Source: Pomacea canaliculata
Lineage: Eukaryota; Mollusca; Gastropoda; Architaenioglossa; Ampullariidae
Assembly: GCF_003073045.1 (NCBI RefSeq)
Contig: NC_037595.1
Span: 11,710,074-11,774,073, forward strand
Reading direction: 5' to 3'
DNA length: 64,000 bases
Shown here: piece by piece, positions 1-64,000 of the stretch
How positions within the stretch are numbered: position 1 is the first letter of the stretch
Layout of the letters: the number at the start of each line of letters is the position of its first letter
Translations under genes and position numbers: made by a program
Notes under the pieces: model-generated
Database searches by the model: none
Seen by the model: only the letters and a program-made list of their open reading frames with translations
Told to the model about the DNA's origin: nothing

Positions 1-3790
<3,790 letters not shown>

Positions 3791-6700
3791 CTGGGTTTCC
3801 CACCTTGCCACTCCGTGTCTGTTTGAATCGCTCTGCAGACAGGATAAATCAAAACCTCATTTGTTATTTTAATAATTAATATAGAATTCGGTTCATTCTC
3901 TCCGGTGGAGGGGAAATGCGTGTTTGTGTGTGTGTGTGGTGTCGCTCTGTACGTGTGTGTGTGTGAATTTGTATACGTATCCCTCGAAGAGTCAATAAGG
4001 AATGTTTAGCATTAACCATGGGCACTAATGGTGATATATCTATTAGAGTTTACCTCACAATTTGGAGATTAGCGCAGTTAGAAGTCACTGATCGGCTTTC
4101 ATGTCGAACAACAAATATAATGAAAAAGTGAAGAAGCAGATTTAGTGGCGATTCAGACTCGATCCATATTTCACCTCACCTTGATCTTCCACGACAGAGA
4201 AAAGCAAGAATTAAAATAGTTAAATGAACTCAGTATGTGTTCATCCATTCATCCAGACGATATGAAAATATTTTGTAATCTCTACCTCCTACAATTTTAC
4301 AAAGGTTATGTGAATGAATGGCCATTTTCCTCACAAAGAGGAGAGACACGGGCAGATCGAGGACAGCGTCAGAGGTCAGAGGTCACTTACAGGATACATT
4401 TCTTCTATTGCTGTTATTTATTTATCAACGAAATGTATTCGTGATCAGCTGCGACCTCGGTGTTGACCGACCTCTAGCAGATACCAACAATCATATTATT
4501 CAGTCGATAATGGCTGTACAGAAGTCTTCAACAAAAAGATTCATCAAGAACATATATATGTTGTAAAATTCACGGTGGAGAAAAAAAAAAGAAGAGGTCT
4601 AGTTCGCAAAATGCGTAGTTACAGCCAAAAATAATTTGCCTTCATGTTCACCACTGACACAAAGGTCGTCGGGATGGGCACAGGTGAACTGGCAACTTTT
4701 TGTTCAACATTAATCTTTTATTTAAAGAGGAAAACGATGGGTTGGTATCGACTTGACAGTCCACCTGCCTTTCAGCTCTGCCACAGCGTGAGAAACCTGA
4801 GTCGCCGGTGTCTCCAGGGCCGTGCAGTGGTTAACGATGACAGGTTAATTGTCTCTGTGCCAAGCAGCTTCCTCGCGTTGCGATAGTCTGCGTGACAGAA
4901 AGCTCCCACCTGCGTGATTAGAGTGCAGTCGCAGCCGTGTTTACAGGACGTGACGTTAGCAGACAGCAACTTCCGGCACAGCCGCCATCTTGTCACCTCG
5001 TCTCCTGTCAAAGTCCAGCGCTGCTGTAGACCGGCTAACTTCAATCAAGCAATGCCGATAGCGACAAGAAAATGCGCTTGACCCGGCCACGAGGTGAAGA
5101 CCACTCGAAAGGTCAGCCATTCGGCCACTGGTCACATACTGTCACTAAGCGTTCAGTGAAAGGAAGGGGGTAATTGACCGTTAGTTAAAGGGATATTACT
5201 CCTCGACCTTAGCATGAGTTTCGATCGGAAATATTCCAAATCCACCTTAAACAGTCATTGATAAGGACACGACGATTTGTCAAGCGATAAGAAAAAATTT
5301 GTAATGACATGGAAGAAAAGAATGGAAGAAAAGTGATGTAACACATGGTAGGCTGAACATGCATTCAGCTACGAAAATGTAAACAAACAACAACGGCATT
5401 TACACAGAAACCTTATTGCATTGATCACACAAGCAAACACTTTAAGGATAGTACTGTAAATCAGTTCTGAGAAGAGAGGCGACAACGCTGTGGATCAGGT
5501 TTGTGTTTCGTGCTCTGCATGTGTGTGTTCAGTGTTCAGTCGCACAAAACATTCTTTGTCGCAACAGTCCAAGGGGGATAATCCTCGCGTTCTCCGACCA
5601 ACTGCCTATGGCTTAGTCTGCGGTATTTGCAATATGTTGATATTGTCAATGGACACTAGTCGACCATCTTGTTTTACACGATGTACCTGCCGTTACACAC
5701 GAGGACACGAGGGCCAGTGGTGTGGACTTACATAAGTCTTTATACCTATATCTGTGGACAGGGGTTCGGCAGCGCGATGTTCGGAACCTTGGGATTGCAA
5801 ATAGTAGCATCTTTAGAGACAGCTCTATATGAAGGAGCAATTAACGTATTAATTAATTATATCCCAGGTGATTCTTGGATTAATATACATTTTTTTAGGT
5901 AGGTCCAACGTCTTCAGACCTATGGACGCCTTATTATCGTTTCATCTGTCTTTGCCGACGTGTACACGAAACAACAAGGGGATCAGAGTTCACACAGTCA
6001 GAGGTCCGGCAAGCGGACATAGGTCGATCACATCCTACAAAACAATGGCCTTGGGCAAAACACGGTTCAAGGTCAGAACGTGTCTTCCCAGCGACCAACA
6101 CAGGTTACACGTGGCTGGGTGGGTAAGGGGAGGGGTTACACTAAAACCCCTTCAAAATAGACTTCACCAAAAAATGTAGCATGACGACTACTAGTTTCTG
6201 TGCTTAAGTGATGGTCTCTTTCAAAATGTGCTAAACTTCAGATAGACCTTTGTCAAGAAAAAAAATTATTTTAAAAATAATTATTGTAATATATATTAAT
6301 ACATTCAGAAGTTATATGTGTATATCTCCAGCTCCCCCATTCATAACTTATCTGATGGGAATCACCAGGAACACCGAAAAAAGCATGCTGAAAGTTTTAC
6401 GGTCCACTCCAAAGCAGAAACAATGTGAAAGTTCTTTGACTGTGATCAGATAAAATTAGCGAAGATCAATAAAATTTGGTTTAAGCAAATATTTTGTTGT
6501 CGAGTGTCAGTGAGCTGTGTTTTTGTCGACCACCATGTCGTCATAATCGCAAAAGTAATAGTAATTCTGATGAAGTTTGTGAGCTCGGCTCAACATTTTT
6601 TTTTTTTAATGAATCGGTGCTGCTCGCTGGAAGCGTGAGACAGGAGACAAGCAAGTGCCCTCTGTCCTATTGACGGCTTGGGACATAATATAATTGTAAT

Positions 6701-7671
6701 ATAATTGTTGTGTATTAAAATGGAGGACGCGGAGATCACTGCATGGCTTATTGACTCAAAAGTCTTTAGTATTTCTTTGTAAGTTTCCATTAATTAATGA
6801 ATCTTTCCAACGTCGAGTATTCTACGAGCTATATTTAGAGACTTAATTTTAATCGGTTGCAAAAGAAATGTATATTTGGAAAAAAAATTGAGAGAAAATG
6901 ACAACGACCATTATGAGCAAAGTTAAGAGCATTATCAAGCAATGTGCTTTTTTTGAAATTATGTTTCGTTTTAAACGAGGGAAAATAATACAAAGACGAC
7001 GTACATTGAAAAATCAAGTGAAAAGAAAATAGAGGTGGATAGAGATAGAAAAAAATGGAGCATCAATAAAGTAACTGGAATAGGACAGGTATCGCTGAGT
7101 ATGTGGCTTTCATAAGGTCACACCATCATGAAAGACGGCAGCAGATCCGAGTGGACCGCCATCTCATGCCGGGTTTTGTTGAGCATAATCCTGGAATGGC
7201 GACAAATGAATGCTGATACAGTCAACCTCATTTCGCCACGGCAAATTTTCGATCCAAGTTTTACTCTCTCATGTCCCACCCTCTGCCCAGACCACGCACA
7301 TCTAAGAAAGGAGGTGCACAAGGAGTAATCTGACCGTCTGCAAACCAAATTTGATTTCAGAAGGGTGGAAACTGGTTTCTAGACACTTTTTTCTTTCCTA
7401 AGCAGACATTGTGAGTGGGATGGGATTTAGCCTGTCAACTGAATTTACAGTCAGACTTGCTTTGGGCCATCTAGTTGAGTGAGCCCAAGCAAAATAGCTA
7501 GTTGATAGTTGCTTGCTTGCCTTGGTGGGACTGCTTCCACCTAGAAGCTTGCACAAGAAGGGGCAAATCCCCGACGGCTGGCCCTGCAAACAGGTATCTG
7601 TGTTTCGAGACGAAATTTGAACCCTGGGTCTGTCACTCAAAAGAGTGTTTTATCCCTTAGACATTTAAGTA
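3791..7671. other. Intergenic, no gene recognised
   Basis: About 3.9 kb without a convincing coding region. It holds a GT-rich microsatellite near 3920-3965 and assorted AT-rich sequence. Open frames are under 110 codons and show no domain signature. A tRNA-like B-box (GGTTCAAATTTC on the minus strand, about 7610-7625) hints at an old tRNA-derived repeat at about 7400-7665. Confidence 0.4.
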
Positions 7672-7947
7672 CAGTGATACCTCGGTTCTCGAACATAATT
7701 CGTTCCGGGAGGACGGTCGAGTGTTATGAAACCCAAAGGAAATAATGGAACTGGATTAATTCGAGCCCAGAAAATGCTATTTACCTTTCGAATATTCGGC
7801 TCAACTCGGCTCAACTCGGCTCATCTCGGACGTTCGATGTTCGAGTTCCAATATTTGTTCGAATTCCAAGACAAAATTTTCTCGAATTTCCTGGTCGAAT
7901 ACCGATTTGGTCGAAAGTCAAGGCGTTCGAGAACCGAGGTATCACTG
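7672..7947. mobile_element. Mariner-like miniature inverted-repeat element (MITE)
   Basis: The ends are near-perfect inverted repeats of about 23 bp, CAGTGATACCTCGGTTCTCG at the left and its complement at the right. A TA dinucleotide flanks each side (7670-7671 and 7948-7949), as expected for Tc1/mariner target duplication. Length is about 276 bp with no transposase, so it is non-autonomous. Inside, a 10-bp CTCGGCTCAA unit is repeated about three times near 7797-7830. Confidence 0.75.
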
Positions 7948-9316
7948 TAGTTTATTTTATATGAAAATACCTAGGAGATGATGGTTATGGAGATGGGGTT
8001 GGACCTAAATACCTGGAAAAATTCCACAACGTGTGAATAGGTGTGCCGGCCAGACACGTACCCTAAAACGAAAGCTGAACCCAAGACCCAGATGTCCTAC
8101 TGGAGTGATGACAACCATCGTTTGAACCATCACACCATCAGGCCACCTCCAATCGATGGCGTCTGAGTGAAGACTAATTGGTTGCAAGCAAGTCAGCTAA
8201 AAGCAAGCTATCCTGCATGGCCGTCGGCTGTAAGCACGTCAACATTTGCTGTTGTGCCTTTGCTGCAATTTTTTTTTACTCGCCCACAATTTACGTTTTC
8301 CTGCGAGTTGGGCGACTTGTTAATTATACAATTATGTGTTATAACTATTGTTCTTCTTTCATAAAGATGATCTAAAGTAATTGGTTTGATTTTCATCATT
8401 TTATTTTAAAAACACATCTAAGTTTTGTTTCTTGTTTTGTTGGATGGTTCTGGATATCTTTTGCAAATTACTTTTTTAATTATTTTATTTAAGATTGTTA
8501 TGTTGAGAAGAAATTATATTTAAGGTTATAACAAAAATTAGCGTAGGGATTTGCTCTGTTCGCTTTTTTGGAGGGGAGAGGGGTAAGAGATGGAGCCGAC
8601 AAACACATCGCATGCAGCTGCTGCAAGTGTGGATGGTCACGACTGTGGCTTGTGGAGGCGGTCGGTGAGAGAGCGTGCAGATGGCAGCACTGTGGCCTGT
8701 CGTCACGCTGCAGTATCACTGCTGGCTTCCATTAGGTGATGATGTTTCTCGGCATTCGCTGCTCACGGTAAGTAACATTGTTTGGGCAGCTTCTAAAATC
8801 TTTCTACGGTTACCTTTTTAAAAATAAAACACAAATTTTGTTGGGCTAATATTTGGCAGCATTCATATTTGTGACGTGACTTTCATTTGCATATATATAA
8901 CGGATTGGTGTTGGTAACTGTTTCTTTGTAACTACCCAAAACAAAAGTAAGCAACATAAATTATATATATGTCTAGAATTGGATGTAGACATTTTATATT
9001 CTTTAGTAGCCCGTGTTGATGTGTTATTTAATGTACTAATCTCAAAGTCGGTAGACAAAACATTCCCGAAAAGGATTAATAAATATGTACACATATATTG
9101 ATTTTAATTTTGTTCTTTTTATCTTCTTCGAGACCCTTCATCCAAAAATATGGTCATACGAAGAAACGTTTGTGTATAACCATTATGTAAACACATTGCA
9201 CAACTCACTCAAATGTTCGTCCGTATTCGTCCTGTCATTGAGCCGATGTTGTCGTACACTTGCTTATGTGTCGATGATGATTGTAGGGGATTTAAAGGAC
9301 TAGTAAAGTGTTGTTT

Positions 9317-9410
9317 TTTTGTTTGTTTGTTTGTTTGTTTGTTTTTTGTTTGTTTGTTTGTTTGTTTGTTTTGTTGTTGGTTTGTTTTTCTTTTTGTTTT
9401 GTTTTGTCCT
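9317..9410. repeat. (GTTT)n microsatellite
   Basis: About 90 bp of GTTT units with minor interruptions, followed at 9418-9439 by an AATT tetranucleotide run. Confidence 0.9.
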
Positions 9411-9736
9411 AACGACAATTAATTAATTAATTAATTAATGCTCAGTGCAGATACTACTTCCCCAAATTTGGATGAATACCTCTCTGCCATTCTCCAGATA
9501 CACACCTAAAAACATCATCAGAAAGAGATCAGCAACACAGAGATGATAGTGCATGGAGTCGTTTATACTGTGATGGCCTCAGCTAATGGGAGAGCTGGGA
9601 TATATATGTATTAATTAGCCATAAGACGTCACGATTCTGTTGATGAAAATTATATCGGATTTTCTCTATTCTCTTTTTTCAACAGCACAGCAGGAGAAAA
9701 GTTGTGTCACCACCTTTTAGCTATCCCGGTTTGTTG

Positions 9737-9862
9737 GGTTTTTTTTTGGTTTTTTGTTTTTTGTTGTTGTTGTTTGTTTTTGTGTTTGTTTGTTTGTTTG
9801 TTGTTGTTTTTTTTTTTTGGGGGGGGGTTTTGTTTTTTTTTGTGTTGAGGGGGGGGGGATGC
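9737..9862. repeat. T/G-rich low-complexity tract
   Basis: A compound run of T homopolymers, GTTT units and two G homopolymers. Open frames crossing it are artefacts. Confidence 0.85.
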
Positions 9863-10563
9863 TTTTTTCCGTCAGTGACATGAAACTAATCCCGGACTTC
9901 GGCAATTGCCCTGTGTCACATGCTGGCAAACGATAATTCTTTAAAATTTCTCTTGGTCTTCCCTTTATCTTCCCTCCTATCTCTCGCTGTCTGAAAAATT
10001 TTGTTACTAATGGAAAACGACAGCATGAAGCGGGCCATTACATTTGTAACTTAAAATGTGTGTAGTTTAGATGTGCGCACTGTTGTTTCTATGTAGCTCG
10101 CACGTGCCGTTAGTCAAAGAAGCGCAGTGCTAATGGACAACCTGTTGTCCTGGCATCGTGCCTAAAAGCAATGTAGCATTTCTTGCAGTAATCAGGGCCC
10201 AGCACGATTGTGCGCGGGTTGAATGGCTAAAGGACCTTCATAACCAGCCACACACTGAATATGTTACCACGTGTAGAAAATATTGACATAACTATCCCAT
10301 TGTAGTCAACTGGCCCAAAAAGTCTCAAAATTTGACGTGTCCATATAAAGGCGGTTCATGCAATACAATTCAGTAGCTCGTAAAAAACAATTTAAAGCTT
10401 TCTTTGGCGCCTAGTGTCTTTGGTGTGCATCTGGGTCCAGATTGTCTTCCTGGTTTACGTTTGTGACAGAGTTTTACTGATGCTGTGGAGGAGAGGGACA
10501 AGTGTATACTTATCCAATTACTACCATCAGTTAATTAAACCGTGAAATTGTTTCAATGTCACA

Positions 10564-12286
10564 ATGAGTAATATCTCGCCTTTGCTAAGGTTTGGTTTAA
10601 AACAAATTCATCAGCCACAAACACGTCAGTCTTCCTTTGATTGCAGGAGGCGCCTAGCCCTATGTCTTGCCTTCACCTTGGCAGTCGTCGTTGTGGTGGT
10701 GCTTCAGCAAGGAGAGATCATGCGGAACATTCTTAACCAGACGATGCCCTGACGACACACTTTCTGTGGAAGAGGAGGAAAGACAAGGTTACTCGAGATA
10801 TTACCTGAATGGTGCAAACGCCACCAAACAGGTTGACAAGCTACCTAATATGTCTCTCATTTCTGTTGTCAGTGGACCTGCCTCCCACCAGAACCTGTTC
10901 TCTGTCCAACGGAAACACTGGCAAAATCTTGGTGGACGTGAACGAAGAATAAATGAATTAAGAAATATAAGCGGCGCGCAAAGAAACCAACCAGGCATAG
11001 AGGATGGATACAATGATGCCCACCTACCTGATTTTATTAAATCACATAAATCGAGGAATTATTCTGAACTTATTTCTAACCTTAAAAATGCGGGGTCATG
11101 GCTTATTAACACTAATTTTAATTTCTCTGGAACGGTAACTGTTGCAGAAAATGTCCTGAACTCCACGTCTGAAGAAATCCCTCTGAAAATGGGTGGAAGT
11201 CTGGGACTGTTCTCGAAGTCTGAAGAAAGCTTGAAAGATTCTGGAAGTCAAGAACACGGCAGAAGAGTGGCTACTAGGAACAAAACCGATGTCCACCATG
11301 TTTTCTTCTTGAAAGTCCACAAAGCCGCGAGCTCCACGGTTCAGAACATTATGTTTCGCTTTGCCCTCTCACATCATCTGCTGGTGATGGTGCCCAAGGA
11401 AGGACACATTCTGTCCCAGGCTACCAAAAACTGGGAGTCCAAAGGCTATCCATCTTCCGTCAGAGGCTGCTCGCTTCGACATGTTATGCAGCCACCTGGT
11501 TTTCAATGAAGACATCATTCGCAGGCGATTACATCTAGATACCGTCTATATTGGTGTCGTTCGACACCCCCTAGACCGATTTGTCTCCGCCTTCAGCTAC
11601 TACAAAAGCAGGTACAGGGTTCCGTATTGGTGTCCATCCCAGGAAAGGATCCCATCGCTACCTACCTACAAAATCCAGCCCTCTGGGAAAATACTGGAGA
11701 CTACGTGTCCTTGACAAGAAACCGCATGAGCTTCGACTTCGGAATGGAGCTTTCCGACATGAAGAACCCAGCGGCCGTGGAGAAGTATGTGGACTACCTG
11801 CAGTCTGTCTTTCATCTAGTCCTGGTTAGTGAACGTTTCGACGAGTCTATGATTTTGATGCGGCGTCGCCTGGGCTGGTCCTTGAATGACATGATCTACC
11901 GGAATGTCAACACCTATATAGGACCTGAAAAGTCGCACGTGTTCACGGAACAGGAGAAGCTGGCCCACCGCCACTTCAACGTCGCCGACTACGTGCTGTA
12001 CGAACGGTTTGCGAAGAGATTCGAAGAGCACGTGCAAGAGGAACTGGGACAGGGCCTGGCAGAGGAAGTTGAAGAATATCGGAGGATCCTGGCCCAGGTG
12101 GCCACATTCTGTGCGGAAGGAACAGCCGGAGTCTTGTACGTCAACGCCACGGACTGGAACGACGGCTTCGAGGTTGAGCGTCAAGAGTGCAAAACGATGT
12201 CTATGTCGGAGACCGGACTGGTGGAGATTGTTAGAAACGAACAGAACCTACGAATGAAGCAGCACATACCAAACCTAAATGTTTAA
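10564..12286 (+). CDS. Galactose-3-O-sulfotransferase-like protein, interrupted by three frame changes
   Basis: The predicted enzyme is a Golgi type II membrane protein that transfers sulfate from PAPS to the 3-hydroxyl of galactose on glycans or glycolipids. A basic start is followed by a hydrophobic anchor (LALCLAFTLAVVVVVVLQQ, about residues 31-49). A long stem rich in Asn and Ser comes next. The catalytic domain has a 5'-phosphosulfate loop VHKAASST (11315-11338), a 3'-phosphate motif VVRHPLDRF with the downstream Ser (11556-11603), and a conserved TRNRMSFDFG block, all typical of the GAL3ST family. The frame changes three times: near 10745 (CCC run), near 11455-11470, and near 11615-11625 (ATTGG). 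Each is a single-base event, and the second and third cancel. They could be sequence errors or make this a recent pseudogene. An acceptor-like site (TTGCAG at about 10647) leaves the true first exon uncertain. At about 574 codons it is longer than vertebrate members (about 400-490) because of the stem. Confidence 0.75.
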
Positions 12287-14084
12287 GTGAGAGTCTTAAA
12301 GCTTTAAATGCCGAAGCATTTTCTTTACTTTAAATTCGAGGACCACTTTCAAGTTTATGACGATCACTTACTGGAAAAGTACATGTCAAAATCATCAAAC
12401 AACATTTTTGTGATTTTAAGAAAATGTATCCAATATCCTAAATGTTGCCTAAAATTTCAAGATCAGTAGGATGAGGTGAAAAATTTCAGAGGGTCTAAGA
12501 GCATGGAATTTTTCAAGAACTAATGGTTAACTATAAGTATTAAATGTAATGACACTATTGTGACTTTTCTTGCAAAAGTTGGAGAAAATCCGCAACAGAT
12601 GTTTTACTGAATAACTTTTAAACTTGTTTTCTCCTTCAAAATGTACGTTTTTGTGCATCGGAAAGGACAACAAAGTCACTTCTAATAAATACTGTACAAT
12701 GAGATATTGAAAATTCGTCAAGTACAATCAGGTGCATTGCAAATGTCCGTGATAGATTCATTGCTGTAGATCAGCCACTCGCTCCCACCTCATCCCATTT
12801 TGGTTTTGGCTTATTAAGACACCTACAAAAAAAAACTGCCCCTTCTGGATTCCAAAGGATTTTCTCTTTTATGTTATTTGCCTCATTTCATGTCATTTAA
12901 AGCTTGGAATTACAGAGACACCACCCTAGCCTCATGTCTTATATTTATTTGTGAAGAGTAAATCTTTTCCATGTAACCATCCCTTTAGAAGACAGTAACC
13001 TGTGACCAGAAGCTAAGATCTTTAGAACCATGCAATTTACACCATCAAGAGAAAATCAAAACAGAAAATATAAATATTATTTATTTCATCCCATCAGATT
13101 CACAGTTAAAAATTTTTGTACAGATCTCAATATCTTCCCTCTTGCTTATGCATGTATGTTTGCACATCCACAAACACATGCACCACCCTGTCTGTAAAGC
13201 AAATTCATTTCTCATGGCAGTTGTTCATCAAAATCCAGTTGGTATACATGTGGTATTAATTCTATACTGTTCGCTACGCAGATGCAAATGTTTTTATAGT
13301 TACGCCTTACTTGCGTCGATACGATGGATTTGAATGAGTTAAACTTCAGCTTAATGCACAAGTAATGATTCTATCTGTGAAACTAAAGAAAAAGGAATTT
13401 GAAATGTCCCTGCATATGTTTCTACCTCAAGGCTGAGTATTGTCTTCTTTGATGCCAACTATCACTAAACTTGTGAACTTGCTATCAAATGATTAAGATG
13501 CAAGCGGAGCTGAACTAGCTCTTTCATGACATATACAATGCCCACATTTAGTGCGGAGCATACTGTTCCTACTGAATGTACTCATATGTGGTTTAAAGGG
13601 TACTCTGTGTGCAAAATATTTTTCCAATAGCTGTTCAAGCCTTTGATCAAAATTCTTGTTTGCAACAAAGGTCAAGAACTAGTTTCTTAGGACATTAACC
13701 TCCCAAATCAAACTTTTAAACAATTACAACACATTTCTGTGGTAAACTAATGAGAGTGCCCTAATGCTCTGGTGACCTACCAGCAGCTTAAGAGCTCAAC
13801 TTTATATTTGAATTCTGGAAGCGTTGTAGAGTAGGCCTTGGGATGGAGCAACAAATGACTAGCAGGTACCAACGAAAATTCACGGCACCTTGATTTGTAA
13901 ATGTGTAAAACTTGTGCACATCTAGAACACAACCACCTGCATGTCACGACATATGCATGCACAATCCACTGTTCCTAGCGAGAAAAATGTTTTCACACTA
14001 AGCACATAAGGAAATCATAATGTGCCCAGTTAAATGTACTCGTTTCTCGTTTGCAGCTGCATTTAAACTGTATTTGAACAAATT
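12287..14084. other. Intergenic between convergent genes
   Basis: This holds the presumed 3' UTR of the sulfotransferase gene (plus strand) and of the TFIIE-alpha gene (minus strand). No coding signal was found. AATAAA-like sequences occur on the minus strand near 13079-13086, but they lie 1 kb from the stop codon. Confidence 0.4.
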
Positions 14085-17000
14085 TCACTCATACATGTTC
14101 TCATAGATTTCTTGTCCTATTCTGATGTACTCCTCTTTTTCTAGTGGAGTCATAAGAGCCACCATATCTTCTGTGACATCATGGTATGGTACTCGCTTGT
14201 CACCAATGGTAACTATGGGAACAGCCTCATCTTCCTCATTGCTCTCCATTTCTTCATCATCACCTGAAAAAACAAAATGGATGTCAACTTTAAATGAAGC
14301 AGAAGACACCCATGGAAGTGATCATGATATTACTTCCTTAAATATTTCTAGTTGGTTTGAGTATCTTTCTAGCCAGATATTGACACGAGACAAGTATAAA
14401 GAAACCAGAATGACAATCACATAAGTTATTTCTTCTTACTCTTTGTTAGCTGTCACCATCACATGCACTTATACTGGCACATAAAGTAGTTTGATGTATG
14501 ACATATCTGCACCACACATTTTAAGTAGACAATTTTTTATGCAACTAGCTTATAAAAATCTGCCACAGAAGTAATGAAGTATTTGACAATTCATTCTTTA
14601 GGAAGGCTTTAAACAACAAGAATACAAATAGCTGACTAAATGAGACAGAACCATTGTCCTGCTCCTTCCCACCTGCTGGAGCAGTCCCTGCACCAAATCC
14701 ATCTCTCTCTGATTCATCACTGGACTCATTATCAGGCAATCGCGATGACCCTGCTTTGGGCTCGTGCACTAGCAATGTCTGCATGATGTCCTCACTAGGC
14801 ACCATCGTGCTTGAAATCAAACGACTAGGGCCTCCATCCTTTCCACCTATAGGCTGTAGACATTATTGTGCACAAAAGTTAGTGAACTGAAAATTATACA
14901 AGGCCATCATGAAAGACATTTAACAAATCAAGTGCTTTTTGCAAATAAAACCCATTCTTCTATGATGAACAAACTTTCTGAGATCTGGGTTTCCAGAAAA
15001 ATTTTGAATGCATTCTGATTGTGGAATAATAGGGGTAATGGTAGTTGGAGAAATTCACAGAAGTTTTACATCGCTAATAAATTCTTGGAAACTGCAACTT
15101 TAAAGCAATACATATATATAACAACCAATTTTACATTAGACCAATTGATGTACATATAAAAATGAGTACCCACAATACATTTCTGGTTAGAAATACATCA
15201 CCACCTAAATAAAGACCAAAAACATATAGGAAGAAACCTGAGTACCCAGAGAAAAAAGTAAACCAAAAGATTTACCAACTTACCAAACTGTCAAGCCCAT
15301 CCAGCATTGGGACACCATCTACAGTACTCTTTTGCATCCAGATTGGAACTTCCTTCTTTTCTACTGCCATTTTATCTACGTCATCATCTACTGTGATAGT
15401 AAACTGGTGTCACTATAACCAAATTCAATATTCCGCGATGCATCTCCACTCCATATGCCATTTTCACCTTTTGTTCTTTGTTGTGGTCCAGTTGGATTTC
15501 TGTAAGTTTGTAAGAAAAAGTACAATTTAAAAACTTTTAAAAAATGCATGACAACTTATATTTTTATCCTAAATCAAAAACAATTTTTGACATTTGGCAA
15601 ATTGTACACTTCTTTATCTTGTCTATATCAAACAAGAGCAATGACTTATTTCACGTTTAAATAAAATAGTAATGTAATCTTTTAATAAGTGTAAGCTGTT
15701 CATCAAATTAGAGAAAGCAGTGCCTGCATGTATGGCCTATTCATGGTTGAAGAATGAACGTCCATTACTGAAGCAAGACAGAACCCAGATAATGAGGAAA
15801 AAAATACAAAAAGTTATCCACAAGACGTAAACATCCAGAATTTTTTTTTATGCTAACTCTAAGCAGTGTAAACCTTATTAACCTAGACTCATTTCTCCTT
15901 TTCAACCATATGAGAAACACTAAGTTTTACTTAAAAACCTGAACCCTATTCATACTTTTGCATTTTCTTAAAATCTGTTGGCTCAGGCTCCAACAAATCT
16001 GGAGCAAGTCTGATTTCTTCACATTCTTGCAGCAAATCAAAGATGGGTTTGACTTGACTGTTGAATCGAGCCAGAGAAGTGCGTGCGTCCGCTCTTGGGA
16101 GAGAACTTTCATCCTCCAATACTTCCTCTTCACAAAATGTACATACAAGTTGCTTTGTCGTGTAGTCAAGGAGCTGCCCTATTTCAAAGTCTGTAAAGGT
16201 TTTTCCACATGCTTGACATCTGCCAGAAATCACAGCATAAGCAGCTATAGCTGTCACGTTTTTTTCCTCAAAAACATCCAAGTAGGTATATTCAAATTGT
16301 ACATTTTTATTTCACAGTTTATTTTCTTACATTCACAAAAAAGTATAGTAAAAGATGTGATTTTCACTGAATTGTTACATTTTTATAAACTGCTCTCAAA
16401 ATTTGTACAAATCATTGCTGTCTCAGCTATAATTATTTTGGGGGTTTTGTTTTGAAAAAAACAACAGTATGGCAGAGCCTAGTACTCCCCACTTGTCAAG
16501 AATACTAAAAAGTAAGGTATAAGAATGTAAATTTAAAAAAAAAAACTAATGACAGCCAGCCATTGAAAAGTTTTAAAAACATTAAGATGGATGTATTTTC
16601 AATACTATAAAACTTAACATCAATTAAGGGGAATAGTCTAAATTAATGTAAAAGAAAACAGGCAGTGATGATACAACTATCACAATCCTGTCAAAATATG
16701 AAGGCAGTCATAATAAAAGATAAGCAAAGGAAGTAGCGCCACCTTAAGGGTAACTCACTTGAAATTTGCTCTACTGCTGGTGGTGCGCTCCTCCAGTTCA
16801 ATTTTTTTGCGTATGTGGTCAAGCTTGTACTTTACTACATTGACAAAAACATTGTAACTAATGAAATAATAGCTATGTCGTGTTGTTCGACCTTCTTCAT
16901 CTGTTTCCACTCGCATCCGACTCTTAAGAAATTTTTCATTTTTCAATGTGTTTAGTAAAGAACGTAGATGTTTTTTCTCATATTTGAGCAGGTCAGCCAA

Positions 17001-17572
17001 ATCATCCTCCTGGTCACACAATAAAAAATGTTCTTTTAGCCTGCATGCATATCTTTCTAAAATTGCCTTATGACAATTTTTTTCTACATGTTGCACGATA
17101 ATCCATATTCTAATTCTAATGAGAATACCAGAATATGATTTCTAAAGAAAACAACAGTAGAATAATGCAAAAACATATGTATCCAAATACATGCTAGTAC
17201 AATGCTGTACAAAATTTATCTATTAATCTCCTTTGTGTGAATACTGAGTATTACTCAGACTTCAAATTGCATCCAAAAAACAGCTAATCCCAAGAATTAT
17301 TCAAGTAACACTGATTTACTCAAGACGCAGCATTAACCACTTGAGGTTAACAAATTCAAAGATGTGGCCCTAAAGTTTGGTCGGCATAAAGTGGTAGTAG
17401 TAGTAGTAAGTTGGGCCTTGTATGTAGCTCATTCTATAATTACCTTGATACATGGATGCTTCACAAGCAAGTCAACAACTATGGCATGCTCCATAGTGTA
17501 AAATCCTCTAGCTATCATCCGCACCAACTTTTTTAAGACCACAGGCACTTCGGTTAGGACTTCTGTATCCAT
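14085..17572 (-). CDS. GTF2E1: Transcription initiation factor IIE subunit alpha (TFIIE-alpha)
   Basis: Six coding exons: 17444-17572, 16759-17009, 15956-16219, 15284-15499, 14673-14853 and 14085-14263. All have GT-AG limits and matching phases, giving about 406 residues (human 439). TFIIE-alpha recruits and stimulates TFIIH at RNA polymerase II promoters in the nucleus. The N-terminus (DTEVLTEVP, RGFYTMEHA) and the RMRVETDEEGRTTRHSYYFI block form the winged helix. A zinc ribbon follows (CQACGKTF, then CTFCEEEV), then ARFNSQVKPIFDLLQE and LEPEPTD. An acidic Ser-rich region precedes the conserved C-terminal helix (MTPLEKEEYIRIGQEIYE), which binds TFIIH in other species. The fourth exon shows a one-base loss at a TTT run (about 15400) that breaks the frame; restoring phase there makes all six exons agree. 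A 5' acceptor at 17597 implies an upstream non-coding exon. The gene is divergent from RABL3. Confidence 0.93.
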
Positions 17573-18915
17573 CACTGGGTTTTTAATTTCTGCAATGCTG
17601 TTTAAAATCACATTTAATATGAGGTCTCATTCAGAAGAAGTTATAACATGTAAGTACACCTATATAAGTTAACAAAAACAGATTCACAAAAAAAGACAAA
17701 AAGAGATTTCGCCAACACAAGGTGATTGATAAACATTTTAATGGAAATTGACAGAACAATTTCTGGTATGTAAGGGGAGGGAGGATTGGTATTTTATGCC
17801 GAGCCAGCAACTAAGACTATATCACAGCTTGGCAGATAGCCCTGTAAACAAATGCCACATGTAGAGAAAGAACAGCGTGCCCAAGGCAAGAGCTGAACCA
17901 TTGACACCAACCCTCACCGTATTGGTAATAGGCGCTAACCGTTGCACCACTGTACCACCCTTTCTGGTATGTATGCTATTGCATTTGAGTCATGCAGTTA
18001 ATTTAAAGTCACTTTTTTACAGCAATAGTTACTCTTTTTGAACAAACCCAGTAGAATTCATGTATATGAACAATGTGCCGGTCATTGTATGAGGCTTTTA
18101 TATTAAGCATACATTGAGATACATTTCACAGATTTTCCTAAGCTTTCACAGTTCATCTTCTAAATATTATTATGCTTAATAAATTTATTCAGCATAAATA
18201 AGAACTAAAAAGAAAAAAGTAATACTTGTAAATGCTATTTTTTGTGTTTTGTGTGCTTTGTGTGATTTGTTAAATGTAATGGCTTCCTATGTCTATTTTA
18301 TGAAAAATCATCTGACTCCAACACCAGATTATTGACATGTAAGTAACAGGTATTGTGTAATCAAACTACATTATGCTTCCTAATTTGTATATCTCACTAT
18401 GTCAATGAGGAGTATTTTAACATTATTTGCCAGACAATGTAAATGCATTCAGCTTGTTTTTTCACGTTGCTCTATCTACTTTGTTATAGTACCAAGACTG
18501 CTAAAATAATACGTACACAGGGTAAATTGTTCATGTCTTTGTAAAATGTATGTTTAAAACTAAACCTTAGGTTTTCTTACCTTTAAATATAAGTAAGCCT
18601 TTCAACAAATATTTTCCTTACAGAAGTATGTTTTAACAACAAAAACAATGTAAAACGAATGTTTCTTTGTGAAGTCAGTCTCCTGACGAGACGCTAGGTC
18701 TCCGTTATTTACAACTTGGGTTCCGAGTAGTGTCCCTTCCTATGCAGATCTTGCAATTTTATTTTCGCATAGCATGCAAATTTTGAAGATAAAAGTAGGT
18801 TAATTCTTAAATTTTTAAAATATTTTTACTGATGAAGATTTGTTTCCCTCGATAATGTGTTACTAACGTTATATAGCTATGGTCCATGTAATTGGAGTAG
18901 CTTCCCTTAGTAAAC
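17573..18915. promoter_or_regulatory. Shared upstream interval of divergent GTF2E1 and RABL3
   Basis: These 1.3 kb separate two start codons pointing away from each other. The GTF2E1 side has a splice acceptor at 17597, so its first exon and promoter must lie further right. The most likely place is the locally CpG-bearing stretch at about 18680-18915, directly in front of the RABL3 ATG. A SINE sits at 17773-17961, presumably inside the GTF2E1 first intron. Bidirectional promoter activity is inferred from geometry. Confidence 0.55.
17761..17973 (-). mobile_element. tRNA-derived SINE with 12-bp target duplication
   Basis: A perfect 12-bp direct repeat, TTCTGGTATGTA, occurs at 17761-17772 and 17962-17973. 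It encloses a minus-strand copy of the SINE family seen elsewhere in this window. Read on the minus strand, the element starts with a tRNA-like head (GTGGTGCAACGGTTAGCGCC), contains the GTTTACAGGGCT segment, and ends with a TAAAATACCAATCCTCCCTC-type C-rich tail. Confidence 0.8.
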
Positions 18916-21900
18916 ATGGCAGCAATAGGAGCAATCGAAAAAGCAAAAGTACTTGTTGTTGGGGATTCAGGTAGTGTTACACGTCTTGACATATTTTATT
19001 GTTTGAGATGTAGCTTCAATGTTGCTTTCGTATCCGATTTTTTTTAAAACTACTGTTTTATTTTGAGGGAGAGAGAGAGGGTGGTATGGCAGACGACTAC
19101 GTCGTAAGGAGCATTAAAAGTGTTGTAAAGCTTTGATTAGAGGTTAAGGACTAGCCTACCTTTGTCAAATATTTTAAATTGTGCATTTTAACTTACTTCT
19201 TATGCTTTTTTGTTTTAATGTAATTTTGTACTAATTTTTTTAAAGATATGATTAAACTTGCATATTTGTCAAACCACGCACCGTATCTAACTGTTCGTGA
19301 GATTTATTTTGATCGTCTTTGCATTTTTAAAATATTATCTTTCAGTGTTGTAGATTGACCAATTGTTTTTTTTTATAACATAACCTATAAAATCTTCATA
19401 CATTTTTGTGAAACATGTCATAATTTCAGGAGTTGGTAAAACATCTGTAGTTCACCTGATCTGTCACAATGAACCATGTCACAATCCTTCAGCAACCATT
19501 GGATGTTCTGTGGAAGTTAAAGTATGATTAAAGACCGTTTGTTCCACCTTTTAAACTGTATTTTTTATGTTTTAAAATTAATCCAAAGATCATTTAAAGT
19601 TTACAGAATTAAGTGTGTCTTTCCAAGTAATACTTCAAGCTAAAGTTTTATATTGATGTGTCACTTTTGTGAATGAACATTATGGTTTATACCATAAAGA
19701 GCTAGAAATGAGGTGGTTTTATGCTTTCTTTTGGAGCTCCATGAATTTAGAGCTGGGACACCTGCTGAACGAGATTATTTTCTGGAATTATGGGACATTG
19801 GGGGGTCTTCAAGTCATCGCAACAGCCGTTCCATCTTCTATCATCAGGTCCATGGTATGTTTTGTTTTTGTAAAACAACAAATCTACTGTTGATGGTTAT
19901 AAATCTTAATGCATTTTGAATTATAGAAATTTTGTGTTTGGGGGTAAAGGAAGTAGTGCCTGCACATTTTGTTTCCAATATATTTCTGAAGGTTATATAA
20001 TGCTATAAAGTTCTTTTCTTTGGTCTAAAGCACCAACACAACACTTCCATAAGAGGTCAAAGTGCAGTCAGTCAAAATACTGAGAGGTGACTTCTCTAAA
20101 TTTCTTTTTCACGTTAGTGGAATACCACATAAATGTGTAGTTGAACTCACATAGTTATAATGTTTGTTATGATATATGCACTACAGATCACATTCTGTAA
20201 TTTCTTACAGGTATAATTCTTGTGCATGATTTGACTAATCGAAAATCTCATCAAAACCTTCATAAATGGCTAGCAGAGGTTCTTAATAAGGACACAGATA
20301 CCACAAACAATGGGTGAGTAAAATATTGTTTAGGATTTCCAAGTACAGTTATTCTGCTGTTAGTTTTATTTTTAACCACTTTTTTTAGTTTTATTTGTAA
20401 AGCTTAAAGCCTGTGCAAAAAACAATCAAAAATCTATAGCATTTGTCCATTTGACAAGTTTTTTTAAAGTGTCACAACAAAGTTTTATAACAAAGACGAT
20501 TGTAAATCATTTCCAGTTATTTGCAAGTTTCTTTGGATTAATTTATTTTTAAATGTATCTATTTTTAAGTTTTCAGCCAGGCTTACACATTATTTTATGC
20601 ACTATTTGCATTTTAGCTTTATATTAACATTTTATCAAGATACTGAGGGAAATGAGATTTATCAGATAATGAGATAAAAATTAGGAAATTTGATGTATAA
20701 TTAAGTGGATTTGCAAAAGATTTGTAACCTACATTAGTCTGTGCTCATGGTATATGTCAGTAATCCATTGTCAGGAATGAGTTTGATCCAGAAACTTTTG
20801 CGGGAAACCAGATCCCCATTCTTGTCATTGGTACCAAAGCAGACTCGGCTGCCAGCCTGAGAGAGACAAAGATATCTAGAACATCATCTATTGCAGAAGA
20901 ATGTGGTGCAGATGAACTGCATTTGGTATGATTTTTGAAACAATGATAACTTAAGACTCATGTTCTTACTATCACTGGCAGACAACCTCATTTAACAATA
21001 GCAAAGATTTTTCAGCTTGACATTTTCAGTTTATATGCTGACAGGTATTTTACTCCATACAACAGTAAAAAAGCGAATATTGCTGTTTGAGCCATGAATT
21101 GTTTAACTCAGGGATCGCTAACCTTTTTGACACTAAGAGCTTACTGAGAAACAAAGTTGTACAGTTTACCTTTAATGATGACAATATTGATAATGAAAAC
21201 ATATCTGAAGAGATTGTCTGGTAATGCATTCCTTACAATAAATATTAATGACAAATGTAAAAAAATATTTTAAATGCAACATTATTTATTTCTTAGTACT
21301 ATTTTTATAACATTCCCCGCGGGCGACACACATGGTCCATGCGGGCAACCACATGCCCATGGACACCTTGTTGGCTACCCCTAGATTAACTTGACATCAT
21401 GTTAGAACACTTAGATTTCAAGGTATATAGCTGTAGAGAATTTGTTTTGTTTTGGGGAGCGATAATGCCTTCTCAAGAATAGGTAGTAACTCTTAAGCTG
21501 AAAAGTGTTAAAATAACTTGCATGCAGATTTTGGTCAGCAGCAAATACTTCGCTGAAACTGGCATTTCAGAAAGTCAGGATAAAGTTAAATGGTTAAAGT
21601 GAGGGGGCAAAACATCATTCATCTTTCCACATTTTTATGATGGTTTACTGTTACATAGAGGTCTTGTAGAATTAAGAAGAATTTTAAGTGAGGGAGAAAA
21701 ATTTTATTTTGGCAGTTAGAGGGAGAGGGTGGTCTTACTTTAAGAAAGTTTAGATGGGTTTCTACAATAAATTTTAGTGATAACAAATTGATACTTTTAA
21801 TGAGCCAGTTTTGTAACACAAAATATGATGCAAAAATGTTTATGCAGGTTTTTTTGTGACAGGATAGCATGAATACTAAATACTTGGCACCTGGGTCGAC

Positions 21901-23324
21901 TAATGCTGTTAAATTGACCAAATTTTTTGACAAAGTAAGTTTTCAACAGTTACTTGTCAATTATTTTGATTGTTTACTTTCGCGGATCCCAGTTGTTCCA
22001 TGGATTTGATTTTTAATATTCTATAATCATTTTAAATTATAAGCAATAGTAATGTTAAGAATAATCAAGCCTTGATATAAATGAATTGTTTGCTGTCATT
22101 TCATTACTAATATCACCTATTGTGAAATTATACGAATATTGTTTATGTGAACTTTGCATATGGTTATATTTTAGTGGGAAGGAAGGGGTTCATGGTTATA
22201 AAAAAACCAAACTGTCATTTACTATAGAGCATTCCTTAAAGGCTAAACTTTTAGCATATGGTGGAAAGGAATGGTTCAACCCCAAGGAGGGAGGTAAAGA
22301 ATATACATAGTACTCGTGACTATAGTGATCATTCTTTCATCTAGCCCAACAAGCACCCTCACTTCCTTCTGCCAGATCGAATCCATTCTTTTCTGCCAGA
22401 CAGCATAAGTTTGGCCTTTAAGACTATTCTTAAATATCCAAAGTATTTAGCAAGTTTAACATTTGCAAAGATCTTGCAGAAACTTCTTATTATAGCCTTC
22501 AAAGTAAGTTCCTTGTGAAGATTTGAATAAGCTTGGAACAGTTGGTAAAAGCATTTAGACATTTACATCCAAATGGAGTAACACATTAATACATTCTTAT
22601 AGATATTTGAAAATATGTGCCTGTTGTACAAATTATGAGTAAAAGGATATATAATGCATAAATGGGAATCATCAGAAAGAACATGAAACACAATAATATA
22701 GAATTTGTCAAACTAGATATTTGACCATTTTAATCAATTTTCTTTTTTTTCTTTAAAACTGCAAGTATCATTAGTTAGAATAATATTTATGTCTCACTGA
22801 TTATAGAAATTGGAGGTCTAAGACAGCATAAAGATAAGATTGTATGTTTGCTATGATACCTATTGGTATTTTAGGTCTAAATTGTTTCTTCAAATTTTCA
22901 TCTACAGGTGATTGAGCGAAGATACTCTGGCAATCAGGTTAGTTTTGGAAGCAAAATGTTTCACAATTACTTTGGAGATTAGGAAAGATCTGAAAAGTGC
23001 TTACACTTCCAGCTCAGCTCATGCGAGTACCAACACTTTTTCAATTTTCCTCCCTGCTGGTGGTGGGGCTTAGCCTGCTTTTAAAAAATTTATTCAGCTG
23101 ATTAGTTTTGATATTGTTGGGTGCATTTGGGGTTTTTCTTTTGTTGTTTTCCATGGCACAAATGCAAAATAGCATAACTTGTTTGGCATTATATTTTTTA
23201 TGGATTCTGTATGCAACATGACTTTTACCATTCATAAGAAATGCTCACTTGCTGTCTCCTTTTCTAGGGCCACATAAGTCCACTCCAGACCAAGCGAGTA
23301 TGGAAGAGCTCTCACATGGACTGA
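18916..23324 (+). CDS. RABL3: Rab-like protein 3 (small GTPase)
   Basis: Eight coding exons: 18916-18970, 19430-19521, 19737-19854, 20211-20313, 20775-20925, 21863-21934, 22908-22937 and 23268-23324. Phases agree throughout, giving 225 residues (human 236). RABL3 is an atypical Rab-family GTPase without C-terminal prenylation cysteines; in vertebrates it has been linked to RAS prenylation control. The P-loop is GDSGVGKT, split by the first intron. The switch II region is ELWDIGG (the DxxG motif), and the guanine-specificity motif is GTKAD in place of the usual NKxD. The [18 protein letters not shown] block closely matches human RABL3. The seventh exon is a 30-nt microexon and the last exon adds 18 residues. 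The ATG at 18916 gives the expected short N-terminus before the beta strand KVLVVGDS. The gene is divergent from GTF2E1. Confidence 0.95.
21109..21383. mobile_element. hAT-like non-autonomous element in a RABL3 intron
   Basis: The left end is CAGGGATCGCTAACC and the right end is an imperfect inverted copy, TTGGCTACCCCTA. The flanking 8-bp sequences GTTTAACT (21101-21108) and GATTAACT (21384-21391) match at 6 of 8 positions and look like a decayed 8-bp target duplication, typical of hAT elements. No transposase is present. It lies in the intron between exons 5 and 6 of RABL3. Confidence 0.55.
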
Positions 23325-23553
23325 AAATGCAGAAATGTAACAGACTTTTAGCAGATAGTGCACTTGCACAGAACTGCTTCATTTGAAAAACACATTGACT
23401 TGGATGATAAGGTGTAAAGTGCATGACAAAATTGTGGTGTGTGATGGGGAAAACATAAATTTGTTTCTTTGACATTTTAATGTGGGTCATCTTATTTAAA
23501 GTCTTAGTTGATCTTTTGTACATATGTTTGGTGATAATCTGTATGTATGGAAA

Positions 23554-23559
23554 AATAAA
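23554..23559 (+). terminator. RABL3 polyadenylation signal
   Basis: The canonical AATAAA hexamer lies 230 bases after the RABL3 stop codon, giving a plausible 3' UTR length. Confidence 0.6.
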
Positions 23560-25281
23560 GTAAATGTATGGTCTCAACTTATTATCTCACCACCATCACC
23601 GCGAAATGATGGGCAATAGTCAGAGCGGCAATGTAAAGGGGATCAGGATAACTTTCGGGGAAAATACATTCCAAAGTGATGTGAGAGGCAGGGTTGGTGA
23701 TAACAAGTTGAGACTGTAATTGTTATGAAACAAAAAACAGTTTTAGCATTGTAGAAATTAATTTACAGTTAGAGTTAAAGTGATTACTCAAATAACTCCG
23801 GCACATAATGTAAAATTTGTAAAGTGCATACCCCCACTCCTAAGGAGCATGCTCTTAGCACCTAAGAACAAGAATGAGTCATGGATAGCTTACAAGAGAC
23901 AGGAAAACAAACGAATAATATATGAACTACGAAAGAATAAACAATAGATGAATAAAAACAGGTACAGAAAATGCAAAGAGGAACCAAATAGCAAGAACTG
24001 AGAGTATCATGAGGATAATGAAGGTTATATACCACCAATAATATAATACTTCCATTCAGAGGTGGAAATTTATTTTGCTCTGATAAATTGTATAAAACAT
24101 ATAACATCGTCTCTCTTTTTCTTTCTGTTTGTTTTACATAATGTGAAACCTAACAACAAAACAGACAAATTTTCATTCTAAGACTCCAGCAATAAGGACG
24201 TGCCTATACTAGCAAATGTTAAAATAAATTTTCATATACTTAAAAAGAAGATTCTAAAAAAAGCTATAGATATAGAAAAAAAAGGCACATGAAGTCAACT
24301 GCCTTGAAATGCAAGACTTCACCATATACGCTTTCTGGCTGTCAATAGAAAATTATTTTCCTTTCCCTATGTCACATTGCTCACAATTAAACAGATGTAC
24401 AAGTCCCTACACATATTCATAATAACCAAGGTTATATACTACAGATTATATGATTCTTCCATCCAGAGGTGGAAATATATTTTACTATAGCATAAAATAG
24501 TACATAAAGTAGTATCCAGAGACAGATCAGTTGGGACAGACAAGTTACCATACAGGCAAATGTTACACGTTTTTTATGCTTTATAATTAAATAAGACAAA
24601 AAAGACTACAGATGTACAAAAAGGCTCATGAAGTCAACTGCCTTGAAATGCAAAAAACTTCACCACAGCCATCTTCATGTTGTCAATAGAAAATTCTCCC
24701 CTATACATGCACATCCACATAGATGCATACATGTGCAAAAGATCTTTTACACACATAAAAATAGTAACGAGAATTTGTATAGCACTTTTCCAATTATATT
24801 CCAGAGTGCTTTACATAATATACAATCACAACAAACACGCACCCACATTTGCATGTAACAGACGCTCACTTTTACAACAGACACCTGCTCATACAAAGTA
24901 AAATACAGACAGGTTATGCACACTCATGGTTAGGACTGGGTCACATTGAAGTAACCACTCTAAAAAGATGTCTTAAATTTAGACTCAAAGGTGGTAAAAT
25001 TATCAGAGTGAAAAAAGGCCAACGGGTAACCTGTTCCTGGCGCTAGATAGGAGAAAGACCTCCGTCCATATGTCTTTATCTTAGCAAGTGGAACTCTCAG
25101 AAGCTTGGTGTCTGAAAATGAGCTAAGAAGTCGTGCAGGCGTATGGATGGGAGGGAGCTTGGAGATACCAGAGACCAATGCCAGAAACAGCGGAGGTCAA
25201 AGTTATTATTAATGTTATAAAAAAAAATAAAAACATATCAAGGTAACATTTTACATGTGTCTCTTCCTTTCTCTTTCATGG
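23560..25281. other. Intergenic, repeat-bearing
   Basis: No gene is seen. The stretch includes the diverged direct duplication listed separately and a segment at about 24775-24830 with GTATAGCACTTTTCC and GAGTGCTTTACA, a form common in dispersed animal repeats. Confidence 0.4.
24021..24710. repeat. Diverged direct duplication
   Basis: Blocks at 24021-24075 and 24165-24370 recur in the same order at 24429-24485 and 24520-24710. Shared words include CAGAGGTGGAAAT, TGAAGTCAACTGCCTTGAAA and GTCAATAGAAAATT. The offset falls from about 406 to about 339 bp, so indels followed the duplication. It could also be two copies of an unrecognised dispersed repeat. Confidence 0.6.
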
Positions 25282-25472
25282 TTGGGGAAGGGGTAGAATC
25301 GGTTTTTTACGCAGAGCCAACAAAGAGGGCTATTTCACAGCAAGGCAGTAAGCCCTGTAAACAGATGCCACATACAGAGAACAGCGTGCCCGAGATGAGA
25401 ACTAAAGCCAGGACAGCCAACCCTCACTGGTTGGTGATGGGCACTAACTGTTGTACCACCAGACTGCCCTCT
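25282..25472 (-). mobile_element. tRNA-derived SINE copy
   Basis: This is the same family as at 17773 and 25913, in minus orientation and full length. It has the CCTGTAAACAGATGCCACAT core and the GGCACTAACTGTTGTACCAC head complement. A poor direct repeat of CTCTTTCATG type flanks it. Confidence 0.7.
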
Positions 25473-25900
25473 TTTTTCATGAGGAGATTTCCACTGGCTC
25501 CTTTTCCCTCAAAGTCTTATTTTCACATTGCAAGATGGTGTATTATGATTCCACATTAAAAACTTTGCAGTACAGAAAACTTAATCAAAGACATTTACAT
25601 GTCTCTGCCTAAGGAGTTACTTTTTATATACTTCATATTTGAAAAGCATACAACACACATCAAGTAAATCTAACATAAATGTCATTATACATCATGCTTA
25701 TATCACAGATTGAGAAAGAACGCATCATTACCACTTTAATAATAAATGATAATCCGTCTGAAAACAATCAGAAAAATCCGAAACTGGTGATTATTTCCAT
25801 ATGAATCAATATTAAACTCCAAACCCACACTATCTGACCCTGCCAAACATTCTAGAAACCATCTCCCCCTTTCCCACCCTCTACAGTGACCCCTCACCCC

Positions 25901-26113
25901 CTAAAGTCCTAGCGGTCCGGTGGCACAACGGTTAGCGCCTGTCACCAATACAGTGAAGGTTGGCTGCCCCCAGTTCATTTCTCGTCTCAGGCACGCTGTT
26001 CTTTCTCTGCACGTGGCATCTGTTTACAGGGCTGGCTGCCTTGCTGTAATATAGCCTCAGTTGCTGGCACGGCGTAAAACACCAATTCCCCCCCACCTCC
26101 TCTAAAGTCCTAG
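25901..26113 (+). mobile_element. tRNA-derived SINE with 12-bp target duplication
   Basis: This is the cleanest copy of the family. A perfect direct repeat CTAAAGTCCTAG at 25901-25912 and 26102-26113 flanks the element. The head GGTGGCACAACGGTTAGCGC resembles a pol III A box. A degenerate B-box region (AGTTCATTTCTCGTC) follows, then the TGCACGTGGCATCTGTTTAC body and a GCGTAAAACACC plus C-rich end. There is no poly(A) tail. Confidence 0.85.
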
Positions 26114-26762
26114 GCTAGACTTATTGCCATTGCCACGTGGAGTCTGTTTTGTGTTTGAGAGAATGCATAAGACCTTTCAGGCACAACTAGGTGTGCGACC
26201 ATATGCGATAACAGTACCTGACGAATCTGTCCACCCTTTTAGCATCCCTTGTAATCCCTGAAGACTCCTTGTTAACAAGACCACAATCATCTCTGGTTTT
26301 TATTATAACCATTGTAGTTCAATGCAGATCCATCATGGTCTCTGTTAGAAGATGTGCGACACGCCAGTCCTCTCCCTCACACTGAGCAAGAGAACATATG
26401 GGTCATCCTTTGTTTTTGCAAAAATTTGCAGTGAGGTCATGTGGGGATGCCAATGAAATCTGAGGCAACCAACAAAAACTAAGACAATTTTTCACAGAAA
26501 AAAATTGATGAAAACCAAAATCCAAGATAACCAAGGTTTCACTGGACTGGGATTATACAACAGTGATTTTAGGATTTTAAAAAAAGCACAAAAGTTCTAA
26601 AATCTCTATATCAATGTTAACATCTTTTTTTTAACTGTTGAAAATTTGCTCTTTTGAACAGAAAGTGGCACATGTTCTCATCAACATCTTGTTTGTAATA
26701 AGCCATAAAAACACAAAACATTTTCATGCAGTGGATGGAGGAAACCTAAGTACTCAGATCCA

Positions 26763-26890
26763 TTGACAATCAGCCCTGTAAACAAATGTCACATCAAGAA
26801 AGAGGTATGTCAGAGCCAAGATACAAACCCACAACACCCAGTTATAACTGTCGTAGTGACAGGCGCTTTAGCCATTGCACCATCAACAAC
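26763..26890 (-). mobile_element. SINE fragment
   Basis: Partial, degenerate minus-strand copy of the same SINE. It keeps CAGCCCTGTAAACAAATGTC and the complement of the tRNA-like head near 26860-26880, but lacks the C-rich end. Confidence 0.5.
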
Positions 26891-27895
26891 CCCAAGAGAA
26901 GAAGAATCAGAATTTATTGATTTATCATCATCACAGTATATGCCCATATGCAAAAGTAAAACTTAAAACATAATAACTGTCCAGAGGCATATTTCTGTGT
27001 GTTTATATATACACACACATATATATACAAGTGTATAGTGTCCTTTATTAGGACTGGAAAATGGACACAGAACCAGATGAAAGAAAGTAGGTGTGTGTTG
27101 GGAATGAGGAGGGTGGTGGGGAATTGTTTCATGCCAGACCAGCAGCTATTTCTACATCAAGGTAAACATCTATTATTTTTAACTTTCTTAGCAGCCATGT
27201 GTGATCATTGATATGATATTTGTAGGATTCTACAAAATGATTGCATCACAACTCAATAAAAATTTTCATGATTTTGCATGCATATTTATGTCAATGGCTG
27301 ATATGTCAAACATAAGTTTGATCTATAAATACCTCTTTTAATTAAACATTCAACTGCAGAATCTGATGAATTTTAGGCAGATCTTCTACTGCATTCCCAC
27401 ATACTCACTCCTCACATTTTCTCCCGAATCCACAAACAAAAATGTTGGTTATCTCAAAGGAGCAATTTAAGCTACTTGTGATAAATCAATATAAAATTTG
27501 ATCACTGTTGTCACACTCTCATTGTGTGTTTGCCTGCAATGAGTTACATTAGCACATCAAGGGTTGCACACTGACTTCAAATAACACTCCAAGAAATAAT
27601 AATGTGCCCTTATTCAGAATCTGAGATTCTAATGTAACTGCAAGTTATAGCAAGCACACACTGCTCAAGCAAACAGCTCAAATGTTCTGGTGAGTAAGAT
27701 TAAAATGATGCTGAAAATCAGTCATGACAGGCAGCCTGATTCAAAGCTGTGCAGGTAAGTGTCTTAACACCTAGCACTATCACTCCACCTGATGACTCCT
27801 CTTGGAGCTGGATCTCTGTCCACACAGCAAGGATTTGGCTGAATGTGTGCTGTAACCGGGTATTCCTTCTCTCCTTTCTTTAAATGAATCCTCTT
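26891..27895. other. Intergenic / 3' flank of the IAP gene
   Basis: No coding signal. Contains a short TA/CA microsatellite at about 27000-27030. The 3' UTR of the minus-strand IAP gene must occupy the right part. Confidence 0.4.
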
Positions 27896-30800
27896 CTATG
27901 CCAGGAACACTTTGTCAACACTTTCAATTTGGTGTCGGCACACTGGGCATGTAGTAACGGCTGCCCCGCAGGTTGCACAGCACACAAGATGCCTGCATGG
28001 GTAGAAAATCACTTCTACATCTCTCTCCATACAGATTTTGCACAGCTGCTTGTCTTTCAAGCTTTCATTTTCTTCCATGAGTTGTTGCACATCTGAAAGA
28101 GAGTTCAGCGCCTTCAACATTTTGTGGTGTGAATTATGTCTGAAGTGGGTTTATGAGAAGATTTGGAGAGTAAATTTAATGATTTTAATTGCTAAACAAC
28201 AAAGCCTAAAATCAACAATATGACTGATGCACAAAACCATTTAAAATGACAGATACAAAATCATGGATGTATGACTGCGTTTAAACAATTCTGCTTAAAA
28301 CATAAATCTGTCTAAATCATTTTGAAAACAAAGATACATAGATACAAAATATATACATGCGTTGTTGAAATAAAACCTCTTCACATTGAAGGAATCTATT
28401 GAACCATTAGACTCTCTTGCTCCCTCTATTATTTGATCACAAATATAAAAGGTTAATAAAGAAAAAAAAAATTAAGGGTAGCTAACCTGCAGAAACATGG
28501 CCATTCACTTTCATATGAACTTTGTTTTCACTTTCCAGCTCCATGACTTGACGAAGCAATTTTTCACCTGTCACCACAGCATTGGCTCCTGTATGGATAA
28601 AGGCATAGAAAAGTCAGCATTCACTTAAAAAAAAAACAACCTGATTGTAAATTGTGTTTGCTGAAATGGCATTAAGAAACTGATGAATAGTAAAACCTAT
28701 GAAATGCAAAGAAATAAAGCCTTGAAAAACTGCTCCCCTCCAAAGCAAATGGTTAGCAACTAGCAACTACCATCTTTGAGAATGTCATAAAAGAGGAGCA
28801 AAAGAAGTCACTCTTCTCAGAGTTGATGGAGATGTTAATGGAAATCAAATTGGTATTAAAAAAAAAATCCAGGATGAATTTTCTAATGGACTCTCTCCCT
28901 TAACCTTATAAAGCCTTGTAAAAGTTTGTTTTTAGATTTACAATGCAAAGTACAACCTTCCAGTTGTGCCAGTGCATCATAGTTCTCTGCCAATTACTGA
29001 TTTTACTGAGAAGTTTTGCAATAAACAACACTCACATAAATACCGTTTAAATTTAATGCATCATAATCCATGGTATTTGATTCTTTGTTAAAACTGTCAC
29101 CTTTTGACCCTTTTTATATATATATTTTCTACATGTTCACTGATCTGTTCACGTTAGCTTTACTCCCTACTACAAGGAGAAGATAAAAACATTTTATGCT
29201 TTATACCTTTCAAGAACTCTTTCTAACTTAATTCATTTTACATGTATATGAATATAAAGTTTTTAAGAAATCTCACCTTCATTGTTCTTAAGAACATCAA
29301 TGGCTCTCCTGACTATCTCCGGTGTAAAACCTTCACTAAGCACAGCCAATACGGAAGGAGTCTGCATCAGATCTTGACTATCACTTCTGTTCTGAGCAGC
29401 CTCTACAAAACTGTCCCCCTTCACAAGCCTCACATACTGGCATGAGGGAAACCACTTTGCATGTTCTGTCCAGGGATCATCCTCTGGCTCCCAGTTGTAC
29501 AGGAGACCATCACAGTAGAAACACCTCACTTTGTCCCCATCACCTGGTAAAGATGCACAGTGTGTATTTATATAAACAAATATGCAAGGATTAGTTTATT
29601 ACTGCATCAAATATTGGAATACCAAAACAAACATTTTAAACTAGAGAAAAATAACTAGGTTAGTGGATGAAAAAAGAGTTTATCATGACTGGGAAAGAGT
29701 GGAGAGAATAAAGTAAAGAAAAAAACATGGTCATCATCATGTGCCACAGACAAAGCTTACTCGGCTTGCAGAAGAAGCAGTAATTACTGGCAACATCAAG
29801 AAGACGGAGGTAATGCAGGTCAACAACAAGCAAGAAGCCCCACTCCAACTACATGGAGAATGTATTACAGTCTGACTGTTTCACCTACCTTGGTAGCATA
29901 GTCAACGAAGATGGAGGTACAGATGAAGATGTAAGAAGCCGAATAAACAAAGCCAGGCTTGCATTCCACACCCTACAACCTATCTGGAACTCCAAGGCTT
30001 TGTCTTTACACACTAAGATCTGCATCTTTACTACAAATGTAAAGTCAGTCCTTCTGTATAGATCTGAGACATGGCGTGTAACAAATGCCATCACCAACAC
30101 GGTACAGACATTCATCAACAGATGTCTGCGCTGCATTCTCAATGTCAGATGGCCCCAGAAGATCTCCAATACATACCTGTAGGAGAGAACCAACCAAAAA
30201 CCTGCCAGCCAAGACATCAAGAAGCGGAAGTGGGACTGGATTGGTCACACCTTACGAAAGCCAGCCGACAATTTAACAAGACAAGCTCTGGGATGGAACC
30301 CACAGGGGAGGTGCCAGGTTGGGAGACCCAGACAGACGTGGAGGAGATCGTTCCAGAGAGAGGCAGAGACAGCTGGCATGACATGGTCCCAATTGGAAAG
30401 GGACACCCAGAACCGAGTCCGATGGCGGGGTGTGGTTGCAACCCTATACTCCGCTGGGGGGCAAATAGGAACAAGAAGAAAAAAGAAGAATCATCATGTG
30501 CAGTTTCAATTTCTTACTAGAAGGCATGATTTCTGAGATAAAACTCTCGAGATATAAGTGCAAGTCCTAGCAAATTATATTTCAAAAACATGAAATTTCT
30601 CCTTCCTTCTATGTGGCATTGTGTGGAGTACACTATCAGAATCAAAAAGCATATGTTGGAGCAAAGAAAAAAAAATTGTACTGCCCACTCTTACATAGTG
30701 AAAATATCTCTATCTTCAGTCACAACTTGTAAGTTTGATGTGATAATATTAACTAGATGAGAACTGAATATACTTTTTCATTTACTGCAACTGCAACTTT

Positions 30801-33314
30801 GTAGTGAAGACATACCTTGGCCAAATTTTGGCTTCACTTAGCTACCTTTGCTGTTATGAGCACTGAAAGTTTTTCATAAAAACTAAATAAAAATATATAT
30901 TACTGAGATGCTGTCTTATTAGGAAAGTCATGATGTCTTTGCCACCAGGTGTAATCTGATTGTTTTCTTAAGACTGAAGTCAAGGTCAATGGGACATTCC
31001 GCTCGTGCAACAGTTAGTGCATGTTACCAATACCAATACAGCACTGATTGGCTGTCCTGGGTTCAGATCTTGTCTCAGACACGCTGCTCTTTCTCTGCAT
31101 CTATTTAATACTTAGCTGTGATATAGCCTTAGTTGCTGGCTTGGCGTAAAATACCACTCCCCTCCCCTATCAAAGTCCATGGGCTTGAAGTAAGTCACAC
31201 ACTCCACAACAGAACCCATGCTTATGGTGAAATTAAAAGATTGTACACACATATCAAGATCAGTAAGAGTCAGTGCAATGGATCGAAGAACTTTCATGTA
31301 TTTGTTGAAGACTGCATGATAGGTTACAGAAATGCTTGGGGGTCTCTTTGTCCAACTTTAGCTAGCGTCAAACGAGGTTGGGATCAAACAAGCTCCATTA
31401 TACCCAAACAACTAGTTGTCCTGTTGTGGCTCTTTTACTGGTTGAAATGTGGTCCTCTATACAGCTGCCTGATTTGAACTTGCGCACACATTTGCTTTCT
31501 TTAAAACCCATTTCTGATATGTGATTCTGTGATTTGAATTTTCTAGGTATAGTTCTGGGTCACAATTTTTTCAGAAATGACTGCTGAAGATAACTAAACT
31601 CTCAGCTCCAATGTAACTGAAAAAAAAAAAGTAAACCTACCTGAGTAGTAGAGCCCTGCAGCAGCCAGTGTCTCAGGCCTTTGTCTCATCTGAGCAGGCC
31701 AAGTTTCAAAAGTTGCCAGACGATCAGGTTCAGCTGCCATCTGGGGTCTAGAAGGCTTGGACATGTACATTCTGTTCTCATGCGTGCTATGTAGCCCATT
31801 CCTCACAGGATACGGGCCATTGCTAATCCCTGAGAAATGATGCTTCTCACTATTGCCTGCTGGCTGTCTCTGGAAATTCGTTGCTTCCCCACACTGGACT
31901 CCACTTGGAACCACACTTCTTCCATGATCATTGCCATGGAGATGCCTATTTACTACCCCATACCCAGTGTGTACTTCAAGTCCATTGGCTGTCTGTTCGA
32001 GGGGAATGTTTCCTACATCCTCTCCCAGCACAAATGGGCAACGAGGAAAGGCTTGTCTGTGTTCCACTTCAACAATATCTCCTGGCTGCCAGTGCAACAT
32101 GGTGCCATTACAGAAGCTGCAGCGTACCTTGACAAGTTGGATTAAAGGAAAAAAATTTTAACGGGCAAGCCATTTAGAATACACCATTATAAAAAAACAC
32201 ACTATTGGTAGAACACAGCCCCATATTATGCTAAAGGCTAACGAGTAAAAATTAGGTCAGTGAGTTTAGTTCACTAAAAGATTCCCCAAATCTGACTAAA
32301 TAGTCCTGTTCCATTGTCAAGATATAAAACCTTTAAATATCACAGTTCTCACCTTTCTTTTGGAAAGAGTTCAAAACCTTACTTTCTCCAACATCATTAA
32401 AGAAGGCTTGTTCTTACACTGACTACATCTTCAAGAACTTCAGAAGTTAGAATGTAGGTCTCTGCCTGCCCAACTTCCCTTCCCCCTACACTTGAAAAAA
32501 AAATAATCACCTTTTTTTTAGATAAATTCCTGACAGCACTGTAAATTCCTGATGTGCCAGTAATAATAAGCTTAATTTCACATATGACTCAAACCTTTAA
32601 AGTTTAGGCTGATGGAAACTAAGATCAATTTGCCCAGTTGTGTGCTTGAAATCATTTGTACTCTCTGTGGTTCAGCTGCTCAACCACAGACTAATTATTG
32701 ATGTGTGTGCATGGGGGTATGATGTTACCTTACTAATGGTTTTAAGATTTCAGATTGTTTCTGTGTTTTGCTATGATGCCTTGTCGTGTAACTAGCACTT
32801 ATTTTTTTTTCCTGATTTTTATAACTGATCACACTTCCCAAGTAATAATTTCCCACTGGAGTTAAAAAAATTGGTCATTTGACATGTCAGATAAACTCAG
32901 GTCAGAATCTACAAATCTTTCAATGAGGGTAATCATATGTACCTTGTCACTGGTACCCGTAAAGATGAATCCATTCCTAGCAAGGTCGTCTTTACAAACA
33001 TGTGCTCTCTCTGGCCAGTCTCTGAATGATTCTAACCTGTTTGCCTCAGAGAGGTAATAGTAATTGGGAGGTGGCCGTCTTTGCTGTGAAGCGAAACGCA
33101 GCAAATCCCTTGGAGTTGGATATGAAGAAAAGTCAAGAGGTTCAGCAAGAACAGGAGTATTACTAATCATGGTAGCAGGAAAACAGTCCTCTTCCAAATC
33201 ATTACAATTAGACAAAGAAAGTGATTCCAATGTGCTGTTCACAGTTTCTTCTGGTGTGCTGGCATGGCCAGGTCTGTCCTCATCTGGCCCAATGTCATTG
33301 CCTTCCCATGACAT
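27896..33314 (-). CDS. Inhibitor-of-apoptosis protein with two BIR domains, UBA-like segment and RING
   Basis: Five coding exons: 32943-33314, 31641-32127, 29277-29543, 28487-28588 and 27896-28092. Phases agree and the product is 474 residues. Such proteins bind caspases or IBM-bearing partners through BIR domains and act as RING E3 ubiquitin ligases in the cytoplasm. BIR1 zinc ligands are C127, C130, H147 and C154. BIR2 ligands are C294, C297, H314 and C321, with the family core [22 protein letters not shown]-like stretch ([19 protein letters not shown]) lies at about 345-375. The C-terminal RING begins [18 protein letters not shown] at 427 and ends near the C-terminus, as in BIRC2/3/7 and XIAP. 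The first ATG in frame is at 33314. An upstream non-coding exon is possible. The intron between the second and third exons holds a LINE remnant and a SINE. Orthology to one vertebrate BIRC gene cannot be fixed because molluscs expand this family. Confidence 0.9.
29755..30480 (+). mobile_element. Non-LTR retrotransposon 3' remnant
   Basis: Conceptual translation shows the C-terminal part of a LINE reverse transcriptase: [50 protein letters not shown]. After an in-frame stop comes a further segment with [12 protein letters not shown]. Stop codons and frame changes show it is dead, and it is 5' truncated. It ends in an AAGAAGAAAAAAGAAGAA tail. It lies antisense inside the IAP intron between exons 2 and 3. 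A second copy lies at 40531-41455. Confidence 0.75.
30980..31183 (+). mobile_element. tRNA-derived SINE with 14-bp imperfect target duplication
   Basis: Flanks TCAAGGTCAATGGG (30980-30993) and TCAAAGTCCATGGG (31170-31183) match at 12 of 14 positions. The element body matches the family seen at 25913, including the GATATAGCC, TTGCTGGC and GCGTAAAATACC parts and a C-rich end. It sits in the IAP intron. Confidence 0.75.
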
Positions 33315-35598
33315 AATGTTGTATATGACAGTCAGTTGCAAGCTGCTTCTCTGAAGGTTAGGATAATTTAAGTATCAGATCTGGGCAGCTGTTTTCATAA
33401 AATGATATTCTGAAAAGGAAAGCAAAAAAAATAAGTTCAAAATTTTGTAAAAAGAGATACACAGAGTGTACATCAAAAGGTACATGATGACACTTCTAAC
33501 CTAAATATTTCTGCTAAAAACCTTTTCTGATCATTCATACCTGCTTATAATAATAATTAAGACCTGTAATAAACACATACATGTATTTTTGTATGTTCAG
33601 TGTTCTTAAAAATGTAAATACCTTTTATGCTTACCTTGTACAATATGTCCACAGGCTACATCTTAATAATCTTGTCAATCTGACCACAACCCTAAGTTGA
33701 TTTGACCAAATGATTATTTGTGTAATAATTCAGCAACGAAATGATTGAACCTTGTGTTATATCCTTTCTCATCTTTGGCTGATCAACGTAAATCTCGTTT
33801 GTGTGTTATGTGTGTGAAAGAGCTATAAGGGAAAAGATCCAAGTCTGTATAAATAAGTTTTCTTCATATTTTAACATCTTCACTTTCTTAACGCATGACG
33901 CTTTAAGGTGTGGCCATGAGCCGTACGGCTGTGCCAAGCCGATTACTCGGCTGTTGCGTAAATAAAAGTAAGCAAGTTTTTTTTTTTTTTTTTACTCATA
34001 CCTAGGTATCCATGCGCCACATCTAACAACGTCTACTTTTCATTTGATAACAATTGCCAACTTCCGCATATCACGTGACTAATTTTTTATAGAGAAAAAT
34101 GTCGTTTCCTTCGCATATAAACAACAAGCGACGAATGTATCATTACAATGGATATAGCAACTTCGACTGAGGCTTGTGGTCGAATTAACAATGGCCGTCG
34201 CCGAATCTACTCATCGATGTCGTGGCCAAACCAGTAAACAATCGAATCGACCGGTGATCGATCAATGATTAAATGAAGTAAACTTGTCGTTTATTATTAA
34301 AAGTTTCGTTAATATTAGTCTCGTACCACACTATTTGTTTATCTATTATGACCACTAACTCAGACGGCCGTACTATTTTAAGGATCGACGTACGATGGTC
34401 TCAAGTATTTTTGATTTTAGCAATCACAAACTAGAACTATTTCCACGTACCTTCTACAGGTTCAGTGGACGAAGACCACGTTAAGGCAGGCTATTATCGA
34501 TGGATCTAATACAACAAATCTTCTAACCCTTTATGGAAGAATAATTCTTGTTCCACACTTTAAGAGACTTGCAAAATGACAGGTGAATCCCCCTTGGGTT
34601 TTCCCCAAAGGGAGATAAATAGCATTCCACACGAGAGCACTCCTCACCACTCGGAAATTCCTTGATAAAGTTTGCATGCCACCCTTTTTTTTCAGTTTCG
34701 GAAATATTGTCAAACGCGACTAGATTCGATTCATCTATTTTGGCTAAGGGACAGATGAGAGTTTTCCGTTAAAGCAACTAATTTATTACTTATAAGTCTT
34801 GGGTTCGAATCTCATTTCAAATATATATTTTTAATACTCTGCAAATTGTTTCTTTATCGTGGGCTATGGCTGGTTGGTGTATACTCTGCTCACGACTATA
34901 TATTTTGATGTTTATTTCCCCTGTTCTAAGTAAGCAGTGACACTAAAATGTAAATTAAAATAATAGAAGAAAATATACGACGTAACTCTACTAGGCACTA
35001 GGCAGAAAAAAATATGTAAAGACAGTCCTCTTGACGACTGAGAGAGAGAAAGGGTTTGGGGGGGATGAGAACGAGCAGGCTTCACTCAAATCATCGTGTA
35101 CAGCCCGTTGTCGAGCATCTGTCAATTCACGGAACCAACACCAAGCGTACAACTAACCTTTCACTCAATGATCTTTCAAAGCTCGGCCTAATATCACTAA
35201 ACTATACTGACGCCGCGTAGGAATGATTTTAAACTTGACTCGATCAGTTGACAGTAATTAAAATCACAGCTCAAGTCACTCGATCGTCTCGCTAAGGGAA
35301 AGCAGGGGCTGTGTAGAATGTCAGCACTGTCACTGTGCCAAGCAAGCCATCCCTAGCTCTATAATTTACTTTTTAAAACTATATTATTGACATGTGCAAG
35401 CTATAATTATAACTGATGTATGTGACTGCCCATGAGTGTACGTACGTCTGATTAAAATGGGAGAACATAGATCACGAACAACAAGCACACTGCACTGGGG
35501 TATTTAGTGGTATTGTAGCCACTTCGTCCAGTTTTTCGGACCTATGATGGGAAGAAATGTGATGGGTGGGATATGTTTATAGCCCCGACCCATGCAGC

Positions 35599-35661
35599 AT
35601 GGCCGAAGCACGGAAGACGTACTACATTATACAGAAAGATGACGGACCACCACTAAAGCCG
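35599..35661 (+). CDS. Candidate first coding exon of an unrecognised gene
   Basis: An ATG in a CpG-bearing context opens 21 codons (MAEARKTYYIIQK...PPLKP) that end exactly at a donor-like GTAATA in phase 0. The peptide looks non-random, but I do not recognise it and found no matching downstream exon. A nearby acceptor-like site at about 36025 leads to a stop within eight codons. It may be a chance open frame. Confidence 0.2.
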
Positions 35662-38449
35662 GTAATATATTTAATTATCGGCTCCCCTTCTCACATTCTC
35701 AGCAATACACCTGATATCAGTTATCACACTCTCTCTTAATAGAGGCGACCATAGCACTTCGCGCGGCCATGGCGATCGAGTGTCACATGCGGGGCCGATC
35801 GAGAGCCGTCGACGATGAACTGACGGTGACAAAAGAATCTCCTATCGCTCTAGTGGTCACTCCCATAGGCCTCCTAGATCTTTACCTTTCGCTCTGTTTT
35901 GCTCGTCTTTGTGAAGAATAAAGTCTCATTCATTGGGCTGGAGGTTCGTGCATATAGGAGACAAGCAGGGTTTTTTTCCCCCTCTCCCGGTCCCTACGTA
36001 TGCTGTTGTGCAGCGCACTTGTTTTAGGACGTCAACGCTTGCTTCAGATGAAACAATGGCGTACAGAAGTGGACAACACATTGTGACGGCACCGATCTCT
36101 CTGTTTTTCACACACACACACAGACAAGAAACAGATAGAATGGTAAGAAAGCAATAAAGTCACGTGGCGGCTTTTTTCCGACAGTCGGGCTTCCGTTGCC
36201 AACCGCGATCAATTAGAATTGTCATGTTAAGGAAGTATATAACAACTGCAGATGACACGCATGAATAAACGTAAACTCGGGGGAAAAAAACTATATATAC
36301 ACAGTTGGCAACGAAGTGAACGAACAGAAGGGAAAGTACGTATAGCGGCAGAAATCAACCCGATATTTAGTATATATTACCTGCAAAAGAACGAATTGTC
36401 TCCACAAACCGAAAAACTTGTTTCTGGCTGCTCAAATTCAAGAAGAGGAATTAATACTTCCTGTGTGTGGAGATCAACTCAAATATCTCTCGCCTACTTT
36501 GTTTTTGTTAACCTGCCTGCCCTTACATCCTATGGCGACGACGCATGCACGCAAATCGAACTGCGTGGATTGGTGGGAAGGCCTTATGGCGTCATCGGCA
36601 GCCATGGGAAAATACACGTTCATGATGGAAAATTTTATCGCCTGCCACCGGATCCAATCAACGTGACTAATGTGTTCGCGTACTTTGAGACCAGAAGCAT
36701 ATAGTGCTCGCTGAACAACTAGAAAACCGGATTTAGAAAACAAGCTGTCAGCTGAACTGTAACAACTACACTGGCGGTGCATACAGCCCCTGGTGCTTTC
36801 TGTAGGCGACTGTGGTTTCACTTCAGGGTTATTACGCTGTGCTGTACTTTCTGACTGGGTCATCCCTATATATTTCCTAACTCTCTTTCCCACCATTCTA
36901 GTCCTTTTTTCACATCCTTCCCTGACAGTGTTCCTTTTGCAATGTCATGTTATTCCCAGTTATTGTTATGTGGTTCCTCTTCTTGCGTTTTCGGTATTTG
37001 TTTTTATTCATCATTAATACTGTTGTTTATTCTTTTATAGTTCTTATGTTTGTTTTCCTGCCCCTCCTGCTGTCCATGTTTCATTCTTGTTCATAGGCGA
37101 TAAAAGCATACTTCTTAGGAATGTGAGAATGCGCTTTACAATTATTTGGCATTTATCATTATTTGTCAGCTTCAAAACAGTGCTTGGAACAGTTTCACAC
37201 TTAAAGTAAACTGAAAATAAAAAGAAGTTTCCCTTCAGGCAATAGGGTTAGAAATAAGCATAGGCATGTTTCACTTTGTTTTATTGACTTCAGTGACATA
37301 TATAGGTTTCCTAAGGGCTGCAATAAGCCCATATTTTAGTTATATTCAGCTTACTTATTCTGTGAATTAAATGTTACTGCAAGGGTTAAAGTGAACATTA
37401 ACAGGCACTTACAATTAATAAGATGGTAAATTAAACTTTGATGAGCAAAACCATGCCTTGCAAAAACTATGTGATTTATGGTGTTATGATGAATGATGAT
37501 AAATACATGTGAATATATAAAACAACACCTGGATAGCAAAGTCTGCTAGGATTGCAGTTCAAATAGCATATGTTAGCAAATTTACAATCTAAAGATCCTC
37601 TCTAGAGTACACATTTCAGGAAAAAATTGCATAAAATGTTCACCAGAATCAGAAAGTCTTTCCCTTACACAAGGAAAACTTTTCAAAAATTTATCACGAT
37701 ATTCATTATTTTCAATTATCTCTTAACCAAGCAAATGCCCATAGATATAAAAGACTGTAATAGCACGTTTTTTTAACTAAAATGTGGCAGTGTGTGTATA
37801 TAAATACATGTCTGTGTCCACCATATATCCAATCCTCACCAAATATGACATGAATATTTTCATCAACATGAAGTTCATCGGCTGTATTTGGTTTGTATAC
37901 GTTGCTATGACGCATGTTTATTGTCCCAGTTCTAAGCTGATAGTAATGCTTCTGATGGAAAAAAAAAATCTATTCCATGTACTAAGCTTCACTGGGTATT
38001 AGATTTATTACCAGGTACTTCAAAGTGATTTTCCCTGTTATTTTCCCTGGAAAGCTATCATGATATTGAGACTCGTGGTCTTTCGTACCGGGTTCTTGAA
38101 GAGTAAAGTTGTAGCAGAGGTCCGTTCAAGGCTGTTCAGATTCTCTGCTGTGATTTGTCTTGGAATCGTGACAGCTTCAGCACAACTGACTCAATAGGTG
38201 CGTTAAGACCCACTCTAGCACAGAGTGCGCAACGCTTCATCACCAGTAGCTGTTAGGTCGCAAACAGTAGAGAGAGGCTGGTAGATAAGTGTTGATCCTG
38301 TTAGGCGCTGTTAAGCTTGAGACGGCAGTCCAGCCTAGGGACGAGACAGAAATGTGGTGGCACATGGTGGTGCCAGAGTCTCGGCGCTTGTGAAGGAGTC
38401 AGCTACGATCGATGGAGCATCATCAACGGATTCTCGGACATCAATATCG

Positions 38450-38513
38450 GAGGGGGGGGGGGCATTGATGTTTTACACCGTGCCAGCAACTGAGGCTATA
38501 TTACGGCAAGGAG
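38450..38513 (-). mobile_element. SINE 3'-end fragment
   Basis: A short piece with TTTTACACCGTGCCAGCAAC and GCTATATTACGGCAAGG next to a G homopolymer. It corresponds to the 3' end of the SINE family read on the minus strand. Confidence 0.55.
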
Positions 38514-40530
38514 GGGCCCCTCACGTGACAAGAGACTTTAGTGTGGAAAGATAAGTGGCGATCGAGTGTGTGTTACGCGAGTGCATGTGTTGTGTGTGTT
38601 GGTTAAGCTAATTAGTGGCTCACGTTGCTTAGACTGGGGATAAACAAATAACAAGATACCCTAGATAACGGCCATTAATAACTTTCATAAATACACTAAA
38701 TGGTCTTGTGTTGTTTATTGGGGAGGTAAGCTGGGGCTCTGAGTCAATTAAAGTGTACTTAGCAATTTAGTGTAAGTGTGCGCGTACACGTTTATGTCGG
38801 CACGAGTTGGTAGAGGTGTTGAGAGTGTGAACAGCCCAAGGCAGCAGGAATCGCAACCTCTGACCACCTTCGCATGCTCATTCCCCGGAGTTCACGACAC
38901 ATACCAGTATGCTACATTTGTGCTTTTTTTTAAACTGTGCAATAGTGAAATTATCAGCATAGATATCAGAAGTTATAATCTTTCCAACAAAAAAACTTAA
39001 CCATCTCAAATTAGTAAATGAAATTTTCAAAAATATTTTGTCTATTTCCCTGAAAAATAATAACTTTTATATGAAAAAAAAAGAGGAAGAGTAAGATTTT
39101 GATCACTTCCACTACAGCTTTCTGCTGTCATCGCAAGTTTGCCACAAAAGATGAGAAAGTAACAAGTCTGTTTATAATGATAAAAATAACGAGCAGCAAG
39201 CAAGTGAAAGAGCACAGCTTTTCATTTTTCAGAACTATTTTAACATGTCTCACTGAAATCAAGCAAAAAACATGTTCATGAAAAATTATTTGGAATATAA
39301 TTATATGACTACACAAATTGCGATGTACCTCTGCCATGCAGAGTGAAGTTGGACAACTCTGTGAGGGGATCCTATGAGAAATCTGAAAGAGGCAGCCACA
39401 ATTTTTACTTTCCCCTCCACTACAAAGGTGTGGGGTTGAAAAGTTGATAAAGTCTCCCATTTGTCTTATGTAGCTGAATTCTGATCCTTATTTGTAGCAG
39501 CACATTGCTGGCATGAGCTACATTAATCATATTGATACCAACAGTTGTAACTCATCCAGATTTGGAAAAAAGTGATTAAATATTATAATTATTATTTTCA
39601 TTTGGCTATTAGCCACTATGAATAATCTGTGTTTACTGCAAAATATGTACACCATATTTGTTAAATAAAATTAATGAATGGCATCCTCAACAAGTTCCAG
39701 CCTCTTTACATTTCAGCCAAAGCAGTTCATAAATAAATAAGTCACTTTATAGGATGTTTGATATAAAAAAAAAATGGCTGATAGAAACAGAACACTAAAA
39801 TGTGAAACAAGAGGAGGTAGCAAAAACAACAATATAATGTCAAATCTTGCTGCTTCTGTAGCACACATGATTTTAGGGGGAAAACCCCACATGAACACAC
39901 AGCTGTAGAGTTAAAAAAAAACCACAAGTAAATTTTTGACCAGAAATCATGGACCTACACATCAATACATTCATTGACACAGATGGAAATCACTATCACC
40001 AACACAGCTACCATCTGGAACCAACATGCAAAAAACTAATTCAGCATATATATACACCAACATATGCACCTATATATTTACAAATTGTACATTTTCAAAT
40101 GGAAAAGCACTTAAACCCTACAAGCCCTCTGGTTTTCTTCAGAGTGACTTAACTGCAGGAAAATAATTCTATCCTGGAAGCATCATCTTGACAAATACAG
40201 ATGTACGATGTGCAATGAGATTTATCGCTCTGCACCTGTGAAAACCACACAACCAGATGATTCTGTTTGTATCCAAAACAGCTGGGTCCTCCACAAAATG
40301 TTGGGAATGTGTGGCAACATCCTACATAGTAAACAGGAAAACAAATAAGCAATTTCTAAGTGAAAAATACTAAGTGAAAAGGTTCTGTAGCCTGGCAACT
40401 ATAATGTCAACAAACTGTGGGTGGTTTACTGTGACTAGGGCATGGCATGTGGAAAGCATCCCTCAGCCCTTTCTTTCTGCAACCAGTTAATGAAGTCTAA
40501 AAAGTAAATTGATACCAGTAACCTAATGGT

Positions 40531-41455
40531 TCTTCTTCTTGTTCTTATTCACCCCCAGTGGAGCACAGGACCGCAACTACACCCCGCCATCGGACCCAGT
40601 TCTGGGCGTCCCTTTCCACTTGGGATCATGTCATGCCAGCTGCCTCCACCTCTCTGTGGACTGATCTCCTCCATGTCTGTCAGAGTCTCCCAACCCTGCG
40701 CCTCCCCTGTGGGTTCCAGCCCAGAGCTTGTTAGACTGCCGGCCGGCTTTCGCAAGGTGTGACCGATCCAGCCCCACTTCCGCTTCTTGATGTCTTGGCT
40801 GGCAGGTTTTTGGTTGGTTCTCTTCCACAGGTCTGTATTGGAGATCTTCTCATGCCATCTGATGTTGAGATGCAGACATCTGTTGACGAATGTCTGAATC
40901 TTGTTGGTGATGATGTTTGTCACATGCCATGTCTCAGATCCATATAAAAAGACTGACTTTCCATTTGTGTTAAAGATGCGGATCTTGGTGTGTATATATA
41001 AAGCCTTGAAGTTCCAGATAGGTTACAGGGTGTGGAATGCAAGCCTGGCTTTGTTTATTCGGCTTTTTACATCTTCATCTACACCTCCATCTTTGCTGAC
41101 TATGTTACCACGGTAGGTGAAACGGTCAGACTCTGTAATACATTACCCATGCAGTTAGAGTGGGGCTTTCTGCTTGTTGTTGACACACATTACTTCTGTC
41201 TTCTTGATGTTGATGGTCAGGCCAGCCATCGCAGCTTCTTCTGAGAGACAAGGGAGCTTTGTCTGTGCATTTTGTTGTTTGTGGGACAACAGGCTGATGT
41301 CATCCACAAAGTCGAGATCCTCAAGTTGCCGGGTGAAGGTCCACTGAACGCCCATGTTGCTGTTAGAGGTTGTTCTTCTCATGATCCAGTCTATGATGAT
41401 CAGGAAGATTGCCGGTGAGAGCATACAACCTTGCCTCAGTCAGCTTTCTGTTGCT
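40531..41455 (-). mobile_element. Non-LTR retrotransposon remnant, reverse-transcriptase part
   Basis: This is the same family as 29755-30480 but on the opposite strand and longer at the 5' side. The frame holding FVDDISLLSHKQQNAQ (41155-41424) carries the catalytic F/Y-x-D-D motif of reverse transcriptase. The downstream part gives KIQTFVNRCLHLNIRWHEKI and [16 protein letters not shown]. Frame changes and stops show it is inactive. The 3' end has a TTCTTCTTCTTG tail on the plus strand, the complement of the AAG-rich tail of the other copy. Confidence 0.78.
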
Positions 41456-43055
41456 CACCAGGCATGTCGAGTCCTCATACAAACCTAATGGTTAGCCATT
41501 AGCATATTTGACTGTGGAACAGAAGGATGTGGGGTCAAGGTCTGCTCAGACCTGTAGCTGGAAAAGATCCCAAGCATATGCAGCAGCAGGTGTGCAGGAA
41601 TGGGCACTGATTTGCCAGGGAAAGTAAAGACAGCGGAAGCAGAACTTTAGGCTTTGCCTTTCACATGCCATATCCTAGACCATTAATCATATTTGTAGAA
41701 AGGGGATGAAACTATGGCAAATACATGACTGATTCTTTATGACTTGAGTTCATGGTATCTGTAAATACTATACAGTGTCAGAAATGGAAGCGATGGATTT
41801 GAGACTACAGAAAAGCAAGCCATTTCACCCTTGGAGTATGGTTTTACATGTGGTCTTTAAAAAACTTGTGGCATGCTATTTCTCAATCAAGTTGGAGTGA
41901 TGTCAGAATACTGTGCATCCTAGTCATTGTGCCCTCATTGCTTCAGTTAATTTTACTTTCAAAAGACAGATGGAATGGAAAGAATGGAACAATTTTCTAG
42001 AGGTGATTCTGTTTTGTTGTCACTGCTCAGTCTGTAACACTGTCATCTGCTACTTCATAAAAACACATCACAGTTAAAGAAAGGACACATTGCAAGAATG
42101 GGAAAAAAAACCAACTAACACAGACATAACACTTCATAGCTACTGTACTAGTTCCATCAAAATCAGAAATTTGAGATGCACCCTGAAGAAAGTTTTTAAA
42201 CAATGGCACAGCTAATCAGTTTTAAGTCATCTGAACAAGGTTTGACTGTACCAGACAGCCATTTTTCTTGCATTTAAAGAGGATCCAAAGGAAATTTTTG
42301 AAAGATTTCACTTCATGGAAAATCAAGATAATACTGATATAGTTATCCAGAAAGTTGAGAATTTCTGCAGTTGTATGACCAATGAGGCATTGGGATCCTA
42401 CTGGTTACACATTAAAAATCAGGTGAAAGAAGAAACAGCAGATGTGTATGCTGCTGCATGATCATTCCTTTTCTGACATGCACAGAACAAACAGAATCAG
42501 GGCAAATATGCATAGAAGGTTACCTGAGTTTATAGAAAAGAAATGATCGTAAAAAAATTTTTGAGAATGCTAGAGTCAATTGTCTGTAGAGTAAGGTCCC
42601 TTAGCCTGAGAGAATGAAATCCAAGATAGTGAACACCTAACCATTCCTCTCTGACTAGAGTTCATGGAGTCTGTAAACACTACAAACTTCCCTGTACCTG
42701 TGGTCTTGAAGGCTTTAGAAATCTTTGCCTTTACCTTACTTCCCCTGATTAATTGACAGGTGGGCAGGCGAAGTTTTCCAGTCAAAGGCCCAAGTGAGTC
42801 ATAAACTGGTGACACACTTTGAAATAAAGTGTACTAACCACTAGTCTACAGCCCTTCACTACTGCAAGTTAAACATATTGGTCATCTCATTCTGAGAAAT
42901 ATGAACAGGCAAAAAACAAGAAAAACAATGCAGAATAAGTAAAGATTAATCACGAACAAAAACAAAGATTAAAAAATGAGGACAAAAACATCACGATATA
43001 TGCTAAAAATCTTTCCAGAAAATCTTGCCTGTGAAAACACTTGAAGTCATGCAGG
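41456..43055. other. Intergenic between LINE remnant and the helicase gene 3' end
   Basis: No gene. Contains tRNA-like repeat debris at about 42560-42850 (minus-strand TAGACTAGTGGTTAGTACAC resembles an A box) and the gag-like fragment below. Confidence 0.4.
42270..42461 (+). mobile_element. Ty3/Gypsy gag-like fragment
   Basis: A 63-codon open frame reads FKEDPKEIFERFHF, VIQKVENFCSCMTNEA and WLHIKNQVKEE. The spacing resembles the helical gag core of Ty3/Gypsy retrotransposons in invertebrates (FERFxF ... FxxFC ... NExxERxxFHxRxQxxGE). It ends at a stop with no protease or polymerase nearby, so it is a dead remnant if the match is real. The resemblance is from memory. Confidence 0.4.
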
Positions 43056-46000
43056 TCAGACTGATTTGATCTTAGACTGGAATTCAGGTTTGACACAGTG
43101 CTGCCTAATCATGGCTGGAAGGTCTACAAGACAGGTGACTGGGACAACTGCCTTTCTAAACTCAGCATCCTGGACAAGAGCTTTCCAATCTTCATTTGCC
43201 TGAAAATTTTCGGCCAGTACTGAATATTTTGTTATATTTTCCTCACTTTTCTTTCCTAACCCTGTTAATAAAAGAATCTGTTAAATGATCTCATAATGAA
43301 ACACAATGGAATTAAATGCAGAAGCTAGCACCTTTTCCTCTGTTCAAAGGGGTATAATTTGGTGTCAGAAGGCAGCATGGATGAAAGTTTGCACAGCCAG
43401 CCCTCACAGGATCACAAGAATTGAATGCAATTTTCTTTTTAAGTCCTTAAAATTGGTCACTGAAGATTTTTAGGTGAATTATTTAAAGAACTTTTCACAT
43501 ACCTTCAGAGACTGAAGATGACCAATGATGTACAGGGAATATTTTGCTCGTGTAAGTGACACATTCATTCTTCTTTTGTCGGCCATAAACCTGTAACATA
43601 AGAATTGTTTATGGTCATTTTCTAACATTGTGCACTCCTCTTTATGGTTTGTCTTGAGAAGATAAAGGAAAGCAATAAATGACCAAGATACTGTCACAAT
43701 TGTATGATGCTCTTTAATATTTTGTAAGAACCAAGAAAAGGTAATGATGCTTCCTAAAAAAAAAAGGCTGCATGTGTGTGTGTAAGAAAAAGAGAGAGAA
43801 ATAATTACAATGATGAACTGATAACAGATAATAAACAGGAAGCAAAAAGATTTCTGTTTATATTTATTTTTTATGCCACTGGATGCAAAAAAGAGGGGAC
43901 AACACAACATACCCAATACTGCCCGATGTACTCTGAGCACGTACACATGATAAGATGATGATGTGTTTCTCTCGCCCTTGAAAGCTGTCTACAGTATTGA
44001 CCTCCACTTGTTTCACTCCTCTGCACAAGGAACCATACAGAGAATTTTCTAACATCAAAGTATCAAGTCATACATTTCAAACATACACTGATTATACTTT
44101 AAATGGGTATGTGTCCTGGTATTATACTGTGAACTACACACAGTAAAACTTACTTTTTTAACAGACATCGCTTCCTCATTCACACACCTCTTATAATTTT
44201 TATCTTCCCCTAGCTGTCAATGTCCATTTTTTGGTCAAATCTCTAATCAAACTTATCTGGTTCGTATCACTAAAAAATAAATCACTGTAGCCAGATGACA
44301 ATTAAGAAGAATAAGAATTTGTTTATTGACCAGGTGACACTGTACTCGGAATATGACTTGATCTTCCTTGCTTTCTCTCTCTTCCACACTTCCTTTCTAA
44401 CATGAGCACAGACACTGCCTCACAGACTGCAAAAGAACACATTCAACTAGTACTGGTTCTGATAGAAGCTATGGCAGAGTTCAGGCTATTGCTTCAGTAA
44501 AGCTAGTTGCAGCTCCTAAAATTTCACAACTGACAGGCACCTATTTTACCAAGCCTCACCTTTCATTTAGTTTTTCACAGACAAGTCGCTTCTGACTGCT
44601 GTAAGGGCAGATAATACCCATGTTGGCTGCTGATAATTTGAAGCCCAACTTTAGGATTTGACAGCAGAGTTCTGCTGTAAGTTCAGCTTCTGCCTCATTG
44701 CTTAAGGAACTGAACAGAAATAAAAACCCTGTAATTTAGGCTCGTTTCCAAATACTCTCAATGCAGCTTAAGTTATACCACTGTCTCATATATGTTTTCA
44801 AGAAGATCACTGTAAATAAATTTACAGTAGACATACCTGTAAACATTGTCCAAGAAAAAAATAATCACAGAAACACTCAAATACTAACCCAGACTGGGAC
44901 AACTGCTCTTGCCCCTCTGCAAGATCAAACACCAGGTATGGGTGCAGTGGAAAGCGCTTGCAGTTCTCTATAATCTGGCTAAAAAATTACACAGATAAAT
45001 CAACAAAAGGAATTCTGTAGGAGAAAAAAAGCTCCTTTCATATGCTCATACATAAGGTGCAACATATGCAAACACAATTTTATGCATAGATGTATGCATT
45101 CATGTGCACAAGAACATAATACATCCTCAAAGATGATACAATAACCAGATTCAATATAGGCATCTGCAAATTCAAATCACTCTGACCACAAACAAAGTAA
45201 ATAATCACATAAAACATGCAAACACAGAGATCGATTATAAAACAAATTTAATCAATGAGACGAATTTCTAAACATACTCAGAGACACTGGCACTTAAGAA
45301 TACAAGCACATGATATCAAATGAGAGATTATCATTAAGCAATATAATCTCCAAGAAAGTGAAGATGAACATTAAATTAATCAGATTTACACATTTTTTTT
45401 CCTCTTTTTATTAAATAACATCTTCATTCCTTACTATCACCAGCAGTTGTAACTTGTGGTCTAAAGGCAACTTTGTGAAACTATTAGTTTTGGGTTGGTC
45501 TGAAATTCACTCTAAAATGCTTTTACATTTATTGGGATTCTAATGGGCAGATTTGATTTGAAGTTCTGCTTTGCTTTGAAACATTTTGACTGTCTTAAAT
45601 TTAGGTCTGACTTTCCTTTTTCAGGCTCCCTTTACCTCTCGCCCCAACCACCACCAGCAAATCTCTTTCCACTTGTTACCTCCCTGAACCTTCTGTTTTA
45701 TCAGTCTTTTTGTCATACCTGGAGTGAAGTTTGAAAGTATGGGTGTGAAGAGAGGACATGGGACACCTTTGCTCGGTCAGTCAAATGTTAAAAATGTTTA
45801 TAAAGACAGCCCCCTTCCTTTTTCTTTTCTATGGAGGAAACTTGTTAAGAGCAAAGAATTAAAAGCCCTAAATGTTTGATATAGAGAAAGATGTTACCTG
45901 TCTGTCTGAAGCAGGCCACTATAAACATGATTATTGGGAAAATGGCAGATGGCTCTGTCCATGCGATACTGCACACGCAGCATCAGCAGAGGACTTTCCT

Positions 46001-49000
46001 CTTTATAGTCCTCTCGAAAATGATTATAGAGTCGCTCAAATAATGACAGCCCATAGTGTAGTGATTGTGCTTTCTGTGATTTCAAAAAAAGGTTTAATGA
46101 TAACGCATCACTAATAAATTTTAAAAAGGAACTGCACATTCTTCAAATTTTACTGCACTCAATGAAAACTTTCAGATTGTCAGGTAATTTAACATAAAGA
46201 AAACATGAATAACCAAGTATTTATTTACTCAATTCTGATATCATAAAAAAAAAAAAAAACCAGAATTCAAGGTATGTAAATTTACAGAAAATTATTCTAC
46301 TTTTACAGACAGCAGTTCCTTCCCTGGCACAGTTAATGCAGGTGAACAGATCTAATAAAAACAAACATTGCGCCTGGTTCTTCCAGATGATCAAATCTAA
46401 TCCTTCAAGGTCATTAACAGTGACCTCTTAAAAATCTTGTGATATTTGTCAATTTTAAAATTTAATATCATCATGATGAGAAGCTATAATCTCAAGTTCA
46501 TACTTGTCTACTATCACGGTAATCTACTCACGTGCTTGAGATACTTCATGCCAAATATTAATAAATATAAAGTCTTTTTAAACAGCACTAGCAATCTGAT
46601 AGCTAGGCTATACTGACAATCTGACTGTATACCGCATTAACAGTCTAATAGTCAGGCTGCACTAACAGTTTGACAACAGAGTTGTACTAACTTTTGAAAG
46701 GACAGTGGGAGGCAGCTGATGAGGATCTCCCACTAAAATAAGCTTGGTTATGCCATACTGAAGTGGTATGAGGCAGTCAAGCTCGGTGGCTTGGGTTGCC
46801 TGAGGGGAAAAAAAGTATATATGCAGTCTGGCAACAACAAATGAATAAAAAAAAAATTGTGAAGCCAACAACAAAATAAAAAAAAATAATTCAAAGCCGA
46901 AGTGATTACGATTTTATCTCTTTCTCTGAAAAGAGAGACAAAAAAGATTCTCACTTCATCAATAATGGCGCAGGAAAAGTGTCTTGAGTTGCTGCTGTTC
47001 CCATGGTCTCGAAAGACTTTGTAGATTTGTGTTGACCCAAAGCTGCTTAGGGTGCCACAAACAATGTTGGCTTGTAGCAGCACATTGCAGCGGATTGTAT
47101 AGTACTCTTCAGGGGTCAGGGTTATATCCTATTGAAATAAACACTACATGCAATCAGCAATGACCGACACAAAATTTCTATGGACTCACACATTAACTGC
47201 CATGAGGGACAAACCATTTTCATAACTTCAATCGAAAGCTGATGATAATGTTAGGAGAAAGATTTCACACCCAAATGCAGTCAGTGTTAGAAAAAAAAAT
47301 AAACAAGTCATAAATGAATGATTGGATTAATAAATGAGTCTATAAAAATGTTATTTTTATACATTCTCTTTTTCATTACCTCAGAAAATCAAAGCTCATA
47401 ACTTCTGAGGATACTTGAAATGCCACTGTGCACACTAATTAAAAAAATAACTTTTGCTTTAAATATGTCTAATCTCTGCCCTATTGCTTTTGGTATTCAT
47501 GGTGTGCATACAAGCTAAATCCACAGCATTTAGAATTCCAGATCACGTATCAATCTTACAGTCTATGTATGCCTTTCCCGTTATTTATGAAGCGTAAAAG
47601 AAACAATTGAAACAAATGTCACTACCCTCTAAGTAATGCAAGGAAAATAAGTGAAAAAGCTTAAACCAAACCTTCTGGTCATTGTGAATTATTCTCCTCA
47701 GAGGCATCTGTCTCTTTTTCAAACCATCAAGTTCTTTGACAGATTTGTCAATCTGAAGCAGCAAATAATAATCATATTTCTCAATCTACTGAAAGGTTGA
47801 AATATAAAGTTTTGGACAAATTTTAAGCATTCCAAAAGTTAAAATACCCCCCCCCCTCCTCAAAAAAAACCCAGCAAAAAACAAAAAAAAAATTCAAATT
47901 AATGCACAGTGTGCTGTTGTGGAGAGTCTGTTTAGTCAAAAGATCTGATTCACAAACCATTTACACCACCACCACTTCTTTGAAAGCATTCTTAATCCTC
48001 CCACTCAAAACCAAAAAAGTCTTACTTCTTTCTTATCTTTCCTTCTCTTGCACTCTTCGATATGAAGTTTCTTTTGCCTTATCAACTTTTCATAGCGTTC
48101 ATATTCCATCTGAACAGATTTTGGAATGGTGGTTAACTGCCTCCTTCTCATTTCTGTAGATATAATTATTTCAAGTCAGATAAGAAAACCAAGAACAAAC
48201 TACTAGGTCAGGATAGCACTACAAGTGTTCTTGAAGAATCAACAGTGAGAAAGATAACAGTATTTTCGTAGAGTTTTTACAATTTTTGTTTTGGATGGTA
48301 TGTGTTTGGAATTAAGATGAAATATTGATCTTTTGTTCCATTTGTTGTTATTTATGAAGCATAAAATAGTATGAAGACATCTGAATCTACTATATACATG
48401 CAATAAAACATAGCTACTGCTGAGTCCAATTAACCTTGACAAACCTGAATATTATCTATTATTTCATCTGTTTTCATGCATGGTTGCAACTGCTATTGCA
48501 TTAGTTGGTTACTAACAATGTTTTTAAGACAGTCATAAAGAAATATAGATACTACCACAATTTTAAGGTCACAAAAAATCTTGCAAGTGTACATAACATT
48601 CTCTGACCTTCTTCCTTAGCTTTGTTTATCCTGCTTTCCAGTGTGTAGCCTCTGACAGCCGGATTTATATTCTCTCCTGTGCCAATTCGCACCATGGAGA
48701 CTAAAATGACAATGAACACAAACTGCTTCAAACCATCCGAAGAAAATTATTGGAAGCACAAACTGGAAAGATTATTTCTTTCGTCCTTGCTTATTCAAGC
48801 AGCAAATTTCATGTACAATTTTCCAATTCATTGAGGCTTTGTTTGTAATTTGCAGGTCATAAACTTTTCTTGCTTTGAGAAGCCAGACTGCAAATTCTCC
48901 ACTTTCATATATTAGTTAAATTGTAATTAATAGTTTATAATTATTAATTTATTTGATAATTAGATAATGTGTTTTTGGTAGCTTGTACAAGTGAAAGTTA

Positions 49001-52000
49001 CCTTACACCACAATTTCAAATGAGGGAAACAAAAGCTACTCACCTTAATTTCCTTCACCTTCAGTGAATGGAACAAGACCTAACAGGATGAGTCTAAACA
49101 AAATCTTCTCAAATGTATAATGATAAAATATTATGCTTACATTTTAAACCATTTTCATTCTTCTTCTTTACTAATCGGAGCAAAAGTTCATCTGCAGCAG
49201 CATTGGAGGGTGCAGCAAGGCAGATCTTGGCTACATTCTTACTATCCTGCTCCGGCAAAAAAATATGAAGAAAGCTCTTAAAAGGCAATGCATCATCACT
49301 TTTTGACAGGCTTCACAAGACAAATATGTAATAAGCAAAGACCTCATACAACCAATTGCTGTTCTTCATTAATTTTAAATACATGAATAATCATAGACCC
49401 GTGAACTTTAAAAATAGAGAAAAGTACACATCAGAACAAATCTGCATATTGTCTTAAACTGAACCTACAAAAAAGAAAATTGATACACACATTCAGCACT
49501 ATTATAATCATCAATACCTTAACAATATTTAGGTCCCCTCAATCTTATTAATATCAACATCCTTCTTGATTGTCTGATATTCCTTAAATTTATCCTTTGA
49601 ATAGCTGTTGCAAACCGTAGCACCAAACCAGCTGAAAATCTATAGAATTACTGTTTTACACTTAGCAAGAAAATTGATTCCCATAACTTCCTGTAAGAAA
49701 GTCAGCTGAAAGGCAAAGAGACAACTCTCTAGTTCCGATTACCTCAAGAATCTTCAAGATGGTTCCAGCAATGACATGTGACTTGCCCGTACCAGGTGGG
49801 CCTTGTAGCAAACGAACACGAGGCATCTGTGGAGGTTCTTGTATAGCAGTTGCTATATTTCTGATGACTTGGGTCTGGATCTCATTGTACTTCCTTTGAC
49901 TGTCATTCTGGAGTTTCCACACACAGAGAATTAAGACAAGGAGGATTTATTCTATGTTTGATTACATGCTAAAAATTTTAACAGAATGAGCATCCGCCCC
50001 AATGGCCTCTGAAAAGTGGAGATTTTGGATTAAAGGTCACCTGAAGAGGATGTTTAAAACCTTAGTTCTGTAAAATGTAAGATATTTCCAACTTTTATGT
50101 TGGCAGCAAAACTATTTTTATTTGTTATACTTCAGGAGATCAAATACTGTTTTATTTGTATTCTTACCTGAATACCATACAATCCAAAAAAAGTGTGCAT
50201 GCCAGTTTACATATATATATATACTTAAACACATAGTAAAAGATCAAAAGTTTAAACGAAATCTCATTTAATGATAAACATGTTAAAAAAAAAAAAGAAA
50301 ACAAACCTGGGGAAAAGGCTGATTTCTCAAGTGGTAAGAATGCCTGAACACTGACTGGGTTGGCTTCAAAATATCACGCTGAAGTGGGCTACGTGGTAAG
50401 TGTGTTAGAGCCTCAAATCTCCGTAGACCATTGACGATAGGGCCAAGACTCTAAAACAAAATGAACATTATAAAGTAGAAGCCTAATTGTACACATTTTA
50501 TAGAAAAATCTTTTGAAATCAACAGAAATAACAAGTAAAAAATCAAGAGGCATATTTATAGCAGATATCAAGTGTGGCTGAAGGGACAGTGAATGTTAAG
50601 TGGTCTGATGTATACAGTAGAGCAGGGATGCCCAACCTATGGTGCGGTGCCATCCAGCCCAGGAAAAACTTCTGCCCTCAGTGCAGGAAATCGGCATGTT
50701 AGTAATGGAAAAAAAAAACCATAAAAAAAAAAAAACGAATAAAAGAGAAGAAGTATTTATCCCTACGTAGGGGCGTCTCTCAATCTTTTTTTCGATGGAC
50801 GAACATTTCGATTCAGTGCTCCGACTTGGTGTCTCTACGATGCAGCCGGACATTCAGAAGTTGGTTTCAGGAAAGCAACTTCAAATATCCCACTAATTAC
50901 TACATAATTAATGGTAAGTACAACTTGTTTCTAAAAAAAATGGTATCTGCTCTATTTTTTTTCTTTTTTGTATTTTTGTGGTGAAGCAGCCCATCACACG
51001 CATGTCGGAAATGTGTATGGCCCCCAGGCCGAAAAAGGTTGGGCATCACTGTAGTAGAGCATTCTGGCAGCCAAGCTATAAAGCTTCCCAAATATATATC
51101 ATTCACTAACCGAATGATCTGGGACCAAGATTAAAAGACCTTCTGTATTAAATCTGTTAGCTGAATTGGTTCTTTTGCTAAATACTCACATAAAGCTTAA
51201 CAAGATGGTCAGGGCTTGGGGCAAATTTTCGATAGCGCATTTTCAACATGATGGTTATAAGGAAGGCATCTGTTTTAGAGCACAAAGTGTCTCCTTCTGA
51301 AAATGATAAAAAATCATTTTGCAAAGAGAGCACAGTATGTGGACATCATGCTGTGATCTTATCTGACTCATTTCTGGCCTTTTTACACCTCTGTCACTTA
51401 CCTGAATGATTTAAGTCAATTACACCAGGCATGTCAAACATGCGGCCCTCTCAAAGAAAACTGTACTCTTTACAATTCAAATTATGCCACAACTCATCTC
51501 TTAGACCAGGTGTGCCCAACCTACAGCCCATGAGCCAGATATGCCCCGGGCAGAAAAGCCTCATGCAGCCCACTCATTTTAACTGGACAGGGTGACATCA
51601 CCCCGACGCCTCCACAGGCTTGATTTTTTTAATTCTAACTGAATCTTATGCTTTGGTATATCACTGCATAATTTCATTCTTAACATCGATGTGATTTTGT
51701 CAAAACTGTCATATTCTGACCCACAAGATTTTATATCATATTAAGTGCGGCGCTCAGGCACCACGGTCTTAGACAATGCAGACTTTGTCTCCCTCTATCT
51801 TGTTCTATCAGCTGCAATTTCTAAGTAAACAAAAGAATAAGGGGAAAAAAAATATTGACTTACTGAGTGCTGGATGGCTACTGATGACATCCTTAGCCTG
51901 CATACATGGCTGAATGCTTATTTTTTCCACATAACCCAACTGTGGTGCATTGGTGATGTTCCTGGAAGGGTTGCATTTACTTGAGTTGATGTACTCACCA

Positions 52001-55000
52001 CGCATGTCAACAACCACTACCTCCCCCTCCAGTGGATACAAACGTCCTTCCCGCTGCTGCTTTGAGATGAAACCTGGACAATATGCAACGAACAATCTAT
52101 TAACAATGTACAAATGTGACAATTACACAAATGCGCTTGTCCATCAGTGTGCGTGCGCATGCATTTACATACACATGTATGTGCTGGTCCATTGGTATGT
52201 GTATGGGCATGCATAAATGAAAACATCAGCCATCAGAACTTATGCACAAGTTGCATACAAATGACAATGAATGTATGTTATTTCACGTAATTTTACCTTA
52301 GTCATGTCAGTGCTTTATACATTTATCCCTAACAACCATGATAAATGTTTTGTTCAGATCAATGCTTCATGCAGACTCATGTTTTGCTCTCTCTTAATCT
52401 TTGTCTTGCTTACATTCTGAGAGTTGATGGTTCATTTTTTAACAGCAGGAGCAGATCAAGGCTTGCAGACAGAAACCTAAAAAACATACCTTTCCATTCA
52501 AATCCCAAACAAGTCTGATTAGAGCAACGTTGATTAGATGTGAAGCATACATTGCAAATAGACCTTTTGTTCTTCTTCTCTTTCCAACTCTTGAAAATCT
52601 GTAAAAAGAAAAAAGAATGTCATAAGTGTCCAAAAGCATGAATTCATAAGGGCAAATTTAAAACGGTTCATGATTACATTCTCCTTATCTGCTTTCAATT
52701 TCTGTTTTTCCACTATAAGATAAGAATGAACATGACCTGCATCATTATCTCCTTGATTTTCCATCTCTTCTCTATCTCAGATACAACTTTTAATGGAAAA
52801 AAATGCCAACATCTCTCAGCCATTTTGCTTTAACTTTTTCATGAATTCTTACCTCTTCCCAGATCTCCAGCAATAGAAGCGCAAAGAATATTTCCTGATA
52901 GTCAAAGATGTTTTCATATGTGGTCACCAGAGGGTACAGTTGACTATGCTTTACAATAGGGGGCAAGCTTTGTAAACTGCCATTGTCAGACTTCTCTAAA
53001 AGCACACAAAGAAGGAATTAAGTATACATTTTCACATAATTTTTGCATAGCAGGATCAAACGATCAACCCTAGTGCAGAAAGACACAATGGACTCCGAGA
53101 TTACATTACTGATGGGTCTTACATTCATACCTAGCAAAGAAAGAATAAAGCTCTTAAATCTTATGGCAAAATTAATCAGTTTCACCAAACTCAGAGGTGT
53201 AAAAGAGGTGTAAACATAATGCTGCTAAAATATCTTGAGGCATAATTATAAACACTGGTTAAAACAATTCATTTCAAACTACGTACAAGTCATGAGCTGT
53301 TAAATTTACTTTCTTGTAGCAAATATTCAGAAGTCAGAATATTTAACAAATGTCTAAAATTGGATAAAATGTTTATAAACCAAACTTAATTTACACCTTC
53401 ACATGCATAGACATTTTTTGATATTGAAAAACACTCTAAAGAAAAAGCATAATGTAAACCATATCGTTTGTAGTAATTTACATGTAAGGCTCTGAGGGCT
53501 GCATTATAATTCTGCCAGAAGCAAGAAATGCACATGGTTTTGTAAGACAGCCAAAGATCACAATAAGTTAATGATAGTACTGACCATACTCTTCCAGCCA
53601 CAGAGGCGACCAGCTCAACAACTTGGACAACAGGTCGTCACTTTGCAGCAGTTGTCCTTGGGCTGGTTTAGTGGTTCTACTGATGCCAGAGGAATCAACT
53701 GATGCATTTGAGGCTCTGAAGGATGCCATTCCCCACATGGGTGGTTGTGCTAGAGGTTGTGACCTTTTCTGAAGAAGGTTCTCAGCAAGTAGATTAGCAC
53801 TTGCTGCTGGCATTGGTGGGCGAGAAGCTGGCAAAGGATTGGATGCCAAGGCTGCAGATGATGCTGTATGTTTCACTGAAGAACGAGCACATGCTAATAG
53901 CTGAGATTTTTCTTGCGAATTTGATAAACTCATTCTCACAGTTTTGGAAGACCCCGTTTCCTTTTTTTTATGAGGGTCTTTCAATATGCTTTGTTTTAAA
54001 GTTGAGTGACTGTCTGCAGTTTTTGAGTCCTGAGATGAACGTCTTTTTCTGTCTCTAGAAAGATTTGATTGGTCAACACTGTCATCCTTGGAAGCGTGAC
54101 CCTTTTCTCTATACATTCCAGAACAATGTCGTTCTTTGGTGTGCCCTATGTGTGAAGAATGATTTCTTGAATTTTGAGACGTATCATCTCTGGATTGGGA
54201 ATCCAAAACACTGGACAAAGGTGGACCTTGATTTTCAGCTGACAATGAACTTGAACTGGCGGAGCCTGTTCTAATTTTCTTCCTCAAGAAAGTTCTTTCA
54301 TCTTTATCGGAATCAAGTAACTGGCCCTGACCGTCCTTCACAAACTTTTGTCTTTCACTGAAAGCATCATGCTTGGAAGGTTCACTTTTTGCTCTTTCGC
54401 TGCCCGACACTTTGGGTGGATTCTTGATGAAAGGAAGTTTGCTTTTCTCGCTTGTCAGGCTGTTAGAGCTGTTGTTTTTTGGGAATGTTTCTGAAGGCTT
54501 TTCCCTGTTTTCTTTCTCACAGACTACTTTACTGTTCACGTTGCTAGACTTCTTCTCATTCTTGGTGCTCATGTTGGACAGAAACAACATTGGATACTGT
54601 TTCTCCATAACCTCTTGAGTGTTGGGCAGTTCAACATCAGTATCAGGACATGGCTGTTCTGTGGTTGTTGACAACCTGCGCCAGTGAGTACCTGCAGAGG
54701 AAGGGTCACAGATAATCCTCTTGTTTCTCTCTTCCATTGTTTTCTTGGCTGCATCTGTTGAAATGCTGATGTCCTCCTTAGAATTTGACTTTTTTTGTCG
54801 TTTGGAAGGCATCTTGAACCCCTTTGTTTTGACCCAGTCAGATGACTTATTACCCTCTTGGAAATGCCTTTTTGATGACGACATCCAGCGATCATCTACT
54901 TCTGTCTGCTTTTGCTCTATGTCAGCAGTATCTCTCTTCTGCAATTCTGAATGATCAAGTCTCTGCTTGAAACCTCTCCACTTACCTCTCCGTCGACTTT

Positions 55001-58000
55001 CTGGCTGGATAGAGATCTCCTGGATGCGAGAGACAAGAGGACGTTGTTTCATCATCTTTTGGACTGCAGACTCAAGAGATCTGTCAGCCTTTTTCATCAA
55101 CTTATCACTATGCTGGATGCCATCACCTTTACATGAATAAGACTTTTTGGAAAATGACTGCCTTGGAATAACAATTGTAGAAGACTGTGCATCTATTTTA
55201 TGCTGTAGGTTTTCTAACTTTCTTCCTTTGACCATTTCTTCTCTCTCACAGGAGCTTTTGTCTTCAAGCGATACGAATTTTTGAATTTCAGGATCAGCTT
55301 GAGTAGCTGCGTAGTAGATGCTGTGATGATCCAGCTCATCAGCTTCATTATCGGGGTTTTCACTCATTTCTTCCATATCAAGCTTTTCAGCATTGCATAA
55401 ATCCACAGTCTCATGTTCTTCTTGATGATGAGAACTGGCTTCTTGGTGACTAAGTGGCAAAGCAGATGCTCGTCTGCCTGCTAGCACGAATGACTCTTCA
55501 TTATCAGCAAACTGTGGATCAATCTGTGTGGCAGCTTGAAATAAAGCACTGTCATCCTCACTATTCATTTCTGTATCAGACAGATCACTCATACTGATGG
55601 TGTCTGCAATAAGAGTTTCTGCCATGTATATTTTATCATGTGCAGAACCAAATTTTTCATTATCATTTGACACTGTAGTTCTGTTGCCATCTGCGTTGAC
55701 AATATTTATGAAAGTACCTGGTTCTTCCTTTGAAGAATTAGGGGTTGGAAATAAAGTGCATGATTTCCCTGTTGCGACAGTCATGGGTTGTGTTCTGGAA
55801 ACATGTAATTTTTGCAAGTCTTCAACTGTTGCCATTCTGTGAGCAGTTCCTTTTTTTAGTTTTCCTTCATTGATGGTATCTCGATTACAATGGGCTGTTT
55901 CAGACGCATTTGTAGATTTAGGGCCAGTGACATCTATGCTGCAAGAGCTTGCACATACGCTATCTTTTGTCTTAACCCCTGTACCACATATTCTGGACAA
56001 AATTTCTTTCAATCGCTCAGAGCTTTTCTTTAATTTAGCCCTTTTCAACCATTCCTTTGAATTTTGTTCCAGCATCTGTTGGCTTTCTATGGATGGCATA
56101 CTTTTCTGTGCCATTTGTTTTTGAACATCAGGTCTTTCCATTGGTGCTGTATCCACCTGTGTTGCTACCAGACAAAGTGCGTCATCCATACCATCATCAA
56201 AATCATCTGCATTGTTTGCTGTCTGTGCACTCTCGGAAAGTGAAACTATACCACTCTTGGAAGATTCACTCTCCCCATAATCTGCAAGTCCTTTAGAGGG
56301 CGCCTTACTGGTCAAACTGCTCTTTGCATCAGAATCATGATAATCATGCATTAGGCCAACATTTACTTGTGTTTCAGCCAAGTACCTAGCATCATCATCA
56401 CCATCATCATCATCACCACCACCAACTCCTTTAGACTCATAAGCTAAAGTTGGCTGATTATAAAGTGAAGTCTCAGCAGCTGTGCGATTTTGGTCAGCTG
56501 CAAATTTCTCTGGTGCTGTATCTTGCATTTGCTTGCTTGTTTCTGCAGCATCTACCTTCTGTGCATTATTAACAAGCAAGGTGCCATCTCTTTTGAAACG
56601 CTCAAGGTCACTGTAACCCTCATGTCCTTTAGATAATGTTGTCTTGGTTGAACTGCTTTTCACCTTAGCCTTACTATAGTCATGAAGATGAAGAAAATCA
56701 TCATCTTGTTGTGTGTCAGTCACATATACATCATCATTATCATCACTATCAAGAAAACCATAATTATCAACCAAAGTTGGCTGATCATAATTCAAAATAG
56801 TGTTAGTTGTTGAGACTGAATGTACTGCAGAATTGTCTACTGTTCTCATTTGTACATGGTCACTTGCTTTTGCTGTGTCTGTTACCTGTAAACTTCCTGC
56901 AGGTGATGCTGCACCACTCCAGGAGGATTCCAAATCAGTACACTCTTCAAGTCCTTCACACATTTTTTTTGCTGAAATTTTCTTCACATGAAGGTCATTA
57001 CATTCATTCAATAAATCAACATCTGGCTGTGTTTCAGCCAAGTACATATCATCATCATTGTCATCAAAACAACTGTAATCATCAACCAATGTTGGCTGAT
57101 CATAAGCTGAAATGTCATCATCAGCTGTGGGAATTGTGGATGCCCCAGCATTGTCCCAAGATCTCTTCTGCACCTGCTTGCTTATGTCTTCAAACAAGTC
57201 ACCATCTTCCTCATCACCACCCATCAATTCTTGTTGATCTTCACTGGAAATAACACTTCCTGTTTTGTTTTCTTCTGTAAGGCTTTCCTTTTTTACTTCA
57301 ACCTGTGTGAATCTGCTATACAACTCCTCTTCTTCTGAATCAAACACAATGACAACATCTTCATCTTCTAAAGAGTATGAAATGCTTTCCTTAGCATCAC
57401 CCTTAAATGTTGCAGACACAAAACTGGAATCTGATTTCTCACTCTCAAATTGGGCTTTAATTTCCATAGTTTTCATTTCAGAATCTGGCAATACATTGCA
57501 GGATCTTTTTATTTTTCTAGTGTCCGTTTCCAGCCACTCAGTCACCTTTATGGCAGACGAGTTAGAACAATTGGGCATGGTTGTTATGGCAAAAGTTTCT
57601 CCAACACAGTCTTTGCCTGTCTGTTCTTCATCAGAAGGTTCACCAAACAATAGCTCGCTCCGACTGCTGTCACTGTCTTGCTCTGCTGCCTCCTCTAGCC
57701 CAATAGAGTCCATGATGCTTTTTTCAAAGTGCTGCTGCTTCTGTTCAACACAATTTTCCTTGCCTGACTTTGCCTTCATCATGTGATCAACACCATCATC
57801 TGACTGTTGGCCTTGCAATATTTTTTTTCTACTTTTGGAAAAATCTTCCATAGGCTGAGCAGCCAAACTTGAAGCAACTTTGTCAACTTCATCACAGGGT
57901 TGAGTCATGTCATCAAATCCTGACAATGAATGTGGAGATTGTAGCCCAGTTGCTGTGTCAGTTTCTGACATGTTGGTGGAGTCTTTCAACTCATGTGAAT

Positions 58001-59767
58001 TTGTATCTGAAACTTTACCACTAAAGTCTGCAAGACTGCGACCTGCTGCCAGCGGATAGCACAAAATTGTAAAGGAACTTTCTCTCAGGGCAGCTTCTTT
58101 TGTTGCAATCTTCGTTGATGGGCATTCTTCTTCAAGACGCTTATAGGCAGCCTCATTTGTGCTTTTGGGTTGGTCTGTATTTGATAACTGACCTTTCTGT
58201 GCACTGGTGAACTGGCACTGACTAGTCTGAGTTTTGATCTGTGCACCATGATCTCTAAGAAATGATATATCAGCATCAGAATTCCCTCTGCTTTTCTTAC
58301 TCCTCTCATGAAGAGCTCTGCTTAATTCTAGTTGATCAAAACCAGAATGCAACTCTTTCTTTCTACTCTCAACATCATCATCACCTGAGCAACAAGATTC
58401 AATACTCTCCTCAGAATTATTGCTGCTGCTATAGCGACCACACTCATTTTTTCCATGCCATATAGCATCTCGAGGTCGTTTTCTCAAATTCTTTGGAGGA
58501 TGCCTCGATGTCTCTTTTTGTGAGATTCTCTGCTCAACCCTCCCAACATCCTGTGTGTCATGAACTCCAGTACTTTGATGTGATGATTTGGCCAGACTTA
58601 ATCGTCTTGAGGGCAGATTTAGTTTTGGCAATTCAAATTCTTCTTCCTCTGAGGTTTTCTCTTGATGTGTATCAGACGTCTGCTTTAGATAAAGACAAGA
58701 ATGTTCTTTATCATCTTCACAATCTGTAGAACTCACATCTTCTCCTTCTTTCACCCACCTTGCCTTGATTCCCTTAAATTCTGAGCCCTCGCTTTCACTC
58801 ATTCTGATCTCAACCATGTTCTCTAGCTCTGAGGCAACATCAGACTCCTGTGAACTTGTATCTGGAATGATGCAATCTTCATCTGACACAAGTGTTTCAC
58901 TGCTCTCCACCGTGCTGGTCCTCTCATCCTGAGCCCCTTTTACCTTGTGGCATAGCCTGTAAGACCCAACCAAAGATATCATCAGAGGCGTATCTAGCTC
59001 GGATCCTGACTTCACCCCAAACTTCTCTGGTGATGTCAGTTCTTCCTCTGTTGTAGAAGGAACAATAACCATTTCATTTGGATCGACCCTGCATTGTGGT
59101 GCTTGGGCAGTTGTTTTTATCATTTTTCTTTCAAGAAGAATAGGGTCTTCTGAAAAACCTACATGCGGATATTTTCGTTTTGTTGTTGACGGTGATGTTT
59201 TAGAAACTGAGGCTGCAAGAGCCAATGGGGTTAAAGGTGACGTGGGAGAAGCTGCTAGCGTAGATGTGGAAGGGTGATTTTTGTTGGTGGTGCAATTGTC
59301 AAGTCCTGGTAACAGAAAAATGTTTTATTTAAAGTTACTAAGATCAAATGATTAGTCTCATCAATCAGTCATATAGGTGCATGAAAAGATGTGTGTACAT
59401 GTACACACAAATACATACACCATGTGCATTCACACACAAAGTACAGTTTGTGATAAGTGCATTTTGTGACAGGATCTCACTCTCAGAAAAATATGTGCAT
59501 GCATGCACACACACACACTTTATTTTTATCAATGCTGAACCTTGTGAAAGAGGGACCAACTCTGCAACACACACACATGCATACGATATCTAAAGTAGGA
59601 ATAGTTTATTACAAAGCCTCACTCTTCAGAAGGGCTTCATGGCCTAGAGTTGAAGGATGGTGGCGCTTCATATGTCTTCTCAAGGTGGAAGGGTTTTTCA
59701 TTTTTGCACCACATTTTTCACAGCTATGGTTTTTAAAGGCAGTCTTGTTAGACAGCCCCCTTTCCAT
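43056..59767 (-). CDS. SETX: Senataxin-like superfamily 1B RNA/DNA helicase with N-terminal C2H2 finger
   Basis: Twenty coding exons: 59623-59767, 53585-59305, 52853-52995, 52490-52598, 51864-52073, 51190-51296, 50307-50450, 49743-49907, 49141-49246, 48608-48700, 48026-48153, 47672-47752, 46955-47128, 46692-46799, 45898-46073, 44889-44978, 44560-44709, 43913-44020, 43503-43590 and 43056-43199. The sum is 8,190 nt (2,729 residues; human 2,677). Senataxin unwinds R-loops and aids transcription termination and genome stability in the nucleus. Helicase motifs are GPPGTGKS (49779-49802), Ia APSNAAADELL, II IIDEATQ (split between exons), III LVGDPHQLPPTV, IV VQYRM, V VNTVDSFQGRE and VI NVSLTRAKYSLYIIGHL. 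A C2H2 finger (C16, C19, H32, H36) precedes an acidic, Ser-rich region. Splice phases agree across all exons. The C-terminal tail after motif VI is far shorter than human. The start is uncertain: the first exon may begin at 59834 and follow an exon at 61685-61764. Confidence 0.9.
50623..51051. mobile_element. hAT-like non-autonomous element in a helicase-gene intron
   Basis: The terminal sequences CAGGGATGCCCAACCT and AGGTTGGGCATCACTG are near-perfect inverted repeats. Flanks CAGTAGAG (50615-50622) and TAGTAGAG (51052-51059) match at 7 of 8 positions, an 8-bp duplication as hAT elements make. At about 429 bp it has no transposase frame. Confidence 0.75.
51428..51570. mobile_element. hAT-like terminal fragments
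   Basis: CAGGCATGTCAAACATGCGG and GTGTGCCCAACCTACAGCCC both look like left ends of hAT-type elements (CAG...CAAAC/CAACC...GCGGCCC). No matching right ends or duplications were found, so these are probably truncated. Confidence 0.4.
53585..59305 (-). other. SETX: Giant internal exon of the senataxin-like gene
   Basis: The exon is 5,721 nt of uninterrupted frame, from acceptor TTACCAG at 59306 to donor TATG|GTCAGT at 53584. It encodes about 1,906 residues of mostly disordered, acidic and Ser/Lys/Asp-rich sequence with DDD/EED clusters and many SQ/TQ sites. The frame stays open from the acceptor, so the first start-like codon at 59225 (TTG) is not the true start. The last 20 residues (LLSKLLSWSPLWLEEY) begin the conserved helicase-proximal region. 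Human senataxin also codes its central region in one very large exon. Confidence 0.85.
55293..57101 (-). repeat. Thr-Gln-x-Asp cluster and diverged protein repeats in the helicase
   Basis: TQPD (residue 807), TQQD (913), TQVN (1027), TQVD (1097), TQID (1308) and TQAD (1383) each follow an acidic run and a Tyr/Leu-x-Ala/Thr-Glu/Asp/Ala lead. The first three belong to units that begin with a QPTL motif (DQPTLVDD at 784, DQPTLVDN at 889, NQPTLAYE at 998), spaced 105 and 109 residues apart. Numbering assumes the ATG at 59767. Confidence 0.8.
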
Positions 59768-59932
59768 GACTATTCTATCTGTTGAAATGAGATGGATATA
59801 GCAACTCAATGGCAGAGATAACTCACAAACGTACCTATAAGTATGCAATGTTAGAAAATATAATAATGATGCACATTTTATTGTTTTTGAAAAGATAAAT
59901 TATGATATTGATTCCTTACACCCATCTAGCAA

Positions 59933-60008
59933 AAAGCTGGCTGCTTTGCCGTGATATAGCCTAAGTTGCTGGCTGAGCGTAAAACACTAACTGCCCTGCC
60001 CCACCCAA
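59933..60008 (+). mobile_element. SINE 3'-end fragment
   Basis: Contains GCTGCTTTGCCGTGATATAG, TTGCTGGCTGAGCGTAAAAC and the C-rich end typical of the family. The tRNA-like head is missing. Confidence 0.6.
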
Positions 60009-60212
60009 CCTTGCAGACGGATGAATGAAATTATGTAGGTTACTTCAGAAAGGCTCAAGTCCAAGTTTAATATGTTTCATTGTTTTTATGCAAGCTTCAA
60101 GCTAAAATGTAAGACAATTATCTTTGTCCTCTATAGAACATTTGTGATGATGAAGGCATTTTTTGAGCTTGTAAATTAAGCTAGAAGTGTGTATGTGTGT
60201 GTGATAGGGAGG

Positions 60213-60345
60213 ATAGAAATAGGTGTTATATGCAGTCAGTAACTAAGGTTATATAACAGCAAAGCAGCCAGCCATGCCACATGCAGAGAAAGAACAGTGT
60301 GCCTGAGGCAAGATTTGAACCCAAGACAGCAAAGTGAATTAGGGT
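60213..60345 (-). mobile_element. SINE copy, degenerate
   Basis: Minus-strand copy with GCAAAGCAGCCAGCCATGCC and a B-box complement GATTTGAACCC near 60310. It is directly followed by another copy of the same family. Confidence 0.6.
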
Positions 60346-60490
60346 TTGTGGGTGGGGTGTAAATTTGGCGCTTTATACCAAGCCAGTAAATTAAGGATAT
60401 ATCATGGCAAGGCAGCCAGCCCTGTAAACAAATGCCAAATGCAGAGAAAGAACATGCCTGAGGCGAGATCTAAGCCCAGGACAGCTAAGT
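60346..60490 (-). mobile_element. SINE copy, degenerate, in tandem with the previous one
   Basis: Contains TTTATACCAAGCCAGTAAAT, CAGCCCTGTAAACAAATGCC and CCTGAGGCGAGATCTAAGCC. Same orientation as its left neighbour, giving two adjacent insertions. Confidence 0.6.
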
Positions 60491-61684
60491 AAATTAAGCT
60501 AGAGTTAGCAAACACATCCAGCAGACATAAAAACCCGTATCACTTGTTCTCAGTACAGCAGAAAAATTCTGTAGTTTCCTTCTTTTGTGTCCATGCAGCC
60601 CACAGGACCCATGAATGGTTATTAATAAATTAATTGTAGGATTAGCATGACAGTTTCAAGCACCATTTGCAATTTTTTTTCCATAAAAGTGGGAATTGCA
60701 AGGGTGGAAAGAGATAGCAAATTTTCAGCTGACATAATGAAATATAAAATATCACCTTTGGAAGTGGACCATTACAGAGATAGTAGCATTCAGCACTACC
60801 TGCTTATCCAGTAGAAAGCACAGAACAAGGAAAATGTTCTCTCCAAAGTTATCCACTTTTTGCAGTAATGGTTGATTATCACAGTTTTTAGCTATGTTTT
60901 CAGAAGTAATACCTTACACTTGCAAACACAAAGTGGAAAGATGAGGGAGAGATTGTCTAGTTAAGTAAAAGACACTGGCCAGTGTTGACAATTCAACTTG
61001 TAGTTCTGTTTTACAGTCCAAGAATTCAGACAATTAGTTAAAATCTACATTTCATGAAAGCAGTGTCATCATTAGGTCACAATACAAATAATAGTGTCCA
61101 CATACACCATAAACCACAATCTGCAGGCCACATGGCAGGTACCTCAAATCAAAACACACATCAACACAAAGTCCAGTGCAAAGAAGACATCAGATGAAAC
61201 AAAACAAAAAACAGCAGCACCCTCCAGGCAGTTGGGTGAAGATGATAATAATAAATGTATGATAGCACATAATCACACACAAAGGAACATGCTCTCAGTG
61301 CTTAAGACAAGTAGGGGACATAGCTTAAGAAGGATGTAAGGAGAAACAACCTATGCAGACAATAAAAGAAAAATATTGAAGGCACAAAGAGAAATCACTG
61401 AATAAACACTAAGGACATCATTATCCATTTTTCTTGCCTTAAAATAAAGGATTGGATGATTGCTGATTGGGAAAAGCAAAAACAACAGCAATACAAAACA
61501 GTGGCCTTCTCCCATCCTCCAAAAGTACTATTATTGATTATAATAATGTTGACAATAATACTGAAAATGGTGATGAAGAAAAATAAGTTGGTCTGAAAAA
61601 TATGTTTGTCAAGAAGTAAAGTTCATTTTTCAGCAATCTTACTCTCTTGTTTTCCCTCCTAGTTCAACGCTTATTTGTCTTTAC
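60491..61684. other. Upstream flank or first intron of the helicase gene
   Basis: No exon recognised. If the candidate exon at 61685 is real this is intron; otherwise it is 5' flank. Confidence 0.35.
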
Positions 61685-61764
61685 CTAAAGATCATTGCAT
61701 GAAGAAGATCCTGAAAATCAGCAGCATGTTGCCAAGCTCTCTCTTGCAAAGAACTGTGATTCAT
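61685..61764 (-). CDS. Candidate first coding exon of the senataxin-like gene
   Basis: An ATG at 61764 opens 26 codons (MNHSSLQERAWQHAADFQ...) ending at donor TTTAG|GTAAAG in phase 2. That phase fits an alternative acceptor at 59834 (TTCTAAC branch-like sequence, then CTTATAG), extending the zinc-finger exon in frame by about 22 residues. The frame is also open upstream of the ATG with a C-C-x-C motif, so it could instead be an internal exon. Evidence is phase compatibility only; I see no homology. Confidence 0.3.
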
Positions 61765-64000
61765 CTGGGATGAACACAGACAACATGACTTTTCTGGTGA
61801 GGATTCTTTGACAGCATGTTCAAGAATTTCTCTTTAGCCACCTTTACAGCATGTGAATAAAGCTTATTTCAAACCACTATTTCAAACCAGCATCCTGAAA
61901 AATAAAACATTAAAAATTGTAATAGCACAATATTGTTTATACTAAAAAGCTTTCAAAATATAAAACTAGTATTCCTAGTTGGAGGAGATAAACTTGGTGT
62001 AAGCCTTTTAAATCTATGTTTAAAATGCACAGTTCTAAGGGAACAGATAACTAAACCCACATACCAGCAAGGCAACCGCAAAAAAATGTGCAACTGGATG
62101 GAAACACATGACTTTTATAATAAACAGCGTTTATGTTTCATGACCCATAAAAGGAGCAATCAAAGAACTTTCCTGCGCGAAATGATAATGGTCGAAATAA
62201 ATATGACATAGTACTTTGTTGAACGTTGTTATTATGGAGATGATCAATATCATAGCATTAAACGCTAGAAAACAGAAATAAAGAAACGAAATGGTTGGCG
62301 AGTTACAAGTGCGTTCGCAACTTTCTATTTCCAGCAGTTCGTGCTACAACATAGTGGGTGTTGGATACTGAAATACATCTATAGTTCTGAATCGACTAAG
62401 ACGAGTACTAATACAATTTCGTGGTTTAAAACATCTGGAATAAAATAGTAAACAATTTAAAAATATAATTTCAGTGAGCAAGAAACCTACTACAAAATGA
62501 TTACTGTTGCATTTCAATGATTAACATAAAGTATAATTACATTTATGTGGAAAGCTTTAGGTTATCAGCACACAACTGATCTCACCAATTTTTGGTTTAA
62601 TTTTCGATTTCGCAGCGAAATGAAAGAAGAGTCCTGTTTGGTTTGGGAGTAATCTGCCCGAGAAATTTAAAACATTTCATGCGCTTTTTGCCTCACAAAC
62701 TATAGATGATATACTGCTAGTGTTTTTTAAATATCATACAAAGAATGTTGATTCACAAGTAAAAGGACTGCATACAGTTATAACAATTAAATCGTCAGCA
62801 AGAACCTCACCTAGCAGACGAGAGGAGAGCTCTCATGTGCCCAAACATAAAAGTTGGTTTCACATGAGTGCTTTGCTGTTTAGGAAGAAATACGAATCTA
62901 AAATAGGTAATTTTTTGACTGAGACATTTAATTTAGCATGTATAAACTTTTATTACAATGAAAAAACTTTTAAAAACTAATTCATATATTATCTATGAAC
63001 TGTAGATTCTGTAACTAAGCTACTTTTTTTTTTTTTTTGCCATGGACCATTTGGGTATTTATATAACATACAAAATAATCAACTTACAAATTGTCCTGAT
63101 ATATTTGGTCAAACATTTAAACAACTCATCCTAGTGATAATTGAACTGCCTCTCCAGCATCACAATGGCTTATTTTATTATTTCAAAATATGCGTTATTT
63201 TTGTGATTCACTTTATATTCATACATTTATATGAAAAACCCCCACCGAGCTTTATCGAATTTCGAGTCCCTTGGAAGGGCCAGACCAAAGAATTTTGCTG
63301 GGCTTTTGCGGTTATCCCCACCTCAGAACTACGGTACTTGTACTAGCAGTAGTAGATACATCCTCTTCGATCAATAAATGCTACAGCGCAGCACTAGTTG
63401 TACAGTATATAGCATTACCTCCCGATGGTCGTATGTCAATGCTACCATGATTAGAAGAAAGAGCGTCGGATATTATTTTCTTGTTTGTTTGTTGTTTTTT
63501 TTCTGTGTGATCGAGATTTGTTTAAGAGTGAATCATGGAACTCTTAAACTTTTAGCAAAAATAAACAAGAGTTCAGTCTTATATGTTTCATTCATTTCAG
63601 TGTGGTATTTCATTGCAAACATTTAGACCTTTTATATCCAGACAACATATGTCGCTAGAATAAAAGTACAAACATAAAACCAATCAAGCATGATTTGATT
63701 GTCTTCGTAAGAATGATGACAAATAAAAAATTCCTTTTAGCAGTGACAGTCATCAGAACACAAATGGCATGTGTTATGTAAAGATATGTTACAGATAAGA
63801 GATGCTTGGTTTATTACTTATCTTATTATATCTTATATTATTACTTATTACTTATCACAGAGCTGGGACAAGGGCAAGTTTCAGATGTGGCAGATTAACT
63901 GGTCATGTTTCACACCAGTCTTCCCACCAAAACCCTTCAAGACAACAACACTCAGACAGAGGATAAAGCAAGCAACATACAAAGTGTGCCCCCAAACATA
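61765..64000. other. No feature recognised
   Basis: AT-rich sequence without splice-supported coding signal, RNA gene or complete mobile element. The helicase promoter, or further upstream exons of that gene, could lie here unrecognised. Confidence 0.35.

Follow-up and report, generated by a model that had tools for sequence, protein, structure and literature searches.

A senataxin-like gene with one long internal exon

The stretch of DNA analysed here, which will be referred to as the window, comprises 64,000 nucleotides of contig NC_037595.1 of Pomacea canaliculata and carries a predicted Sen1/senataxin-like gene on the reverse strand (Table 1). Its long internal exon, whose borders were set by eye (acceptor 59306, donor 53589), lies upstream of the helicase exons on the same strand. 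When the helicase exon pieces were joined by hand and compared with the PDB, the best matches were a chain named '5'-3' RNA helicase-like protein' (2.4e-47) and SEN1 (4.5e-47), with chains of these two names ranging from 2.4e-47 to 4.1e-45, and UPF1 (3.4e-42), DNA2 and SMUBP2 ranked behind SEN1. A single helicase exon likewise had SEN1 as its best match (4.8e-8 compared to 2.9e-6 for UPF1); for the P-loop exon by itself, zero PDB matches were obtained at E 0.01. Since these matches place SEN1 ahead of UPF1 and the exons carry AAA_11/AAA_12 domains, the name senataxin-like given in the first-pass annotation is a fair one, although SEN1 leads UPF1 only modestly. Searches of the snail's own genome covered the assembly containing the window (440 Mb, 24 contigs), in which the tested helicase exon had one close copy and four weaker matches (42-57% identity).

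No folded domain was recognised in the long exon: Pfam gave none at E up to 1, NCBIfam, a prokaryote library, was without match, and the best PDB sequence for the 717-residue middle region had an E of 0.91. A dispersed repeat or a paralogous gene was rejected as well, as a search of the own genome (E up to 1) gave no match to this middle region apart from the region itself. DNA matches elsewhere in the genome came down to one trinucleotide-repeat stretch of about 35-47 bases.

Several other features were observed in the window. Shortly past the helicase exons lies a piece of a reverse transcriptase (RVT_1, E 2.5e-11), probably a retroelement remnant. Two exons encode TFIIE alpha (PF02002, E 1.8e-16); in the second, a zinc ribbon also matched below threshold. 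Another exon encodes a SAM-domain protein (SAM_1, E 1.4e-13). In a galactose-3-O-sulfotransferase coding sequence the match shifts between two overlapping frames, which may reflect a frameshift, an intron or an assembly error.

Table 1: Features of the window (positions in nucleotides of the window; residues numbered in the 1918-codon frame).
Feature	Position	Strand	Details
Long internal exon, senataxin-like gene (predicted)	53590..59305	-	open frame 59324-53571, 1918 codons
Helicase exons, AAA_11/AAA_12, UPF1/Sen1 type	region 43482..49946	-	profile and PDB matches
Tandem unit 1	56874..57188	-	105 aa, residues 713-817
Tandem unit 2	56547..56873	-	109 aa, residues 818-926
Tandem unit 3	56208..56546	-	113 aa, residues 927-1039
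Module 1, TQPD, Thr 765	57009..57074	-	Thr codon 57032
Module 2, TQQD, Thr 871	56691..56756	-	Thr codon 56714
Module 3, TQVN, Thr 985	56349..56414	-	Thr codon 56372
Module 4, TQVD, Thr 1055	56139..56204	-	Thr codon 56162; Cys at -4
Module 5, TQID, Thr 1266	55506..55571	-	Thr codon 55529
Module 6, TQAD, Thr 1341	55281..55346	-	Thr codon 55304
Doubtful extra site, TQVE, Thr 673	57285..57350	-	Thr codon 57308; acidic, Tyr at -4; matrix score 6.4
Related copy, Thr 1237	55602..55637	-	Leu replacing Gln after Thr; matrix score 14.2
Tyr-x-Gln-Pro-Thr-Leu elements (units 1, 2, 3)	57078-57104, 56763-56789, 56436-56462	-	
Aliphatic stretch between acidic residues	57324-57368	-	aa 653-667
Group of five SQ	53904-54200	-	aa 1709-1807
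RVT_1 fragment	41158-41439	-	
TFIIE alpha exons	16758-17141 and 15949-16311	-	
Galactose-3-O-sulfotransferase coding sequence	11388-12283	+	
SAM-domain protein exon	2500-3390	-	

TQ-x-D sites are enriched in the long exon

Five TQ-x-D sites and one TQVN variant had been reported in the first-pass annotation, and all six were found at the places noted in the 1918-codon frame, the first Thr and the last Asp coinciding precisely with the ends of the reported span of 55293-57032. Shuffling of the whole exon yielded a mean of 0.56 TQ-x-D compared to the five observed (P 0.0002), so that in this preset comparison with shuffled sequence the count clearly exceeds what composition predicts. The expectation remained at 0.51-0.60 when shuffling was confined to blocks of 30, 50 or 100 residues, which preserves local acidity; chance from composition is thus excluded by both procedures. 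The exon contains 12 TQ and 10 SQ in total. Only TQ combined with a +3 Asp is in excess, since no enrichment was detected for SQ-x-D (0 against 1.17 expected), generic T-x-x-D (11 against 10.9) or [ST]Q (22 against 20.3); SQ (10 against 13.7) and S-x-x-D (26 against 22.5) showed no excess in the exon either. Scans for relatives, one in a prokaryote and one in a viral contig collection, gave 16 and 2 pattern matches, respectively, none of which was confirmed.

The sites share an extended module

Each site belongs to a module some 22 residues long that consists of an acidic run, a mostly hydrophobic residue at -5 (Arg in one module), a mostly aromatic residue at -4 and Thr-Gln-x-Asp/Asn. Thr and Gln are invariant in the six modules, their codons varying synonymously, and Asp occupies +3 in five, with Asn in the sixth. 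The similar acidic and aromatic setting claimed earlier holds, as acidic residues precede every site and -4 is aromatic in 5/6 modules (Cys in one), or in 6/7 counting TQVE. The description of the region as the acidic middle of the protein applies in part: the modules are locally acidic, but the share of Asp plus Glu in residues 660-1360 (0.201) is only slightly above that of the preceding part of the exon (0.179; 0.122 in the part that follows), and acidity is therefore local to the modules. Ser was found at the acceptor position in none of the six modules, despite being twice as common as Thr in the exon (Thr share of Ser plus Thr 0.327), which would suit a reader specific for phosphothreonine (pThr), bearing in mind that the six are not independent.

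The pattern [YF]xxxTQx[DNE], including TQVE, occurs six times compared to 0.06 by shuffling, and [YF]xxxTxx[DNE] nine times compared to 1.13 (six compared to 0.88 without tandem units 2 and 3). No excess was observed for [YF]xxxT without Gln (7 against 4.6, P 0.17). A matrix trained on the six modules pointed to a sole further place, the copy at residue 1237, whose score of 14.2 compares with a 95% point of 13.5 and a maximum of 19.7 for the best scores in 200 shuffles; TQVE scores within the shuffles. Just upstream of the array, an aliphatic stretch between acidic residues resembles a SUMO-interacting motif and is a putative one.

Three of the six modules arose by tandem triplication

Units 1-3 align along their length, which makes half of the six sites tandem copies. 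Around modules 1-3, DNA self-comparison detected 72-78% identity in stretches of 65-96 bases. The six sites are consequently not independent, three of them having arisen when a unit of 105-113 residues was triplicated in tandem. Each unit also carries one copy of a second repeated element, Tyr-x-Gln-Pro-Thr-Leu, in which Tyr lies at -4 of Thr and, in units 1 and 2, Asp at +3. Trinucleotide-repeat DNA was observed within the acidic part of unit 3. The argument that repetition speaks against chance stands insofar as the excess persists after the units are collapsed, but not as independent recurrence, the repetition being partly tandem duplication. Without units 2 and 3, four TQ-x-D remain compared to 0.45 expected (P 0.0016); on additional removal of the Thr 1055 site there are three compared to 0.43 (P 0.010). 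TQ alone was only marginal after the collapse (10 against 5.7, P 0.053).

Once Thr, Gln and +3 had been masked, the flanks of the sites at 765, 871 and 985 resembled one another at z 9.0-10.8. Similarity was further obtained for 985/1055 (z 5.8), 1266/1341 (z 3.9) and 1055/1341 (z 3.4), the latter two little above the best pair of a site with a control (3.0), while the remaining pairs of the six sites and every pair with 673 gave z below 2. Two of 28 site-control pairs exceeded 2.5, one being site 1055 paired to control 474 (z 3.0) and the other site 1266 paired to control 257 (z 2.7). These flanks suggest that modules 5 and 6 belong with the others, and the six sites may represent one old family.

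Between tandem units, dN was 0.23-0.45 in the core and 0.53-0.88 outside; the corresponding ranges of dS were 0.42-0.76 and 0.45-1.94, and here too the core had the lower value in most comparisons. The resulting dN/dS values were about 0.51, 0.37 and 1.07 for the core of about 31 codons and about 0.38-1.35 outside, and the pattern of a constrained core appeared only in the comparison of units 1 and 3. Substitution rates thus lend mixed support to constraint and do not amount to proof of selection. The array itself is real, non-random and partly tandem-duplicated, and the extended module defines it more closely than the first-pass annotation did.

Comparison with known phosphothreonine docking arrays

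The first-pass annotation had likened the sites to the TQxF array of MDC1. The passages on human MDC1 in PMC11884936 place four TQxF sites between residues 699 and 768, the Thr of which is phosphorylated by ATM, with Phe at +3, where Pellino FHA domains select an aromatic residue. The comparison holds in that both are DNA-damage proteins with several TQ sites gathered in a single stretch. It fails at +3, which is Asp or Asn here and aromatic in none of the six sites, and this speaks against an MDC1-type reader. Moreover, the sites of the snail protein span 577 residues, belong to a helicase protein and mostly have an aromatic residue at -4. The FHA domain of RNF8 also prefers an aromatic +3.

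One FHA ligand with +3 Asp was found, in yeast. As described in part of PMC3146460, FHA domains select pThr over pSer, a Rad53 FHA1 ligand (Rad9) has Thr with Asp at +3, and the Dun1 FHA domain binds a TQ-cluster peptide lacking +3 Asp. Thr with +3 Asp occurs in five of our six sites, whereas the yeast ligand lacks Gln at +1. In the excerpts covered of the FHA literature, a preference for +3 Asp was not seen for any animal FHA domain, and the Afadin FHA complex is described there as phospho-independent. The own genome yielded 14 FHA exon matches that exceeded the curated cut-off. Two of them are parts of one gene, and one of this pair matches RNF8; another FHA exon matches nibrin. Nine BRCT exons were found, none of them clearly MDC1, which may nevertheless be present. 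We know of no FHA domain that requires an aromatic residue at -4.

SQ/TQ cluster domains, defined by three or more S/TQ in a stretch of 100 residues, resemble the array in grouping PIKK consensus sites. They differ from it in that here SQ is unenriched, the sites lie 70-211 residues apart and what is repeated is an extended module; the array contains one set of three S/TQ that close together (985, 1055, 1081), with [ST]Q overall unenriched. On the C-terminal side of the exon, five SQ within about 100 residues form a possible S/TQ cluster.

A candidate docking platform and its alternatives

Our preferred reading, to which we assign a probability of roughly 0.35, is that of a duplicated array of short linear motifs serving as a pThr docking platform with an acidic +3. 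Thr and Gln in an acidic setting fit ATM/ATR-type kinases. The module-bearing region of the exon would be disordered, such kinases would phosphorylate the module Thr after damage or R-loop stress, and several pThr sites would then dock a pThr-specific reader (FHA or similar) that accepts an acidic +3, thereby concentrating the partner on senataxin. The array would act like that of MDC1, but through a different reader. This reading is favoured because TQ-x-D remains enriched after collapse of the tandem units, because Thr, Gln and largely Asp are retained while the Thr and Gln codons vary synonymously, and because masked flanks are similar for 985/1055, 1266/1341 and 1055/1341. The pThr preference of FHA domains together with the one Rad53 FHA1 ligand, and the FHA exons of the own genome, including those matching RNF8 and nibrin, point in the same direction. 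Against it stand the +3 Phe in the MDC1 ligands of RNF8 and Pellino (PMC11884936, in part), the Leu replacing Gln in the copy at residue 1237 and the mixed rates between tandem units.

The repeated TQ-x-D might instead be functionless as such, a by-product of an acidic linker that grew through tandem duplication, as the triplication, the trinucleotide-repeat DNA in unit 3 and the lack of consistent constraint on the core in dN/dS would allow. The persistence of the excess after unit collapse, the retention of Thr and Gln in six copies while flanks change and the same core in modules outside the triplication argue otherwise, and we consider this explanation possible but rather unlikely. Alternatively, the acidic run and the -4 aromatic could be the working parts of a non-phosphorylated docking motif, TQ being incidental or regulatory only, with a basic cleft such as that of RPA70N as an example of a partner for such an acidic-aromatic motif. 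The aromatic -4 in most modules and in TQVE, both enriched aromatic patterns, the Tyr at -4 in the second element of each tandem unit and the Gln-less copy at residue 1237 are in line with such docking; yet it has no need of the Gln kept in all modules, and [YF]xxxT without Gln is unenriched, which leaves it unlikely. Constitutive phosphorylation as a charge switch would employ the CK2 consensus S/T-x-x-D/E. Five of the six modules, as well as the second element of units 1 and 2, contain T-x-x-D, but neither T-x-x-D nor S-x-x-D is enriched in the exon and both the +1 Gln and the lack of Ser would go unexplained, making CK2-type sites improbable.

Docking of the dynein light chain LC8 through TQT-like motifs was considered because TQ[VI][DE] resembles the LC8 anchor and ASCIZ has a multi-site array. 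While the T-Q-V/I-D/E of some sites resembles a loose motif given in part of PMC3078936, the sites combine bulky hydrophobic residues at -4 and small ones at -3 with Pro, Gln or Ala at +1, contrary to the preferences stated in the relevant sections of PMC6607443, where a human TQVD peptide (SCRN2) is among the non-binders. The array thus shares repeated TQ with that of ASCIZ and departs from it in flanks and +1. A matrix derived from 16 human binders is weak, as 27 non-binders score 1.0-14.3 and +1 Val is penalised because it is absent from every chosen binder; on this matrix the seven sites scored -1.8 to 5.1, all below the binders left out singly (7.1-21.6). Binding of senataxin to DYNLL1 was not found in the open-licence literature, judged by titles. 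Given this departure from the anchor and flank preferences, LC8 docking looks very unlikely.

Implications for senataxin

Senataxin is a helicase that clears RNA-DNA hybrids. To our knowledge, its control by damage signalling is little understood; the human protein presumably has a TQ-x-D site as well. Mutations in senataxin lead to the ataxia AOA2 or to the motor neuron disease ALS4, as stated in a review on SUMOylated senataxin, in the main text of which the stem 'phosphorylat-' is absent (PMC8683630, in part). In the accessible parts of the open-licence literature mentioning both senataxin and FHA, senataxin was not found as an FHA ligand, the FHA mention in PMC12714266 concerning Mek1 and Hop1. 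No open-licence paper was found for senataxin together with SQ, TQ and phosphorylation, print literature beyond that scope being possible; a search of these papers for a human peptide was likewise without result, and among the matches listed for its phosphorylation by ATM/ATR nothing was usable.

The repeated extended TQ-x-D module offers a specific candidate for a docking platform under kinase control, one that can be tested at low cost; should a reader be found, it would represent a new FHA specificity in animals. A more far-reaching proposal, which we regard as doubtful, is that animal senataxin carries a multivalent platform of aromatic-x3-pT-Q-x-D modules, expanded in tandem in this lineage, by which ATM/ATR would be linked directly to R-loop resolution. 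If true, such a platform would imply that animals have a pThr reader, an FHA domain or another kind, that has yet to be described and prefers an acidic +3 and an aromatic -4.
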